A stretch of 53,797 nt of DNA from contig NZ_JAHFUW010000029.1 in NCBI RefSeq assembly GCF_023264855.1, positions 1 through 53,797 of the forward strand. The letters are read 5' to 3'. The position numbers and the translations under genes are program-made. Shown here one piece after another: positions 1 to 53,797 of this stretch. Within the stretch, counting starts at the first letter, position 1. Each line of letters starts with the position of its first letter. The stretch is from Herbiconiux sp. GTDB lineage: Bacteria; Actinomycetota; Actinomycetes; Actinomycetales; Microbacteriaceae. Under the pieces are notes generated by a model. The model was not told the DNA's origin. It ran no database searches and saw nothing but the letters and a program-made list of their open reading frames with translations.

Positions 1-311
1 TTGAACGGCACGGAGACGATGTCGCCCACCTTGATGAACTCGACGTCCGGACCCACCTCGACCACCTCGCCCGTGATCTCGTGCCCGAGCACGAGGTTCG
101 CCGGGGCGGTGGTGCGCCCGCGCACCATGTGCTGGTCGGAGCCGCAGATGTTGGTGGCGACGGTTCTGAGGATGGCGCCGTGCGGAACCTTGCGGCCGAC
201 GTTGGCGGGGTTCACCCCCGGCCCGTCTTTCAGCTCGAACGTGGGGTAGTCGATGTCGATGACCTCGACCACGCCCGGCGCTTTGTAGGCCACAGCTCTG
301 TTGTTTGACAC
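1..311 (-). CDS. fdhA: Zinc-dependent formaldehyde dehydrogenase, N-terminal part (runs off the left edge)
   Basis: The first 103 residues are present; the rest lies outside the window. The segment reads as a GroES-like alcohol dehydrogenase fold. It has the catalytic zinc Cys in TNICGSDQHMVRG and the GHEITGEVVEVG motif after it. The opening AVAYKAPGVVEVIDIDYP and the long insertion before the zinc Cys match glutathione-independent formaldehyde dehydrogenases (FdhA/PFDH type), which oxidise formaldehyde to formate with NAD. The start is GTG at 311, preceded by a strong AAGGAGGATC ribosome site. It lies downstream of and in the same direction as the catabolic operon at 417-6057, and 105 bp separate them, so it may have its own promoter. 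A one-carbon product from that pathway would fit, but this is inference. Family is fairly sure; exact substrate is not. Confidence 0.8.
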   Translation of the reverse strand, partial: MSNNRAVAYKAPGVVEVIDIDYPTFELKDGPGVNPANVGRKVPHGAILRTVATNICGSDQHMVRGRTTAPANLVLGHEITGEVVEVGPDVEFIKVGDIVSVPF

Positions 312-416
312 GTGATCCTCCTTGATCGGGTGCGCCCCGAAAGAGGGCACATCGTGTCTCGCCCACGGTAGCCGAGCGTCCACCCGCCGAACCAGGTCGA
401 CAGGTGTTGGCCAGGT

Positions 417-1817
417 TCAGCGTCCGACGTGCCTTCCTGCGGCGTAGCCGAGGCCCACCGCCGTCGAGAGCCCGTTGCCCGAGGCGTAGCCGGCCGCCCC
501 GTCGCGCCCCGAGATGCCGGCCGCCACCCCGCCGCCGGCGTAGAGCCCGGTGATCGGCGTGCCCGAGGTCGAGACCACTCGGGCGTGCTGGTCGACGGCC
601 ACGCCGCCCTGCGTGTGGAACAGGGCCGGATGCGTTCGGCAGACGTAGTAGGGAGCCTGGAGCCCGTTCCCGGCGAGATCGGTGCGGCCGAATTCGTCGG
701 CCGTGCCGGCGGCAGCGGATGCTGCGGCGGCGGCCAGGGTGCCCGCGAGCGTCTGCCCGTCGCATCCGATGAGCGCCGCGAGGGCGGTCACATCCGGCGC
801 CTCGGGCACGCAGCCGAGATCGATGATCTTCACGAACCGGGGCTCGTTGCGGGAAACGTAGTCGTAGATCCGCTGGTCCATGATGGTGAAGCTCTCGGAG
901 GCGACCGAGGCGATCACCTCGGCGAAGGCCGAGTAGCCCACCGATTCGTCGCCCAGCCGGTGCCCGTCGGGGCCGACGATGACGGCGCCGAGTTCCACGG
1001 TGGTCCACGAGAGGATGTCGCCGGCCTCGGTCGCCACGGCGGCGTAGGCCTGATAGGCGGTCTCGTTGGCCAGGGCGGCCCCGAGCTGTTCGGCCCAGAC
1101 GATCGACTCTCCGGTCGAGCCGGCGCCGCCGTGATAGGGCGTGTGCGCCATCACGGGGATCCAGCGTTCGAGCAGGGCACGACTGGCCGCGAATCCGTTC
1201 GAGGCCAGCAGCACGGCCTCGGCCCGGATGTCGTGACGCACACCATCCACAGGATCGACGGTCACTCCCGCCACCCGATCCGCCTCGACCAGGAGGCCGG
1301 CCACGGGCGTCCGGGTGCGGATCGTCACCCCCGCCCGGTCGCAGGCGCGCACGAGATCGGCGGTGAGGTTCGCCCCATTGCGGTCGGCCGGCGCGTGCAG
1401 CCGCGGCACGGAGTGCCCCACGTGCTTGTAGTCGGTGATCAGGTACAGCCCCACGGCGTGCTCGTCGACGAGCCACTCGATCACCTCGGCGGAGGACTCG
1501 GCCATCCAGGACACCAGTTCCTCGGCCTCGTGCGGTCCGCTGGTGCGCAGCAGATCCTCCACCATGCGAGCGGGGGAGTCGTCGATGCCGGCCTCGCGCT
1601 GGAAGCGCGTGCCGGCTCCGGGCACGGATCCGGTGCTCAGTGTCGTGTTGCCGCCCGGCTCGTCGAGCTTCTCGAGCACGAGCGCCGACTTGCCGGCCTC
1701 GCGCGCGGCGAGCGCGGCGACCAGGCCGCAGGCGCCGGCCCCGACGACCACGAAGTCGTACGATTCGCCCTCCGTCACCGATTCGCTCGCCGTCACAGCT
1801 TCGCCCGCCGTCGTCAT
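417..1817 (-). CDS. FAD-dependent oxidoreductase (fumarate reductase/3-ketosteroid dehydrogenase-like flavoprotein)
   Basis: A 466-residue soluble flavoprotein of the FAD_binding_2 family. The N-terminal dinucleotide fold VVVGAGACGLVAALAAREAG is at about residues 20-40, followed by PGGNTTLSTG. The C-terminal FAD motif is GLYAGGGVAAGISGRDGAAG. Family members are succinate/fumarate flavoproteins, 3-ketosteroid dehydrogenases and related substrate dehydrogenases; the substrate cannot be read from sequence. The start is ATG at 1817, overlapping the upstream hydrolase stop (ATGA), so it is translationally coupled as the last gene of the operon. No heme or quinone subunit partners lie nearby, so it probably acts alone in the cytoplasm. 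The open frame extends further upstream only inside the neighbouring gene. Confidence 0.85.
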   Translation of the reverse strand: MTTAGEAVTASESVTEGESYDFVVVGAGACGLVAALAAREAGKSALVLEKLDEPGGNTTLSTGSVPGAGTRFQREAGIDDSPARMVEDLLRTSGPHEAEELVSWMAESSAEVIEWLVDEHAVGLYLITDYKHVGHSVPRLHAPADRNGANLTADLVRACDRAGVTIRTRTPVAGLLVEADRVAGVTVDPVDGVRHDIRAEAVLLASNGFAASRALLERWIPVMAHTPYHGGAGSTGESIVWAEQLGAALANETAYQAYAAVATEAGDILSWTTVELGAVIVGPDGHRLGDESVGYSAFAEVIASVASESFTIMDQRIYDYVSRNEPRFVKIIDLGCVPEAPDVTALAALIGCDGQTLAGTLAAAAASAAAGTADEFGRTDLAGNGLQAPYYVCRTHPALFHTQGGVAVDQHARVVSTSGTPITGLYAGGGVAAGISGRDGAAGYASGNGLSTAVGLGYAAGRHVGR

Positions 1818-2551
1818 TCGGCCACGGATTCGCCGAGCAGCGCCATCACCTCGGCGGTCGACGCGACATCCGCGTACTTCCGCGCCATGTCGAACAGGTT
1901 CACCTGGTGAACGGTCGACGAGCGGTCGTAGACGGCGTCGTGCGGCACCACCACCCGGAAGTTGTATGAGAATCCGTCCACGACCGTGCCGCGCACGCAT
2001 CCGCTGGTCGTCGCCCCGGTCACCACGAGCGTGTCGACCCCCCGCTCGATCAGGAAGCTCAGCAGCGGCGTTCCGAAGAACGCGCTCGGGTGGCGCTTCG
2101 GCAGCAGGATCTCGCCGTCCACAGGAGCGATCGACTCCACGAAGTCGTACCCTTCCTCGGGAATCGACATGATGCCCGGCACCTTGGCACCGAGTCGCCC
2201 CTGGTCGAACGCCTTCTTCGGCGCGACGTACGGGTAGATGACCGGCCAGCCGTTGGCGCGGAACAACGGCAGCAGCTCGGCGACGTTGGCCAGCGCATCC
2301 CACCCCACGTCACCGCAGCTGGTGGTGAAGTCCTCCTCCACCGACTGGAAGAACGGCTTCGGCGTCATGCCCACCGTGCGGTACTGGGCGTCGATGATCA
2401 GCAGCGCGGGACGCGATCCGGTGCCCCCCGGCCGGCCGAAGCCCGCCGCCTCGTAACGGCGCAGATCGTCGTCGGTGATCACGTCCGCCCAGGGAGCGGG
2501 TGCGCCGGATGCCGCGCGCGCGATGGGTGCGGATGCGGATGCTTCGGTCAC
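1814..2551 (-). CDS. Isochorismatase-family cysteine hydrolase (N-carbamoylsarcosine amidase-like)
   Basis: A 245-residue cysteine hydrolase. The triad is visible: Asp in LLIIDAQYRTVG (residues about 50-60), Lys in LLPKRHPSAFFGT, and Cys in GATTSGCVRGTVVDG with the cis-peptide before it. This group includes N-carbamoylsarcosine amidase, maleamate amidase and the RutB-type ureidoacrylate hydrolase. They hydrolyse a terminal carbamoyl or amide group and release ammonia. The start is GTG at 2551, overlapping the stop of the cyclic amidohydrolase (GTGA); its own stop overlaps the FAD gene start. Next to a dihydropyrimidinase-like ring-opening enzyme, it most plausibly hydrolyses the N-carbamoyl acid that enzyme makes. 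That pairing is inference. Confidence 0.85.
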   Translation of the reverse strand: MTEASASAPIARAASGAPAPWADVITDDDLRRYEAAGFGRPGGTGSRPALLIIDAQYRTVGMTPKPFFQSVEEDFTTSCGDVGWDALANVAELLPLFRANGWPVIYPYVAPKKAFDQGRLGAKVPGIMSIPEEGYDFVESIAPVDGEILLPKRHPSAFFGTPLLSFLIERGVDTLVVTGATTSGCVRGTVVDGFSYNFRVVVPHDAVYDRSSTVHQVNLFDMARKYADVASTAEVMALLGESVAE

Positions 2552-3963
2552 TTCGTCACTCCTTCGCTGCCGGCCTCGAGCGCGTCGAGTGCGCTCCGAC
2601 CGCTGTGGTGGCGCGGCACGTAGTCGCCGGTGATCGTGCCGACCGCGCCGTCGCGCACCGTGAACCGCCCGCGCACGATGGTGTGGTCGATGCTCACCTC
2701 GGAGGTCCAGCCCTCCCACACGCTGTACTCCGCGCCCGAGTGCTGGCGCTCGGCCGCGATCTCGAACGGGCGCGCCGGGTCGACCACCACGAAGTCGGCG
2801 TCGAAGCCCACCCGCAGGGCGCCCTTGCGGTCGCCGAACCCGAACAGCTGAGCCGGCCGGGTGGCGGTCATGCTCACCACGGTCTCGAGCGGGATGCCGC
2901 GGCGCAGCGCCTCGGTGAGGAACAGCGGGAACATGGTGCCGCTGCCCGGGAACCCGGCCGAAGCCGCCCAGATGTCCTTGTCCTTGGCGCTGAAATGGCG
3001 GGGCACGTGGTCGGAGCCGAGCACGTCGATGCGGCCCTCGGCGATCGCTGTCCACAACGCCTCGTTGTCGGCCGCCGTGCGCAGCGGGGGATTGACCTTG
3101 CCGCGCGATCCGATCGGCGACTGCTCGTTGAGCGTGAGGTAGTGCGGGCAGGTCTCCACGAAGAGGTTCGGGTAGTGGCTCTTCTGCCGCTCGATGGCGG
3201 CGAGTGACTCGGGGCTCGTCACGTGCACGGCGTAGGCGGATGCTCCGGTGACGCTGGCGAGATAGCCCACGCGGCCCTCGGCCTCGGCCTCGACGTAGGG
3301 CGGGCGGATGGCGTTCCAGCCGGGGAGTCCCGCATCCGGTTCCTGCGGGGTGCGCTCGCGCAGGCGCCAGACGAGCTCGATGTTCTCGGCGTGCTGGGCG
3401 ATCATGCCGCCGGCCTGGGCGGCGGCCTCGAGGGCGTCGAAGAGGAAGGCGTCGTCGTTGCCCGGCAGTCCGAGGTAGGCGCCCTCCTGCCCGCGGAAGT
3501 TGGTGAAGACCTTGTAGCTGGAGACACCGAGGTCCGCCGCGTACGACGGGATGTGCGCCACCTGCTCCGGGGTCACCACGCAGAAGTGGAACCCGAAGTC
3601 GGTGTGCGAGTTCGCCTCCATCACGGCGCGGGCATCGGGGAACACCTCTTCGTAGGGCTGCGGGCTCATCAGGTAGGCGATCATCGTGGTGACGCCTCCC
3701 GCGGCGGCCGAAGCGGTCTCCTTCTCGGCGTCGTCGACCGTCTTGGGGGCCGAGATGTCTTGCCCGAGGTGCACGTGGGCGTCGACGATGCCGGGCAGCA
3801 CCCAACGGCCCGAGACGTCGACGACCTCGTCGGCGCCGAGCAGGGATCCGGGGGCGGCGATCGCGGCGATCGTCCCATCTTTCACGGCGAGGTCGGCGTC
3901 GGTGAGGCCGATGCCCGGAAGCACCGCTTTTCCGCCGCGCAGGATCAGGTCGAAGTCAGCCAT
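2548..3963 (-). CDS. Dihydropyrimidinase/hydantoinase-like cyclic amidohydrolase
   Basis: A 471-residue metal-dependent amidohydrolase. The first metal-binding pair is in GIVDAHVHLGQD (about residue 60). The carboxylated lysine is probably in SSYKVFTNF. Later ligands are in AQHAEN and AVHVTS, and the catalytic Asp is in VLGSDHVPRH. The length and pattern fit the dihydropyrimidinase, D-hydantoinase and allantoinase group, which open cyclic ureides to N-carbamoyl amino acids. The ATG start at 3963 overlaps the GntR gene by 8 bp and the stop overlaps the next hydrolase. The position between a permease/regulator and an N-carbamoyl-type hydrolase supports cyclic ureide or imide catabolism. Whether the substrate is a pyrimidine, hydantoin or allantoin cannot be decided. 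Confidence 0.85.
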   Translation of the reverse strand: MADFDLILRGGKAVLPGIGLTDADLAVKDGTIAAIAAPGSLLGADEVVDVSGRWVLPGIVDAHVHLGQDISAPKTVDDAEKETASAAAGGVTTMIAYLMSPQPYEEVFPDARAVMEANSHTDFGFHFCVVTPEQVAHIPSYAADLGVSSYKVFTNFRGQEGAYLGLPGNDDAFLFDALEAAAQAGGMIAQHAENIELVWRLRERTPQEPDAGLPGWNAIRPPYVEAEAEGRVGYLASVTGASAYAVHVTSPESLAAIERQKSHYPNLFVETCPHYLTLNEQSPIGSRGKVNPPLRTAADNEALWTAIAEGRIDVLGSDHVPRHFSAKDKDIWAASAGFPGSGTMFPLFLTEALRRGIPLETVVSMTATRPAQLFGFGDRKGALRVGFDADFVVVDPARPFEIAAERQHSGAEYSVWEGWTSEVSIDHTIVRGRFTVRDGAVGTITGDYVPRHHSGRSALDALEAGSEGVTK

Positions 3964-4753
3964 GGTTCGGCTCCTCTGTGGTGTCGTCGGGGGGAGTGGC
4001 GTCTCGGGCGTTGTCGTCGTGGGCGGCCTGGATGCCGTCGGAGCGGGGCTCGAGCCCCAGCACGGTCAGCGTGTTCGCCAGCGAGAGTTCGAGGTGCTTC
4101 TCGAGCAGTGAGGTCGCGAGCGGCGTGTCACGGGCGCAGAGCGCCTCGAGAAACGCCTGGTGCTCGCCGTGGGCGTGCTCGCGCCGGGCTTGCGTGCGCT
4201 CGGTGTGGGTGAGGGCGAGGTAGAGGCGGTGGTTCACCGTGAGCGAGGCCGCCGTGAGGGCGGAGTTGCCCGAGAGGGTCACCATGCTCTGGTGGAAGTC
4301 GAGTTCGGCCACGTACGGCCCGGCGGTGAGCGGAACATCCGACTGAGCGGGAGCGGGCCGGGGGTCGGCGTCGAGCAGAACCCTCAGTGCCGCGAGCTCG
4401 TCGTCGCCGGCCCGCGCGATGACCAGCCGCACCGCATAGAGCTCCAGAGCGATGCGCAGTTCGTACGCCTCGATGATCTCGCGCGGCTCGTACTTGCGCA
4501 CGAACGCTCCGCGGTGGCTCTGCAGCTGCAGCAGCCCCTCGCCGGCGAGCTTCTGGATGGCCTCGCGGAGCGGTCCGCGGCTCACGCCGAGCGAGTCGGC
4601 GATGGTGACCTCGTTCAGGCGCTCGCCGGGGGCGAGCGTGCCGTCGAGCACCATGTCGCGCAGGATCGCCTCGGTCTGGCCGGAGACGGTGCCGCGCCGG
4701 ATGACGCCGGAGTGCGACGGGGAGGTGGGGGAGTGCTGCGATTCGGAGGTCAT
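3956..4753 (-). CDS. GntR-family (FCD/FadR subfamily) transcriptional regulator
   Basis: A 265-residue regulator. The N-terminal winged helix is GQTEAILRDMVLDGTLAPGERLNE followed by IADSLGVSRGPLREAIQKLAGEGLLQ (residues about 25-75). An alpha-helical FCD ligand domain follows, with metal-type histidines in ELDFHQSMV and GEHQAFLEAL. The C-terminal 30 residues are acidic and low in complexity. It is the second gene of the catabolic operon: its ATG overlaps the permease stop (ATGA). The palindrome at 6105-6136 carries the GT-CT-AC core typical of GntR operators, so this protein is its likely binder and local repressor. The inducer is unknown. Confidence 0.9.
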   Translation of the reverse strand: MTSESQHSPTSPSHSGVIRRGTVSGQTEAILRDMVLDGTLAPGERLNEVTIADSLGVSRGPLREAIQKLAGEGLLQLQSHRGAFVRKYEPREIIEAYELRIALELYAVRLVIARAGDDELAALRVLLDADPRPAPAQSDVPLTAGPYVAELDFHQSMVTLSGNSALTAASLTVNHRLYLALTHTERTQARREHAHGEHQAFLEALCARDTPLATSLLEKHLELSLANTLTVLGLEPRSDGIQAAHDDNARDATPPDDTTEEPNHG

Positions 4754-6057
4754 TTCACCAGGCTCAATTCGATTCCCTTGGTCTCTTTCAGGCGCAAGGC
4801 TGGGATCAGGGTAATGAGTGCCGTGACGATCACGAAGAAGGCGGGCGCGAGCGGGTTGCCGGTCACGCCGATCAGCCAGGTGCAGATGTAGGGCGCGGTT
4901 CCGCCGGCGAGGGCGGCTCCCACGCTGAACCCGAAGGCGATGCCGGTGTAGCGGATCTCGGTGGGGAACATCTCGGCGTAGGTGGAGAGCGCGACGCCCA
5001 TCAGGGCGGAGTCGACCAGTCCCAGCACGATCTGGGCGAGCACGGCGATCACGCCGCCCTGCTCGAACAGCAGGAAGGCCGGCACGGCGAGCACGAGCGC
5101 GGCGATGGTGGCGCCCACGAACACGGGCTTGCGTCCGACCCGGTCGGAGAGGGCACCGAAGAACGGCATCGCGATCACCGAGACGAGCAGGGTGAGCGTG
5201 GTCGACATGTAGGCGAAGTCGGGATCGAAGCCGAGCACCGTCTGCATGTGGATGTTCACGTACACGTAGGCCACGTAGTAGGCCGAGAACAGCAGGATCG
5301 AGAGGGCGACGACGCGAAGGAGTGCGCCGGGGTGCCGGGTGAACATGATGCGCACGGGGGTCTGCTTCGCCACGGCGACCGAGGCCTTGGCGGCCTTGAA
5401 CTCTTCGGTCTCCTCCAGCCCGCGGCGCACCCAGAACCCGAACAGGCCGAGCGGGATCGCGATCAGGAACGGCAGGCGCCAGCCCCACTCGCCCATCACC
5501 TCGCTGCCGAGGGCGAGGTTGAGGATGGTGACGACCACCGAGGCGATGAGCGAGCCGGCGAGGGCGCCCATCTGCGTGGTGGAGGTGAAGAGGCCGCGCT
5601 TGGCCTTCGGCGACTTCTCGGCCACGAACGAGGCGGCGCCGCCCAGCTCGCCGCCGGCCGCGAGGCCCTGCAGCGAGCGGGCCAGCACGAGCAGCACGGT
5701 GGCGCCGACGCCGATCGCCGCATAGGTCGGCAGGATGCCGATCAGGGCGCTGGCGGCCGCCATCAGGATGATCGTGAGGGCGAGGGCGTTCTTGCGGCCG
5801 AACTTGTCGCCGAAGTGCCCGAACAGCAGCGCGCCCACGGGCCGCAGCACGAAGGCCACGGCGAAGGTGGCGAGGGTCGACAGCAGCGCGGTGACCGGAT
5901 CGCCGGCCGCGAAGAACTGCGCCGCGAGGATGGTGGCGACGTAGCCGTACACCGCGAAGTCGAAGTACTCGACGATCGATCCCACCGCTCCGGCGGCGAT
6001 GACACGCGGCGAGATCCGGACCGGATCGGAGACGACTGAGGGGGAGCTGGAGCTCAT
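4750..6057 (-). CDS. MFS permease, metabolite:H+ symporter (MHS) family
   Basis: A 435-residue, 12-TM secondary transporter. The MHS signature is clear at the N-terminus: GSIVEYFDFAVYGYVA, then RPVGALLFGHFGDKFGRK in the loop between TM2 and TM3. DRVGRKPVF marks the loop after TM8. Relatives (ShiA, ProP, KgtP, dicarboxylate and aromatic acid transporters) import organic acids or ureides with protons. The start chosen is ATG at 6057, after an AAGGAAAG ribosome site; a longer frame begins at 6105 but would run into the operator. As first gene of the operon it probably imports the substrate of the hydrolases that follow. Substrate unknown. Confidence 0.88.
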   Translation of the reverse strand: MSSSSPSVVSDPVRISPRVIAAGAVGSIVEYFDFAVYGYVATILAAQFFAAGDPVTALLSTLATFAVAFVLRPVGALLFGHFGDKFGRKNALALTIILMAAASALIGILPTYAAIGVGATVLLVLARSLQGLAAGGELGGAASFVAEKSPKAKRGLFTSTTQMGALAGSLIASVVVTILNLALGSEVMGEWGWRLPFLIAIPLGLFGFWVRRGLEETEEFKAAKASVAVAKQTPVRIMFTRHPGALLRVVALSILLFSAYYVAYVYVNIHMQTVLGFDPDFAYMSTTLTLLVSVIAMPFFGALSDRVGRKPVFVGATIAALVLAVPAFLLFEQGGVIAVLAQIVLGLVDSALMGVALSTYAEMFPTEIRYTGIAFGFSVGAALAGGTAPYICTWLIGVTGNPLAPAFFVIVTALITLIPALRLKETKGIELSLVK

Positions 6058-6104
6058 GGGTTCTTTCCTTCTCCGTTGAAGTGGCGTGCACCCATGAAAC
6101 CACA

Positions 6105-6136
6105 CGAACTGCAGACTGTCTACAGTTTGCAGTTCG
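6105..6136. promoter_or_regulatory. 32-bp near-perfect palindrome, likely GntR operator
   Basis: The arms CGAACTGCA (6105-6113) and TGCAGTTCG (6128-6136) are exact inverted repeats. Inside them ACTGT and ACAGT flank a CT centre, so only one base pair of sixteen mismatches. The core TGT-CT-ACA fits the GntR-family operator pattern. It lies between the divergent permease (start 6057) and sigma factor (start 6205) genes, so it could control either. Binding by the GntR protein at 3956-4753 is inference. Confidence 0.75.
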
Positions 6137-6204
6137 CAACAGAGCTCGCCGATTTCTCCGAGCGCAGGATGGAACCATCGCCGGGGCAGCGGACACTAGA
6201 GGGT

Positions 6205-6810
6205 ATGGGGACGGAATTTCAGGATGCGGCCGCCGACTGGTCAGCCGCGTCGAGCGGCGACTCGGCGGCCTTCGCGCGGGTGTTCGACGCGCACCGGGAT
6301 CGGGTGTTCGGGCAGGCGCTGCGCCTCATCCGCGACCCGCACGACGCGGAGGATGTGACGGCGATGGTGTTCTTCGAGGCCTGGCGCAAGCGGGCATCCG
6401 TTCGCGTGGTCGACGGCTCGATCGTCGGCTGGCTGCTGGTGACCACCAATCACGTGGTGCAGAACCTCGCGCGCAGCACCCGCCGCTATCGGGCGGTTCT
6501 CGAGCGCATCCCGAGGCCGTCGCTGAGCAGCGACCACCCCGATCCGGCCGACGAGGTGGGGGAGCGGCTGGATCGGGATGCGCGTGACGCGCAGGTGCGG
6601 GCGGCCTTCGTGCGGCTGTCGGTGGCCGACCAGAACGTGATGACCCTCTGTGTGCTCGAAGACCTGACGATGGAGCAGGCCGCCGCAGTGCTCGGAGTGC
6701 CGGCGGGCACCGTCAAGTCGCGCCTCTCGAGGGCGAAGGCGCGCCTGGCCGTCCATGCGGGCGAACTGCTCGCCGAACCCACGACGAACGTCACCGGAGG
6801 TGCGCGATGA
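6205..6810 (+). CDS. ECF sigma factor (RNA polymerase sigma-70 family)
   Basis: A 201-residue ECF sigma factor. Region 2 is at residues about 22-60 (VFDAHRDRVFGQALRLIRDPHDAEDVTAM). Region 4 is at about 135-185, with an RLSVADQNVMTL start and the helix-turn-helix TMEQAAAVLGVPAGTVKSRLSRAKARL. The start chosen is ATG at 6205; a longer frame from 6076 would overlap the operator and adds residues unlike the family. The stop overlaps the next gene's ATG (ATGA), so the membrane PQQ-propeller protein is its probable partner in place of a classical zinc anti-sigma factor. It would direct RNA polymerase to a small regulon; the signal is unknown. Confidence 0.88.
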   Translation: MGTEFQDAAADWSAASSGDSAAFARVFDAHRDRVFGQALRLIRDPHDAEDVTAMVFFEAWRKRASVRVVDGSIVGWLLVTTNHVVQNLARSTRRYRAVLERIPRPSLSSDHPDPADEVGERLDRDARDAQVRAAFVRLSVADQNVMTLCVLEDLTMEQAAAVLGVPAGTVKSRLSRAKARLAVHAGELLAEPTTNVTGGAR

Positions 6811-8510
6811 ACGACAGTCCTCGATTCGACGAGACGCGGAGCGCCGCCATCCGGTCTGCCCTGATCGACGCCGTCGAGCAGTCTCCCGTGCGTGACCGCC
6901 GTCGGCACGTGCGGATCGCCGTCGCGTCGGTGCTTGCTGCGCTCGGTCTCGGCTTGGGTGGCACGGCCGTGGCGTTCGCGGTGTCGGGCACCGATCTCTT
7001 CGGCGGCGGCATCGTCGCAGCCCCCTCGGCCACGTCGACACCGACTCCGGATGCGACGTCGGCACCCGATCCGTCGCCGTCGTCGACCGCCCCGGCCGAG
7101 CATCCGCTGGTCGTGACCGATGCGTCGATCCTGCCGCGTGATGTGCTCACCACACCCGCAGCAACCCCGGCCTGGTCGGTGCAGCTGCCGGGTGTGAGCG
7201 ACAAGTGCACCTACGTGCAGGTGCTCGACGTGTCGGACGGGTTCGCCCTGTTCCAGTCCGGCCCGAACAGCGCGCCCGAGGACTCGAACTACGAGTGCGA
7301 TCTCTCGGCCAGTCACTACGCGCTCACTCTGATCGACACGAGCACCGGCGCGCAGCTGTGGACCCGCGAGTGGAGCTGGGCGTTCACGCAGAGCGACCCG
7401 ACCACGGCGACCCTGCTCGGCACCTCCGGCCGCGTTCTCGTGTGGGACTTCATGGGCGGTCCCGGTCCGAAAGAGGTGCTCGATCTCGCCACCGGAGAGA
7501 CGCTCGCCTCCGTCACCGAGCCGGCGGGCTTCGATGTGACCAACCTCTACCCTGTGCCCGGCGACTCGGGCGATGTGAGCTTCGTGGCGCAGAAGCTCGA
7601 CGACGCGGGGCAGCCGACCACGTCGTGGGCCGTCATGCGCGCGGACCCGCGGGATCTCGCCGCCCCGCGCTGGTCGGTGCCGATCGAGGCTGAGCGGGTG
7701 ATGACCCAGCCGATCCAGAACTCGAGCTCGATCCTGCAGGTCGAGCGCCAGCCGTCGGGGGAGCTCGACGTGTACGACATCGACTCCGGCGCGCTCATGG
7801 TGGGAGCGGCGACCGATCGCGAGTACGACTACTACGACGGCTTCACGCTGCGGATCTCCGACTCGATCACCTACCAGATCGCGCGGACCGTGGCCGGAAT
7901 CGACGACGCGGGCAACGAGATGTGGAGCCGCACCCTCGACTCGGGCTACGCGGTCGCTCCCGTTCGTCAGATCGGTGCACGACCGGGTGGCGCCGGGAGT
8001 GCGCTCGCCTCGCAGCTGCTGCTGATCGGGCCCGGCACCCAGCTCGAGCTGATCGACGGCCCGACCGGCCAGTCGCTCTGGACGGCCGACGGATCGGCCT
8101 GCCGGCCGGCTGCTGGTCTCGACGCCCCCGCGGTCGACTCCTACGGTTTCTCGCTCACCTCGGACGGCGTGATCGTGCAATCCACCGACGCCGGTTCGGC
8201 GTGCGGATTCGATCACGCGTCAGGCGCGATCGTCGACGTGTCGACGCGACCGAGCACCTGGGCCGGCGTGCAGGGCGTGCTCGCCCAGTACCAGCTCGAG
8301 GGCGCGGGCATGGGAACGGGAGGCCTCTACACCGACCCCACGGAGGTGTCGCCGCCCACCCCGATGCCGCAGAGCGGAACGGGCACCGCGCTCGACGCCG
8401 TCACGGGCGCGACCCTGTGGAGCGTGCCCGTCTACTACGACGAGCGCTGGACCTTCGCCGGCGGCTACCTCGTGGGCATCTCGCAGGGAAAGGTGTTCGG
8501 TATCGGCTGA
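6807..8510 (+). CDS. Membrane-anchored PQQ-like beta-propeller protein, partner of the ECF sigma factor
   Basis: A 567-residue protein. A short cytoplasmic N-terminus (about 35 residues, RSALIDAVEQSP) is followed by one membrane segment (VRIAVASVLAALGLGLGGTAVAF), a Pro/Thr/Ser-rich linker at about 70-95, and a large extracytoplasmic domain. Repeated TGAQLW, TGETLAS, GNEMW, TGQSLW and TGATLW motifs there are typical of PQQ-like beta-propeller blades. It has no enzymatic signature. It is coupled to the sigma gene by ATGA. The N-terminal segment has the place, but no recognisable motif, of an anti-sigma domain. A sensing or anti-sigma role is inference from position. Confidence 0.78.
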   Translation: MNDSPRFDETRSAAIRSALIDAVEQSPVRDRRRHVRIAVASVLAALGLGLGGTAVAFAVSGTDLFGGGIVAAPSATSTPTPDATSAPDPSPSSTAPAEHPLVVTDASILPRDVLTTPAATPAWSVQLPGVSDKCTYVQVLDVSDGFALFQSGPNSAPEDSNYECDLSASHYALTLIDTSTGAQLWTREWSWAFTQSDPTTATLLGTSGRVLVWDFMGGPGPKEVLDLATGETLASVTEPAGFDVTNLYPVPGDSGDVSFVAQKLDDAGQPTTSWAVMRADPRDLAAPRWSVPIEAERVMTQPIQNSSSILQVERQPSGELDVYDIDSGALMVGAATDREYDYYDGFTLRISDSITYQIARTVAGIDDAGNEMWSRTLDSGYAVAPVRQIGARPGGAGSALASQLLLIGPGTQLELIDGPTGQSLWTADGSACRPAAGLDAPAVDSYGFSLTSDGVIVQSTDAGSACGFDHASGAIVDVSTRPSTWAGVQGVLAQYQLEGAGMGTGGLYTDPTEVSPPTPMPQSGTGTALDAVTGATLWSVPVYYDERWTFAGGYLVGISQGKVFGIG

Positions 8511-8533
8511 GCGGCGGACCCCGACCCGCTCAG
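8507..8533. terminator. Hairpin between convergent genes containing both stop codons
   Basis: CTGAGCGG (8507-8514) and CCGCTCAG (8526-8533) form an exact 8-bp stem with an 11-nt loop. The TGA of the plus-strand propeller gene and the TGA of the minus-strand exporter gene both lie inside the stem. There is no T-run, so this is a candidate bidirectional terminator of the GC-rich actinobacterial type. Confidence 0.5.
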
Positions 8534-10185
8534 GCGGTGACGGAGTCGTCGGTGCTCTCTCCGTCGGCGCTCTTTGCCTCGGCGTCGCGCTTGCTGCGTC
8601 GGGACGTGCCGCCACTCGGGCCACCACCGAGCGAGAGAGTGGCGGCGAAGCCGATGGCGAGGAAGCCCGCAGCCGCGAAGGCCGAGTACTTCGTGCCGTC
8701 GGAGAACGCGATCTTCGCATCCTCCGCCACACCGCTCATCGACGGGTCGGCCTCGAGCCCCGCGATGGCGGCACCCGAGCTGTCGACCACCTGACCGACC
8801 AGCTGGTCGCGCGTGGACTCGGGGACGCCCGCATCCGTCAGCCGGCTGTCGAGCTGGGCGCTCGCCGTGGTGAAGAGCACGGTGCCGAGGATGGCGATGC
8901 CGAGCGCCGAGCCGATCTGGCGGGCGGTGCTCTGGGTACCCGACCCCTGTCCGCTCTGCTCGATCGGCACGTCTTTCAGCACGACGCCGGTGAGCTGCGC
9001 GGTCGCGAGTCCCACGCCGAAGCCATAGACGAAGAGGAACGGGATGAGCAGCCCCCAGGCGGTGTCGGGCGCGATGACGAAGCCGAGCCCCGCGACGCCC
9101 ACGATCTCAGCTGCGAGCCCCACGCGCACGATGATGACGGGCGCGATCTTATTGCCGAAGGCACCGGCGAAGCCCGAGGCGACGAAGGATCCGACGGCGA
9201 GGGCCACGAGGATAAGCCCGGTCTGCAGCGCGTCGAAGCCGAGCACGTTCTGCAGCCACAGGGGCAGCGAGAGGATGATGCCGAACTCGCCGAGCGACAC
9301 GATCATCGCGGCCAGGTTGCCGTTGCGGAAGCTCGGGATGCGGAAGAGGTCGAACGCGAGCATCGTGCTCTGCCCCCGGTGCATCCGTCGCCGCCCCCAG
9401 AGCACGAACCCGATGCCGGCGAGGATGGTGATGGCGAACGCGATGGGGATGGGGGAGAGCTCGAACGGCCAGCTCCAGTCGCCGATGGTGAGTGGGGTGT
9501 CGGTGAGCCACCAGCCGTAGGTGCGGCCCTGAATGAGGCCGAAGACGAGGGTGGCGCTGGTGACGACGGAGAGGAGGGCGCCGACCCAGTCGATGCGCTG
9601 GGGGAGGGCGCCTTCGGCCGTGGCGCGGGATTCGCGCACGAAGATCAGCAGTCCGACGATGATGATCACGCCGAGCGGGATGTTGATGCCGAACGCCCAG
9701 CGCCACGAGATGTAGGTCGTCAGCCAGCCGCCGAGCAGCGGCCCCACCGCGGTCATGCCGCCGATGGTCGACCCCCACACGGCGAAGGCGATGGCGCGAT
9801 CGCGGCCGCGGAAGGTGGCGTTGATGATCGACAAGGTCGTCGGCAGCACCATGGCGCCGCCCACGCCCTGGATGACGCGGGCGCCGATGAGCAGGTCGCC
9901 CGTGGGCGCGAGGGCGGCCAGGATGCTCGCCCCGGCGAAGATCGCGACGCCCAGCATCAGCACGCGGCGTCGCCCGAAGCGGTCGGCGAGCGTTCCGAAC
10001 ACGAGCAGCAGCGCGGCGAACACGAGCGTGTACGACTCCTGCACCCACTGCACCTGGGTGGAAGAGATGCCGAGGTCGTCGATGATCGACGGGATGGCGA
10101 CGTTCACGATCGTCGAGTCGACGATGATCAGGGCCACCGCGATACTGATGAACACCAGCCCGATCCACCGTGTGCGTGACGACAT
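8530..10185 (-). CDS. DHA2-family MFS multidrug exporter (14 TM, QacA/EmrB-like)
   Basis: A 551-residue transporter of the drug:H+ antiporter-2 family. Signs are the TM1 motif IVDSTIVNVAIPSI, motif A in GTLADRFGRRRVLM, motif C-like GPLLGGWLTTYISWRWAFGINIPLG, and enough hydrophobic segments for 14 helices. The hydrophilic C-terminus is rich in Lys, Asp and Ser. The family exports cationic drugs, antibiotics and metabolites using the proton gradient. The start ATG at 10185 is followed at once by TM1. It stands alone, with no adjacent TetR or MarR repressor gene. The AT-rich 126 bp upstream holds a small dyad at 10218-10232. Substrate unknown. Confidence 0.9.
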   Translation of the reverse strand: MSSRTRWIGLVFISIAVALIIVDSTIVNVAIPSIIDDLGISSTQVQWVQESYTLVFAALLLVFGTLADRFGRRRVLMLGVAIFAGASILAALAPTGDLLIGARVIQGVGGAMVLPTTLSIINATFRGRDRAIAFAVWGSTIGGMTAVGPLLGGWLTTYISWRWAFGINIPLGVIIIVGLLIFVRESRATAEGALPQRIDWVGALLSVVTSATLVFGLIQGRTYGWWLTDTPLTIGDWSWPFELSPIPIAFAITILAGIGFVLWGRRRMHRGQSTMLAFDLFRIPSFRNGNLAAMIVSLGEFGIILSLPLWLQNVLGFDALQTGLILVALAVGSFVASGFAGAFGNKIAPVIIVRVGLAAEIVGVAGLGFVIAPDTAWGLLIPFLFVYGFGVGLATAQLTGVVLKDVPIEQSGQGSGTQSTARQIGSALGIAILGTVLFTTASAQLDSRLTDAGVPESTRDQLVGQVVDSSGAAIAGLEADPSMSGVAEDAKIAFSDGTKYSAFAAAGFLAIGFAATLSLGGGPSGGTSRRSKRDAEAKSADGESTDDSVTA

Positions 10186-10311
10186 CGCGACCTCCTACTG
10201 CTCTCGCCGACTATTTCGCTAATCACCTTAGCTACTATTTGGCTTGATTGCTTCATCTCAACTAGATCTTTGCGCTATCTACACTTGTCGCCGAGTCGCT
10301 AGCGTGGGGGC
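10186..10311. promoter_or_regulatory. AT-rich divergent promoter region with a small dyad
   Basis: This stretch is much more AT-rich than its surroundings and separates the exporter (minus) from the lipoprotein gene (plus). GCTAA (10218-10222) and TTAGC (10228-10232) are exact inverted arms around a 5-nt loop, and ACTATTT occurs twice (10210-10216 and 10234-10240). It is a plausible repressor site for the exporter. No cognate regulator is adjacent. Confidence 0.4.
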
Positions 10312-10866
10312 ATGACGAATCACCTCGGCCGCCCCTCCCGCGTGAGCATCTCTGCGTCAGGTGTTCTGCTCGCTGTCGCTGCGCTGCTCGGCGTGACGGG
10401 GTGTGTCGCGGCGGCGCCGGCATCCGATCCGCCTCCGTCGGCTGCGCTCTCCGAGTCGCCGTCGCCCGCCGCCGACGACCTGCCCTCTCTCGACGGAGCC
10501 TCGGCCGATACCCCCGAGTGCCAGGATGTTTCGCCCGCGGTCCTGGCCGCCGTCAATGCCACGATCAGCAACCCTCTACCCGGCGGATCGAACACCGTCC
10601 CCGCCCTCACGGCCACGCCCGACCCCGAGAATGCGGTCTGGCTCCTGACGGGGGCCATTCCCTCCACGTCGACGGCCGGCGGTGCGCTGGTCGCGTGGGC
10701 CACGACATCCGACCCCACCCAGCCCGAGTTCACCGGAGCCCTCCGCTCGGTCGGCAGCCAGACGGCCACCGTCTCCTCGGCCCCCGCCCTGCAGTTCACG
10801 GACGCCGAACCCGGCGGTCTCCCACCCGCGGCCCTCCGCTGCGCGGACACCCTGCCGCGCGGTTAG
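10312..10866 (+). CDS. Secreted lipoprotein of unknown function
   Basis: A 184-residue protein with a lipoprotein signal peptide. A basic start is followed by a hydrophobic stretch and the lipobox VTGC, with Cys at about residue 31. An Ala/Ser/Pro-rich linker of about 30 residues follows, then a globular region of about 120 residues with two cysteines (TPECQDV and ALRCADT) that could form a disulfide. No family was recognised. It is convergent with the LysR gene and the two stop codons overlap within TTAG. A role at the cell surface is all that can be supported. Confidence 0.65.
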   Translation: MTNHLGRPSRVSISASGVLLAVAALLGVTGCVAAAPASDPPPSAALSESPSPAADDLPSLDGASADTPECQDVSPAVLAAVNATISNPLPGGSNTVPALTATPDPENAVWLLTGAIPSTSTAGGALVAWATTSDPTQPEFTGALRSVGSQTATVSSAPALQFTDAEPGGLPPAALRCADTLPRG

Positions 10867-11741
10867 TGCGGGCCGCCCCCGACGAGGATGTCGATGAAGG
10901 CGAGCGCGGCGGGGCTTGGGTTGAAGGTGCTCCACGCGAGGTACTCCGACCGCGACGGGCCATCGATGATGGTCAGACGCGCCAGCGCGGGATTGTGAGG
11001 TGCGTACCTCGACGGCAGCAGGGCGATCGCCAGATTCTGGCGGATGAGGTCGATGGTGAGGCCGGTGGCCATCGACTCGAAGGCCACTTCTCGGTGGATT
11101 CCGGCTGCAGCGAAGGCCAGGTCGCTCTCGGCTCGGGCCGGGGTTCCGGCGGGGAAGTCGGCGAAGGTCTCGTTGGCGAGGTCTTGCAGCGTGATCTCGG
11201 TGTGGTGGGCGAGCCGGTGGTCATGGCTGACGATGGCCACGAGCTGATCCGACCCCAGGTGACGCCAGGCCACTCCGCGCGGCGCGCGGCTCTCGGGAAG
11301 TCCCAGAAGCCCGACGTCTATGTCGCCCTGGGTGATGGCCTCCTCGAGTTCGTCGCTGCCGGCGACATGCAGCGCGATCCGAACGTGGGGATGGGCCTGG
11401 CGGAAGGCTTTCAGTGCGGTCGATATGTCGACCGCTGTGACCGTCGGGATGACGCCGACCCCCAGTCGACCTCGAATCTGCCCGGCCGCCGCAGCGGCAT
11501 CGATGGCGGCACGGTCGGCCGCCTTGAGGCTCTCGCGCGCTGACGCGACGAACGCGGAGCCTGCGGCGGTGAGTTCGACCCGCCGGCTGGTGCGGTTGAA
11601 GAGCATCACGCCGAGCTCGTCCTCCAGGCTCTTGATCCGGTGACTCAGGCCCGACTGAGCGACGTAGCAGCGCGCCGCAGCTCGGGTGAACGAACCCTCG
11701 TCTGCCACGGCGACGACGTACTTGAGCTGTTGCAGTTCCAC
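10863..11741 (-). CDS. LysR-family transcriptional regulator
   Basis: A 292-residue regulator. The winged helix at residues 1-60 is ELQQLKYVVAVADEGSFTRAAARCYVAQSGLSHRIK (quoted in part), with LEDELGVMLFNRTSRRVELTAAG after it. A periplasmic-binding-like effector domain follows (GRLGVGVIPTVTAVDI onward). The start chosen is GTG at 11741 because family members begin just before ELQQLKYVV; an upstream start at 11780 would add 13 unrelated residues. It diverges from the Dabb/cyclase/permease/RutA-like operon, the usual arrangement for a LysR activator of an adjacent catabolic operon. The effector is presumably a pathway substrate or intermediate. Confidence 0.88.
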   Translation of the reverse strand: MELQQLKYVVAVADEGSFTRAAARCYVAQSGLSHRIKSLEDELGVMLFNRTSRRVELTAAGSAFVASARESLKAADRAAIDAAAAAGQIRGRLGVGVIPTVTAVDISTALKAFRQAHPHVRIALHVAGSDELEEAITQGDIDVGLLGLPESRAPRGVAWRHLGSDQLVAIVSHDHRLAHHTEITLQDLANETFADFPAGTPARAESDLAFAAAGIHREVAFESMATGLTIDLIRQNLAIALLPSRYAPHNPALARLTIIDGPSRSEYLAWSTFNPSPAALAFIDILVGGGPH

Positions 11742-11896
11742 CGATCTATCGTGCTGGATGATCGGTGCGAGCACAACCATGTGTTGGACGTATCAATCAA
11801 TCGCTTGCACACTGATCGTCAACCACTGAAACGCGCCCCCGTAACGGCGCGTGGACCAGACCGGGCTGAAAGCCCCGCGAACGATTGGGACCAGAG

Positions 11897-12196
11897 TTGA
11901 TCAGGCATATTTTTCTGTGGCAGGCGGCCGAACCGCGCGAGAGGGCGACCATCCTCGATCTTCTGGCACAGCTGTCGCACCGCCTTCCGATGATCCGCAG
12001 CTGGGAGCTCGGAGCCCACATCGGCGAGCCGAACGCCAACGGTGACCCGTGGGACGGCGCGCTCATCACCGATTTCGACTCGTGGGAAGACCTGGCGGCG
12101 TATTCGGACGATCCTTTCCACAACGAGATCGTGCAGCAGCTCCTGCCGCTGGTGCGTAGCCGGGCCGTCGTCGACTTCGTTCGCAAGGACGCCTGA
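11897..12196 (+). CDS. Dabb-family (stress-responsive alpha/beta-barrel) protein
   Basis: A 99-residue protein that begins with the Dabb pattern IRHIFLWQAAEPRERATILDLL and contains the later FDSWEDLAAYSDDPFHNEIV. Dabb proteins are ferredoxin-like dimeric barrels, some of which act as small cyclases or monooxygenase-like enzymes. The start chosen is TTG at 11897, which gives the family's usual MIRHI start; another TTG at 11885 would add four residues. One base separates its stop from the next gene. It is the first gene of the LysR-linked catabolic operon. Its role there is unknown; isomerisation or handling of an unstable ring-opened product is a guess. Confidence 0.7.
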   Translation: MIRHIFLWQAAEPRERATILDLLAQLSHRLPMIRSWELGAHIGEPNANGDPWDGALITDFDSWEDLAAYSDDPFHNEIVQQLLPLVRSRAVVDFVRKDA

Positions 12197-12197
12197 C

Positions 12198-13115
12198 ATG
12201 CGGGCAGACATCACCGTGGCGACGAGCCCTTTCGGACCGGACGACGAACTCGGCGCCCTCAACAAACTGGCAGCGACCTCGCAGCAGAGCATCCTGACCC
12301 GGGTCGAGCCGTCGAAGACGTATGACCTCAGTGTCGACTACTTCGTGGGCATGCCGAGCTTCCAGGCCGCCGGCGACCCCTCGTACCAGATCTTCATGAG
12401 CCACACGCCGGACGGCACGATCGTCGACGACCTGAACGGCGCCGGGGAGCAGATCAACCGTCACGTCTGCTATTCGGGCGATGTCGTCTTCCTCTACACG
12501 CACACCGGAACTCACATCGACGCCCTCAACCACTTCGGCGTGGACGGTCACATCTACAACGGCTTTGCGGCGAAGGATTACCTCGGCAGCCGCGGCTGGA
12601 CGAAGGGCGGGGTGGATGTCATCCCGCCGATCATCGCGCGGGCCGTGATGCTCGACATCGCGAAGTCCAAGGGTGTTGCGTGTCTCGACGACTCCTACGC
12701 GATCACGATCGCCGACATCGAGCAGGAGCTGGAGCGATCCGGCCTGAGCATCGAGGAGGGCGACGTCGTCTTCGTGCGCACCGGGCGCATGTCGTACTGG
12801 CCCGATGGTGCGAAGACCCTCGGCAACCCTCCCGGTCTGGGTCTGGACGCCTCGCGCTGGCTCACCGAGCAGGGGATTAGCGTCATCGGTGCCGACCAGG
12901 AGTGCGTCGAGGTAGGTCCCAGCGGCTACGAGGACAACTGGCTTCCCGGCCACTGCCACTTCCTTGCCGAGGCCGGGGTGCCGATGATCGAGCTCCTCAA
13001 CCTCGAGGAGCTCTCGGAAGACGACGTCAACGAGTTCTGCGTCGTCGCCGCGCCGATCCGCCTCAAGGGAGCGACGGGTGCCCCCATCCGTCCGCTCGCC
13101 CTCCCGCTGCGCTGA
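12198..13115 (+). CDS. Cyclase-family metal hydrolase (kynurenine formamidase/isatin hydrolase-like)
   Basis: A 305-residue member of the cyclase superfamily (PF04199). It has the metal-binding HTGTHIDALNHF motif at about residues 110-121 and the later GADQECVEV and PGHCHFLAEAGVPMIELLNLEEL segments. Known members are manganese or zinc hydrolases that open cyclic amides or cleave formyl and amide bonds, such as isatin hydrolase and bacterial kynurenine formamidase. The first metal histidines are present in order. It lies one base after the Dabb gene and upstream of a purine/cytosine-type permease. In this context it may hydrolyse a cyclic amide or the ring-oxidised product of the RutA-like monooxygenase. 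The substrate is inference. Confidence 0.85.
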   Translation: MRADITVATSPFGPDDELGALNKLAATSQQSILTRVEPSKTYDLSVDYFVGMPSFQAAGDPSYQIFMSHTPDGTIVDDLNGAGEQINRHVCYSGDVVFLYTHTGTHIDALNHFGVDGHIYNGFAAKDYLGSRGWTKGGVDVIPPIIARAVMLDIAKSKGVACLDDSYAITIADIEQELERSGLSIEEGDVVFVRTGRMSYWPDGAKTLGNPPGLGLDASRWLTEQGISVIGADQECVEVGPSGYEDNWLPGHCHFLAEAGVPMIELLNLEELSEDDVNEFCVVAAPIRLKGATGAPIRPLALPLR

Positions 13116-13131
13116 ACAATCGCACCGCCCC

Positions 13132-13179
13132 GAACCGCTCCACAGAACCACCGCACTGAACCGCTCCACAGAACCACCG
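13132..13179. repeat. Two tandem 22-bp repeats before the permease gene
   Basis: The unit starting GAACCGCTCCACAGAACC occurs at 13132-13153 and again at 13158-13179, identical over 22 bp with a period of 26 bp. It lies in the 108-bp spacer between the cyclase stop and the NCS1 permease start. It may be a leftover slippage duplication or a paired protein-binding site; nothing decides between these. Confidence 0.7.
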
Positions 13180-13223
13180 TCCTGTTCCACCACACTGCGT
13201 TCCACGTTTTGAAGGAGAAGCTC

Positions 13224-14573
13224 ATGGAGCTGAGAGGTACGAACGACACGGTCGAGGTCACCGACGCGCTAGGCCGCGAAGGTGCCGACGACGAACAGAT
13301 GGGCCGATGGTCGTTGTTGATGGCGTTCTACGGCATCGCCAGCGCCATGTTCATGCTCTACATCGGCGCTGCGATGGCGGTCGCCTACGGCACGGCCGAC
13401 GCTCTGATCGGGCTGGCACTGACAATCATCGTCTACAGCCTCATCAACAGGGTGCTGGCGAAGCACTCGATCCGCAACCGCACCACGGTCGCGCGGTTCT
13501 CGCGCACCATCCTGGGGAAGGCCGGCACGGTGATCGCCGCGATCATCCTGGCGCTCACGGCGATCTACTACGCCGTCTTCGAGGGCGAGATCGTGGTCTA
13601 CGCCTTCCAGTCCGCCTTCGGGGGTGAGAAGTGGATCTGGAGTCTGGTCGTGGTCGCCTACTCCACCCCGCTCATCCTCGGGGGAGTCCGGCGCTTCCTC
13701 GACAAGCTCAACGGCTGGCTGCTTCCGCTCTACCTGATTGGTCTTGCCGTGATGGTGATCTGGGCCGGTGTGAGATACGGATTCTCCGACACCTGGCTCA
13801 CGCAGACTCCCGGTCCCGAGCTGCCGCTGGCATCAGGTGGCCCGGGCTGGCTGGCGACCTTCTCGGCCTACCTGGGTGTGTGGGTGCTGATGATGTACGT
13901 GATGGACTTCGCCGCGCTCGGCAAGCGGAAGGATGTGAAATTCCACTCCCGGTACACCTTCACCTGGCCGTTCTGGCTCATCACCTACGGCCTGAACGCG
14001 CTGGTCGGCATCTTCCTGACGTTCACCATCCCCGGGCTGGAGGTCTCCGAATCCGGGCTGTCGGGTGGGCTCGTCGCGCTCATGGGACCGGTCGGCCTGA
14101 TCATCATCCTGGTGTTCCAGACCCGCATCAACACCGCCAACTACTACATCGGCGCGGCGAACGTGCAGGAATTCGGCGAACGGCTCTTCCGGGTGAAGCT
14201 GCCGGCGTTTGTCTGGGTGATCGTGTCGTCGGTGATCATCTACGCGCTGATGCTGCTGCCGATCATCCAGTACCTCCTGATCGCGCTGGCGTGGCAGGGC
14301 GTTCTGGTGAGCGGCTGGGTGGCGATCGCACTCACGCACATCCTCCTGACTCGATCCCGGCAGGAGAGCGGACTGCTCGGCGACGAGCACTACCGTCACG
14401 TGCACGCCCCGGGGCTCATCGCCTGGGTCGCGGCGACGGTGATCGGCCTCTTCCTCACCAGCGCCTTCCCCTGGGGTGCCACTTGGGGACCCATTGCAAC
14501 AGTGGTCGTGGCGAGCGGGCTCTATGCAGCGCTCCGGCCGCTGTTCCAACACCAGTCAGCCCTCCGCTCCTAG
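13224..14573 (+). CDS. NCS1-family permease (cytosine/purine/hydantoin-type)
   Basis: A 449-residue, roughly 12-TM permease related to CodB and other nucleobase-cation symporters. The N-terminal FYGIASAMFMLYIGAAMAVAYG matches the TM1 segment of that family. QTRINTANYYIGAANVQEF matches the conserved loop with its Asn/Tyr pattern. The start is ATG at 13224 after a strong GAAGGAG ribosome site. NCS1 members import nucleobases, hydantoins, allantoin and related N-heterocycles. Located between the cyclase and the RutA-like oxygenase, it strengthens the case that the pathway handles a nitrogen heterocycle. Confidence 0.82.
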   Translation: MELRGTNDTVEVTDALGREGADDEQMGRWSLLMAFYGIASAMFMLYIGAAMAVAYGTADALIGLALTIIVYSLINRVLAKHSIRNRTTVARFSRTILGKAGTVIAAIILALTAIYYAVFEGEIVVYAFQSAFGGEKWIWSLVVVAYSTPLILGGVRRFLDKLNGWLLPLYLIGLAVMVIWAGVRYGFSDTWLTQTPGPELPLASGGPGWLATFSAYLGVWVLMMYVMDFAALGKRKDVKFHSRYTFTWPFWLITYGLNALVGIFLTFTIPGLEVSESGLSGGLVALMGPVGLIIILVFQTRINTANYYIGAANVQEFGERLFRVKLPAFVWVIVSSVIIYALMLLPIIQYLLIALAWQGVLVSGWVAIALTHILLTRSRQESGLLGDEHYRHVHAPGLIAWVAATVIGLFLTSAFPWGATWGPIATVVVASGLYAALRPLFQHQSALRS

Positions 14574-14593
14574 AAAGAAAGCAGAGATACAGA

Positions 14594-15682
14594 ATGAGCC
14601 TGAAACTCGGGGTCTTCCTCCCCAACGGCCAGAACGGCTACATCATCTCGGAGAACGCTCCGCAGTACGAACCCACGTTCGAGCACTGCCTCGCCATCGC
14701 ACAGGAGGCCGAGACCATCGGGCTCGACTTCGTGCTCTCGATGATCAAGTACCACGGCTTCGGTGGAAAGACCGGCTACTGGGACGGATGCCTCGACTCG
14801 GTCGCGCTGGCGACCGGTATCGCGGCCCTCACCAGCAGGATCGACGTGTTCGCCACCGTTCCTGTTCTCGGCATCCCTCCGGTGATCGCGGCGCGTCAGC
14901 TCGCGACCTTCGACGAGATCGCGAAGGGCCGCGGGGGAGTGAACCTCGTCACCGGCTGGAACCGCCCGGAGTACGAGCCCATGGGTCTGTGGCCCGGCGA
15001 CAAGTATTACGAGCGCCGCTACGACTACGCGGCGGAGTACGTGCAGATCCTGCGCGGGCTGTGGCGCGACGGCCGGGTGACGTTCAAAGGCGAGTTCTTC
15101 GACATCGACGATGCGACGTGCTTCCCGAGCTCGGGCCGCGAGCTCCCGATCGTCACGGCCGGCCAGTCGACCAAGGGGCAGGTCTACACCGCGCACTACG
15201 GCGACTACAACTTCGTGTTCGGCGACCGCGACCTGCTGCCCACGATCACCAAGCCGATGCTCGAGGAGGCGGAGAAGGTTGGCCGCACGGTCAGAACCTA
15301 CGCTCTGTTCACGATCATCGCGGCGGAAACCGATGAGGAGGCGCTTGCGAAGACCGAGTACATCGTGAGCGGTCAGGACACCGTGGCGCTCCAGAACGTC
15401 GCCGGCAGTGCGGCGCTCGATCCGCAGACCGGCGGCACCAGCGCGCACTTCGTGCAGGGTCTCACCGCTCCTGCGGAGGAGGGCAACCTGACCTTCATGA
15501 GCTTCCCGGTGATCCACGGCTCGTACGAGTCCGTCGCCGAGCAGATCGCCACGCTGCAGCGGGATACCGGTGTCGCCGGTGTGCTGATGACCTTCGTCGA
15601 CTACGTGCCCGACATCAAGGTCTTCGGCGAGAGGGTGCTGCCGCTCATTCACGAGAAGCTGGCCGCGCTCGCGACCGTCTGA
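14594..15682 (+). CDS. RutA-like flavin-dependent monooxygenase (LLM class)
   Basis: A 362-residue luciferase-like monooxygenase. Several segments closely follow RutA, the pyrimidine oxygenase: LGVFLPNGQNGYIIS, PQYEPTFEHCLAIAQEAE, LDFVLSMIKYHGFGGKTGYWD, GGVNLVTGWNRPEYEPMGLWPGD and ADYNF-like HYGDYNFVFGD. RutA uses reduced FMN and oxygen to open the uracil ring between N3 and C4. The reductase that supplies FMNH2 is the next gene. The start is ATG at 14594, 20 bp after the permease. Similarity to RutA is strong, but no RutB, RutC or RutD partner follows, so the substrate may be a different cyclic amide. I leave the symbol blank for that reason. Confidence 0.85.
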   Translation: MSLKLGVFLPNGQNGYIISENAPQYEPTFEHCLAIAQEAETIGLDFVLSMIKYHGFGGKTGYWDGCLDSVALATGIAALTSRIDVFATVPVLGIPPVIAARQLATFDEIAKGRGGVNLVTGWNRPEYEPMGLWPGDKYYERRYDYAAEYVQILRGLWRDGRVTFKGEFFDIDDATCFPSSGRELPIVTAGQSTKGQVYTAHYGDYNFVFGDRDLLPTITKPMLEEAEKVGRTVRTYALFTIIAAETDEEALAKTEYIVSGQDTVALQNVAGSAALDPQTGGTSAHFVQGLTAPAEEGNLTFMSFPVIHGSYESVAEQIATLQRDTGVAGVLMTFVDYVPDIKVFGERVLPLIHEKLAALATV

Positions 15683-15738
15683 CCACCCAGCGGTCCCGGG
15701 CTCAGGCCCGGGACCGGCTCCACCAGCTAGGACATGAC

Positions 15739-16305
15739 ATGAACCACCAGGCAACCGGCGAGGTGCTCTCCCTCTCGATCGAAGATGCGGGCGATGGGCT
15801 GAGCCCAGAAGTCTTCAGAGACCTCTTCCGAAACCATCCGGCGGGTGTGGCGATCATCACGGCGGATGACGGCAGCGGGCCCGTGGCATTGACGGCGTCG
15901 TCGGTGAGTTCTGTCAGCGCGGAGCCCCCGCTCTTGATGTTCTCCCTGTCGGACCAGTCGTCGGCGTCATCCGTCATCCGTGAGTCGGAGACGCTGGTCG
16001 TCCACCTGCTCGGTGTCGGTGAACTGCCGCTCGCGAGGCTCGGGTCGACCAGCGGCGTGGACCGATTCGCGAGCAGTACCGAGTGGACGCGGCTGCCCAG
16101 CGGTGAGCCCTTGTTCCATTCGGCCAAGGCTTGGATCCGGGCTCGGATCATCCACAGCGTCACCGCGGGCACGTCGACGATCGTCATCGTGCACGCGCTC
16201 GAATCCGGGGCGAACGGCGGGCACGAGCACGACCGTGACGGCCGTCCCTTGGTGTATCACAACCGCACGTGGCACGCGCTCAGCGACCGTTCGCTGGCCG
16301 AGTAG
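15739..16305 (+). CDS. Flavin reductase-like protein (RutF/HpaC family)
   Basis: A 188-residue protein of the flavin reductase domain family. The characteristic N-terminal run is FRDLFRNHPAGVAIITADDG and PVALTASSVSSVSAEPPLLMFSLS. FASSTEWTRLP and the late LVYHNRTWHAL complete the pattern. Such proteins reduce FMN with NAD(P)H and release it to a partner monooxygenase. It lies 56 bp after the RutA-like gene, which needs exactly this supply. The first 20 residues before the domain are a variable extension. The two-component monooxygenase assignment is strong; reductase rather than another FMN-binding role is inferred from context. Confidence 0.85.
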   Translation: MNHQATGEVLSLSIEDAGDGLSPEVFRDLFRNHPAGVAIITADDGSGPVALTASSVSSVSAEPPLLMFSLSDQSSASSVIRESETLVVHLLGVGELPLARLGSTSGVDRFASSTEWTRLPSGEPLFHSAKAWIRARIIHSVTAGTSTIVIVHALESGANGGHEHDRDGRPLVYHNRTWHALSDRSLAE

Positions 16306-16318
16306 AAGAGGTGGATCG

Positions 16319-17173
16319 ATGACAAGCGAAGCGGATGCGCTACCCGTCCTGAGAGTGCGCGTGCTGCAGCTCGCCTACGACGACGACGAGACGGTCGCGG
16401 AGCGCGTGCGCCGGGTGGCCGACCTGGTGGCCCGGCAGCGCGACGCCGACCTGATCGTGCTGCCCGAACTGTGGGCTCCCGGCTACTTCACGTTCCCCCG
16501 CTGGGCCGAGCGAGCGGAGACGCTCGACGGCCCCACAGTGACGGCGATGGCCGAAGCGGCGCGGTCGGCGAACGCGGTCGTGCACCTGGGCTCGATCCTG
16601 GAGCGCGCCGATGCCGGGGCCGCCGCCACCGGCGCTGCGGTGCCGGCGGGTGGACGGGGCCTGTGGAACACTTCCGTCGTTCTCGGGGCGGACGGATCGC
16701 GGATCGCCGCGTACCGCAAGATCCACCCCTTCGGCTTCGGGGAGGGCGAGCCGACCCTGATCGATGCGGGGACGGATCTCGTCGCCGTCGCCGTCGACCG
16801 CGCCGAAGCATCCGCCGTGGTCGGTCTCGCGACCTGCTACGACCTCCGCTTTCCCGAGCTGTTCCGCCAGCTCACGGCGGTCGGCGCGACGGTCTTCACG
16901 GTGCCGGCCGCGTGGCCTGCGGCGCGTCGCGAGCACTGGCAGGTGCTCGGCCGGGCGCGGGCGATCGAGAACCAGGCGTTCGTGGTGCAGTGCAACACGG
17001 GCGGAACTCACGGAGGGGTGACGCTGGACGGCCACAGCCAGATCATCTCGCCCCAGGGCGTGGTGCTCGCGCAGGCCGGCGCCGGTGAGCAGGTACTCGC
17101 GGTCGACCTAGACCTGCACGGCCTCGATGAGTACCGGCGGGCCTTCCCCGTGCTGGCCGACCGCCGCCTCTGA
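16319..17173 (+). CDS. Nitrilase-superfamily carbon-nitrogen hydrolase (omega-amidase/N-carbamoyl amidase-like)
   Basis: A 284-residue C-N hydrolase. All three catalytic residues are visible: Glu in LIVLPELWAPG (about residue 50), Lys in AYRKIHPFGFGEGE, and Cys in GLATCYDLRFPELFR. The size fits the single-domain amidase branch, which includes omega-amidase, Nit1-like and N-carbamoyl amino acid amidohydrolases. The start is ATG at 16319, 13 bp after the reductase with a GAGGTGG ribosome site. As last gene of the operon it probably hydrolyses the linear amide or carbamoyl acid left after oxidative ring opening, taking the place of RutB. The exact substrate is unknown. Confidence 0.85.
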   Translation: MTSEADALPVLRVRVLQLAYDDDETVAERVRRVADLVARQRDADLIVLPELWAPGYFTFPRWAERAETLDGPTVTAMAEAARSANAVVHLGSILERADAGAAATGAAVPAGGRGLWNTSVVLGADGSRIAAYRKIHPFGFGEGEPTLIDAGTDLVAVAVDRAEASAVVGLATCYDLRFPELFRQLTAVGATVFTVPAAWPAARREHWQVLGRARAIENQAFVVQCNTGGTHGGVTLDGHSQIISPQGVVLAQAGAGEQVLAVDLDLHGLDEYRRAFPVLADRRL

Positions 17174-17211
17174 GCCGCTTTCCCGCCGCCCGTGAAAGTT
17201 TTTCGGCCGGG

Positions 17212-17242
17212 GTGCATCCAAAACGGGGTCTGCGCGGGAAGT
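17212..17242 (+). promoter_or_regulatory. Candidate ECF (SigK-type) promoter before the DUF4397 gene
   Basis: TGCATCC (17213-17219) is followed after a 17-base spacer by GGAAGT (17237-17242). The layout CATCC, 16-17 bases, then a GA-rich element is like SigK promoters of actinobacteria, and a SigK-like sigma gene lies 1.6 kb downstream. A similar CATCC element sits at 18920-18924 near the start of that sigma gene. Assignment is inference. Confidence 0.4.
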
Positions 17243-17296
17243 GGGGGTGAAAGCAGTTTTCCCCCTGCTCCTCGTGAGCACGATCTGGAGGTACTC

Positions 17297-18130
17297 ATGC
17301 GTAAGATCCTCATCTCAGGGCTTGCCGCCGGCGCTCTCATCGCCGTCAGCGCCGCTCTCCCCGCAGCGGCCGCCGATGGCGACGCGTCGCTGTCGGTTCT
17401 GCACGCGGTTCCGGGCGTCACCGTCGACGTCTATGTCGACGGTGCACTCACCCTCGACGACTTCACGCCCGGCACGCTCGCCGGGCCGCTGGCGCTGCCG
17501 GCAGGAACGTACTCGGTGGCGATCACCGCATCGGATGCGGCCGACGCGAGTGCCCCGGTCATCGGCCCCATCGACCTGAACCTCGCCGCCGGCGGCAACT
17601 ACACCGCCGTCGCGCACCTGGACCCGGCCGGCACCCCCACCGCCACGCTCTACACGAACGACACCGCCACGATCGCGGCCGGGCAGGGCAAACTGACCGT
17701 GCGTCACGACGCCGCGGCACCGGCCGTCGACGTGCTCGCCGGCGGAACCCCGGTGATCACCAACCTCTCCAACCCGGCCGAGTCGGTGCTCACGCTGCCC
17801 GCGGGAACGGTCTCCGCATCCGTCGCCGCCACCGGGACCACCGACCCGGTGATCGGCCCGGCGGATGTCGTGGTCGCCGAGGGCACCAACACGATCGTCT
17901 ACGCGTGGGGCAGCCTCGCCGACGGCAACCTCGCGCTCGCGGTGCAGACCATCGGCGGTCTGCACTCGAACCCCGACGGAGTGCCCGCGGGCAACGCCGG
18001 TCTCGTCGCCACGAACCAGCCGGCCGACAGCGCGCCGGTGTGGATCGGTGCGGCCGTGCTGCTGATGCTCGGCTCCGCGGTCGCCGCTGTGGCGGTCCGT
18101 CGCCAGAACGCGGCGAAGGCCGGACGCTGA
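17297..18130 (+). CDS. Secreted, wall- or membrane-anchored DUF4397 protein
   Basis: A 277-residue exported protein. A signal peptide covers residues 1-25 (RKILISGLAAGALIAVSAALPAAAA). Two DUF4397-type immunoglobulin-like repeats follow, beginning SLSVLHAVPGVTVDVYVDG and KLTVRHDAAAPAVDVLAGG. A C-terminal membrane segment (WIGAAVLLMLGSAVAAVAV) ends with a basic tail RRQNAAKAGR. No clear LPxTG motif precedes the last helix; GLVATNQPADSAP is the nearest stretch. The start is ATG at 17297 after GGAGG. It overlaps or abuts the sortase-like gene, a pairing common in actinobacteria, and is probably controlled by the sigma factor at 18878. Its ligand or adhesive role is unknown. Confidence 0.82.
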   Translation: MRKILISGLAAGALIAVSAALPAAAADGDASLSVLHAVPGVTVDVYVDGALTLDDFTPGTLAGPLALPAGTYSVAITASDAADASAPVIGPIDLNLAAGGNYTAVAHLDPAGTPTATLYTNDTATIAAGQGKLTVRHDAAAPAVDVLAGGTPVITNLSNPAESVLTLPAGTVSASVAATGTTDPVIGPADVVVAEGTNTIVYAWGSLADGNLALAVQTIGGLHSNPDGVPAGNAGLVATNQPADSAPVWIGAAVLLMLGSAVAAVAVRRQNAAKAGR

Positions 18131-18162
18131 CCGAGAGTCGGCTGCCGACCGCCCTGGCCGGG

Positions 18163-18864
18163 GTGAACTTCCTGCACGCCCCGGCCAGGGCATCCGCCGT
18201 GCTCGCGATCGTCGTCGGCACGGTGGTGCTGCTCAGCGGCTGCGCGCCGGGAGGCCCGGCTGTGGACGCGTCAGGCGCGACACCAGCGGCGGTCGCTCCC
18301 TCGGCGTCGCCGACTCCCACGCCGACTCCGGATGCGGGCGGCCCGGACGCCATCGCCGCCGTGCCCGACGTGCCGCGCGCAGACGCGGGGCTCGGTGCGG
18401 CCACCGCTGCGCCGACCGTTCCGCCGACGCGGGTGGAAGTGCCCGAACTCGGGATCGACGTGTCGGTCGCAGAAGAAGGGGTCGACGCCGACGGGGCGCT
18501 GGCCCTCTCCTCCGACCCGAGTATCGCCTCGTGGTATCGCTGGGGTCCGTCGCCGTGGAGCGCGGCGGGCGCCACCGTCATCGCGTCGCACGTCGACTCG
18601 CTCGACTACGGCATCGGGCAGTTCGCACGCCTCGCGAGCGCTCCGGTGGGTACCACCATCAGCGTCACGGCCGCCGATGGACGCGTTGCCGGCTTCACGG
18701 TGCAGCAGGTCGAGCTGCTGTCGAAGACGCAGATCGACTGGAACGGCGTGTTCGACCGAACGGGCACCCCGCGGCTGGTGCTGGTGACCTGCGGCGGCGA
18801 ATTCGACTACGACACCGGTCACTATCTCAGCAATGTGATCGTGACCGCCGTTCCGATCGCGTGA
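18163..18864 (+). CDS. Class F-type sortase-like protein with lipoprotein signal
   Basis: A 233-residue protein. The N-terminal hydrophobic segment ends in a lipobox-like LLSGC. A Pro/Thr linker follows, then a sortase-fold domain from about residue 90. The catalytic His is in [13 protein letters not shown] and the Cys in [11 protein letters not shown]. No arginine occurs anywhere after that Cys, although sortases normally carry their third catalytic residue, an Arg, there. The GTG start at 18163 is chosen because it begins just before the signal segment; a CTG overlapping the DUF4397 stop at 18128 is another possibility. Located between DUF4397 and a sigma factor gene, it would act outside the membrane. 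Activity is uncertain. Confidence 0.75.
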
Positions 18865-18877
18865 GAGGAGGGCGGGT

Positions 18878-19618
18878 ATGCTCGATCCGATGGCGACGGC
18901 GCCCACTCCGCGCTGCGAGCATCCGAACGGTCCGGCCCGCGATCATGCGGGGGTGTGGAGGAGGCGGTGTGTCCCGGTGACAGATCGATTCTCCGGCGGA
19001 ACGCCAGACAGCAGCTCTGGCAGCGCCCCTGACAGCACCTCTCCCGGTGACGACGCCGACACTCCTGACGCAACCGCCGCCGCCGACCGTGCCCTCTTCG
19101 CCGCGTTCCGCGACGGTGACGAGCGGGCGCTCGCCGAGGCGTACTCGCGCTGGTCGGCCCTCGTGCACACGCTCGCGCTCCGATCGCTGGGCGATCCGCG
19201 CGATGCCGAAGACGTGACCCAGAAGGTCTTCGTGTCGGCGTGGAGGGGCCGGGCGGGATTCGACCCGGCCCGGTCGCCGTTGGGTGCGTGGCTGGTGGGC
19301 ATCGCCCGGCACTGCATCGCCGATGCCCATGAGGCCCGCAGCCGCCTCCGCCGGGCCGAGGAGGCGCACGTCGTCCGCACGCCGCCGGCCGAGGTCGATG
19401 CCACGGAGAAGCTGACCGAGAGCCTGGTGATCGTGGACGAGTTGAACCGACTCGAGCCCGTCCCGCGCCAGGTGATGAAGCTGGCGTTCTACGATGATCG
19501 CACCCACGTGCAGATCGCCCATGACCTCGATCTTCCCCTCGGCACCGTGAAGAGCCACATCCGTCGAAGTCTCACTCGGCTCCGAATACGTCTGGAGGTG
19601 AACGATGACTCATATTGA
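18878..19618 (+). CDS. ECF sigma factor (SigK/RpoE-like)
   Basis: A 246-residue sigma factor; the core begins near residue 65. Region 2 is [41 protein letters not shown]. Region 4 carries [42 protein letters not shown] (both given as spans, residues about 80-125 and 185-235). The ATG at 18878 has an ideal AGGAGGG site. A GTG at 18977 after GGAGGAGG is an alternative that would remove 33 low-complexity residues. The next gene, overlapping by 14 bp, is its anti-sigma factor. The set with sortase and DUF4397 suggests control of surface proteins. Confidence 0.85.
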
Positions 19619-20411
19619 TGCCGACGCACTCGCGATGATCGCGTTGGGCGATGCCGGCCCGAGCACACTCGAGCGCGCTCACCTGGCCGAATGCGCCCGC
19701 TGCTCGGAGGAACTGGCGGCGCTCAGCCGCACCGTGCAGCTCGGCCGATCCGAGGATGCCCCGGAGCTCGTCGCTCCGTCGGCGGACGTCTGGACCCGCA
19801 TCAGTGCCGAACTCGGCCTCGCCGAGGCGCCGCTGGCGCATCCGGATGCTCATCCGTCATCCGTGCTCGCCCCGTCCGCCGAGCAATCCCCGTCAGCCGC
19901 CACCCCGCCGCTCGCCCCCCATCACGCCACCCGGCGTCGCCGGTTGACCGGTCGATCCCGCATCTGGGTGCCGCTGGCCGCTGCCGGTGTCGTTCTGGGT
20001 GTGGTCGCCGGTGCCGGCCTCGGAGTCTGGTGGCAGACGGCGCAGCAGTCGACGCGCGGCATCGCGGTCGCCGGAGCAGAGCTCACCCCGTTCCCCGGCT
20101 GGCCGGATGCGCGGGGCAGTGCCGTGGTCGAGCAGGATCCCGACGGCCGTCGCCGGGTGGTCGTCGACGTCGACCCGCAGACCGACGCCAGTGGCGGCGC
20201 GTCGCCGCTGCGCGAGGTGTGGTTGATCCGCTCCGACGGAACGGGCCTGGTCAGCATCGGATTCCTCGACGGCCCGGAGGGCTCGTTCGACGTGCCGGAC
20301 GGCATCGACCTCGACCAGTACTCCCTGGTCGACATCTCCGCCGAGGCCGACGACGGCGACCCCACGCACTCCGGCGACTCGATCGTGCGGGGCGAGCTCC
20401 GCGCGCTCTGA
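19605..20411 (+). CDS. Anti-sigma factor, RskA-like
   Basis: A 268-residue membrane protein. The cytoplasmic N-terminus carries a zinc-finger-type HLAECARC motif (H-x3-C-x2-C, residues about 25-32), the signature of anti-sigma domains that hold ECF sigma factors. One membrane helix is near residues 122-142 ([22 protein letters not shown]). The outer domain, from [16 protein letters not shown] to [18 protein letters not shown], matches the RskA C-terminal domain. In RskA-type regulation, proteolysis of this protein releases the sigma factor. The start ATG overlaps the sigma gene by 14 bp, so the two are made together. The signal is unknown. Confidence 0.88.
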
Positions 20412-20425
20412 CCGTCCGGCAGGCG

Positions 20426-21346
20426 TCAGTCGCAGGCGATCCCGTCGCCGTCGCGATCGAGGTCGTAAATGTCCGGCCCGATGACCTGTACCGGTCCTTC
20501 GACGTAGGCCGGGCCGTTGCCACTCCCTCCCGCGCAGTCGACATCGGATGCGATCGGCACGCACGGCCCGGCGTAGTTGGGGCTGCATCCGGCGTCCTCA
20601 GGCGCAGGCGCTTCCTCTGGCGGCGGCGGTTGGCGGATGCCGATCGCCGTCACTTCGTCGACGGGAGCGACCGTCACCGTCTCCGACACGAGCGTGCGGC
20701 CGGTCTCCACGCCGTCCACGAGCGTCAGTTCCCAGCGCGAGACCTTCGTTCCGGGAACCCCGGCGGTCACGACCACGTTCGTTCCCGCGTCGGCATCCGG
20801 ATCCTCGTAGCTGGACTGGGCGTAACCGACCGCATCCGACGTCTCGACGATCTTCACGGTGGTCACCGGAGTGGGCGAAGGGGTGGGAGTGGGGGAGGGC
20901 TTGGGAGTCGCGGTCGGAGTGCTCTTCGGGCTGGGAGCCGAAGTGGCACTCTGCGAGGCCGGAGCGCCACCCGCCAACCCGAGGGCCTGGCCGGCCGGCT
21001 GCGGATGCGGAGAGACCACGGCACCGAGAAGAAGCACTGCGAACGATATCCCGAGCACGGCACCGCCAGCCCGCCTGGTGCGCGGGAGGTTGAGCCAGCT
21101 CGGCCGCTTGCTGACGAGTGTCCAGATCCCGGCACCCAGCCCGAACAGCGAGATGCCCATGAGAAACCCGCCGAGCCCGCTCGTGCCGACGCCGATCAGG
21201 CCGACGAGCACGCCGATGGCCGCGACGATCCACGTGGACAGCGACGGGCGCCAGCCGGCCCGTTCGCCCTTAGTAGGAGGGAGCGCTGAGGGCATCGTCG
21301 TCGCAATCGGGTCGGGTGGGCCGGGGGTATCGGCCGAGCTGCGCAC
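20426..21346 (-). CDS. Membrane protein with G5-like and Excalibur calcium-binding domains
   Basis: A 306-residue protein. Two hydrophobic segments at residues about 38-80 and one at about 95-112 are followed by a Pro/Thr/Ser linker. A G5-like domain runs at about 160-240 (TTVKIVETSDAVGY to GTKVSRWELTLVDGVETGR). The C-terminal Excalibur motif contains CSPNYAGPCVP and the EF-hand-like DLDRDGDGIACD. These domains occur in surface proteins that bind cell-wall glycans or calcium. It converges on the anti-sigma gene with 14 bp between stops. The start is uncertain: GTG at 21346 has no clear ribosome site, and an ATG near 21294 is possible. Its exact role is unknown. Confidence 0.75.
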   Translation of the reverse strand: MRSSADTPGPPDPIATTMPSALPPTKGERAGWRPSLSTWIVAAIGVLVGLIGVGTSGLGGFLMGISLFGLGAGIWTLVSKRPSWLNLPRTRRAGGAVLGISFAVLLLGAVVSPHPQPAGQALGLAGGAPASQSATSAPSPKSTPTATPKPSPTPTPSPTPVTTVKIVETSDAVGYAQSSYEDPDADAGTNVVVTAGVPGTKVSRWELTLVDGVETGRTLVSETVTVAPVDEVTAIGIRQPPPPEEAPAPEDAGCSPNYAGPCVPIASDVDCAGGSGNGPAYVEGPVQVIGPDIYDLDRDGDGIACD

Positions 21347-21454
21347 AGACGGGTGCGACGGGGTGTGCTGAACACTACGGGTGTAGAGATATGCCCGTCA
21401 GTCCCTCTTCGGGGGGTCGTTCTCCGCCCGGGCCGGCCCGACGCGCGCCGAGAC

Positions 21455-22249
21455 TCAGCGCGGCAGCTCCAGAAACCGGTCGATGACCTCGAACGTCGCG
21501 GCTCCCGCCTCCAGGTGGGGGAGATGCCCGGCCTCCTCGATCTGGGCGAATCGCGCATCCGGAATCGCCGCGGCCAGGGCCCGCCCGTAGGCCGGAGTGA
21601 CCACCCGGTCGCTCACGCCCCACACCACGAGGGTCGGCGCGGTCACGGCGGAGAGCCGCGCGAGCAGGGTGGGATCGCTCATCGTCGTGCCGGCGATCGC
21701 CGCCATCGCCCGCGCATTGCCCGACTGCACCGATCGCTGCTCGTCGGAGAGTCCGGCCGGATCGATGAAACCGCGGTCGGCGTCGTGCCACGCGTGTTCG
21801 GCGAGCTGCCTCGGGCTCAGCGAGAAGAAGTCGGCGATCGGCTCGCCGGGCACCTCGACCCCCACGGCGTCGATGACGACGACCGAGTCGATCAGTCCCT
21901 CGAAGCGTGAGTCGCCCGCGGCCTGAATCGCCATCTCGAGGGCGATCCATCCGCCGATCGACGATCCCACCATCGTCACCCCGCCCGGTGCCAGGAGGTC
22001 GGGACCGTCGCTCAGCAGCAGCTCCAGGTAGTCGCCGGCGAGCTGGGCCACCGAGGTGAGGCCGTCGGGAAGCCCGGTGCCGTCCCACCCCGGGTGCGTC
22101 GGGGCGAGCACGTGCCGGGTCGCGGCGAGGTGGCCGACGATCGGTGCCACGGTGCGGGGGCCGCCGCCCCCGTGCAGCACGAGCGCTGTCGGCAGCGACG
22201 GGTCGCCGGCCTCGGTGACGGATGCGCGGGAGATGAATCGAAAGGTCAT
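21455..22249 (-). CDS. Alpha/beta-hydrolase
   Basis: A 264-residue alpha/beta-hydrolase. The oxyanion segment is LVLHGGGGPRTVAPI, the nucleophile elbow is TMVGSSIGGWIAL (Ser in GSSIGG), the acid is in LVVWGVSDRVVTP, and the catalytic His is in EEAGHLPHLE. The triad is complete, so it is probably an active esterase, lactonase or C-C hydrolase of the small monomeric type. The ATG at 22249 follows a TTGGAG ribosome site. It diverges from a MarR regulator gene with a shared 51-bp spacer, and is probably repressed by it. Substrate unknown. Confidence 0.88.
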   Translation of the reverse strand: MTFRFISRASVTEAGDPSLPTALVLHGGGGPRTVAPIVGHLAATRHVLAPTHPGWDGTGLPDGLTSVAQLAGDYLELLLSDGPDLLAPGGVTMVGSSIGGWIALEMAIQAAGDSRFEGLIDSVVVIDAVGVEVPGEPIADFFSLSPRQLAEHAWHDADRGFIDPAGLSDEQRSVQSGNARAMAAIAGTTMSDPTLLARLSAVTAPTLVVWGVSDRVVTPAYGRALAAAIPDARFAQIEEAGHLPHLEAGAATFEVIDRFLELPR

Positions 22250-22270
22250 GGGATACTCCAAATCAATATG

Positions 22271-22280
22271 TTTATATAAA
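22271..22280. promoter_or_regulatory. AT-rich palindrome in the hydrolase/MarR divergent promoter
   Basis: TTTATATAAA is a perfect 10-bp palindrome in the only AT-rich part of the 51-bp spacer between the divergent genes. MarR-family operators are short palindromes in such spacers, so it is a plausible site for autorepression. No footprint-type support exists in the sequence alone. Confidence 0.4.
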
Positions 22281-22300
22281 TCTGCTGATACAGTAACACC

Positions 22301-22756
22301 GTGGCAATCGATCTGGAACTCCTCGGGCAGGCGCTGAAGCGGGCGCAGTACCGCAATCACCGCACGATGGATGCGGCGCTTCGGGCCGCGGGCGTGAGCC
22401 TCGTGCAATGGGACGCTCTGCGGGCGATCGACCAGGCCCCCGGCGCATCCGCTCATGACCTGGCCGTCGCGACCTTCCAGAGCGACCAGTCGTTCGGCAC
22501 ACTCGCCACTCGGCTCATCGACCGCGGCCTGGTGGAGCGGATGCCCGGCCGCGGCCGTCGTCTCGAGCATGCGCTGACCCCCGCCGGGGTCGACGCGCTG
22601 GCTGCAGGCCGTGTAGTCGCGGCCGCTGAGCTGCCGGCGCTCTTCGCGCCGCTCGACGAGTCCCAGCGCGCGGCGCTCTTCGATGCCCTGACGAGCCTGA
22701 CCGACCGCGCCGAGTCTGCCTCCGACCCGGCGGACGGCGCCCGAAGCAGGGCTTGA
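22301..22756 (+). CDS. MarR-family transcriptional regulator
   Basis: A 151-residue winged-helix protein. The recognition region is GASAHDLAVATFQSDQSFGTLATRLIDRGLVERM, and the wing is GRGRRLEHALTPAG. Flanking helices match the MarR dimer layout. The start is GTG at 22301. It diverges from the alpha/beta-hydrolase gene, which is its likely target together with its own promoter. MarR proteins usually respond to phenolic or other small aromatic ligands; the ligand here is unknown. Confidence 0.88.
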   Translation: MAIDLELLGQALKRAQYRNHRTMDAALRAAGVSLVQWDALRAIDQAPGASAHDLAVATFQSDQSFGTLATRLIDRGLVERMPGRGRRLEHALTPAGVDALAAGRVVAAAELPALFAPLDESQRAALFDALTSLTDRAESASDPADGARSRA

Positions 22757-22762
22757 CGCCTC

Positions 22763-22779
22763 ACTTGCATTTTGCAAGT
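22763..22779. promoter_or_regulatory. Perfect inverted repeat, likely HxlR operator
   Basis: ACTTGCA and TGCAAGT flank a TTT centre, giving exact 7-bp arms ten bases before the VOC gene start. HxlR-family regulators bind short inverted repeats of this size, and an HxlR gene is the second gene of this operon, so autoregulation is likely. The protein-site link is inference. Confidence 0.6.
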
Positions 22780-22788
22780 ATTACCCGC

Positions 22789-23193
22789 ATGAGCCTTTTC
22801 ATCACCTGCCCGGTCGAGAGCGTCGAACGCGCGACCACCTTCTACACGGCCCTCGGCTGGACCCTCAACGCCGAGATGTCCGACCACAACGTGTCGTGCT
22901 TCGCGATCGCGCCCGAGCAGTATGTCATGCTCGGCAGCCGCGAGATGTACGCGAGTGTCGGCGCCACCGAGGAGCTCGTCGGCGGCCCCGACACCCCCTC
23001 GAAAGTCACGGTCTCGTTCGACCTCGGCAGCCGTGAGGCGGTCGACGAGCTGGTCGAGCGTGCCGGTGCGGCCGGCGGGCGGATCGGCGACATCGACGAC
23101 TACCCCTTCATGTACCAGCGCCAGTTCGACGACCCCGACGGCTACCACTACTCCCCGTTCTGGATGAAGCCGGACGCCGATCCGACCGCGTGA
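22789..23193 (+). CDS. VOC-family (glyoxalase/bleomycin-resistance-like) protein
   Basis: A 134-residue single VOC domain pair. The opening FITCPVESVERATTFYTALGWTLNAEM is the typical first beta-alpha-beta-beta unit. The second ends in QFDDPDGYHYSPFWM, where DPDG-xx-Y/W is characteristic. Relatives are annotated as lactoylglutathione lyase-like or extradiol-dioxygenase-like proteins, many without a proven reaction. The start ATG at 22789 sits ten bases after the inverted repeat. Its stop overlaps the HxlR start (GTGA), so the two are co-translated. Substrate unknown. Confidence 0.8.
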   Translation: MSLFITCPVESVERATTFYTALGWTLNAEMSDHNVSCFAIAPEQYVMLGSREMYASVGATEELVGGPDTPSKVTVSFDLGSREAVDELVERAGAAGGRIGDIDDYPFMYQRQFDDPDGYHYSPFWMKPDADPTA

Positions 23194-23471
23194 GCGATCT
23201 GGCCGCCGCTCTCGACGTCGTCGGCGCGCGCTGGGCTCTGCTCATCGTGGAGCGTCTCCTCGACGGCCCGCAGCGCTACGGCGATCTCCAGCGCGACCTA
23301 GGCGTGCCGACGAACATGCTCGCGACCCGCCTGCGCGAACTCGAGGCGGCGGGCATCCTGTCCCGTCTGCCCCTCCGCCACAACACCCGCGCCTACGCCC
23401 TGACCGACCGCGGTCTAGCCCTCCGCGACGCGATCACCGCGCTCGGTCGCTGGGCCGCCGAGGGAGCCTAG
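23190..23471 (+). CDS. HxlR-family transcriptional regulator
   Basis: A 93-residue winged-helix protein with the family pattern: VVGARWALLIVERLLDGPQRYGDLQRDL, then LATRLRELEAAGIL and the closing YALTDRGLALRDAI. The start is GTG at 23190 overlapping the VOC stop. HxlR proteins often control the enzyme gene they are paired with and respond to electrophiles or oxidants. The inverted repeat at 22763-22779 is its probable binding site. Compared with the family it lacks the N-terminal cysteine region sometimes used for redox sensing. Confidence 0.88.
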   Translation: MSDLAAALDVVGARWALLIVERLLDGPQRYGDLQRDLGVPTNMLATRLRELEAAGILSRLPLRHNTRAYALTDRGLALRDAITALGRWAAEGA

Positions 23472-23545
23472 GCCGCCCGCCGAGCGGCGACCTGGCCCCC
23501 GCGCCTTCCGCTATGCTCCCCAGCAGTCGGGAGAGGAGGATGCTT

Positions 23546-24040
23546 GTGTCTAGGAAGTCGCCCCCGGCCGACCACGTGCCGGGAATTCCTGACGCGGAAC
23601 GCTTGGCCGACCCGCACGCCCCCTACCTCGGCGTGAGCGGCCTTGCGGCCGTGTACGCAGGTCTCACGGCGATGGCCGCGTCTCAGATCGCATTCGCCGT
23701 CCGTGCTGAAGGAGACTTCAGCTTCTGGGGTTTCGCGATCATCGGGAGCTTGATGATCGGCGCCGTCTATGGCGGCGTCGTGGCGCTCGCCGCCGTGCTG
23801 GCGTGGGGCGTCGCATCCTCGCGTTCGCGTTCGGCGTCTGGGCGTGCAGTCTCGACCGTGGTCGCGATAACGGCGGGAGTCGCGGCTCTGACGGTCGCGG
23901 GCTGCCTGGGTGGGATGTCGTGGGCACTGCCCATCAGTGGGGCCACTGTGGTGGTCACCTGTGGTGCAGCGACCTTCCTGACGCTCCGGGTGAGCCGATC
24001 TCGGCCCAGCTCCGGCCCCCTTGCGGAACACGCGCCGTAA
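23546..24040 (+). CDS. Four-helix membrane protein of unknown function
   Basis: A 164-residue protein. Roughly four membrane segments lie at about 35-55, 65-90, 100-120 and 125-148, with a hydrophilic N-terminus (SRKSPPADHVPG). The GTG start at 23546 is chosen because it lies 6 bases after GGAGAGGAGG; the ATG at 23540 abuts that ribosome site directly. No family was recognised. It stands alone between the HxlR gene and the methionine operon. Confidence 0.6.
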   Translation: MSRKSPPADHVPGIPDAERLADPHAPYLGVSGLAAVYAGLTAMAASQIAFAVRAEGDFSFWGFAIIGSLMIGAVYGGVVALAAVLAWGVASSRSRSASGRAVSTVVAITAGVAALTVAGCLGGMSWALPISGATVVVTCGAATFLTLRVSRSRPSSGPLAEHAP

Positions 24041-24198
24041 CGCGAGGTCATCCGCCCCCACGACCGCGCCCGGCTGGCGTAGCCTGCTAGGGCAGTGCGC
24101 ACAACGAAGCCTCGCGTCCCGATCAGGGACACGCCTGCGACGTCCCTATCCGTGGAGTCGCGCCAGCGCGGCTTCCCCAAGTCGAGGAGCACACCGCT

Positions 24199-24279
24199 AT
24201 GGTCACCATCATGAACGCCCACATCGCCGGCGGAAGCAGCATGCACGCGGGTCTCGCACGGGCGGGGTTCTGTCGATGA
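24199..24279 (+). CDS. 26-residue upstream ORF of the mesX-mesD operon
   Basis: ATG at 24199 is preceded by a GAGGAG ribosome site about nine bases upstream. The frame runs 26 codons and its TGA overlaps the mesX start as ATGA. The peptide has three methionines (residues 1, 5 and 15) and a basic end ARAGFCR. It is either a leader peptide whose translation controls mesX-mesD or a small protein. The coupling and ribosome site are seen; the role is inference. The 158 bp before it shows no riboswitch that I can recognise. Confidence 0.45.
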   Translation: MVTIMNAHIAGGSSMHAGLARAGFCR

Positions 24280-25268
24280 CGAACGTGACCTTCCAGATCG
24301 ACAGCACTCGTTTCGACGAGGACTACCGCCCCCTCCACAACTCCCGCATCACCACGAACTTCGCCAACCTCGCCCGAGGCGAGAAGCGCCAAGAGAACCT
24401 GCGCAACACCTTCACGATGATCGACGGTCGTTTCAACGACCTCACCCCGCACGACAACGAAGACGGCGACCGCTACACGGTCGAACTCGACATCATCTCG
24501 GCCAGCGTCGACGTCGACGGCGAGGGCATCCGCGACGCCGTCCCGCTGATCGAGGTGCTGCAGACCACCATCATCGACCGCCGCACCGGCGAACGCATCA
24601 AGGGCACCGTAGGAAACAACTTCTCCTCGTATGTGCGCGACTACGACTTCAGCATCCTGCTCCCCAAAGGCAAGACGGCCGATTTCGGGGAGCTGCACGG
24701 CAACCTCTTCAAGGCCTTTCTGGCCTCGGATGCCTACGCGCAGCATTTCGACAAGCCGCCCGTCATCTGCCTGAGCGTCTCGACCAGCAAGACCTATCAC
24801 CGCACCGAGAAGGAGCATCCGGTTCTCGGCATCGAGTACCGCCAGAGTGAGTACTCGGCGACGGATGCCTACTTCGCGCAGATGGGCCTGAGCGTGCGCT
24901 TCTTCATGCCCCCGCGCAGCGCAGCGCCGCTCGCGTTCTACCACCTCGGCGATCTGACCGCCGACTACACCGATCTCGAGCTGGCCGCCCTGATCAGCAC
25001 GATGGAGACCTTCCAGAAGATCTACCGACCGGAGATCTACACGGCCAACTACACGGCCGGGGAGTCGTTCCAGCCCAGCCTGACGAATCCGGACTTCTCG
25101 CCCACGTCGATCGACTACGACCGCGAGGAGCGCAGCCGCCTGGCGCTCGAGCAGGGCAAGTTCGCCGAGGAGCACTTCATCACGCCGCACAGGACTGCCC
25201 TCGAGGAGTGGTCGACAGTGTTCGCGGCCCAGGTCCACCAGCTCGATCTGCAGGGAGAACGTTCATGA
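24276..25268 (+). CDS. mesX: MesX, DUF1852 protein required with methionine synthase MesD
   Basis: A 330-residue soluble protein that I recognise as the DUF1852 family. Examples are TFQIDSTRFDEDYRPL, NSRITTNFANLARGEKRQENLRN and RFNDLTPHDNEDGDRYTVELD. DUF1852 genes sit next to a short MetE-like protein. Published genetics on folate-independent methionine synthases named the pair MesX and MesD, and MesX is needed for MesD function under aerobic conditions. Here the stop overlaps the MesD start (ATGA). The start ATG overlaps the 26-codon upstream ORF. No cofactor motif is obvious. Family assignment is confident; the molecular role of MesX is not settled. Confidence 0.85.
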   Translation: MTNVTFQIDSTRFDEDYRPLHNSRITTNFANLARGEKRQENLRNTFTMIDGRFNDLTPHDNEDGDRYTVELDIISASVDVDGEGIRDAVPLIEVLQTTIIDRRTGERIKGTVGNNFSSYVRDYDFSILLPKGKTADFGELHGNLFKAFLASDAYAQHFDKPPVICLSVSTSKTYHRTEKEHPVLGIEYRQSEYSATDAYFAQMGLSVRFFMPPRSAAPLAFYHLGDLTADYTDLELAALISTMETFQKIYRPEIYTANYTAGESFQPSLTNPDFSPTSIDYDREERSRLALEQGKFAEEHFITPHRTALEEWSTVFAAQVHQLDLQGERS

Positions 25269-26293
25269 GCAAGCTGCTTCCCACCTCGACCGCGGGTAGC
25301 CTGCCCAAGCCCTCGTGGCTCGCAGAGCCCGAGAAGCTGTGGTCGCCCTGGAAGCTCGAGGGTGACGCGCTGACCGAGGGCCGGCAGGATGCTCTGCTCC
25401 TGTCGCTTGCGGATCAGCAGCACGCGGGCATCGACATCGTGAGCGATGGCGAGCAGACCCGACAGCACTTCGTAACCACCTTCATCGAGCACCTCAGCGG
25501 GGTGGACTTCGAGAACCGTGAGACGGTCAGGATCCGCGACCGCTACGACGCCTCCGTGCCGCGCGTGGTCGGTGCGGTCACCCGCGAGAAGCCGGTCTTC
25601 GTCGAGGATGCCAAGTTCCTTCGCGCCCAGACCGACCAGCCCATCAAGTGGGCCCTGCCCGGCCCCATGACCATGGTCGACACCCTCTACGACGCCCACT
25701 ACGGCAGTCGCGAGAAGCTGGCGTGGGAGTTCGCCACGATTCTGAATGAGGAGGCTCGCGAGCTGCAGGATGCGGGCGTCGACATCATCCAGTTCGACGA
25801 GCCCTCGTTCAACGTCTTCTTCGACGAGGTGAACGACTGGGGCGTGGCCGCGCTGGAGAGGGCGATCGAAGGCCTCACTGTCGAGACGGCGGTGCACGTC
25901 TGTTACGGCTACGGCATCAAAGCGAACACCGACTGGAAGGCGACCCTGGGGGAGGAGTGGCGTCAGTACGAGGCGATCTTCCCCAAGATCCAGGCGTCGG
26001 CCATCGACATCGTCTCGCTCGAGTCGCACCACTCGCACGTGCCCATCGACCTGATCGAGCTCATCCGGGGCAAGAAGGTGATGGTCGGGGCCATCGACGT
26101 GGCGTCCGCCGACGTGGAGACGCCCGAAGAGGTCGCCGACACTCTGCGGCAGGCTCTCCAGTTCGTGGATGCCGACAAGCTCTACCCCTCCACCAACTGC
26201 GGTATGGCGCCCCTGCCCCGATCCGTCGCCCGCGGCAAGCTCGCCGCGCTTGGCGCCGGCGCGGCCCTCCTCCGAGCCGAGCTCTCGGCTTAG
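25265..26293 (+). CDS. mesD: MesD-type methionine synthase (core MetE catalytic domain)
   Basis: A 342-residue protein equal to the MetE C-terminal catalytic domain without the folate-handling N-terminal half. Signs are TSTAGSLPKPSWL at the start, IDIVSDGEQTRQHF, GPMTMVDTLYD, and IIQFDEPSFNVFF. Zinc-ligand segments are HVCYGYG, LESHH and the final STNCGMAPLPR (His, Glu, Cys pattern). It should transfer a methyl group to homocysteine from a donor other than methyl-tetrahydrofolate triglutamate. Co-translation with mesX fits the known requirement. The gene ends 55 bp before the next one. Confidence 0.86.
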   Translation: MSKLLPTSTAGSLPKPSWLAEPEKLWSPWKLEGDALTEGRQDALLLSLADQQHAGIDIVSDGEQTRQHFVTTFIEHLSGVDFENRETVRIRDRYDASVPRVVGAVTREKPVFVEDAKFLRAQTDQPIKWALPGPMTMVDTLYDAHYGSREKLAWEFATILNEEARELQDAGVDIIQFDEPSFNVFFDEVNDWGVAALERAIEGLTVETAVHVCYGYGIKANTDWKATLGEEWRQYEAIFPKIQASAIDIVSLESHHSHVPIDLIELIRGKKVMVGAIDVASADVETPEEVADTLRQALQFVDADKLYPSTNCGMAPLPRSVARGKLAALGAGAALLRAELSA

Positions 26294-26348
26294 CCGCAAG
26301 GCGGGCGTACGCTCGAACCAACGGGCACGAGCGACACTGGGGGAGATC

Positions 26349-26927
26349 GTGGGCGAGGGTACGGAAAATTCAGTCACCGACGAACGGGACTCTCGTGCAC
26401 GGTTCGACGAGCGTCTTGCGACCCTCGAGAGGATCGCCGTACTCCTGCCGGTGCTCGCGGCGGAGGCATTGCTGATCCTGTCGTTGTTCCTTCCGTTCGT
26501 CACGGTGACGTCGTACTCCGAGGATGACCAAGTGGTGAATCTCTCGCAGCTCGGTCTGGCGTTCTTCGGGGCGGTGCCGACGTCGTCCGCGGGCACCAGC
26601 AGTGGAGACATCGACGCGGCCGGCGCACTGTTCGGCGTGGCGTTCTTAGGTCTGTTCCTGGTCATGCTGTGTTCGATCGTGGGACTGGCCATCGTGGCCC
26701 GCGGCGGGGTCTCGACCCGTTCTGCCCGCGTGCTCACCACATTCGCCGTGCTGCTCGCGGTCGGTGCGGCCGGTGCCTGGCTGGTCATCGGGCTCGGGGC
26801 GACATCCGAGTCGCCGTGGCTGCCGGAGGCCGGATCACTCACCCTGGTGGCCGGCGCTCTCCTCGGCGCGATCGTCATCTTCCTCCCGTCCTTCCGCAGT
26901 ATCTGGGTCCGCCCGCAACACTCCTGA
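26349..26927 (+). CDS. Four-helix membrane protein of unknown function
   Basis: A 192-residue protein. A hydrophilic N-terminus includes a short helical stretch (RARFDERLATLERIAVLL). It is followed by four membrane segments near residues 38-60, 95-120, 130-150 and 162-182; the first loop is acidic (TSYSEDDQVVN). GTG at 26349 follows GGGGGAG. No family was recognised and there are no operon partners. Confidence 0.6.
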   Translation: MGEGTENSVTDERDSRARFDERLATLERIAVLLPVLAAEALLILSLFLPFVTVTSYSEDDQVVNLSQLGLAFFGAVPTSSAGTSSGDIDAAGALFGVAFLGLFLVMLCSIVGLAIVARGGVSTRSARVLTTFAVLLAVGAAGAWLVIGLGATSESPWLPEAGSLTLVAGALLGAIVIFLPSFRSIWVRPQHS

Positions 26928-27074
26928 GGGTGGCCGACCGCATCGAGTTCGGCGATGGGAGCAGACTCCGAGTCGAGCAGGTCTCTCCTGCCCGAATATC
27001 CATTTGCGCTCGTTTCCGCCTGCTGTCACCCCAGGTGCGACGCGGCACCTACCGTCCCGGCCATGATCATCGTC

Positions 27075-27163
27075 GGCAAGCGCGAAGCGCGCGGCAGCCC
27101 CGTGCGGTTCGGTGCCCGGATGCTTGGTATGGCGGGTTGGCTGCCGCGCGCTTCGCGCTTGCC
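27075..27163. repeat. 25-bp perfect inverted repeat (REP-like hairpin)
   Basis: The arm beginning GGCAAGCGCGAAGCGCGC (27075-27099) is repeated exactly in inverted orientation at 27139-27163, separated by 39 bp. Similarity continues a further 8-10 bases outward with two mismatches. It lies in the 277-bp space between two convergent genes. The rest of that space (26928-27074 and 27164-27204) shows no gene I can support. It could be a REP-type mobile palindrome or a strong transcription barrier; there is no T-run. Confidence 0.75.
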
Positions 27164-27204
27164 CTCGATGACTGTGCCCGGTTCTCGGGGATGGGCGCGT
27201 CTGG

Positions 27205-28602
27205 TTAGGCGGCTGGGCGGTGGGTGGTGCGTCGGCGGGTGGTCGGGATCGGCGTCTGAGCGATGTCGATCCACCTCGGCGGGATGAGGTGAGGCACCCC
27301 CGCATGCATGATCAACTTCCAGGACGACTTATGCAGATGCGAGTGATGGAAGTGACAGAGCAGCACGCCGTTGTCGATATCGGTGCGGCCCGGTGGATGG
27401 TCGGCCGAAACCCATTCGTCGGCATGGTGTGTTTCGCAGAACGAGGGTGGTCGGTCGCAGTCGGGCCAGACGCATCCGCCGTCTCTGGCCGCGAGTGCCC
27501 GGTTCTGGGCCGGAGTGAAGAGGCGTTCTGTCTTGCCGTGGTAGAGCACCGCACCCCGATCGTTGAAGAGTGTCACGGCGGTGGGGGAGGTGCAGCGCAG
27601 CTGCGCGATGGTGGAAGCGGGAACCGGTTCGTTGATGCCGTCGATCCACCCGACGCCGCGCCCGGTTTCGAGGTTGTCGAGGGTTATGTGGACGTTGAGG
27701 GTGGTGGTGGCGCCGTTGAGGCGGGGCATGTCCGGGGCACCGGCGGCGCGGGCGATGAGTTCGGTGATCGTGTCGGCGTTCTTCTGCGCCTGCGAACGGA
27801 TATCAGCGGTAGCGGTCTGCGCCATGAACTCCTCTTCGCTGAGGAACCGCGGCCCGCCGCCCGGTGACTCTGCGATGCGGGGGCTTTGCATGGCCTGGAT
27901 GCTGGCCAACCACACACTGCCCTGTTCGGGTGTGAGGGCGAACCGGCCCCGGATCATGCCATCACTGGGCTGGCCGATGGTGAGCGACCGCTGCTGCTGG
28001 AGCCGCTCATCCCGAGGCTCCGCACCATCAGGGTCGATGACCTCGCGCAAGTGGATCGCGAGCCGGGATGCCTGATCCGCAGTCAGGTGGTTCGTGAGGG
28101 TCTCGTCGACGAGGGTCTGCTCGGCGCTAGCCACCACATCAGGCGCACATCCACGCTCCGTGAGCTCGGCGCACCGGGCGACGATGATCGATGCCGTCTC
28201 AACCCCGAGGGAGCCGTCATCAAGGGCCTGGCCGACGACCGGGAACGGGGCCGGCCCTTCGCCGCCACCCAACAGCACCGAGCCCCGTAGCCGTCGCCCG
28301 ATCTCGAGGCGCGTCTTGCTCTCGCGCACTGACGTGCCGGTGACTGTGGAGACGAGCTTGACCGGGCTGGTGAAGTTCTGCGACCTGCTCAACCCCTCGT
28401 CGCCGAGCTCGCTGCGCGACCGCACCCCGACCTCTCCGGCAACCCGAACCTGCCCCGCCGAGAGCACCCGCCCTGCCGCCTCGAAATCGGCCATGACCTC
28501 CAGCACCTCGTCACCACTGAGCCCCGCCAACCCCGCGCAGATCCTGCCCACGACGCCGCGAAGATCGGCGGTGATCTCCGGGAGTTCAGCGGCTGTCTGC
28601 AT
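27205..28602 (-). CDS. HNH endonuclease of the DUF222 family
   Basis: A 465-residue protein with a long helical DUF222 domain (residues about 10-300) and a C-terminal HNH domain. The latter starts at [30 protein letters not shown] and ends [15 protein letters not shown] (given as spans). The paired CxxxC/CxxHH and HxxH ligands are intact. These genes are numerous in actinobacterial genomes and often lie near repeats; their biological role is unknown. The ATG at 28602 has no ribosome site, but TAGAAT lies 8 bases upstream, so the mRNA may be leaderless. The dyad ATCAG-CTGAT overlaps that promoter (28613-28628). The large hairpin follows its 3' end. Confidence 0.85.
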
Positions 28603-28689
28603 ACTGAGATTCTATCAGAAAGACCTGATGAAAGCTCGATTAATTTCAGACCAGGGCGCGCCGTGAACGCCGGTTCCGGGCCCCCGCCG

Positions 28690-30090
28690 TCAGCTATCGC
28701 GCAGCGCCTCGGCAGGGTGCACCCGGCTCGCCCGGCGACCCGGCAAGATCGACGCGAGCACCGAGAACCCCACCGCCCCGCCGAGCACCGCCACCACGAA
28801 CCACGGCGAGAGCACCGGCCCGCTGAACCCCTGCACGCCGAACGTCGAGTTGGCGCCGACGAACCCGTAGAGCACACCCAGCAGCAGGCCCAACACCGCG
28901 CCGATCCCGGCTACGACGACGCTCTCGACGAGCACCATGCGCCGGGCCTGGCGCGCGGTCAGCCCCACCGAGCGCAGCACCGCGATCTCGCGCTGCCGCT
29001 GCAGCACCGACAGCGACAGGTTGCTGCCCAGCCCGATGGCTGCGACCAGAACCGAGAAGGCGGTGAGCACGTAGACCACGATCAGCATCACCGTGATGAA
29101 CTGCGAGACCTGCTCGAGCTCGACGGCGTCGCCGAAGTAGGCGCGGGTCTGGGCGAGGTACATCTCGCCGGCGACCGTGAACATCGTCACGAGCGTCACC
29201 CCTATCAGCACCGACACGACGGTGCGAGCCGTGCGCACGGGGTTCGCTCGCAGGTTCGCGCCGGCGAGCAGATCTGCCCCGCGGCCGCGGAGCATCCGGG
29301 TCACGCCGCCGACGATCGGGGCGGTGAAGGCGGGAGCACCGAGGATGATGCCCACGATCGAGAGCACCCCGCCCGGGAAGGCGATCAGCAGCCCGAACGG
29401 CGACACCAGCCCGGCGATCACACCGAGTGCGAGAAACCCGCTGCCCACGACGGCGAGCACGATCCCGGCGATCCCTCGACCGCGCGCGACGGATGCGGGC
29501 ACCTGCGTGCTGCCGGCGTCGCTCCGGGCGCCTTCGGCGGGGGAGACGCGGGCGACGATCTTGGCCCCGCTCGAGGCGGCGAGGGTCGACACCGCGAGGC
29601 ACACGACGGCGGGAACGAGGATGAGTTGCGGTGTCCACGCGAACTCGAGCCCCGCGCCGAACGAGGCGTTCAGGATGCCGATGGCCGCCAGCGACACGAG
29701 GATGCCTGCGGCGATTCCGGCGATGGCTCCAGCGGCTCCCACGGCGAGCCCGTCGATGCGCGATGCCCGCCGGATCTGCCGCGAGGTCGCCCCCACCAGC
29801 CGCAGCAGCGCGATGTCGCGCCGGCGTCCGGCGTAGACGGTGGCGAACGTTCCGGAGATGACGATCGCGGCGGTCAGCACCGCGATCCCGAGGAACACGA
29901 GCCCGACGGATGTCAGGGCCGCGCGCACCGGAGCGGCATCCTGCATTCCTGTCGTCGAGAGCGCCCGCACGAACACCTCGATGGTCTCGAGCAGCAGCAC
30001 CGCGAACGCGGCGACCACGGCCACCACCGCGACCCCGGCGGCGTACCGCCCGGCGGTCTCCCGCAGTTCGCGCAGGGCCCAGAGCCTCAT
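28690..30090 (-). CDS. ABC transporter permease, FtsX-like
   Basis: A 466-residue permease with two FtsX-like units. An N-terminal helix and extracytoplasmic start lead to [40 protein letters not shown] (first unit). The second repeats at [41 protein letters not shown]. The ending [18 protein letters not shown] is the family C-terminus. It pairs with the ATPase gene just upstream by ATGA overlap. MacB/LolD-type complexes move peptides, lipoproteins or drugs rather than import nutrients. The cargo is unknown. Confidence 0.88.
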
Positions 30091-31034
30091 TCGGACACCG
30101 CCGGCAGCTGGTCGGTGTTTTGTGCGGCGGCGGGGGCGGGCCCGGCCGGATGTCCGACGGCGAGCCCGTTCATCTGCGCGCCTTCAACCCCGGCGATATG
30201 GCCGGTGGTGTGCGCGCTCATCCGCCCGTCCGATTGCACGCCTCCAATCCCGGCGATATGCGCGGTGGCATGCCCGCTCGTCCGCCCGCTCACCCGCGCG
30301 CTGATCTGCTCGGCGGTGCCGCCGTCGAAGTCGTCGATCACGGCACCGTCGCTCATCAGGATGACGCGGTCGGCCACGCTCGCGGCCCGCGGGTCGTGCG
30401 TGATGAGTACGACGGTCTGGCCGTACTCGGTCGATGCCGACCGCAGCAGCCCCAGCACCTCGTCGCCCGACGCGCTGTCGAGGGCGCCCGAGGGCTCGTC
30501 GGCGAAGATCACGTCGGGTCGGGTGACGAGGGCGCGGGCGATCGCGACGCGCTGCTGCTGTCCGCCGGAGAGCTGGTGCGGCCGGTGATCGAGGCGATCG
30601 CGGAGGCCGAGCCGGGTGACGACGGCGCCGATCCACGCCTCGTCGTCTGTGCTCGGCCGCGACCCGGCGAGAAGGAACGGCAGCCGGATGTTCTCCTCGG
30701 CCGTCAGCGCCGGCAGCAGGTTGAACGCCTGGAACACGAACCCCATCCGCTGACGCCGCAGCAGCGTGAGCGGTTCGTCGCGCATCCCCGTGATCTCCTG
30801 CTCGGCGAGCCACACCTGCCCCGACGTCGGGGTGTCGAGCCCGGCGAGCACCTGCAGCAGCGTCGACTTCCCGGATCCGCTCGGCCCCATGATGGCGGTG
30901 ACCGACCCGGCGGCCACATCGAGGTCGACGCCCCGCAGGGCGTGCACGGGCGACTCGGGCGAGCCGAAGACTTTGGTGATCCCGCGCGCGACGACGGCGC
31001 GGGTCTGGAGGGACTGGGGTGCTGAAGTGCTCAT
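30087..31034 (-). CDS. ABC transporter ATP-binding protein (MacB/LolD type) with repeated C-terminal tail
   Basis: A 315-residue ATPase. Walker A is GPSGSGKST (about residue 50), the signature is [16 protein letters not shown], Walker B is [12 protein letters not shown], and the switch His is in [11 protein letters not shown]. The fold ends near residue 235, where relatives usually stop. About 75 more residues follow, low in complexity, with two similar units: [15 protein letters not shown] and [15 protein letters not shown]. The DNA of this tail is a 60-bp tandem duplication. Its stop overlaps the permease start. The tail's role is unknown. Confidence 0.88.
30179..30298. repeat. 60-bp in-frame tandem duplication in the ATPase tail
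   Basis: Positions 30179-30238 and 30239-30298 are two direct copies with an exact 60-bp period. About three quarters of positions are identical, with CCCGGCGATATG shared by both. Because 60 is a multiple of three the frame is kept, giving the two 20-residue units in the ATPase C-terminus. Confidence 0.75.
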
Positions 31035-31187
31035 GGGACCACGGTAGGGATCCCGGGCGGCCTGCCGAATCGGCCTCCAGGACCATCCTCACGCGCGTCT
31101 CGGCCCCGGTTTGGTCCTGAGGTATGACGCGTTCCGACCGCCGGGCCGTGCTCACTCGACCGGCCCAAGGCAGGCTCGGCGAGGTGC

Positions 31188-31462
31188 TCAGGCGCTGAGC
31201 AGTGGCATGATCCGGTCGAGCTCCCCGGCCTCGCCTCGGCCACAAATCCCAGGTCGTATCGGGTCTGCAAATCGGTCCAAAACAGATCAGAGGTGCCGAA
31301 CGCCCGCGCGAGGCACGCAGCGGTATCGGGGGAGATCCCACGCTTGCCGTGAATGATTTCGTTGATCAGCCGAGCGGGCACGTTGATCGTCTGCGCAAGC
31401 CGGTACTGACCCTCCAGTGGCTTCAGAAACTCCTCGAGGAGGATCTCTCCCGGGTGAATCAG
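31188..31462 (-). pseudogene. higA: HigA-type antitoxin gene, frameshifted and without a normal start
   Basis: Starting at a CTG (31462) that overlaps the HepT stop, the frame reads LIHPGEILLEEFLKPLEG, then INVPARLINEIIHGKRGISPDTAACLARAFGTS. This is the HigA helix-turn-helix pattern, with FWTDLQTRYDL after it. The expected ending (a GELDRI-type tail, then a stop) is in another frame, reading EAGELDRIMPLLSA with TGA at 31188. The total of 275 bp is one base short of 92 codons, so a single-base deletion near 31225-31240 explains it. Without that shift the frame runs to 31031 as an unrelated tail. No HigB toxin lies nearby. It is probably a remnant, though an altered product is possible. Confidence 0.65.
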
Positions 31463-31914
31463 TGCGTGTGCGAGGAGCCTTCGTCTCCAACCGCCATTGC
31501 CGATCCCGCTGTTGCGGCTAGGTGTAGCAGCAACCACTCGCTCTTCTCCTCCTCGAACCGTTCGGCCAAGACGATCGCCGAGGCGACTTGACAGTCCATT
31601 TCCAGTCGGTCGCGGACCCTCGGAAGTTCGTCTGTGAGGGTTCCCCAGAGGATGCTGACGTCGATCTCCCGGTAGTTGTGTGCGAGTCGATTCCGCATGC
31701 CCCGAAGTCGCTTGAAGCCCTCTGGTCCGAAGTGGTGGATTCGTATCTCTGGCGGGATGCTCTCGGCGGCTTGAAATATGCGCTCGACCACGCGCTCCGC
31801 TGCCAGCTCATCGCGCCAGTGGCGATGCGAGTCCTTCAACTCGTCGACTAGTGCCAATCCCTGATCGACTTCCAGCCAAAGAGCGAGGATTGCCTCTGCC
31901 TCGCGCTGATTCAC
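31459..31914 (-). CDS. hepT: HepT-like ribonuclease toxin (DUF86)
   Basis: A 151-residue helical HEPN protein. The catalytic motif R-x4-H-x-Y is present in MRNRLAHNYREID at about residues 73-85. HepT toxins cleave RNA, and their partner MntA inactivates them by adding AMP to the Tyr of this motif. The start is GTG at 31914, overlapping the MntA stop (GTGA), which keeps the antitoxin translated first. Its stop overlaps the broken higA. It is longer at the C-terminus than the usual 110-140 residues (GSAMAVGDEGSSHTH). Confidence 0.82.
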   Translation of the reverse strand: MNQREAEAILALWLEVDQGLALVDELKDSHRHWRDELAAERVVERIFQAAESIPPEIRIHHFGPEGFKRLRGMRNRLAHNYREIDVSILWGTLTDELPRVRDRLEMDCQVASAIVLAERFEEEKSEWLLLHLAATAGSAMAVGDEGSSHTH

Positions 31915-32237
31915 AGAGGAACGGTCTCCCGCAGGATCGAATACCCGAGTCCGGTTGCCTTGGCTCGACTCCAGACGGCTCGCGCGTCAACAACGTCAAC
32001 CGTCGTGCCGAGTAGTTCCAGCAGGGCAGCTTCAAGGCCGATCACGTCTCGCGCATGCCCCGGCCCGAATTCAACGATCAGATCGAGATCTGACTCCGTC
32101 GTATCCTCGCCGCGCGCAACCGAGCCGAAGACGCCGGCAGAGACCACCCCGTGCTCGGCGAGCTGCTGCCGTATCGCGTCTCGCCGCTCCCCAAGAACCG
32201 CGCTCGGCCGCACCATCTCAACAGGCAGCTGGTTCAT
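31911..32237 (-). CDS. mntA: MntA-like nucleotidyltransferase antitoxin
   Basis: A 108-residue minimal nucleotidyltransferase. The motif is GVFGSVARGEDTTESDLDLIVEF, with GS-x10-D-x-D intact. This group transfers AMP to the HepT toxin tyrosine and neutralises it. ATG at 32237 is chosen because AAGGAG lies seven bases before it; a longer frame to 32282 lacks a ribosome site. It precedes hepT with a GTGA overlap. A promoter with TATACT lies just upstream around 32290. Confidence 0.84.
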   Translation of the reverse strand: MNQLPVEMVRPSAVLGERRDAIRQQLAEHGVVSAGVFGSVARGEDTTESDLDLIVEFGPGHARDVIGLEAALLELLGTTVDVVDARAVWSRAKATGLGYSILRETVPL

Positions 32238-32325
32238 GAATCTGCTCCTTCGAATCGATGTGAACGACGAGTCCGCAGACATGTGGAGTATACCTCATTA
32301 ATGGTCTCCTGGATACCATGTGCCG

Positions 32326-32859
32326 ATGGCCGCACTTCTGATCGTCCTCATCGTCGTCGGCGTCCTGCTCGTGCTCGGTGGGCTGTTCCTCAAACCACTC
32401 TGGCGCGTCGCGGTTCGGCCCTTCTACCGGCAACCGGATGCGCAAGAACCGTCGAAGCTCGGCTGGGGCGTGCGCTCCGGTGGCATGGTCCTCGCGGGCG
32501 CTGTAGTGATCGTTGCGAGCGCCACCCTGCTGAGTCAGACCGCGCCGGCACAGCCGAGCGCATCCGCGATAGCGCGCGAGACTTGCGCCACTCTGGTCGA
32601 TCAAGTCGGTTCCCCGTCAGGGCTGACCGCGGCGGAGAAGGCGGTGACGGATGCCGCGGATGCGGCGGGCTACGAGGTCAAGCGCGAAGACACGAGCTCC
32701 GACAGCGTTGCCGAACTCCCGAGCGGCGACACCACGATCACGGTGGATGTCACGACGTGGACGGTCGTCGACGGATCCGACACCGTGGCCACCTTCACCT
32801 GGACGACCAGCGGTTCGGTACCAGGACGTTTCACGGGAAGCTGCTCCAAGACCCCGTGA
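32326..32859 (+). CDS. Small membrane protein with two helices and an outer domain
   Basis: A 177-residue protein with membrane segments at residues 3-22 (LLIVLIVVGVLLVLGGLFL) and about 50-68 (GGMVLAGAVVIVASATLLS). An extracytoplasmic domain of about 105 residues follows, with two cysteines (ARETCATLV and GSCSKTP) that may pair. No family was recognised. The ATG at 32326 is preferred; a GTG two codons earlier is possible. It diverges from mntA and its 3' end overlaps the convergent relE-like gene by 29 bp. Confidence 0.55.
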   Translation: MAALLIVLIVVGVLLVLGGLFLKPLWRVAVRPFYRQPDAQEPSKLGWGVRSGGMVLAGAVVIVASATLLSQTAPAQPSASAIARETCATLVDQVGSPSGLTAAEKAVTDAADAAGYEVKREDTSSDSVAELPSGDTTITVDVTTWTVVDGSDTVATFTWTTSGSVPGRFTGSCSKTP

Positions 32860-33196
32860 CAGGGATCGAGCGATAACGAGGGACATCGCAGTGGCCAACT
32901 CGGCGAACGAACCGACCGGGTCGGCAGGGCGATCCAGCCTTCGTGGAGTGATGCACGAATTCGAAAGCGAGAATGACCAGTCGGTCGTCGAGCACCTCGG
33001 CGAGTAGCCGGTAGTCACCCACTCGATACCTCCAGATACCGGCGTAGCCGCCGGTCAATCCCCTGCCGCGTGAGCGCGGATCATCCAGCCCAGCGAGTTC
33101 ATCCAGATACGCAGCGAGCCGTGCCGCGACGGTGCGGTCGAGCTTGCGAAACGTCTTGTCGAACTCAGCGCTGGTCTCGATGGACCAGTGGCTCAA
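32831..33196 (-). CDS. RelE-family toxin, long C-terminal tail
   Basis: A 121-residue protein whose first 85 residues are a RelE/ParE-type fold: WSIETSAEFDKTFRKLDRTVAARLAAYLDEL, then GLTGGYAGIWRYRVGDYRLLAEVLDDRLVIL. Family members normally end just after a VGHR or similar segment; here VHHST is followed by about 38 extra residues (KAGSPCRPGRFVRR onward). The start is TTG at 33196 overlapping the antitoxin stop (TTGA). RelE toxins cleave mRNA in ribosomes. The tail may come from a lost stop codon. It overlaps the end of the convergent membrane gene. Confidence 0.75.
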   Translation of the reverse strand: MSHWSIETSAEFDKTFRKLDRTVAARLAAYLDELAGLDDPRSRGRGLTGGYAGIWRYRVGDYRLLAEVLDDRLVILAFEFVHHSTKAGSPCRPGRFVRRVGHCDVPRYRSIPVTGSWSSFP

Positions 33197-33414
33197 AGCC
33201 CGAGCTCGCGCCGGACCTCGCTGAATGGCCGCGTCTTCTTGTCCGATGCGTGCCACGCGCGAGCGGTGCTCTCGGCCCAAGCGATTTCCTCGAGCTCCTC
33301 GAAATGCATCGAGAGTGCCTCGTGGACGAGATCTTCGGACGGCCTGCCCGTGCGCGCCACAATTGCGTCGAGACGGCGCTGCTCCTCGTCGTTCAGTTCG
33401 ATCGAGAGGGTCAT
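33193..33414 (-). CDS. Ribbon-helix-helix antitoxin partner of the RelE-like toxin
   Basis: A 73-residue protein. TLSIELNDEEQRRLDAIVARTGRP is the beta strand plus first helix of a ribbon-helix-helix fold, and SEDLVHEALSMHFEELEEI is the second. The acidic/basic C-terminus (KKTRPFSEVRRELGL) would wrap the toxin. The ATG at 33414 follows AAGGAG. Antitoxin first with an overlapping toxin is the usual RelBE layout and supports autoregulation. Confidence 0.8.
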   Translation of the reverse strand: MTLSIELNDEEQRRLDAIVARTGRPSEDLVHEALSMHFEELEEIAWAESTARAWHASDKKTRPFSEVRRELGL

Positions 33415-33748
33415 GTCATCTCCTTCACGTGCTCGCAGATGTTGCAATGAGGATATATGGTCTGACTTCCGAGCTGCAGGTAGCGCAAGCTCCACAGAAC
33501 GGTCTCGCATTTCGCCCCTACTTTCTTTCGCGGTCGATCCAGCGGCGGAATGTAGGGAGCGCGTCGATTCAACGGGCGGTCACCGACGTCGCGGGCGATC
33601 TGTGGAGAGCCCGCTTCCGGCCTCACAACATGGCCACCCGCTAGCCGCCTCCGTGGCTGAGCGCGTGATGCATCCGATCGAGCTTCCCGGCGGGACTTGA
33701 GCGGTCTCGAGGAGATCACTTGCTCGACATGGATGCCGGTCATTCACC
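33415..33748. other. Intergenic stretch between two toxin-antitoxin loci
   Basis: About 334 bp. The part next to the RHH gene (33415-33470) is AT-richer and should hold its promoter. The rest has short open frames on both strands, but none shows a family motif or a convincing ribosome site. I see no RNA gene or repeat. Confidence 0.4.
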
Positions 33749-34141
33749 TCACGACGCCCGAGCGAGCTGACTGATTCTCTGCGGCGAGAGACCCAGCAGT
33801 CGCGCAGCGTCAGCTTTGCTGATGTGCTCGTCCTGGAGGGCCGCAACCGCACTTCGTCGGAGTGCTGCAGCAGCTTTGGCGTCTTCTCGTGCTCGAGCAT
33901 CGGCCTCGTTGGCCTCGTTCCACAGCCGAGCGGCTCGCTCGGGGAGGTCGAGTTCGACCGCGACGTCCAGTGTCGATTCATCCACGTCGAGCCAGAGCGC
34001 AGCGACCTCAAGAGCGATCTCGTCGATCTCCTTGATCGTGCGAGCCTGACCAGAGGTGCCCAGCTCCGGAAACTCGATGTACCACCATCGGCCATCGCGT
34101 CGAGCGCGTGCCTTCACTTCTGTCTTGCCTTTCGTCGTCAT
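33749..34141 (-). CDS. hicB: HicB-like antitoxin with C-terminal helix-turn-helix
   Basis: A 130-residue protein. The N-terminal HicB-like half is VKARARRDGRWWYIEFPELGTSGQARTIKEID, followed by a helical linker rich in Ala and Glu. The C-terminus (HISKADAARLLGLSPQRISQLARAS) is a DNA-binding helix-turn-helix. HicB proteins neutralise HicA toxins and repress their own operon. The ATG at 34141 follows TAGGAG and is nine bases after the hicA stop. The operon partner hicA carries a stop codon in its frame, so this gene is an antitoxin without an intact toxin. The dyad at 34383-34412 is a likely operator. Confidence 0.75.
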   Translation of the reverse strand: MTTKGKTEVKARARRDGRWWYIEFPELGTSGQARTIKEIDEIALEVAALWLDVDESTLDVAVELDLPERAARLWNEANEADARAREDAKAAAALRRSAVAALQDEHISKADAARLLGLSPQRISQLARAS

Positions 34142-34150
34142 GTTCGTCTC

Positions 34151-34369
34151 CTATCGCCAGTTGTAGGGAGTGTGCGGGAGCTTCTTGATCAGGTCGCCGA
34201 TGATGCCGGCGGACACCTCGCTGTGATGCGGGATGCTGTGTTTGTCGTTCGGCGAAGATGAGTCGGGGATTCCCCAGATCTCATGATCGCCTTTGCCACG
34301 ACGGATGAGTACCCACCCGTTTGCCCGTACCGCTCAAATCACATCGCGGTACTTCTGCGGGCGCGGCAT
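34151..34369 (-). pseudogene. hicA: HicA-like toxin gene interrupted by an in-frame TGA
   Basis: ATG at 34369 opens MPRPQKYRDVI, then TGA at codon 12 (34334-34336), then AVRANGWVLIRRGKGDHEIWG and a tail to TAG at 34151. The whole is 73 codons, and KYRDVI-x-AVRANGWVLIRRGKGDHEIW matches the HicA start closely. The conserved catalytic His is in GDHEIW. The rest of the frame is clean, so the loss is recent; a single CGA-to-TGA change would explain it. No in-frame restart follows soon after. Gene order hicA then hicB is normal. Confidence 0.8.
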
Positions 34370-34382
34370 CCGCAAAGTATAG

Positions 34383-34412
34383 CCCGGTATAGACATCTGT
34401 ATCTAGACCGGG
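34383..34412. promoter_or_regulatory. Inverted repeat upstream of hicA-hicB, likely operator
   Basis: CCCGGTATAGA (34383-34393) and TCTAGACCGGG (34402-34412) are inverted arms with one mismatch around an 8-nt spacer. A TATACT -10-like element lies between this site and the hicA start. It is well placed for binding by the HicB-like helix-turn-helix protein. Confidence 0.6.
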
Positions 34413-34488
34413 ATGTAGGTCAATGAATCGGCCCAGTCGCAGGCGAGGCCAGGTATGCGGCCTCGATCGTGCCATCCCAGATGTTCGC

Positions 34489-35808
34489 TTACCTCGTCAC
34501 TCCCGCCGGCCAAGCTCCCCGCGACTGCCGGTACTCCGTCGCCTCGGCGGCCTCAGTGAACTCCAGCAGGTTGCCCACCTTCTCTAGGAGCACCTCCCGC
34601 ACCTCACCTGGTGTGGCGAAGAAGAACTCCTTCCGGAAGTTCGCTTGATTCAGCGCTCGCGATGCGAAGTGCTTGTGAAGTTCGTTCTCGAGAGTCACGG
34701 CATCCTCCGAGAAGTACAGGGTGTGCACGTCGAATCGGAACGGCACGGATGCTCCGCTGAGCTCCGCAATCCGCTCCAGCGGGCGAAGTCGTCGGGTGAG
34801 ACCGATCTTCACTACCTGGTGTCCGAATGCGCCTTCATTCGAGATCACGTACACATAGCCGGCTCGAACATTCGCCGCCCTGAAGTCGTTCTCCACGATG
34901 GCTTCGTCGATGGCGGCGAGTCGGCGCAGGAGATCTTCATCCTGCTCGCCCTTCGCGGCCATGGCCTCGATCGCGTAGGCGATGTGAGCTCGCTCCTTGT
35001 CGAGCTTTGCGCGCTCTTCCTCCAGCTCCCGCCGGACCTTCTCTTCTTCCTTCAGCCGCGCACGCTCTTCGCGAGCGTCCTCTCGCTCCTGCTGTTTCTT
35101 CATCAGCCAGTCGGCCGTGAGTTCGATCTCCTCGATACGCAGCTCGTGAAAGGCATCGTCGATCCGCATCTCCATGAGTGCGCCGAGTCTCGCGATGGCT
35201 GTCCGCGACGCTTCGAGCCGTCGCTTCGCGGTGATGACGTTGCCGGCTCGGAGAGTGCGGAGGGCGTTGTCCGTCTCAGCGTTGTAGGCCCGCAGCATCA
35301 GCTTGCCGAGGTCGGAAGTCATCTTCCGGCCCTGCGCGAGCGAGTTGTTGAAGGTGAACAACTCGCTCTTCGCGATCGCTCGATCACTTTTGATCACGTC
35401 CGCGATGCGCGTTTCCAAGTCGGCAAGCCGCTCCTGGTAGGCCGCCGCTGACTCCAACGGATGGTGATAGCGATAGATGCCGACATCCTGCAGCACTCGC
35501 GCATCATCCAGTTCGATGCTCGCGTCGGGGGAGTCCGAGTTCGCGGCCCGTTGACGCAATGCAGCGTTCTCAGCTTCGAGGTACGCGATGCGGGCCGCGT
35601 ACGAGGAGGCGTCAGCCTCAGCGCGAACATCCTCGCGTTCGGTTCTGGCGGGTGGAGTGGGAACAGCGCTCGGCGCCGCATCGTCGATCCACAGCTGCCA
35701 GCCGTCGGGAGCCGGTGGCCAGGACGGATCGGGTGTCCACCCTGCAGGCGGTTGCCATCCGAGAGGAGGCTTGGGCCATCCGGGCGGGGGATTGAAGGCG
35801 ACAGGCAT
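34489..35808 (-). CDS. DUF4041/T5orf172-domain protein (GIY-YIG-like nuclease fold)
   Basis: A 439-residue protein with three parts. The N-terminus has Pro/Trp repeats (PPGWPKPPLGWQPPAGW). A long coiled coil runs from about 60 to 310, charged and rich in Glu/Arg, with a DUF4041-like segment (SDLGKLMLRAYNAETDNALRTL). The C-terminal T5orf172 domain is at about 315-410: AGYVYVISNEGAFGHQVVKIG, then ELSGASVPFRFDVHTLYFSEDAVTLENELHKHF and EFFFATPGEV. This domain is a relative of GIY-YIG nucleases, found in phage and mobile-element proteins. It lies five bases after the coiled-coil gene, so they are coupled. Function is unknown; a defence or mobile-element role is inference. Confidence 0.75.
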   Translation of the reverse strand: MPVAFNPPPGWPKPPLGWQPPAGWTPDPSWPPAPDGWQLWIDDAAPSAVPTPPARTEREDVRAEADASSYAARIAYLEAENAALRQRAANSDSPDASIELDDARVLQDVGIYRYHHPLESAAAYQERLADLETRIADVIKSDRAIAKSELFTFNNSLAQGRKMTSDLGKLMLRAYNAETDNALRTLRAGNVITAKRRLEASRTAIARLGALMEMRIDDAFHELRIEEIELTADWLMKKQQEREDAREERARLKEEEKVRRELEEERAKLDKERAHIAYAIEAMAAKGEQDEDLLRRLAAIDEAIVENDFRAANVRAGYVYVISNEGAFGHQVVKIGLTRRLRPLERIAELSGASVPFRFDVHTLYFSEDAVTLENELHKHFASRALNQANFRKEFFFATPGEVREVLLEKVGNLLEFTEAAEATEYRQSRGAWPAGVTR

Positions 35809-35813
35809 CTCCG

Positions 35814-37061
35814 TCAGGCCTTCCGAACTCCCGTGGTGCTGATCGGGGTCAGCGCGAACGGATTCTTTGAGACACCTGCTCGGAGGTGCTCGAGCGTCGC
35901 CGAGGGAGTCACGGCAGACAGATCGAGTTCCATGAACGGTGCGCGTGCGACCGACGCGACCACGAACGGCACGTAGACCTCGCGCCCGGTGGCCGGACTG
36001 ATCGTCTCCGTTCCCAGTTCCAGCGAGATCGCCTGGACCAGTCCTCGGCGGTCGGCCTCGAAGACCTCATGCAGACTGCGGAGCGAGACGTTATTGACCA
36101 CGCCCAAGTAGCGGTCCTTCTGGTCTTTCTGAGACAGATCGGACGAGGTGATCTCATCGCTCGCCTTCACATATCGATAGGTCTTGATGGTGGGTATTGC
36201 CGCCGGGCCGGGAATGACGACGCGCAGTCTCAGCTCGGCATTCGAGGGGTCGAACGTCGCCTCATGGGAGACGGGAAAGTCTTCGGGGTACACAGAGTTC
36301 GCGAGCACGATCCCGACGTACTCCTGCACGGCCTCGACCACTCCGTAACCCAGAGCTGCGATCAGTTCGTCGAGTTCAGCGTTCTGCTTGGATGCCTCGG
36401 TGTCCCGCGCCTCACATTCGATTCGGTACGTCTCGAGCGCCTGGTCCAGCGCGTGCTGGCGCTTCCGTTCGGCCTCTTCGTACTGCGCCTGCTGGCTGGC
36501 CCGCCGACCGGGAAGCTCCTGGGTGTATGCCTGCCACGCGTAGTAATCGGTCGCGTACTGCGCCTCGACGGCTGCCTGCGCGTCGGCGATCTTCTTTTTC
36601 CGCCCGAACAGCCCGGTGGGTTCCTGTGGCTCGCGCTTCACCGGCAGAGGGGGATCCGGGATGGGCGCCGGTGCGGGAATCGGCACGCGGAGGTCGTCAC
36701 GCGGGAATGGAGGGTGCTGAACGACCACCCGCAGGCTCTCGAGGTCGACGAAGTCATCGATGGCGAGCGTCGCGGTCAGCAAGCCGTCGATCTCGGCGTA
36801 GGTCTCCGTGAGCCGCACATTCCGGCTGTTCACTTCGGCTTGCATCGCTTCGATGTGCGCTGTGGCCGCTTCCTTCTCTAACCGCTTGCGGTCGGCCTCC
36901 GAGGCGCGAAGATAGGCGGCCTGAGCACGCTCGGCGGAGCGCTGCGCAGCCTGTGCCTGTCGCACCGAGGCGTCGTACTGACGTTGTGCTGCTCGATCGC
37001 GCTGCTCTGCGAGCCTCACTTGGCGCTGGTACTCGGCCAGAAATCCTCGTCGTCGAGCCAT
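35814..37061 (-). CDS. Coiled-coil protein, partner of the T5orf172 protein
   Basis: A 415-residue protein with no recognised family. Residues 1-90 are a charged coiled coil (RQVRLAEQRDRAAQRQYD onward). Residues about 115-145 are Pro-rich (PIPAPAPIPDPPLPVKRE). Another helical region is at about 155-225. A compact beta-rich domain of about 190 residues follows (GYGVVEAVQEYVGIVLANSV to VPFVVASVARAPFMELDL). No enzymatic motif is visible. It is the first gene of a two-gene unit with the T5orf172 protein (5-bp gap). The two share a coiled-coil plus C-terminal domain layout, which suggests they form a complex. Confidence 0.6.
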   Translation of the reverse strand: MARRRGFLAEYQRQVRLAEQRDRAAQRQYDASVRQAQAAQRSAERAQAAYLRASEADRKRLEKEAATAHIEAMQAEVNSRNVRLTETYAEIDGLLTATLAIDDFVDLESLRVVVQHPPFPRDDLRVPIPAPAPIPDPPLPVKREPQEPTGLFGRKKKIADAQAAVEAQYATDYYAWQAYTQELPGRRASQQAQYEEAERKRQHALDQALETYRIECEARDTEASKQNAELDELIAALGYGVVEAVQEYVGIVLANSVYPEDFPVSHEATFDPSNAELRLRVVIPGPAAIPTIKTYRYVKASDEITSSDLSQKDQKDRYLGVVNNVSLRSLHEVFEADRRGLVQAISLELGTETISPATGREVYVPFVVASVARAPFMELDLSAVTPSATLEHLRAGVSKNPFALTPISTTGVRKA

Positions 37062-37149
37062 GATGGTCCCCCCTCAGGTATCACTGCTCGCATTCTACGG
37101 GCGTCGATCGGTACCTCCGTCGCCAGAGCCTCGCTGCTAGCCTGGCCGC

Positions 37150-37470
37150 ATGGCCACCCCCACCATTCACGAAGCCCTGGCCGCCTTCGTGGCCGAGCGC
37201 GACTGGGCCCAGTTCCACACCCCCGAGAACCTCGCGAAGAGCATCTCCATCGAGGCCGCCGAACTGCTTGAGCTCTTCCAGTGGTCCCCGGATGCGGGCG
37301 AGCAGCAGATCCAAGACGAGCTCGCCGACGTGCTCACCTACGCCTACCTCCTCGCCGCCCGCCTCACGCTGAACCCCGACGACATCGTCCGCACCAAGCT
37401 CGCGAAGACCCGGGAGAAGTACCCCGTCGAGAAGTCCCGCGGCACGTCCACGAAGTATGACCAGCTCTGA
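37150..37470 (+). CDS. MazG-like nucleotide pyrophosphohydrolase
   Basis: A 106-residue all-helical NTP-PPase of the MazG/dCTPase type. Metal-binding acidic residues are in SIEAAELLELFQW and DELADVLTYAYLL. This fold cleaves nucleoside triphosphates to monophosphates and diphosphate. The start ATG at 37150 is 9 bases after the run GCTAGCCTGGCCGC, with no clear ribosome site. Its 3' end overlaps the start of the broken DUF2075 gene by 14 bp. MazG-like plus DUF2075 is a repeated pairing in actinobacteria, probably a nucleotide-handling helper in a defence or repair unit. Confidence 0.82.
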   Translation: MATPTIHEALAAFVAERDWAQFHTPENLAKSISIEAAELLELFQWSPDAGEQQIQDELADVLTYAYLLAARLTLNPDDIVRTKLAKTREKYPVEKSRGTSTKYDQL

Positions 37471-37642
37471 GATCGTCCGCCTCCCGTTCGCTAAGGCCGA
37501 GGTCGGCGTCTGGGCGCGAAGCGGCGACAAGCGCATCACCAACTGGCCGGTCGACTACATACTCGACGTAGTCGTCCGCGAGGCCCCCCCCGATAATGGT
37601 GCCCGGGTTTTACGAGACGAGCAGTTTGCCCCTAGACCATAA
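37457..37642 (+). pseudogene. DUF2075 helicase gene, fragment 1 (N-terminus)
   Basis: Reads SSEIVRLPFAKAEVGVWARSG, then DKRITNWPVDYILDVV. This is the start of the long DUF2075/GIY-YIG-type helicase normally coupled to MazG-like genes (overlap 14 bp here). The match ends near 37590, right after a run of nine C residues, and what follows is not homologous. The segment that should carry the GIY-YIG-like motif is absent. The next recognisable part of the same gene is at 38571. Confidence 0.65.
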
Positions 37643-38522
37643 TCGGGCCGCCGAGGTTCGTAAGCAGCTGCCGGACATCATCTCGGATATGGTCCGGATA
37701 TATGTCCCGACTCCAGGGGCGCATGAAGCCCGAGGAACTGGTCGCGCTGAACATCGGCTCCAACGACTCCAACGCATGATGACGACCGTTAGATACTGCA
37801 GCGGCCAGCCAAGTTACGAATTGCACAAGAGGGACGCCCTTCGTGCTGGAGTTGGCATCGTGATAGTTGAAGGTGCTTACAGGACTCCAATCGGCGGTGG
37901 GCGTGCCAACGGGTGCAAGCGAGATTCGCGAGCCGCTGAAGAACGCTTTGTTCGCTATCAGGAGAGCGTCCAATTCTTCGCGAGGGTGCGAGACCAGCGG
38001 CGGGCTGCTTTCCTCGGTCAGGTCAATGTAGAGCTCTCTCATCGCCGTGCCGAAGTCGTCGCTTGACTTGAATAAATCTGTGGAGTGTGAAAGCAGACCG
38101 AAGGGAAATGGGCCCCGTAGTGCCTCTTGGACGTTTTGCGGGGTGGCGCCAGCGACCTCAACGAGCAACTTCTTCTGTTGTATCGCTTCGATGATGTCCT
38201 TTTTTCGAAGGGTTAATTTGGATGAGAACGCGGCAGCCACACCGCTGGCCAATATTTCAGGCTCCGAGTGCAGATGTTGAGGATAGTCCGGCCTCAAGAG
38301 GATGACATCGACCTCGTTGGAGGTTCCTCCCGGCCCGACCACGTACTTGCGAGTGACGACGGGCCATCCGGGGCCCCATTGCTCTAAAAGGCCGGCCCAG
38401 GTCGCCTCACCTCCGTGCCCGGCTCGCTGTGAGTCGCCCGAAACGGCCTGCGCGTGTGCGTGATCGTAATCATCCTGAACACTTTGCGTGGCTCGGTCGA
38501 GGAGAGCCGAGAATTTGCTCAT
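37632..38522 (-). CDS. Cargo gene A: nuclease-like protein (DUF6602-like), antisense in the broken helicase gene
   Basis: A 296-residue protein. The region GHGGEATWAGLLEQWGPGWPVVTRKYV, then GTSNEVDVILLRPDYP and ASGVAAAFSSKLTLRKKDIIEA, resembles the DUF6602 nuclease-like family: an Asp in a DV-hydrophobic strand and a Lys after the next strand. The usual Glu of an E-x-K pair appears to be missing (FSSK). The ATG at 38522 is used. It fills the gap between fragments 1 and 2 of the DUF2075 gene, runs opposite to it and is less GC-rich. Family call is tentative; the position is seen directly. Confidence 0.55.
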   Translation of the reverse strand: MSKFSALLDRATQSVQDDYDHAHAQAVSGDSQRAGHGGEATWAGLLEQWGPGWPVVTRKYVVGPGGTSNEVDVILLRPDYPQHLHSEPEILASGVAAAFSSKLTLRKKDIIEAIQQKKLLVEVAGATPQNVQEALRGPFPFGLLSHSTDLFKSSDDFGTAMRELYIDLTEESSPPLVSHPREELDALLIANKAFFSGSRISLAPVGTPTADWSPVSTFNYHDANSSTKGVPLVQFVTWLAAAVSNGRHHALESLEPMFSATSSSGFMRPWSRDIYPDHIRDDVRQLLTNLGGPIMV

Positions 38523-38570
38523 GTCTTCATTTCTTTTCGTGCTGGATAGGTTCCGGAGACGCTATCGGCT

Positions 38571-39143
38571 TTGAGACGCATGTTCCACATATTGATCGAC
38601 GCCTCGTCGATAGTCCGCAGCACCACGGTCATCCAGGGCGACCCCGGCACCGGCAAGACCGTCGTCGCGATCTACCTGCTCAAGCTGCTCGCCGACATCC
38701 GCTCGTCGACCGGCCTCGACGCCCTCGACGAGGACGGCGACTCCCTCTTCTCCGAGTTCTTCACCGACGAGCACCGGATGCTCCTCCGCGACCTCCGCAT
38801 CGGCTTCGTCATCCCGCAGCAATCGCTCCGCAAATCGGTGCAGAAGGTCTTTCGCAAGACCCCCGGTCTCGACCCGTCGATGGTGCTGACGGCGTTCGAC
38901 GTGGGGGAGTCGGCGACCGACTTCGACCTGCTCATCGTCGATGAGACGCACCGCCTGAACCAGCGCGCGAATCAGCCGGCGGCGGCGCTGAATATCAAGT
39001 TCCGCGACATCACGACGAAGCTGTTCGGCCACGACGACACGTCGAAGACCCAGCTCGACTGGATCACGGCCAAGAGCACCCACCAGATCTTCCTGGTCGA
39101 CCCCGCGCAGAGCGTGAAGCCGGCCGAATGGCTATTCCAATAG
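38571..39143 (+). pseudogene. DUF2075 helicase gene, fragment 2 (P-loop and Walker B part)
   Basis: From about 38610 this is clear DUF2075 sequence: TVIQGDPGTGKTVVAIYLLKLL (Walker A), IGFVIPQQSLRKSVQKVF, FDLLIVDETHRLNQRANQ (Walker B, DETH) and DPAQSVKP. The frame is intact for about 510 bp, then breaks after PAEWLFQ at 39127, where a non-homologous region begins. The last 167 bp (38961-39127) are repeated almost exactly at 40089-40255. No natural start or stop remains. Confidence 0.75.
38961..39127 (+). repeat. 167-bp direct repeat, copy 1
   Basis: Nearly identical to 40089-40255, with three mismatches over 167 bp. It codes for QRANQPAAALNIKFRDITTK through SVKPA of DUF2075. The two copies flank the insert holding cargo gene B. 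Confidence 0.8.
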
Positions 39144-39200
39144 CCGCTTTTCCCTGACCTTCAATCGTGTGCGGCCAGTTCGACGACCCGGGGACTCCCG

Positions 39201-39335
39201 GTCATCGTCTCTGCTTTATCCCTCTTCTGGAAATTCCGGATCTTCCAGGCCTGCCTCGAACGGCCGTTCGAGGAGGGCGACATCTTCGTTTGCATCAGTC
39301 CACACAGGGAAGATGCTGGACTGGGTATTGCATGA
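39201..39335 (+). pseudogene. Possible gene fragment inside the insert
   Basis: A stop-ended frame without a normal start reads VIVSALSLFWKFRIFQACLE, then RPFEEGDIFVCISPHREDAGLGIA. Its residue mix looks protein-like. I do not recognise it. It may be the end of a deleted gene; low confidence. Confidence 0.25.
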
Positions 39336-39378
39336 GATCTTTCCTGATTGAGACCGCTCGACTCGGCTTAGCGCGTCG

Positions 39379-40014
39379 CTAGCGTCGCCTCGTAACCTCG
39401 GCGGTCAAGTCATCGACGGACTTTACAAGGTCGTCGAAGGTTTTTGTCACCGGCCAAATGCGAGTCTCGTTAATGTCCCAGTCGAGAACCGCATCACTTG
39501 AGAGCGCCTTCCCGCCGATACCTTCGAATTCAATATGAGCGTGATGCTCACTTGGCAAGCCTTTGCCAAATCGCCTATGGCTACCGTCGAAGAACGTCCG
39601 CCATTCTTGTCCAGGAGCGAGAATCGGAAAGACGTCAGGGAAACGCACGACCCTATTTCGTCCTTCTTCAACGGTGGACCGCTGGGGAGGAGGATCGACG
39701 CTTAGACGCACGTTCCTTGCTGCCGTCTGCCCGAAGTTCTTGATCACGATGTCGGTATAGGTGGGGCCGAAAGCACTGTCATCCGCATAGATGACGATGT
39801 ACGGCTGAGCACGCTCTATGTCGAGCTGTTGTGCAAGCTGGCGTGCTCTGGACGCCTCTTTCAGCTGCCCTCGGGCATACCAAATCGCTACCAGGGCAAC
39901 GAGCGCCGTGACGACGGTAGCGATGGCTGACAGCCAGTCGGTGACAGACGGCCCCGATCCCTCGATGGCCTGCAGCAGGCGCTCGAACATGTCGTCGAAC
40001 TGATCTGGGGTCAT
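39379..40014 (-). CDS. Cargo gene B: membrane-anchored protein of unknown function
   Basis: A 211-residue protein with one membrane helix at residues about 28-46 (SAIATVVTALVALVAIWYA). A short helical linker (QLKEASRARQLAQQLD) and a beta-rich domain of about 110 residues follow (QPYIVIYADDSAFGPTYTDIVIKNFGQTAARNV). Proteins of this type are frequent orphans in accessory regions; no activity is known to me. It lies between two 167-bp copies of DUF2075 sequence, antisense to it, with its ATG 35 bp before fragment 3 begins. Confidence 0.6.
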   Translation of the reverse strand: MTPDQFDDMFERLLQAIEGSGPSVTDWLSAIATVVTALVALVAIWYARGQLKEASRARQLAQQLDIERAQPYIVIYADDSAFGPTYTDIVIKNFGQTAARNVRLSVDPPPQRSTVEEGRNRVVRFPDVFPILAPGQEWRTFFDGSHRRFGKGLPSEHHAHIEFEGIGGKALSSDAVLDWDINETRIWPVTKTFDDLVKSVDDLTAEVTRRR

Positions 40015-40049
40015 TGCCCGATTCTGGCAGGATCTGCGCTCTGAATCAC

Positions 40050-40748
40050 TTCCACCTTCTTATCGTCGACGACACGCATCGCCCCATCCAGCGCGCGAAT
40101 CAGCCGGCGGCGGCGCTGAACATCAAGTTCCGCGACATCACGACGAAGCTGTTCGGTCACGACGACACGTCGAAGACCCAGCTCGACTGGATCACGGCAA
40201 AGAGCACCCACCAGATCTTCCTGGTCGACCCCGCGCAGAGCGTGAAGCCGGCCGACATCCCGATCGCGGCCCTCGAGCGGCTCGTCGCCGACGCCAAGGC
40301 AGTCGACCATCATCACCCTCTTCTTTCGCAGATGAGGGTGCGTGCCGGTTCCGACTACGTCGGTCACGTGAGACGGATGCTCGGTGCCGCAACAGGGTCA
40401 GGCTGGCCCGCATCCGTCCCCGACTTCGGCGACTACGACTTCCGCATGTTCGACGACGTCTCCGAGATGCGTGCCGAGATCGTGCGCCGAGACCGCGAGG
40501 TCGGCCTCTCACGCCTGGTCGCGGGCTACGCCTGGGAGTGGAAGACGAAGGGCAGCAAGCCGGGCCACGACATCGAGATCGGCGAGCTGCGGATGCGCTG
40601 GAACAGCACCCAGACCGACTGGATCGCGTCGCCGGGTTCGCTCGACGAGGTGGGTTCGATCTATACCGTGCAGGGCCACGACCTCAACTACGCCGGCGTG
40701 ATCATCGCACTTCCCCGCCTTCACTTCTGTACCTGGTCACGTACGTGA
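40050..40748 (+). pseudogene. DUF2075 helicase gene, fragment 3 (C-terminal part)
   Basis: Reads FHLLIVDDTHRPIQRANQPA, then the duplicated segment to SVKPADIPIAALERLVADAKAV, then DEVGSIYTVQGHDLNYAGVIIA. The last motif is a typical late helicase motif of the family. The match breaks near 40712 and stops at 40746-40748. The segment before the duplicate has several changes (DDTHRPI for DETHRLN). Fragments 1 to 3 together would give most, not all, of one DUF2075 protein. Confidence 0.7.
40089..40255 (+). repeat. 167-bp direct repeat, copy 2
   Basis: Partner of 38961-39127 with three mismatches. Copy 2 continues into the rest of the helicase sequence, while copy 1 is cut off at its right end. The left flank of copy 2 is the diverged one. 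Confidence 0.8.
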
Positions 40749-41973
40749 CGTCGTCACCTTCGGCAAGATGTGAGTGCAGGATCGCCTCATCCCCATCGAC
40801 ATCGATCAATGATGCCAGCGTCGAGCTGATGTGCTGGATGATCGCAGTCTTAACTCTCTCAACGGACACTGGTGTCCAGACGCAAATTTCGGCCAATTCC
40901 GAAGTCACGACGACTGGATGTTCCAGTGCGTTGCTGTTTACCTCTACCTCCAGGCCCGTGGGCCCCTGGCGGGGCACGAGGTGTAGTTCGATTTCATCCA
41001 CGGAGAATGTACATGCCAATCGACTTGTGTCTACTATCCGGATTAGTTGCAGGTCGCCTTCCAGAAGTCGCCAGCGCAGCTCCGCAGGGAGCGGGTAATT
41101 CGATGGGGATGGCCGGCGGTGGGACGAAGACTCGACTAGTTCATTCAGAAAGGCGAAAGCAATAGCGCTATCTCCCTCGATCTGCGGCATTGCGCTTTGA
41201 ATGGCGGAGAGCAATGCGGATCGATCGGCGTCCTTCGCGCAGGCAAGCAACACATCTCGGTCACCCAGCTCATGCGTAGCGATCCCATGTGGCGACGTGA
41301 TACTTGCCTCTAGTAGCAGCGCCACTTGCTCATAGTCGGGTTCCGGCAGATCGTAGGCGACGGCAACTCGAGTTTTGTCGCCCTCATCGACAAAGCTGGA
41401 CTGGAGGTAGCGCGCCGCTTGCTCACCGCGAGCCTTTTGTCTAGCGAGGCGGCCAGAAGGTGTGCCTGACGGAGATGGCCGATTCTTGCACTCGACGATA
41501 GCGATGCTGTTCTCGCCCACAGCGATGATGTCTCCAACCCCGATGAGTGTTGTCAGATCAGCCAGGATTGGGATCGAGCCCGCAAGCTTTATCTCGCGAG
41601 CTCGTTCGAACACGAACTCGAAATCGTCTCCCTGTGAGGCGATGTGAGCCGGTTTGCCCGGGGCCCGAGAGAGAGTACGGATCGTGTGGGCGGGTAGTAG
41701 CTCATGTACGAGGGCGTCCCCGATGACGCGGAGGAGATGACGGTGACGCTTCGCATCGTCACGATTTTCGCCGCGCGACTCATGCTCTCCACTAATAATC
41801 GCGTTCGCTAGCCGTCGTTGCCAGGCCAACACATCGCCAGTGCGAGGTAGTGCACAGAACTCCGCCAAGAGTTCTTTACGCTCTTCGGCGAATCCACGTT
41901 GCTCGAGCTGAGATTCATCATGATCAGAAATTGGAGGCTCTATTCGCGATGCCCTTTGGTGATGGTGATGCAT
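40702..41973 (-). CDS. Cargo gene C: PD-(D/E)XK-like nuclease protein, antisense
   Basis: A 423-residue protein. A restriction-type core is visible: LTTLIGVGDIIAVGENSIAIVECKNRPSP (about residues 150-178), where GD...ECK fits PD-(D/E)XK. Its lead-in contains GDDFEFVFERAREIK. The rest is helical, with LPEPDYEQVALLLEASI and a beta-rich end. The N-terminus MHHHHQRAS is odd: four histidines directly after the start. The ATG at 41973 has a GAGG too close to serve well. The gene's last codons overlap the DUF2075 fragment 3 sequence, so its 3' junction is right in that frame. Not matched to a known system. Confidence 0.55.
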   Translation of the reverse strand: MHHHHQRASRIEPPISDHDESQLEQRGFAEERKELLAEFCALPRTGDVLAWQRRLANAIISGEHESRGENRDDAKRHRHLLRVIGDALVHELLPAHTIRTLSRAPGKPAHIASQGDDFEFVFERAREIKLAGSIPILADLTTLIGVGDIIAVGENSIAIVECKNRPSPSGTPSGRLARQKARGEQAARYLQSSFVDEGDKTRVAVAYDLPEPDYEQVALLLEASITSPHGIATHELGDRDVLLACAKDADRSALLSAIQSAMPQIEGDSAIAFAFLNELVESSSHRRPSPSNYPLPAELRWRLLEGDLQLIRIVDTSRLACTFSVDEIELHLVPRQGPTGLEVEVNSNALEHPVVVTSELAEICVWTPVSVERVKTAIIQHISSTLASLIDVDGDEAILHSHLAEGDDVTYVTRYRSEGGEVR

Positions 41974-42039
41974 CCTCGAGAGATGAGAATCATCGATTGG
42001 ACGAAATCGAAGTAGTTCGTCTCGCAGGCTCAGGGCTAG

Positions 42040-42189
42040 TTAGTCGGCAGAATCGACGTAGTTCTGGAGGAGTTCCTTCACAACGTCGGTCAGTGTTCGG
42101 CCCTGCCGCGCCGCTTTTGCCTGAGCCGCCGAGTAGAGCTCGGGCGGAATCCGGAAAGACCTGTGTGGCGTCTTGGGCTGATTGGGCAT
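42040..42189 (-). CDS. Small ribbon-helix-helix protein (CopG/Arc-like)
   Basis: A 49-residue protein. HRSFRIPPELYSAAQAKAAR is the strand and first helix, and TLTDVVKELLQNYV is the second. This size is typical of single-domain repressors or lone antitoxins. ATG at 42189 is used. The dyad CATTG-CAATG (42187-42198) overlaps its start and could be its own operator. No toxin gene is beside it. Confidence 0.6.
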   Translation of the reverse strand: MPNQPKTPHRSFRIPPELYSAAQAKAARQGRTLTDVVKELLQNYVDSAD

Positions 42190-42252
42190 TGACCAATGGT
42201 GCCAGAGGTTCACGGCTTGCGGGGTGTACATCCACCTCGTATCATTGGTGGT

Positions 42253-42645
42253 ATGACACCCTCAACCATGTTCAGCTCTTTGATCGTTCCGACGTATCTC
42301 GCCGATGAGTTCAGGCGCCGGGCGCACAGTGATGGTGTGTGCGCCAATGAAGCCCTCATTCACTTGCTCTCCGACTGGGTGAATGATCCCGAACCAAAGT
42401 CTGATTGGAAGGACCTGGCGAAGTCTCTCTACGAGTCCGAGCAAGACATCGCTTGCAGTGGCGATGCTGGCGGCGACGTACTGCTGCTTGATCGGGGGTA
42501 TACCGCGGGCCAACTTCGCCGATGCCGAAACTGTGGGATTCGCGTGCCAAAGGTTGTTCGGATCATGCCATGGAAGGCTTGCTCAGAGGACTGCGCCGAC
42601 ACCCTCTGGATTAGGGCCAACGATTGCGAGATCGAAGCGTTGTAA
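42253..42645 (+). CDS. Hypothetical protein with a ribbon-helix-helix-like N-terminus and zinc-ribbon-like end
   Basis: A 130-residue protein. IVPTYLADEFRRRAHSDGVC, then ANEALIHLLSDWV, looks like a ribbon-helix-helix fold. The C-terminal CRNCGIRVPKVVRIMPWKACSEDC has two cysteine pairs (CxxC and CxxxC) as in zinc ribbons. It diverges from the small repressor gene. The pair could share an operator at 42187-42198. No family name is available. ATG at 42253 follows GGTGG. Confidence 0.5.
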   Translation: MTPSTMFSSLIVPTYLADEFRRRAHSDGVCANEALIHLLSDWVNDPEPKSDWKDLAKSLYESEQDIACSGDAGGDVLLLDRGYTAGQLRRCRNCGIRVPKVVRIMPWKACSEDCADTLWIRANDCEIEAL

Positions 42646-43079
42646 ATTGAAAGTTCTGTGTCTTAGCCTAGATCGCGTAGTGCTATGGGTCGTGACCAAT
42701 CCCGACGTGATAGGCGCCGGGGACTGCTGTACGAAAAGATGACTCTGGCACTTATCCATCCAACGGGCCCCTGCGACTCTACGCCGGCGGCTAGAGCGTA
42801 GCTGCCGTGCACGAGTGGTGTGCTCAGTAGATCGTTGGAGCGGGCTCGAGCGCTGGGGTCCGCGCTGCAGCGGCGGTGAGCATCGTCCGCAAGGTCGCAG
42901 GCTCCAAGCAGGCCCGCAACAACGCGCTCCTCGCGACGATGACGTGCTGGACGCTGCGGGCGCGCTATTGTTGGCAGCCGCCACGCCTGTCACGCGTACT
43001 TGTGGATGGTGTCTGGGCGCCTCGGTACTCTGAGGGTGAACCATCTTCCTGGGAATCCGGGAAGCGACGAAGGAGCGCC
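42646..43079 (+). other. Non-coding stretch before the helicase operon
   Basis: About 434 bp. No gene has support on either strand. An open frame continues upstream of 43080 in the helicase frame to 42876, but the residues look unlike the family and the ribosome site is at 43080. It should hold the promoter of the helicase-methyltransferase operon; TACTCT near 43025 is the best -10-like element. I see no RNA gene. Confidence 0.4.
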
Positions 43080-46000
43080 GTGACCCGGATTTTCGACAAC
43101 ATCGAGCTTCGCCTCGGCGAGCACCTCCAGGCGACGCTGAACGACTTTGATCGGATGGATGTCGCGGTCGGGTACTTCAATCTTCGGGGCTGGAGCGAGT
43201 TCGATCAGATCGTCGCGGCCAGAGAGGCCTCGGGGGCGCCCGTTGCGCGGATCCTCATCGGAATGGTCTTCGCCGGACCCGAAGAAGAGACGCTCGACCA
43301 GCTTCAGGCGACCGTAGACGGGCAGCCGCGCCCTGATGCGGATGCGCAGATTTCGAAGGAGCGGAAGGCGCAGCTCCTCGACCATTTACGGGTGCAGCTG
43401 ATGCGAGGAGTTCCTACGGCCGCCGATCGCAAGACGCTCGCGTCCCTTCGCGAGCATCTGGAGGCCGGCAAGGTCGAGGTGCGGGTATTCACGCGTCGTC
43501 CGCTCCACGGCAAAACCTTCATCTTCCATCGCCATGATCTCAACTCGCCGATCATGGGATTCGTCGGCAGCAGCAACCTGACTGCGCCGGGGCTGAACTC
43601 GAACCTCGAACTCAACGTAGACGTGCCGGATTCGTTTGGTGGCGGCAAGGATCTTGCGGCGTGGTTCGAAGCTCGATGGAACGACCCGCACAGCCGAGTC
43701 GTCACTGCTGATTTGCTGGCGCTGCTTGATGAGTCGTGGGCTTCGGTGAAACCAAAGCCTCCCTACGAGGTGTTCCTCAAACTTTGTTACGACCTTTCGC
43801 GTGATGTTCGAGAAGGCCAGGACGAGTACTCCGTCCCGCTCGAGGTGCAGTCCGAACTTCTCGAGTACCAGGCAACGGCCGTGCGCACACTTGCGCGCAG
43901 GATCGTCACGCGCGGCGGCACCATGCTGGGCGATGTGGTCGGTCTCGGCAAGACAATTACTGCCGTCGCGGTCGCGCTGATGCTTCGCGAGGAGCACGGG
44001 TATCTTCCCCTGGTCGTCTGCCCGAAGAACTTAAAGCAGATGTGGGAGGACTACTTCGACGCCTACGAGGTTCCAGGACGTGTCGTCTCCTACACCGAGG
44101 CGCACAACGTGCTGCCGGCGATCAGTCGCTACCGGTTCGTCATCATCGATGAATCCCACACGCTCCGAAACGACAAGCGGCGTGACTATCAGGCCGTGCT
44201 GGAGTACATCGATCGGGTTGGGGCGAAGGCGCTGCTGCTGACGGCGACGCCGTATAACCGACGCTTCGAGGACGTGGCAAACCAGCTCGGACTCTTCATC
44301 CAGCCCGATGAGGATCTTGGCATCTCGCCGGTCAACGCGCTCGCGGCGGATCCGAGGCTCGCTGACCGCGTTGATGGCAAGGTCACCACGCTGCAGGCGT
44401 TCAAGCGATCCGAGGATGCGGACGACTGGAAGCGACTCATGAGCGAGCACCTGGTGCGGCGCACCAGGACGTTCATCAAGAACAACTACTCCGAGACTGA
44501 CGACGACGGATCGAAGTACCTCCGGTTCGCTGACGGCACCAAGTTCCGATTCCCCGACCGTGTTGCTCGTCCGATCGACCACCCGTTCGAGCACGGCGAT
44601 CCTGCCGCGCTGATGGTCAGCGATGAGACGCTCAACACCCTGCAAAACCTCATACTTCCGCGCTACTCGCTCACCGCGTACGTCGACGAGAAGCGCAAGT
44701 CCGAATGGTCGGTGGAGGACAAGGGGATCGTCGAAAACCTGCGTCGCGCGCGAGGTCAGGTGGCAGGCTTCGTGCGCACCACGCTGTATAAACGACTTTC
44801 GTCGGGTGGCTATGCGTTCACGCTTTCGCTACGGCGTCACGTCGCGCGGAACGAATTGTTCCTCTACGCGATCGATAGCGGCCTTCCGTTGCCGACCGGC
44901 ACTATCCAGGAGGCGGATCTCTTGGACGACGACGACATCATCGAACACGAGGTGGATGACATGGAGCGGCTTGGGGATGCGGCCGCGCAGCGCTATCAGG
45001 CGTTGGTCGATGCGGATCCTGCCTACGTGACGTGGATCCGTCCGGAACTGTTCACTCCGGGCCTAAGAGACGCACTGCGCGCCGATACCGAGGCGCTTGC
45101 CGCCCTCCTGGACGCGTACGGGCCGTGGGAAATCGGACGCGACTCTAAACTAGCCGCGCTTGCCAGGTTGATCGCGGACGAGCACCCAGGCGACAAGGTC
45201 CTGGTCTTCACGGAGTACAAAGACACCGCCAACTACGTCGCGACCGCCCTCCGTTCAATGGGGATCGATGCCGTGGATTCCGCAACAGGAGACGACGAAG
45301 ATCCCACTCAGCTCGCACGTCGCTTCTCTCCCCGTTCGAACAGGCTGCGCGGTAAGGGCGACGTCGAACGCGGGGGTGATGAGCTTCGTGTGCTTATCTC
45401 CACTGATGTCCTCAGCGAAGGACAGAACCTCCAGGACGCGCACATCGTCGTCAACTACGACTTGCCGTGGGCTATCGTCCGTCTGATTCAGCGCGCTGGT
45501 CGTGTCGACCGTGTTGGGCAAGAGTCTTCCGAAGTCCTGCTCTACTCGATCTTCCACGGATCTCTGAACAACGTCCTTTCGCTTCGTCAGCGCATCGCAG
45601 ACCGACTGCAGCAGAACGCGCAGGCCTTCGGCTCCGACGAGCAGTTCTTCGGCTCTGAGGACGAGGTTCGGGCGATCAACGACCTCTACAACGGCACCCT
45701 CGACGAGGCCGAGGACGTTGAGGACATCGACGCGGCGAGCCTGGCGTATCAGTACTGGAGTAACGCACTGGAGCAGACCCCGGATGCCGCAGAGCGTGCT
45801 CGTCGCCTGCCGGATCTGGTCGACGCGACCCGCGCAAAGCGTGTCACCGACATTGAACCGGGGGTCGGCTGCTACATCCGCACTGAGGCCGGCATCGACG
45901 GCTTTGGGTGGACTACTCCCGCCGGTGAAACTCGACTTCTGACAGGATTCGAGGCGCTCCGTGTCTTCGAGAGCAGCCCGGACGAACCCTCGGTGGAGCG

Positions 46001-46346
46001 GCTGCCGAACCAGGACGAGTTGATTACCGATCTCGTGCGTGGCCCTCTCGCCAACCCGATCGTCGCCGCGGGGCGTCTCCGAGGGGTTCGGCGACAGATC
46101 TGGAAGCGACTCGGCGAGAGCCTCTTCGATTTCGGGCCCGAGGCATCAGCAGCGCTTGATCTGCTCTACCAGCACCCGCTGACCAACGAAGCAGACCGAC
46201 GGCTTCGCAACGCCGTACGCAACGGCGCGTCGGATGACGAGCTTGCCAGCCGTGTCGCCGCATTGGCTCGGGAGGACAAGCTCGTCATCGAACGTCGATC
46301 GGGCAACGACTCCATTCGCATCGTGAGCACCATGGGAGTGAGTTAG
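43080..46346 (+). CDS. PLD-nuclease/SNF2-type helicase fusion
   Basis: A 1,088-residue protein. A phospholipase-D-like nuclease domain at about 1-200 has its HxK in LHGKTFIFHRHD and the rest of the motif in GFVGSSNLTAPGLNSN. The SNF2 helicase follows: GDVVGLGKTITAVAV (Walker A, about 285), IIDESHTLRND (DESH, about 355) and LLLTATPYNRR. The second RecA domain has VLVFTEYKDTANYVA and the final motif NYDLPWAIVRLIQRAGRVDR. GTG at 43080 follows GAAGGAG. Two bases separate it from the methyltransferase gene. The pair is likely a restriction-modification-like or DISARM-related defence unit; this is inference. Confidence 0.85.
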   Translation: MTRIFDNIELRLGEHLQATLNDFDRMDVAVGYFNLRGWSEFDQIVAAREASGAPVARILIGMVFAGPEEETLDQLQATVDGQPRPDADAQISKERKAQLLDHLRVQLMRGVPTAADRKTLASLREHLEAGKVEVRVFTRRPLHGKTFIFHRHDLNSPIMGFVGSSNLTAPGLNSNLELNVDVPDSFGGGKDLAAWFEARWNDPHSRVVTADLLALLDESWASVKPKPPYEVFLKLCYDLSRDVREGQDEYSVPLEVQSELLEYQATAVRTLARRIVTRGGTMLGDVVGLGKTITAVAVALMLREEHGYLPLVVCPKNLKQMWEDYFDAYEVPGRVVSYTEAHNVLPAISRYRFVIIDESHTLRNDKRRDYQAVLEYIDRVGAKALLLTATPYNRRFEDVANQLGLFIQPDEDLGISPVNALAADPRLADRVDGKVTTLQAFKRSEDADDWKRLMSEHLVRRTRTFIKNNYSETDDDGSKYLRFADGTKFRFPDRVARPIDHPFEHGDPAALMVSDETLNTLQNLILPRYSLTAYVDEKRKSEWSVEDKGIVENLRRARGQVAGFVRTTLYKRLSSGGYAFTLSLRRHVARNELFLYAIDSGLPLPTGTIQEADLLDDDDIIEHEVDDMERLGDAAAQRYQALVDADPAYVTWIRPELFTPGLRDALRADTEALAALLDAYGPWEIGRDSKLAALARLIADEHPGDKVLVFTEYKDTANYVATALRSMGIDAVDSATGDDEDPTQLARRFSPRSNRLRGKGDVERGGDELRVLISTDVLSEGQNLQDAHIVVNYDLPWAIVRLIQRAGRVDRVGQESSEVLLYSIFHGSLNNVLSLRQRIADRLQQNAQAFGSDEQFFGSEDEVRAINDLYNGTLDEAEDVEDIDAASLAYQYWSNALEQTPDAAERARRLPDLVDATRAKRVTDIEPGVGCYIRTEAGIDGFGWTTPAGETRLLTGFEALRVFESSPDEPSVERLPNQDELITDLVRGPLANPIVAAGRLRGVRRQIWKRLGESLFDFGPEASAALDLLYQHPLTNEADRRLRNAVRNGASDDELASRVAALAREDKLVIERRSGNDSIRIVSTMGVS

Positions 46347-46348
46347 CC

Positions 46349-49126
46349 GTGGGCAATTCCGAATTTCTGGATCTCGTCGATCGGCGGGACTTCCGAGACC
46401 TCTTCGTGGACCGCCTGGGGTGGAGCAACCCAGATCAGAGAGACTTCGAGGTGGCCACTGAGAGCGGCACGTACCGACTGACGCAGGTTGCTGGGTTCAA
46501 AGGCCTGCGCGTGTGGTTCCACGATGGAATGCCTTCGCGGTCGGAGCAGCGTCTGATCGACCAGACGATCGGTGCGAAGAATCTCGAGCGCCTCGTCATA
46601 TTTGCGGACGAGCAGAGCCAGGCATGGCGGTGGCCACGACGGGCGCAGATGGGAGGCGCCAACGCAAAGCTTGTCCTTCACGAGCGCCGAATCGGTGACA
46701 GCGACGCCCGACTTGTCCGCCAGCTTCAGGCCATCACGATCGGCTTCGACGAAGAACTGACGCTTGTCGATCTCCTCTCGCGGATGCGCGGAGCGTTTGA
46801 TCACGAAGCGGAAACCACCGCTGCCCAGGCCGCTCGACTCATGAACATGCTCTACGCCGAGCTCGAAACCTCCGGGTGGAACCAACACAACTCGACGTTG
46901 CTCCTTGCTCGGCTCCTCTTTCTTTACTTCGCCGACGACTCAGGCATGTGGAAGCACCCAGTCCGCCCCGACCAGTTCCAGGCCTTCCTTGTTGACAACA
47001 CCACGGCGGATACTTTGGCTGATGATCTGAGTGCACTGTTCGAGGCACTTAGCCAAGAGCGGCGCCGGCCTGGGCTGCCGGAAGTGGTCCAAGAGTTTCG
47101 ATACGTCAATGGCGGGCTATTCACTGACGAGTTCACCATGGGACCGCTCACTCATGCGTTCCGTACTGAACTGATCGATGCGGGCGACTTCGACTGGTCG
47201 GTCATCTCGCCGGCCATCTTCGGCTCAATGTTTCAGACGGTGAAAGACAAGAAGTCTCGGCGCCACGGCGGCGAGCACTACACGACTGAGGAGAGCATTC
47301 TTCGCACGATCGAGCCGCTGTTCCTCACTGAGTTCCGGCAACGCTTGGAAAGCAGTCGGAACGATCGCGGGCAACTCACAAAACTTCACAACGATCTCGG
47401 GCGAGTTCGAGTGCTCGACCCTGCGTGCGGATGTGGCAACTTCCTGATCGTTGCCTACCGCGAGCTTCGTGCGCTCGAACTCGACCTACTTCTTCGACAG
47501 CGTCAGCTTGACCTGCAAGACAAGGGCAAAGACTTTGCTCAGCTCTCGTTCGATGTCACCGGCCATCTCAAAGTCCGTCTCGATCACTTCTATGGCATCG
47601 AGATTGAGGAGTGGCCTGCCCGCATCGCCGAGACCGCGATGTTGCTTGTCGATCACCTCGCCAACCAGCGAATGGAACAGGACTTTGGGTATGCCCCCGA
47701 CCGCCTGCCCATTCGGATCGCGCCGACTATTCTCAAGGGGAATGCTCTCCGGGCGGATTGGCGCAAGCTGGTAGAACCTACGCCCGACGTCATCATTGTT
47801 GGCAACCCGCCGTTTATCGGCCAGTACACGAAGACCGCTGAGCAAACGGCCGACGTACGCAGAATCTGGGGAGCCCGCTACAACGGGTATCTAGACTACG
47901 TCACCTGCTGGTACGCGCTAGCGGCTGAATACTTCGGAGACTTGGCGGGGAGGTGGGCATTCGTCTCCACAAACTCGATATCTCAGGGCGAAGCCGCGGA
48001 GCACTTATGGCGTCCGATTTTGGAAGCGGGGTGGCGGTGTAGATTCGCGCATCGATCCTTCCAATGGGTAACTGAGGCGCCAGATGGCGCCGCGGTTCAC
48101 GTATCGATCATTGGCTATGACAAGCGGACGGTTCCGAAGGCGGTGCTGTGGACTTACCCCGAGGGAGGGAGAGGTGAAGGCACCCCGGCGGACGTTCCTA
48201 ACATCAATCCCTACCTCCTGCCCGCTTCAAACGTCTTCGTTTCAAGTTCGACTCGTCCTGTTGTTCCATGGCTACCGGCAGTGACTAAGGGCAGTCAACC
48301 AACTGATGACGGGAACTTCTTTGTCGAGGCCAGCCAACTTGCGCGGGTACGTGCTGACGGCGTAGCAGCGAAGTACCTTCGACAGTTCGTTGGCGCTAGG
48401 GAGCTGCTGCACGACATCGAGCGCTGGTGCATTTGGCTCGAAGCGATCGACGATGCCGAGATCGCTGCGAGCGAGTTCTTGACCGAGCGAGTAGCGGCCG
48501 TGCGTGAATTCCGCCTCAATAGCAAAAAGGCCGCAACCCGCGCAAAGGCCGCAACCCCGCATCTCTTCGATGAGAGGCGACAGCCGCGCACGAGCTATCT
48601 TGGCATTCCGCGCCATGTGGGTCAGACGCGGGAGTTCTTTACAGCAAAGCGACTACCGCCAGAGGTAATTTGCGGTGACGCCAATTTTATGGTTGAGGAC
48701 GCCGACGGGTTTGCGCTCGGTGTTCTGTCTTCATCAATGTTCATTCTCTGGATGCGCGGCGTTGGTGGACGGATTAAGTCCGACCTTCGATTCTCAAACA
48801 CGTTCGTGTACAACTCGTTCCCGCTGCCTCCCGTCAGCGAGCAGCGGCGACGCGCGTTGGTAAAAGCCGCGGCCCAGCTGGTTGCCGCGCGCGGGAGATA
48901 TAGCAACGAGTCGCTGGCGGATTTGTACGAAATTGGCCGAATACCCGAGCCTGTTCGTCAGGCTCACGCTGCAATTGATGCCGTCATCGACGCAGTGTTC
49001 GGCGTTCAGCCGGAGTCGACCACGGAGGCGCGCCAGCGACTCATGTTGAGGCGTTACTCGAAGCTGACACAGCAGGATCCGCCTGAAGGCGCACTTTTCG
49101 ACTTCGATGACTTCGTGAGCCCGTAG
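46349..49126 (+). CDS. Type IIG/MmeI-like N6-adenine DNA methyltransferase
   Basis: A 925-residue methyltransferase. Motif I is VLDPACGCGNFLIVAYREL (about residue 357), the catalytic motif IV is VGNPPFIGQY (NPPF, about residue 486), and a target-recognition-like region follows. The N-terminal 170 residues have RSEQRLIDQTIGAKNLERLVIFADEQ, a part that could be nuclease-like. NPPF or NPPY marks adenine-N6 activity. The start is GTG at 46349. With the PLD-SNF2 helicase upstream it probably marks self DNA, and the helicase partner acts on unmarked DNA. The order is helicase first, then methyltransferase. Confidence 0.83.
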   Translation: MGNSEFLDLVDRRDFRDLFVDRLGWSNPDQRDFEVATESGTYRLTQVAGFKGLRVWFHDGMPSRSEQRLIDQTIGAKNLERLVIFADEQSQAWRWPRRAQMGGANAKLVLHERRIGDSDARLVRQLQAITIGFDEELTLVDLLSRMRGAFDHEAETTAAQAARLMNMLYAELETSGWNQHNSTLLLARLLFLYFADDSGMWKHPVRPDQFQAFLVDNTTADTLADDLSALFEALSQERRRPGLPEVVQEFRYVNGGLFTDEFTMGPLTHAFRTELIDAGDFDWSVISPAIFGSMFQTVKDKKSRRHGGEHYTTEESILRTIEPLFLTEFRQRLESSRNDRGQLTKLHNDLGRVRVLDPACGCGNFLIVAYRELRALELDLLLRQRQLDLQDKGKDFAQLSFDVTGHLKVRLDHFYGIEIEEWPARIAETAMLLVDHLANQRMEQDFGYAPDRLPIRIAPTILKGNALRADWRKLVEPTPDVIIVGNPPFIGQYTKTAEQTADVRRIWGARYNGYLDYVTCWYALAAEYFGDLAGRWAFVSTNSISQGEAAEHLWRPILEAGWRCRFAHRSFQWVTEAPDGAAVHVSIIGYDKRTVPKAVLWTYPEGGRGEGTPADVPNINPYLLPASNVFVSSSTRPVVPWLPAVTKGSQPTDDGNFFVEASQLARVRADGVAAKYLRQFVGARELLHDIERWCIWLEAIDDAEIAASEFLTERVAAVREFRLNSKKAATRAKAATPHLFDERRQPRTSYLGIPRHVGQTREFFTAKRLPPEVICGDANFMVEDADGFALGVLSSSMFILWMRGVGGRIKSDLRFSNTFVYNSFPLPPVSEQRRRALVKAAAQLVAARGRYSNESLADLYEIGRIPEPVRQAHAAIDAVIDAVFGVQPESTTEARQRLMLRRYSKLTQQDPPEGALFDFDDFVSP

Positions 49127-49195
49127 CCTCCGACAGTTCCCGTTCGGTGAACCAGGAGCCGCAATGACACGCCAAGAGTGAAAGTGAGTGCGTAA

Positions 49196-49216
49196 TATAC
49201 TGACTAACGGCTAGTC
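49196..49216 (+). promoter_or_regulatory. Candidate promoter and dyad for the four-gene nuclease unit
   Basis: TATACT (49196-49201) is a good -10 element. GACTA and TAGTC (49202-49206 and 49212-49216) form exact inverted arms around ACGGC, just after it. A site overlapping the transcription start is typical of autorepression, and the second gene of the unit encodes an XRE-type DNA-binding domain. No -35 element is clear. The link is inference. Confidence 0.45.
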
Positions 49217-49223
49217 TGAGTTC

Positions 49224-50021
49224 ATGACCGCAGAAGATGAAGCCCTCGCCGCTCTCCAGGCATCCGCGCTCCTCGATGTCTTGAAGTGGGGAGCGCCGGT
49301 GTCGTTCGAGGCGACGGATCAGCTCTACGACGAAGACCAGGGCCACGATCAGGGCGTCGTCGGCTACCTCAATTTCAAGCACCTCCAGGATCTCATCGAT
49401 CGGGCGACCTCCAACGGACGGTTCAAGTTGGGCGAGGGACTCGACAGCCTCGGTGGAGACGTGCTCAAGCGCGGCATCACGCCGCAGGCGTTCAACGCGA
49501 TGCCGCACCTCGCGGCGGGCGTCGTTGTGCGTCGGGACTACAAGCAGTCTCCTGGCTGGGCGGTGGAGGGCTACCGGGTGCTGTTGCAGTCCTACCCCTT
49601 TGGCAAGGTCGACGACATCAAGTGGGTACAGCGTAGTGACGCGAAGAGGCGCGTCGCGGATCAGCTGTTCGTCGGCGACAACACGCTCTTCAGCGACGAA
49701 GAGTTCGGTCTCGAATCGATCCCGGGTATCCCGGACGACGACGACTTCTCCGGCGTGACGCTGATCGCGGCCCACGCCTTCAACCCGACCACCAAGCAGT
49801 TCGAGCTCTACATCGGCCAGAGCAAAAATCCGGAGCACGTAGACGACTCCTGCTGGCACTGGAAGAAGCTGCTGCTCTCCGGCGGTACCCCGACGGGCGG
49901 CACGGGCCTGCCAGTCGCGCCAACGATGCCGAGCGGTGGCGCTTCGACGGATGTCGAGGACGTGCCGGTGCGGATCAAGCGAACGGGCGCGGGCGAAGGG
50001 TCGGGCGCGGCGAATGGTTGA
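49224..50021 (+). CDS. Unknown protein, first gene of the ImmA/OLD/UvrD unit
   Basis: A 265-residue protein, not recognised. Residues about 5-35 are helical. GYLNFKHLQDLIDRATSNGRFKLGEG and VVVRRDYKQSPGWAVEGYRVLL suggest an alpha/beta fold. FNPTTKQFELYIGQSKNP near residue 190 is a beta hairpin. The last 50 residues are Gly/Pro-rich and look disordered. No membrane segment or cysteine pair is visible. ATG at 49224 has no strong ribosome site, but the promoter-like element is 23 bases before it. Its end overlaps the XRE-ImmA gene by 8 bp, so it belongs to the same unit. Confidence 0.6.
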   Translation: MTAEDEALAALQASALLDVLKWGAPVSFEATDQLYDEDQGHDQGVVGYLNFKHLQDLIDRATSNGRFKLGEGLDSLGGDVLKRGITPQAFNAMPHLAAGVVVRRDYKQSPGWAVEGYRVLLQSYPFGKVDDIKWVQRSDAKRRVADQLFVGDNTLFSDEEFGLESIPGIPDDDDFSGVTLIAAHAFNPTTKQFELYIGQSKNPEHVDDSCWHWKKLLLSGGTPTGGTGLPVAPTMPSGGASTDVEDVPVRIKRTGAGEGSGAANG

Positions 50022-51132
50022 GGCGCGTCGGCCGTCCCAGACGCTCGCCGCCGCAGCCTCGTTCTTCAACGGTGAGCGCCTCACCATGGCGCGTCAGCTC
50101 AAGGGGCTCAAGAAATCCCACCTCGCGGCGCTCATCGAGATGTCGCCGGCGTCCGTCACGGCCTGGGAGAGCGGCGCCAAGCAGCCCAATCGTGCGACGG
50201 TGGCCAAGCTTGCGCTAGCGCTTCAGGTCGAGCCGCAGTTCTTTGGGGGAGGAGCGCCGCCGAAGACAAACAAGCCGCACTTTCGCTCGCTCCGCTCGAC
50301 GCCCCAGATCGCTCAGGACGAGGCTGAAGCGTACGGCCGGTTCGTAGCTGAGATCGCGGGGATGCTGGAGAACGCCGTCGAGTTTCCAGAGGCGCTCTTG
50401 CCAGACCTCCCGGTCGACCCCGATGAGCGTTCGATGACACCCGAAGAGGCCGCACGCGAGGCGCGTGCCTTCTTCGGTGTCGCGCCGGGGCCGGTGCAGC
50501 ATGTCGTCCGTCTCGTCGAGCGCAGTGGTGTCGTGGTGGTGTTCAGCGAGCCTGGCGTGGCTGCGATCGATGCCTACTCACTGCATTCGGCGACGCGACC
50601 GATCATCGTCTTGAACCCCGTGAAGGACGACTACTACCGGCAGCGCTTCGACGTGGCCCACGAGCTCGGCCACCTGATCATGCACCACGACGCCGAGCCC
50701 GGCGGCAAGATCGCGGAGGAGCAGGCCAACCGGTTTGCATCTGACTTCCTGATGCCGGCCGAGGAGATCGCGCCATCCCTTCCGACTTCGACCGCGGGCA
50801 AGGCGTGGGCGCAGCTTGCAGAGCTCAAGGAGTATTGGGGCGTCAGTCTCGCGGCACTGCTGTATCGGGCTCGTGCGCTGGGGATCATGAGCGACATTTC
50901 CTACCGCAACGCAGTCATCCGCATGTCACAAAACGGTTGGCGCCGAGCGGAGCCGGGGCGGATTTCGTCGCTGGAGATGCCCTCGATGCTGCCGCGCGCG
51001 CGTGAGGTGCTCTTTGAGGCTGGGGTGGATGAGGCTGCATTCCTCGCTGGTTCGGGGCTACCTGTAGGGCTCTATGCCATCGCTGCGTCGCGCGTTCCGG
51101 CGACGGCCGCTCTGAATCAGGCGATGTCGTGA
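50014..51132 (+). CDS. XRE-type DNA-binding domain fused to ImmA/IrrE metallopeptidase
   Basis: A 372-residue protein. The helix-turn-helix is at about 20-75: LTMARQLKGLKKSHLAALIEMSPASVTAWESG and ANRATVAKLALALQV-type end. The peptidase motif HELGH is at about residue 216 (RFDVAHELGHLIMHH), with the third ligand Glu in EEQANRFASDFLMP. ImmA proteases cleave repressors of mobile elements, and IrrE cleaves DdrO after DNA damage. Here DNA binding and protease are in one chain. It overlaps the next gene as GTGA. It may be the regulator of this unit, or a toxin-like effector. Confidence 0.82.
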   Translation: MVEARRPSQTLAAAASFFNGERLTMARQLKGLKKSHLAALIEMSPASVTAWESGAKQPNRATVAKLALALQVEPQFFGGGAPPKTNKPHFRSLRSTPQIAQDEAEAYGRFVAEIAGMLENAVEFPEALLPDLPVDPDERSMTPEEAAREARAFFGVAPGPVQHVVRLVERSGVVVVFSEPGVAAIDAYSLHSATRPIIVLNPVKDDYYRQRFDVAHELGHLIMHHDAEPGGKIAEEQANRFASDFLMPAEEIAPSLPTSTAGKAWAQLAELKEYWGVSLAALLYRARALGIMSDISYRNAVIRMSQNGWRRAEPGRISSLEMPSMLPRAREVLFEAGVDEAAFLAGSGLPVGLYAIAASRVPATAALNQAMS

Positions 51133-52844
51133 GAGTTGCGAGAATCCGGATCCAGCGCTTCCGCGGCTTTGAGGATGTCGAGCTGGCGCTCCCCGCCGAT
51201 GTTGTCATTGCGGGGGAACCGCAGGCAGGCCGCAGTGACCTCGTTGAGGCGCTGCGGCGCGTGCTCGACCCGCGCAGCACGCGGGCGCGTGTCAATCCGC
51301 TCGACATCCACCGCCCGATCGGAGACGAAACCTTGACTGAGGTGGAGGTGACCCTCCTCAAGCTCGGGGCGCAGCTTGAGACGCTGCTCAGCGACAGCCT
51401 CGAAGCATTCGACCCTGAGGCTGCGACGCCCGCAGGGACGGGCGGCGGCGCGGGTGCCGTTCTCGGTGTCCGTCTCTGCTACCGCATCCGCTACGACCTC
51501 GATGCCGACAGTGGCGATCACTGGGTCGACTTCCCGGCGAGGAGCGACCCGGCGGCGAACTCATTCAAGCGCGTTGGCCGGATGGAGCGCGAAGCGTTGC
51601 CTGTGCAGTTCATCGATAGTGCGCCCGCTCTGCAGCTTCGCGCCGAGGGGGCACTTCGAACCCTGTTGGCCGCATCGGATTCGAGTGGACTCGACGATGC
51701 ACTCGCTGGACTGGATGACGGTGTGCGCTCAGCGACGGGTGACTTCGCGGGCGCATCCGTCGTGACGGACGTGCTCGATCAGGTACTCGACGCCGGTCCG
51801 AAGACACTTTTTGGTGTGGACGATCCCGGCGCAGTTGACTTCGTCGCGGATGACGGCTCGCTCGCAGCCCTTCTTCGCGCGCTGCAGCCTGCGCTGTCGC
51901 TCGATGCGGCAGGACCCTTGCCGATCCGTTCGCACGGGTCGACGATCCAGAATGTGTTCTCGGTGGCGGAAGCCATCGCGGCGGCGCGCGCGGCGGAGTC
52001 CGGCGTTGTCGTTATCGGTGATGACTTCGGCGATGGTCTGGATGCGTCGTCGTCCGAATACATGGCGAGCCTGCTGCACGCGACGGCGGGCCAGTCCATC
52101 CTCACGACGCGTCGCCCAGAAGTTGTCCGCGCCTTCAAGCCAGAAGAACTCATCCGCATGACACGCACCGATGGAGGTCGCGCGCAGCATCAGCTCCCTG
52201 ACGTAACGGACAAAGCCGCCCGTGTCACGCGTCGGCTCGTGCTCGACCAGCTCCTGGCCGCGCTGAGCGCACGTACGGTCGCGCTAGTCGAAGGCCCCCT
52301 CGACGTGGAGGGCTACGGCGCACTGGCGGCGAGGCTGTTCAGGAAGACGGGTGAGCGAAAGCACGGATTGGCAGCGAACGGCATCCGTTTGATCGCGCCA
52401 CCGGGTACTGACGGGGGTATCTCGCGGCTGCCGGCAATAGCTGAGGTTGCGCTGCAGCTTGGCTTCCATGTGCGTGCGATTGTCGACAACGACAAGCCCC
52501 GGCAAGAGGAGCCGGCCGTCGCCGCGCTGGAGGAGCTGACCGAGCAACTTGTAGTGCTTCCTGACCGCACAGCAGTTGAGGCGGCGCTCATTCGAGGAGT
52601 ACCGGGGGAGAACCTGCGGGAGGTCGTCGAGTCGCTGGCCACGCTCGGCATGCCTCCGCTGCCAGACGATCTCGCGGACGATGAGATCGCCGAACACCTG
52701 ATCTCCAAGAAGATCCTGAAGAAGCAGGGGCTCGGGCCCGCGTGGGTCGAGGCGCTCACGGTGAAGCCGCCGACTGCCCGCGCCGTGATCGAGGCGCTCT
52801 GCGTCGGTGAGCTTGGGCGCATCGACCTTCCTGCGCTCTTATGA
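51129..52844 (+). CDS. OLD-family-like ATPase/TOPRIM nuclease (GajA-like)
   Basis: A 571-residue protein. The N-terminus IQRFRGFEDVELALPADVVIAGEPQAGRSDLVEAL is an SMC/OLD-type ATPase start, but its Walker A reads GEPQAGRS, with Arg 35 where Lys is expected. Walker B-like is VVVIGDDFGDGLD, and the switch position reads LTTRRPE instead of TTH. A TOPRIM domain follows: VALVEGPLDVEGYGAL (Glu 388) and AIVDNDKP (DxD, 453-455), both intact. GajA of Gabija has this ATPase-TOPRIM layout and nicks DNA. ATGA couples it to the UvrD-like gene, as in gajA-gajB. Gabija-like is inferred; the degenerate ATPase is notable. Confidence 0.8.
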   Translation: MRVARIRIQRFRGFEDVELALPADVVIAGEPQAGRSDLVEALRRVLDPRSTRARVNPLDIHRPIGDETLTEVEVTLLKLGAQLETLLSDSLEAFDPEAATPAGTGGGAGAVLGVRLCYRIRYDLDADSGDHWVDFPARSDPAANSFKRVGRMEREALPVQFIDSAPALQLRAEGALRTLLAASDSSGLDDALAGLDDGVRSATGDFAGASVVTDVLDQVLDAGPKTLFGVDDPGAVDFVADDGSLAALLRALQPALSLDAAGPLPIRSHGSTIQNVFSVAEAIAAARAAESGVVVIGDDFGDGLDASSSEYMASLLHATAGQSILTTRRPEVVRAFKPEELIRMTRTDGGRAQHQLPDVTDKAARVTRRLVLDQLLAALSARTVALVEGPLDVEGYGALAARLFRKTGERKHGLAANGIRLIAPPGTDGGISRLPAIAEVALQLGFHVRAIVDNDKPRQEEPAVAALEELTEQLVVLPDRTAVEAALIRGVPGENLREVVESLATLGMPPLPDDLADDEIAEHLISKKILKKQGLGPAWVEALTVKPPTARAVIEALCVGELGRIDLPALL

Positions 52845-53692
52845 ACTGGGCAGCCCAGAACCCCGAGCAAGCTCAGGTCGTCGAGACAGAGGCAGAGCTC
52901 ACGGTTGTGCTCGGAGGCGCGGGGGTCGGCAAGACGACGAGCGCACTGGCGGCCGCAGCCGCGCACCTCGAACGGGTTCAGGATGCGAAGCCCCATGAAC
53001 GGGTGCTGTTCCTGTCGTTTTCTCGCGCGTCCGTCGCTCGGATCGCATCGGGGACGAGCGAGGTACTAGGGAAGAATGCCGATCGTGTCGATGTGATGAC
53101 CTTCCACTCCCTTGCTTTCTCGATCGTCCGGAGGTTCGGGAGCATGATCGGCCGCGGAGACGTGGTGCTCGTCAGCCCCGCTAGGGAAAAGCTCGGCCTG
53201 GCGGGCAATGAGATCGGCTACGGGAGTCTTCTTCCGTTAGCGCTCGAGATCGCACGAGCGTCGCCCGCGGTCGCGGCGCATCTTCGCTCGCGCTGGGGCC
53301 TGGTGATCGTGGACGAATTTCAAGACATCGGCGATGCGCAGCAGCAACTGCTCGAGCTGATCACCCCGAGCAGCCGCATGATTTTGCTCGGCGATCCCAA
53401 TCAATGCATCTACACATTCCTCGTCGCGGATGGCGTCCGCGTCGAACGAATCAATGAGGCGTGTGCTGCCGCCGGACAGGAACACACGATCGTGCTCCCG
53501 GAGACGTCATTCCGTGACCCCTCCGGCGTCATCCCGGCAGTGGCGAACGCCATTCGAACGCGTCAGTTCGATGCGCCAGCGCTGGCGAGTGCCATCGAAG
53601 GCGGCCGATTGGTCGTCCGGAGCGGGATTGCACTCAGCGACGAGGCGTCAAGCGTGGCACAGATCGTCACCGAACTCAGTAGTGCCCCGTAG
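52841..53692 (+). CDS. UvrD-like helicase (GajB-like), cut off after the first domain
   Basis: 283 residues with the SF1 motifs in order: GGAGVGKTTSAL (Walker A), LFLSFSRASVARI, MTFHSLAFSIVRR, LVIVDEFQDIGDAQQQLLEL (motif II) and ILLGDPNQCIYTFL (motif III). LPETSFRD-PSGVIPAVANAI starts motif IV. UvrD/GajB proteins need a second RecA domain with motifs V and VI, and these are missing. The stop is at 53690-53692, in or next to an apparent insertion-sequence end. Full-length relatives are about 500 residues or more. ATGA overlap with the OLD-like gene. Confidence 0.82.
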   Translation: MNWAAQNPEQAQVVETEAELTVVLGGAGVGKTTSALAAAAAHLERVQDAKPHERVLFLSFSRASVARIASGTSEVLGKNADRVDVMTFHSLAFSIVRRFGSMIGRGDVVLVSPAREKLGLAGNEIGYGSLLPLALEIARASPAVAAHLRSRWGLVIVDEFQDIGDAQQQLLELITPSSRMILLGDPNQCIYTFLVADGVRVERINEACAAAGQEHTIVLPETSFRDPSGVIPAVANAIRTRQFDAPALASAIEGGRLVVRSGIALSDEASSVAQIVTELSSAP

Positions 53693-53797
53693 AGTGGTGT
53701 AACGAACCCCGAGTAACAACGGCCCCACTGAAAGAACAGCGTGGCCACCGGGGACACCTTCGAGAAGCCTTCTAACTCTCACTCGAAAGGGCATCAC
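53693..53797. mobile_element. Probable left end of an insertion sequence
   Basis: After the helicase frame stops, GAGTGGTGTAACGAACC starts a sequence unlike the coding DNA before it. Such an end is reminiscent of IS256-type terminal repeats. The segment has no gene of its own and ends with AAGGGCATCAC, placed like the leader of a transposase gene beyond the window. The right end and the transposase are not visible, so the family is a guess. Confidence 0.35.

What the first reader, a model, noticed from the sequence alone, without database searches (positions are those of the whole stretch)
49224..53692. Four-gene unit: unknown protein, XRE-ImmA protease, GajA-like TOPRIM nuclease, UvrD-like helicase
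The four genes are all on one strand and joined by overlaps of 8, 4 and 4 bp. The last two match the Gabija layout, but Gabija is described as two genes. The extra ImmA protease with its own DNA-binding domain and a 265-residue unknown protein suggest an extended, possibly DNA-damage- or phage-triggered variant. The family calls are from motifs; the joint function is inference.
Basis: partly seen in the sequence, partly recalled or inferred. Interest (0 to 1): 0.85.

Follow-up and report, generated by a model that had tools for sequence, protein, structure and literature searches.

The report
Swappable control pair heading Gabija-like operon
Two of the four genes form a small mobile pair, related to a known bacterial toxin-antitoxin family, that is joined in front of different anti-virus gene sets in different bacteria; here the set resembles Gabija, and its helicase gene has been cut in two by a jumping element.

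Summary
The four overlapping genes are real but are not a dedicated four-gene Gabija. Genes 1-2 form their own pair: gene 2 adjoins gene 1 in 32 of 33 loci examined. Gene 2 is an XRE-ImmA protein of the RosmerTA antitoxin family (PADLOC RmrA, E 5.7e-104). Gene 1 is an unknown family; its link to the RosmerTA toxin RmrT is suggestive only. The pair behaves as a cassette with its own ~60-bp upstream element: homology between the window and Microbacterium locus L009 begins 60 bp before gene 1 and stops about 40 bp before gene 2's stop. What follows differs: Gabija-like genes here and in two relatives, SIR2-HerA, or PADLOC candidates M36A and S53. In 11 of 31 testable loci such genes follow closely on the same strand, 7 with the same 4-bp overlap; the other 20 lack this. 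Seven Gabija-like loci examined have no such pair nearby. In this genome an insertion sequence splits the helicase gene. I read genes 1-2 as a RosmerTA-related control or guard module for neighbouring defence genes, working like the Cap controllers. The cassette structure is well supported; the control function is inferred.

The parts
49164..49223 (+). Conserved upstream element (probable promoter/operator) that travels with the pair
   Evidence: Mean pairwise identity over 18 close loci is 0.36 and 0.34 in the two 20-column blocks before it and 0.70, 0.57, 0.51 within it. Window-L009 nucleotide homology begins at 49164. TACTG lies 25-28 bp before the gene-1 start in 29 of 33 loci (300 base shuffles: mean 0.87, max 4). 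Not palindromic.
49224..50021 (+). Gene 1, 265 aa, unknown family; possibly a divergent RmrT-type partner
   Evidence: No hit at E<=0.01 in Pfam, PADLOC, NCBIfam or PHROGs, nor in PADLOC and Pfam at E<=10. Gene 2 adjoins it in 32 of 33 loci. AlphaFold mean pLDDT 76.5; no PDB fold match at E<=0.001, best E 0.75.
50014..51132 (+). Gene 2, 372 aa, XRE-HTH plus ImmA/IrrE (M78) metalloprotease, RmrA family
   Evidence: PF06114 2.3e-23, HTH_3 7e-9; PADLOC RmrA 5.7e-104; HExxH at residue 216, present in 32 of 32 gene-2 proteins aligned.
51129..52844 (+). Gene 3, 571 aa, GajA-like ATPase-TOPRIM protein (Walker-A Lys replaced by Arg; TOPRIM E388, D453, D455 kept)
   Evidence: PADLOC GajA 1.1e-21; the five PDB sequences at E<0.01 are all GajA, and the alignment puts Arg35 against the GajA GKT lysine; 7 of 7 aligned relatives have Arg. 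TOPRIM motif assignment is my reading.
52841..53692 (+). Gene 4, N-terminal part of a GajB/UvrD-like helicase, interrupted by an insertion sequence
   Evidence: PADLOC GajB 9.7e-40; the rest of the gene is on contig C7; intact 539-aa homologue in L004.
53680..53797 (.). End of an insertion sequence that breaks gene 4 and the assembly
   Evidence: Same sequence at the ends of contigs C55 and C89; shared terminal repeat and a 10-bp repeated target at C79 and C7.
42876..49126 (+). Upstream neighbours: SNF2/PLD helicase (42876-46346) and MmeI-like type IIG restriction-methylation protein (46349-49126)
   Evidence: Pfam and PADLOC hits; the same two genes lie directly upstream of the pair in L003 and L009.

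Best explanation
Genes 1-2 with the ~60-bp element before them are a mobile two-gene module of the RosmerTA (RmrT/RmrA) kind, placed in front of interchangeable defence genes; here the passenger is a Gabija-like nuclease/helicase pair. Shown: the pair, its cassette borders, its conserved upstream element, the different passengers, and the tight same-strand packing in some loci. Inferred: gene 2 binds the upstream element with its XRE domain and keeps the operon low. On infection or DNA damage its ImmA protease acts (on itself or on gene 1), freeing gene 1 and raising expression of the passenger. The pair then works as a controller or guard of the adjacent immune genes, like CapH+CapP or CapK+CapS. 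In this strain the helicase is broken, so the passenger is probably inactive here.
For: Gene 2 adjoins gene 1 in 32 of 33 loci. Passengers differ: Gabija-like (window, L001, L004), PDC-M36A cluster (L003, L006, L007, L010, L012), SIR2-HerA (L009, L041), PDC-S53 (L021). Seven of the 11 overlap gene 2 by exactly 4 bp and one by 1 bp. Window, L003 and L009 share the upstream SNF2/IIG genes and genes 1-2 but carry three different passengers. Window homology to L003 and L009 ends 32 and 42 bp before the gene-2 stop codon. The upstream element is conserved with a sharp border, TACTG in 29 of 33. HExxH is intact in 32 of 32 gene-2 proteins. RmrT relatives on plasmids lie before R-M genes in 3 of the 12 opened of 29 found. 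CapK+CapS shows the same layout, in front of immune operons in 348 of 443 and just downstream of R-M in 88 of 443 (PMC13373217, section 7 read).
Against: 20 of 31 testable loci have no identified defence gene directly behind the pair, so the pair must have a role without a passenger. No palindromic operator: the dyad score is below the shuffle median. Gene 1 has no PADLOC RmrT hit even at E<=10, and the profile link to RmrT falls from 68% to 6.7% when more RmrT sequences are added. Three phage partner proteins of RmrA-like genes show no profile similarity to gene 1. The end of gene 2 also varies between loci with the same passenger (window-L004: 48% in the last 60 bp, 72-77% in the next 180). 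Operons in defence islands can arise without regulation. Nothing here measures binding, cleavage or toxicity.
Confidence: 0.5

Rival explanations
1. Addiction/guard toxin-antitoxin: gene 1 is a toxin held by gene 2; co-transcription ties the toxin to the defence genes, so their loss or inhibition kills or stalls the cell. No transcriptional control of the passenger is needed.
For: Gene 2 is RmrA by PADLOC. RosmerTA pairs are described as toxin-antitoxin defence systems with diverse toxins, one tested there (PMC10440598, passages seen). Many pairs lack a passenger. Gene order and close packing match TA pairs.
Against: No toxin homology shown for gene 1; the RmrT link is weak. In PD-lambda-2 the Xre-peptidase was the toxic member (PMC9519451, passage), so which of the two is the toxin is open.
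Confidence: 0.25
2. Independent neighbours: a self-sufficient RosmerTA-type defence pair that merely shares a promoter with whichever defence genes land behind it in a defence island.
For: 20 of 31 pairs have no identified defence gene directly behind; the gene 3-4 pair also occurs without genes 1-2.
Against: The same 4-bp stop/start overlap appears with two different passenger families, and homology between loci with different passengers ends near the end of gene 2 in both comparisons made.
Confidence: 0.2
3. A dedicated four-gene Gabija variant in which genes 1-2 are essential parts of the nuclease/helicase machine.
For: Same four-gene order in L001 and L004; Gabija-like genes of other kinds near the pair in L005 and L013 and a gene-3 relative in pieces in L045.
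Against: Each half occurs without the other and the pair precedes other systems.
Confidence: 0.05

Closest known systems
RosmerTA (RmrT/RmrA)
   Same: Gene 2 matches RmrA (E 5.7e-104). Same order: a ~200-290 aa protein, then XRE-ImmA, usually with a small overlap or gap.
   Different: Gene 1 hits no RmrT model. The paper seen (PMC10440598, passages) treats RosmerTA as a two-gene toxin-antitoxin system; here it heads passenger operons.
Gabija (GajA/GajB)
   Same: Genes 3-4: ATPase-TOPRIM followed by UvrD-like helicase with a 4-bp overlap, GajA and GajB models hit.
   Different: Weak GajA score (75 bits, against 563 bits for the L005 protein on the same model PDLC04168). Walker-A Lys is Arg in 7 of 7 relatives. 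Helicase split by an insertion sequence here.
Cap controllers (CapH+CapP, CapK+CapS, CapW)
   Same: Small regulator genes directly in front of varied immune operons, sometimes just downstream of R-M (PMC13373217). PADLOC capP and capH models hit gene 2 weakly (2.1e-16, 2.1e-4).
   Different: HTH and protease are fused in one protein and paired with an unknown gene 1; regulation not tested.
PD-lambda-2
   Same: Upstream small protein plus Xre-peptidase fusion in a defence locus (PMC9519451, passage).
   Different: HigB-like first gene; third gene is related to a P4 phage antitoxin, not a nuclease/helicase pair.

Membership tests
RosmerTA | XRE-ImmA antitoxin RmrA | tested here: met
   PADLOC RmrA 5.7e-104; HExxH in 32 of 32.
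RosmerTA | Adjacent RmrT toxin recognised by family model | tested here: not met
   Gene 1: 0 PADLOC hits at E<=10, while 5 of the 9 other XRE-ImmA partner proteins scanned hit RmrT models, 4 strongly.
RosmerTA | Partner homologous to RmrT by profile comparison | tested here: inconclusive
   hhalign 68%, score 39.6 with 4 RmrT (max 21.0 of 40 column shuffles); 6.7%, score 26.3 with 16 RmrT and relatives (max 22.4 of 100 shuffles).
RosmerTA | Toxicity neutralised by the antitoxin | not testable with these tools
   Needs an expression assay.
Gabija | GajA-type ATPase-TOPRIM layout | tested here: met
   GajA model 1.1e-21 over residues 1-506; TOPRIM acids conserved, but Walker-A Lys is Arg in 7 of 7. 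Structure prediction failed (pLDDT 35), so the fold was not compared.
Gabija | Complete GajB UvrD-like helicase directly after GajA | tested here: inconclusive
   Split by an insertion sequence in this genome; complete 539-aa form in L004.
Gabija | GajA-GajB complex, sequence-specific DNA cleavage | not testable with these tools
   Biochemistry needed.
Cap controllers | Located directly in front of diverse immune operons | tested here: met
   Four passenger types in 11 of 31 testable loci; 20 of 31 without.
Cap controllers | Represses the operon and responds to DNA damage | not testable with these tools
   Reporter assay needed.

The most novel reading that the evidence does not exclude
[quoted passage not shown] The family here is a newly recognised, mainly actinobacterial branch with its own partner protein and upstream element, exchanging Gabija-like, SIR2-HerA and other effectors behind it.
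Probability: 0.35. Interest if true: 0.8.

Novelty: new variant of a known kind. Interest (0 to 1): 0.6.

Why it matters
How defence systems are switched on is much less known than what they do. A cassette that keeps its upstream element and two genes while the nuclease genes behind it change would be a ready-made, testable controller for Gabija-like and SIR2-HerA systems. It would also recast RosmerTA pairs, now counted as stand-alone toxin-antitoxin defences, as possible switches for their neighbours.

Tried and rejected
A palindromic operator in the conserved upstream element: rejected, best dyad score 0.353 against a shuffle median of 0.359. Further copies of the element in the window: two patterns made from it, with up to 3 mismatches, found only its own site. 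Phage carriage of gene 1: no match in the phage collection at E 1e-5, no confirmed relative in viral contigs; the RmrT alignment likewise gave none there. Gene 1 against three phage partner genes of RmrA-like proteins: no profile similarity. PDB sequence hits of gene 1 (CD2, E 0.03-0.07): taken as chance. Fold match for gene 1: none at E<=0.001; 58 of its 265 residues have pLDDT under 50, which may hide one. Structure of gene 3: model useless, pLDDT 35 with 5 sequences. A plain assembly error as cause of the short helicase: rejected in favour of an insertion sequence. Not tested: whether the M36A, SIR2-HerA and S53 passengers also occur without the pair, and whether the association with defence genes exceeds that of random genes in the same islands.

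In print: nine literature searches showed in their listings no paper describing RosmerTA-type pairs as heads of other defence operons. The library holds only openly licensed papers. I read passages of four papers and one whole section of one of them, so this is weak evidence of absence.

Rows left out of counts: in the passenger count 2 of 33 loci were dropped (L028, contig ends inside gene 2; L048, no gene 2). In L001 gene 2 and gene 4 match in two frames, in L014 gene 2 in several frames. Only representatives were scanned by PADLOC: M36A in L003, SIR2 and HerA in L009, HerA in L041, S53 in L021; the other members rest on BLAST clustering. The ten neighbours of passenger-less pairs scanned were my choice.
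Full report
WHAT IS THERE. Gene 2 carries an XRE helix-turn-helix and an ImmA/M78 protease domain and is PADLOC RmrA at E 5.7e-104. Genes 3 and 4 hit GajA (1.1e-21) and GajB (9.7e-40). Gene 1 hits nothing at E<=0.01 in four libraries. Gene 4 is incomplete. From base 53680 the sequence is a repeat also found at the ends of contigs C55 and C89. The C-terminal part of the helicase lies at C7:8778-9572, 112 bases from that contig's end. Both junctions carry the same terminal repeat by eye, and the 10 bases before the repeat recur on the C7 side. An insertion sequence has split the gene; an intact 539-aa copy exists in L004.

GENES 1-2 ARE A PAIR. A scan of genome contigs with gene 1 gave 15 loci, and gene 2 adjoins gene 1 in 15 of 15, in two or more frames in L001 and L014. 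Plasmids gave 4 records, gene 2 adjacent in 4 of 4. Samples of 398 family and 394 class genomes gave 7 genomes each besides the window's own; gene 2 is adjacent in 13 of these 14 (the miss is L036, the same place as L048). One of the 14 is the L014 genome again. With the window this makes 33 distinct loci, 32 with gene 2. The pair is rare but conserved, with gene 1 down to about 27-30% identity. HExxH is present in 32 of 32 gene-2 proteins.

GENES 3-4 ARE NOT TIED TO IT. Gene 3 and gene 4 relatives follow the pair in L001 and L004 only among the 15 loci. In L005 a GajA (PADLOC 1.7e-169) starts about 950 bp downstream of gene 2. In L013 a Gabija-like pair lies upstream (BLAST only), and in L045 a gene-3 relative in pieces lies upstream on the other strand. 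Gene 3 also occurs without the pair: seven stretches of 12-18 kb around gene-3 relatives (three plasmids and four places in genomes G600, G258 and G409) hold neither gene 1 nor gene 2 by tblastn at E 1e-3, nor gene 1 by profile. The gene 3 family keeps the TOPRIM acids but has Arg in place of the Walker-A Lys in 7 of 7 sequences aligned (aligned to GajA).

WHAT FOLLOWS THE PAIR. Of 31 loci with a readable downstream side (33 less L028, where the contig ends, and L048, without gene 2), annotated or candidate defence genes follow closely on the same strand in 11. These are: Gabija-like genes in the window, L001 and L004; a cluster whose member L003 is PADLOC PDC-M36A in L003, L006, L007, L010 and L012; SIR2-HerA in L009 and L041; PDC-S53 in L021. 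Seven start with a 4-bp overlap, L021 with a 1-bp overlap, L012 at 18 bp and L009 at 24 bp. In L041 a DUF2188 gene starts 27 bp behind gene 2 and SIR2 follows it, 282 bp behind gene 2. The other 20 show no identified defence gene directly behind; a few have other small or unrelated genes there (L014 DUF3223, L022 DUF2188, L046 an esterase). Of ten larger neighbours I picked from such loci, three had any PADLOC hit at 1e-5. The window, L003 and L009 share the SNF2/PLD helicase and the type IIG gene upstream (58-89% protein identity) and genes 1-2, but carry three different passengers.

CASSETTE BORDERS AND UPSTREAM ELEMENT. Nucleotide homology between the window and L009 runs from 49164, 60 bp before gene 1, to 51090; that with L003 stops at 51100; the gene 2 stop is at 51132. 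As a comparison, L004, with the same passenger, is 48% identical to the window in the last 60 bp of gene 2 but 72-77% in the 180 bp behind, so the gene 2 end is variable in itself. In 18 close loci the last ~60 bp before gene 1 are conserved (mean pairwise identity 0.70, 0.57 and 0.51 per 20 columns) while the 40 columns before stand at 0.36 and 0.34. TACTG lies 25-28 bp before the start in 29 of 33 loci; 300 base shuffles gave a mean of 0.87 and at most 4. The element is not significantly palindromic, and two patterns made from it have no second site in the window.

RELATION TO ROSMERTA. PMC10440598 (passages) describes RosmerTA as diverse RmrT toxins paired with RmrA, an ImmA-domain antitoxin. 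More distant gene-2 homologues have an upstream partner that scores as RmrT in L087, L088, L090 and L091 (E 5.4e-31 or better) and weaker in L089 (4e-12); four others scanned and gene 1 itself score with none. The gene 1 profile against the first four gave 68% (score 39.6; best of 40 column shuffles 21.0), but against 16 RmrT and relatives only 6.7% (26.3; best of 100 shuffles 22.4). Both align the same C-terminal ~75 residues. I call this suggestive. Relatives of one RmrT are on 29 plasmid records. Of the 12 opened, 12 have an XRE or ImmA gene as the next annotated gene, and 3 have restriction-modification genes close behind: Methylocaldum (after a DUF2188 gene), Methylocystis and Mesorhizobium. 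The passenger habit may thus be more general.

HOW IT PROBABLY WORKS. Structure prediction of gene 1 was fair (mean pLDDT 76.5) with no PDB match at E<=0.001. CapK+CapS in PMC13373217 (passages and section 7 read) is the best model: a two-gene controller in front of varied immune operons in 348 of 443 cases and just behind R-M in 88 of 443. The window shows the same arrangement, R-M-like genes upstream and immune genes downstream, with an HTH and a protease, separate in CapH and CapP, fused in one protein. I therefore favour a controller or guard role over a plain bystander, while noting that 20 of 31 pairs lack a direct passenger, which the toxin-antitoxin and bystander rivals explain better. 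My nine searches, in a library of openly licensed papers, listed no experiment on this branch.

VERDICT. The cassette structure is firm; function and the identity of gene 1 are open.

Noticed in passing
window 42876-49126: SNF2/PLD helicase plus MmeI-like type IIG protein as an adjacent pair, also found together in L003 and L009: a possible restriction-type system of its own.
   Followed up: partly
window 31001-53797: GC drops from about 0.70 to 0.57-0.66 near 31 kb, with DUF4041/T5orf172 (34489-35808) and DUF6602 (37632-38522) proteins: looks like an acquired defence island.
   Followed up: no
L022:9935-10171, L041:10423-10659, L125:5756-6001: Small DUF2188 genes directly behind the XRE-ImmA gene in three loci; PMC13373217 reports YegP-type genes behind CapK+CapS in 57 of 443. 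Whether the two are related was not tested.
   Followed up: partly
window 51213-51236 (gene 3 residues 29-36): Walker-A Lys is Arg in all 7 aligned members of the gene 3 family, which suggests altered ATP handling compared with GajA.
   Followed up: no
L124-L127, upstream of the RmrT gene: Some RmrT-type genes have palindrome-like sequences just upstream (for example CTTCTTGTTTTTCT with its mirror), seen by eye; could be RmrA operators.
   Followed up: no
L001 and L014: Gene 2 is in more than one frame in both, and gene 4 also in L001, so these copies may be decayed or carry sequencing errors.
   Followed up: no
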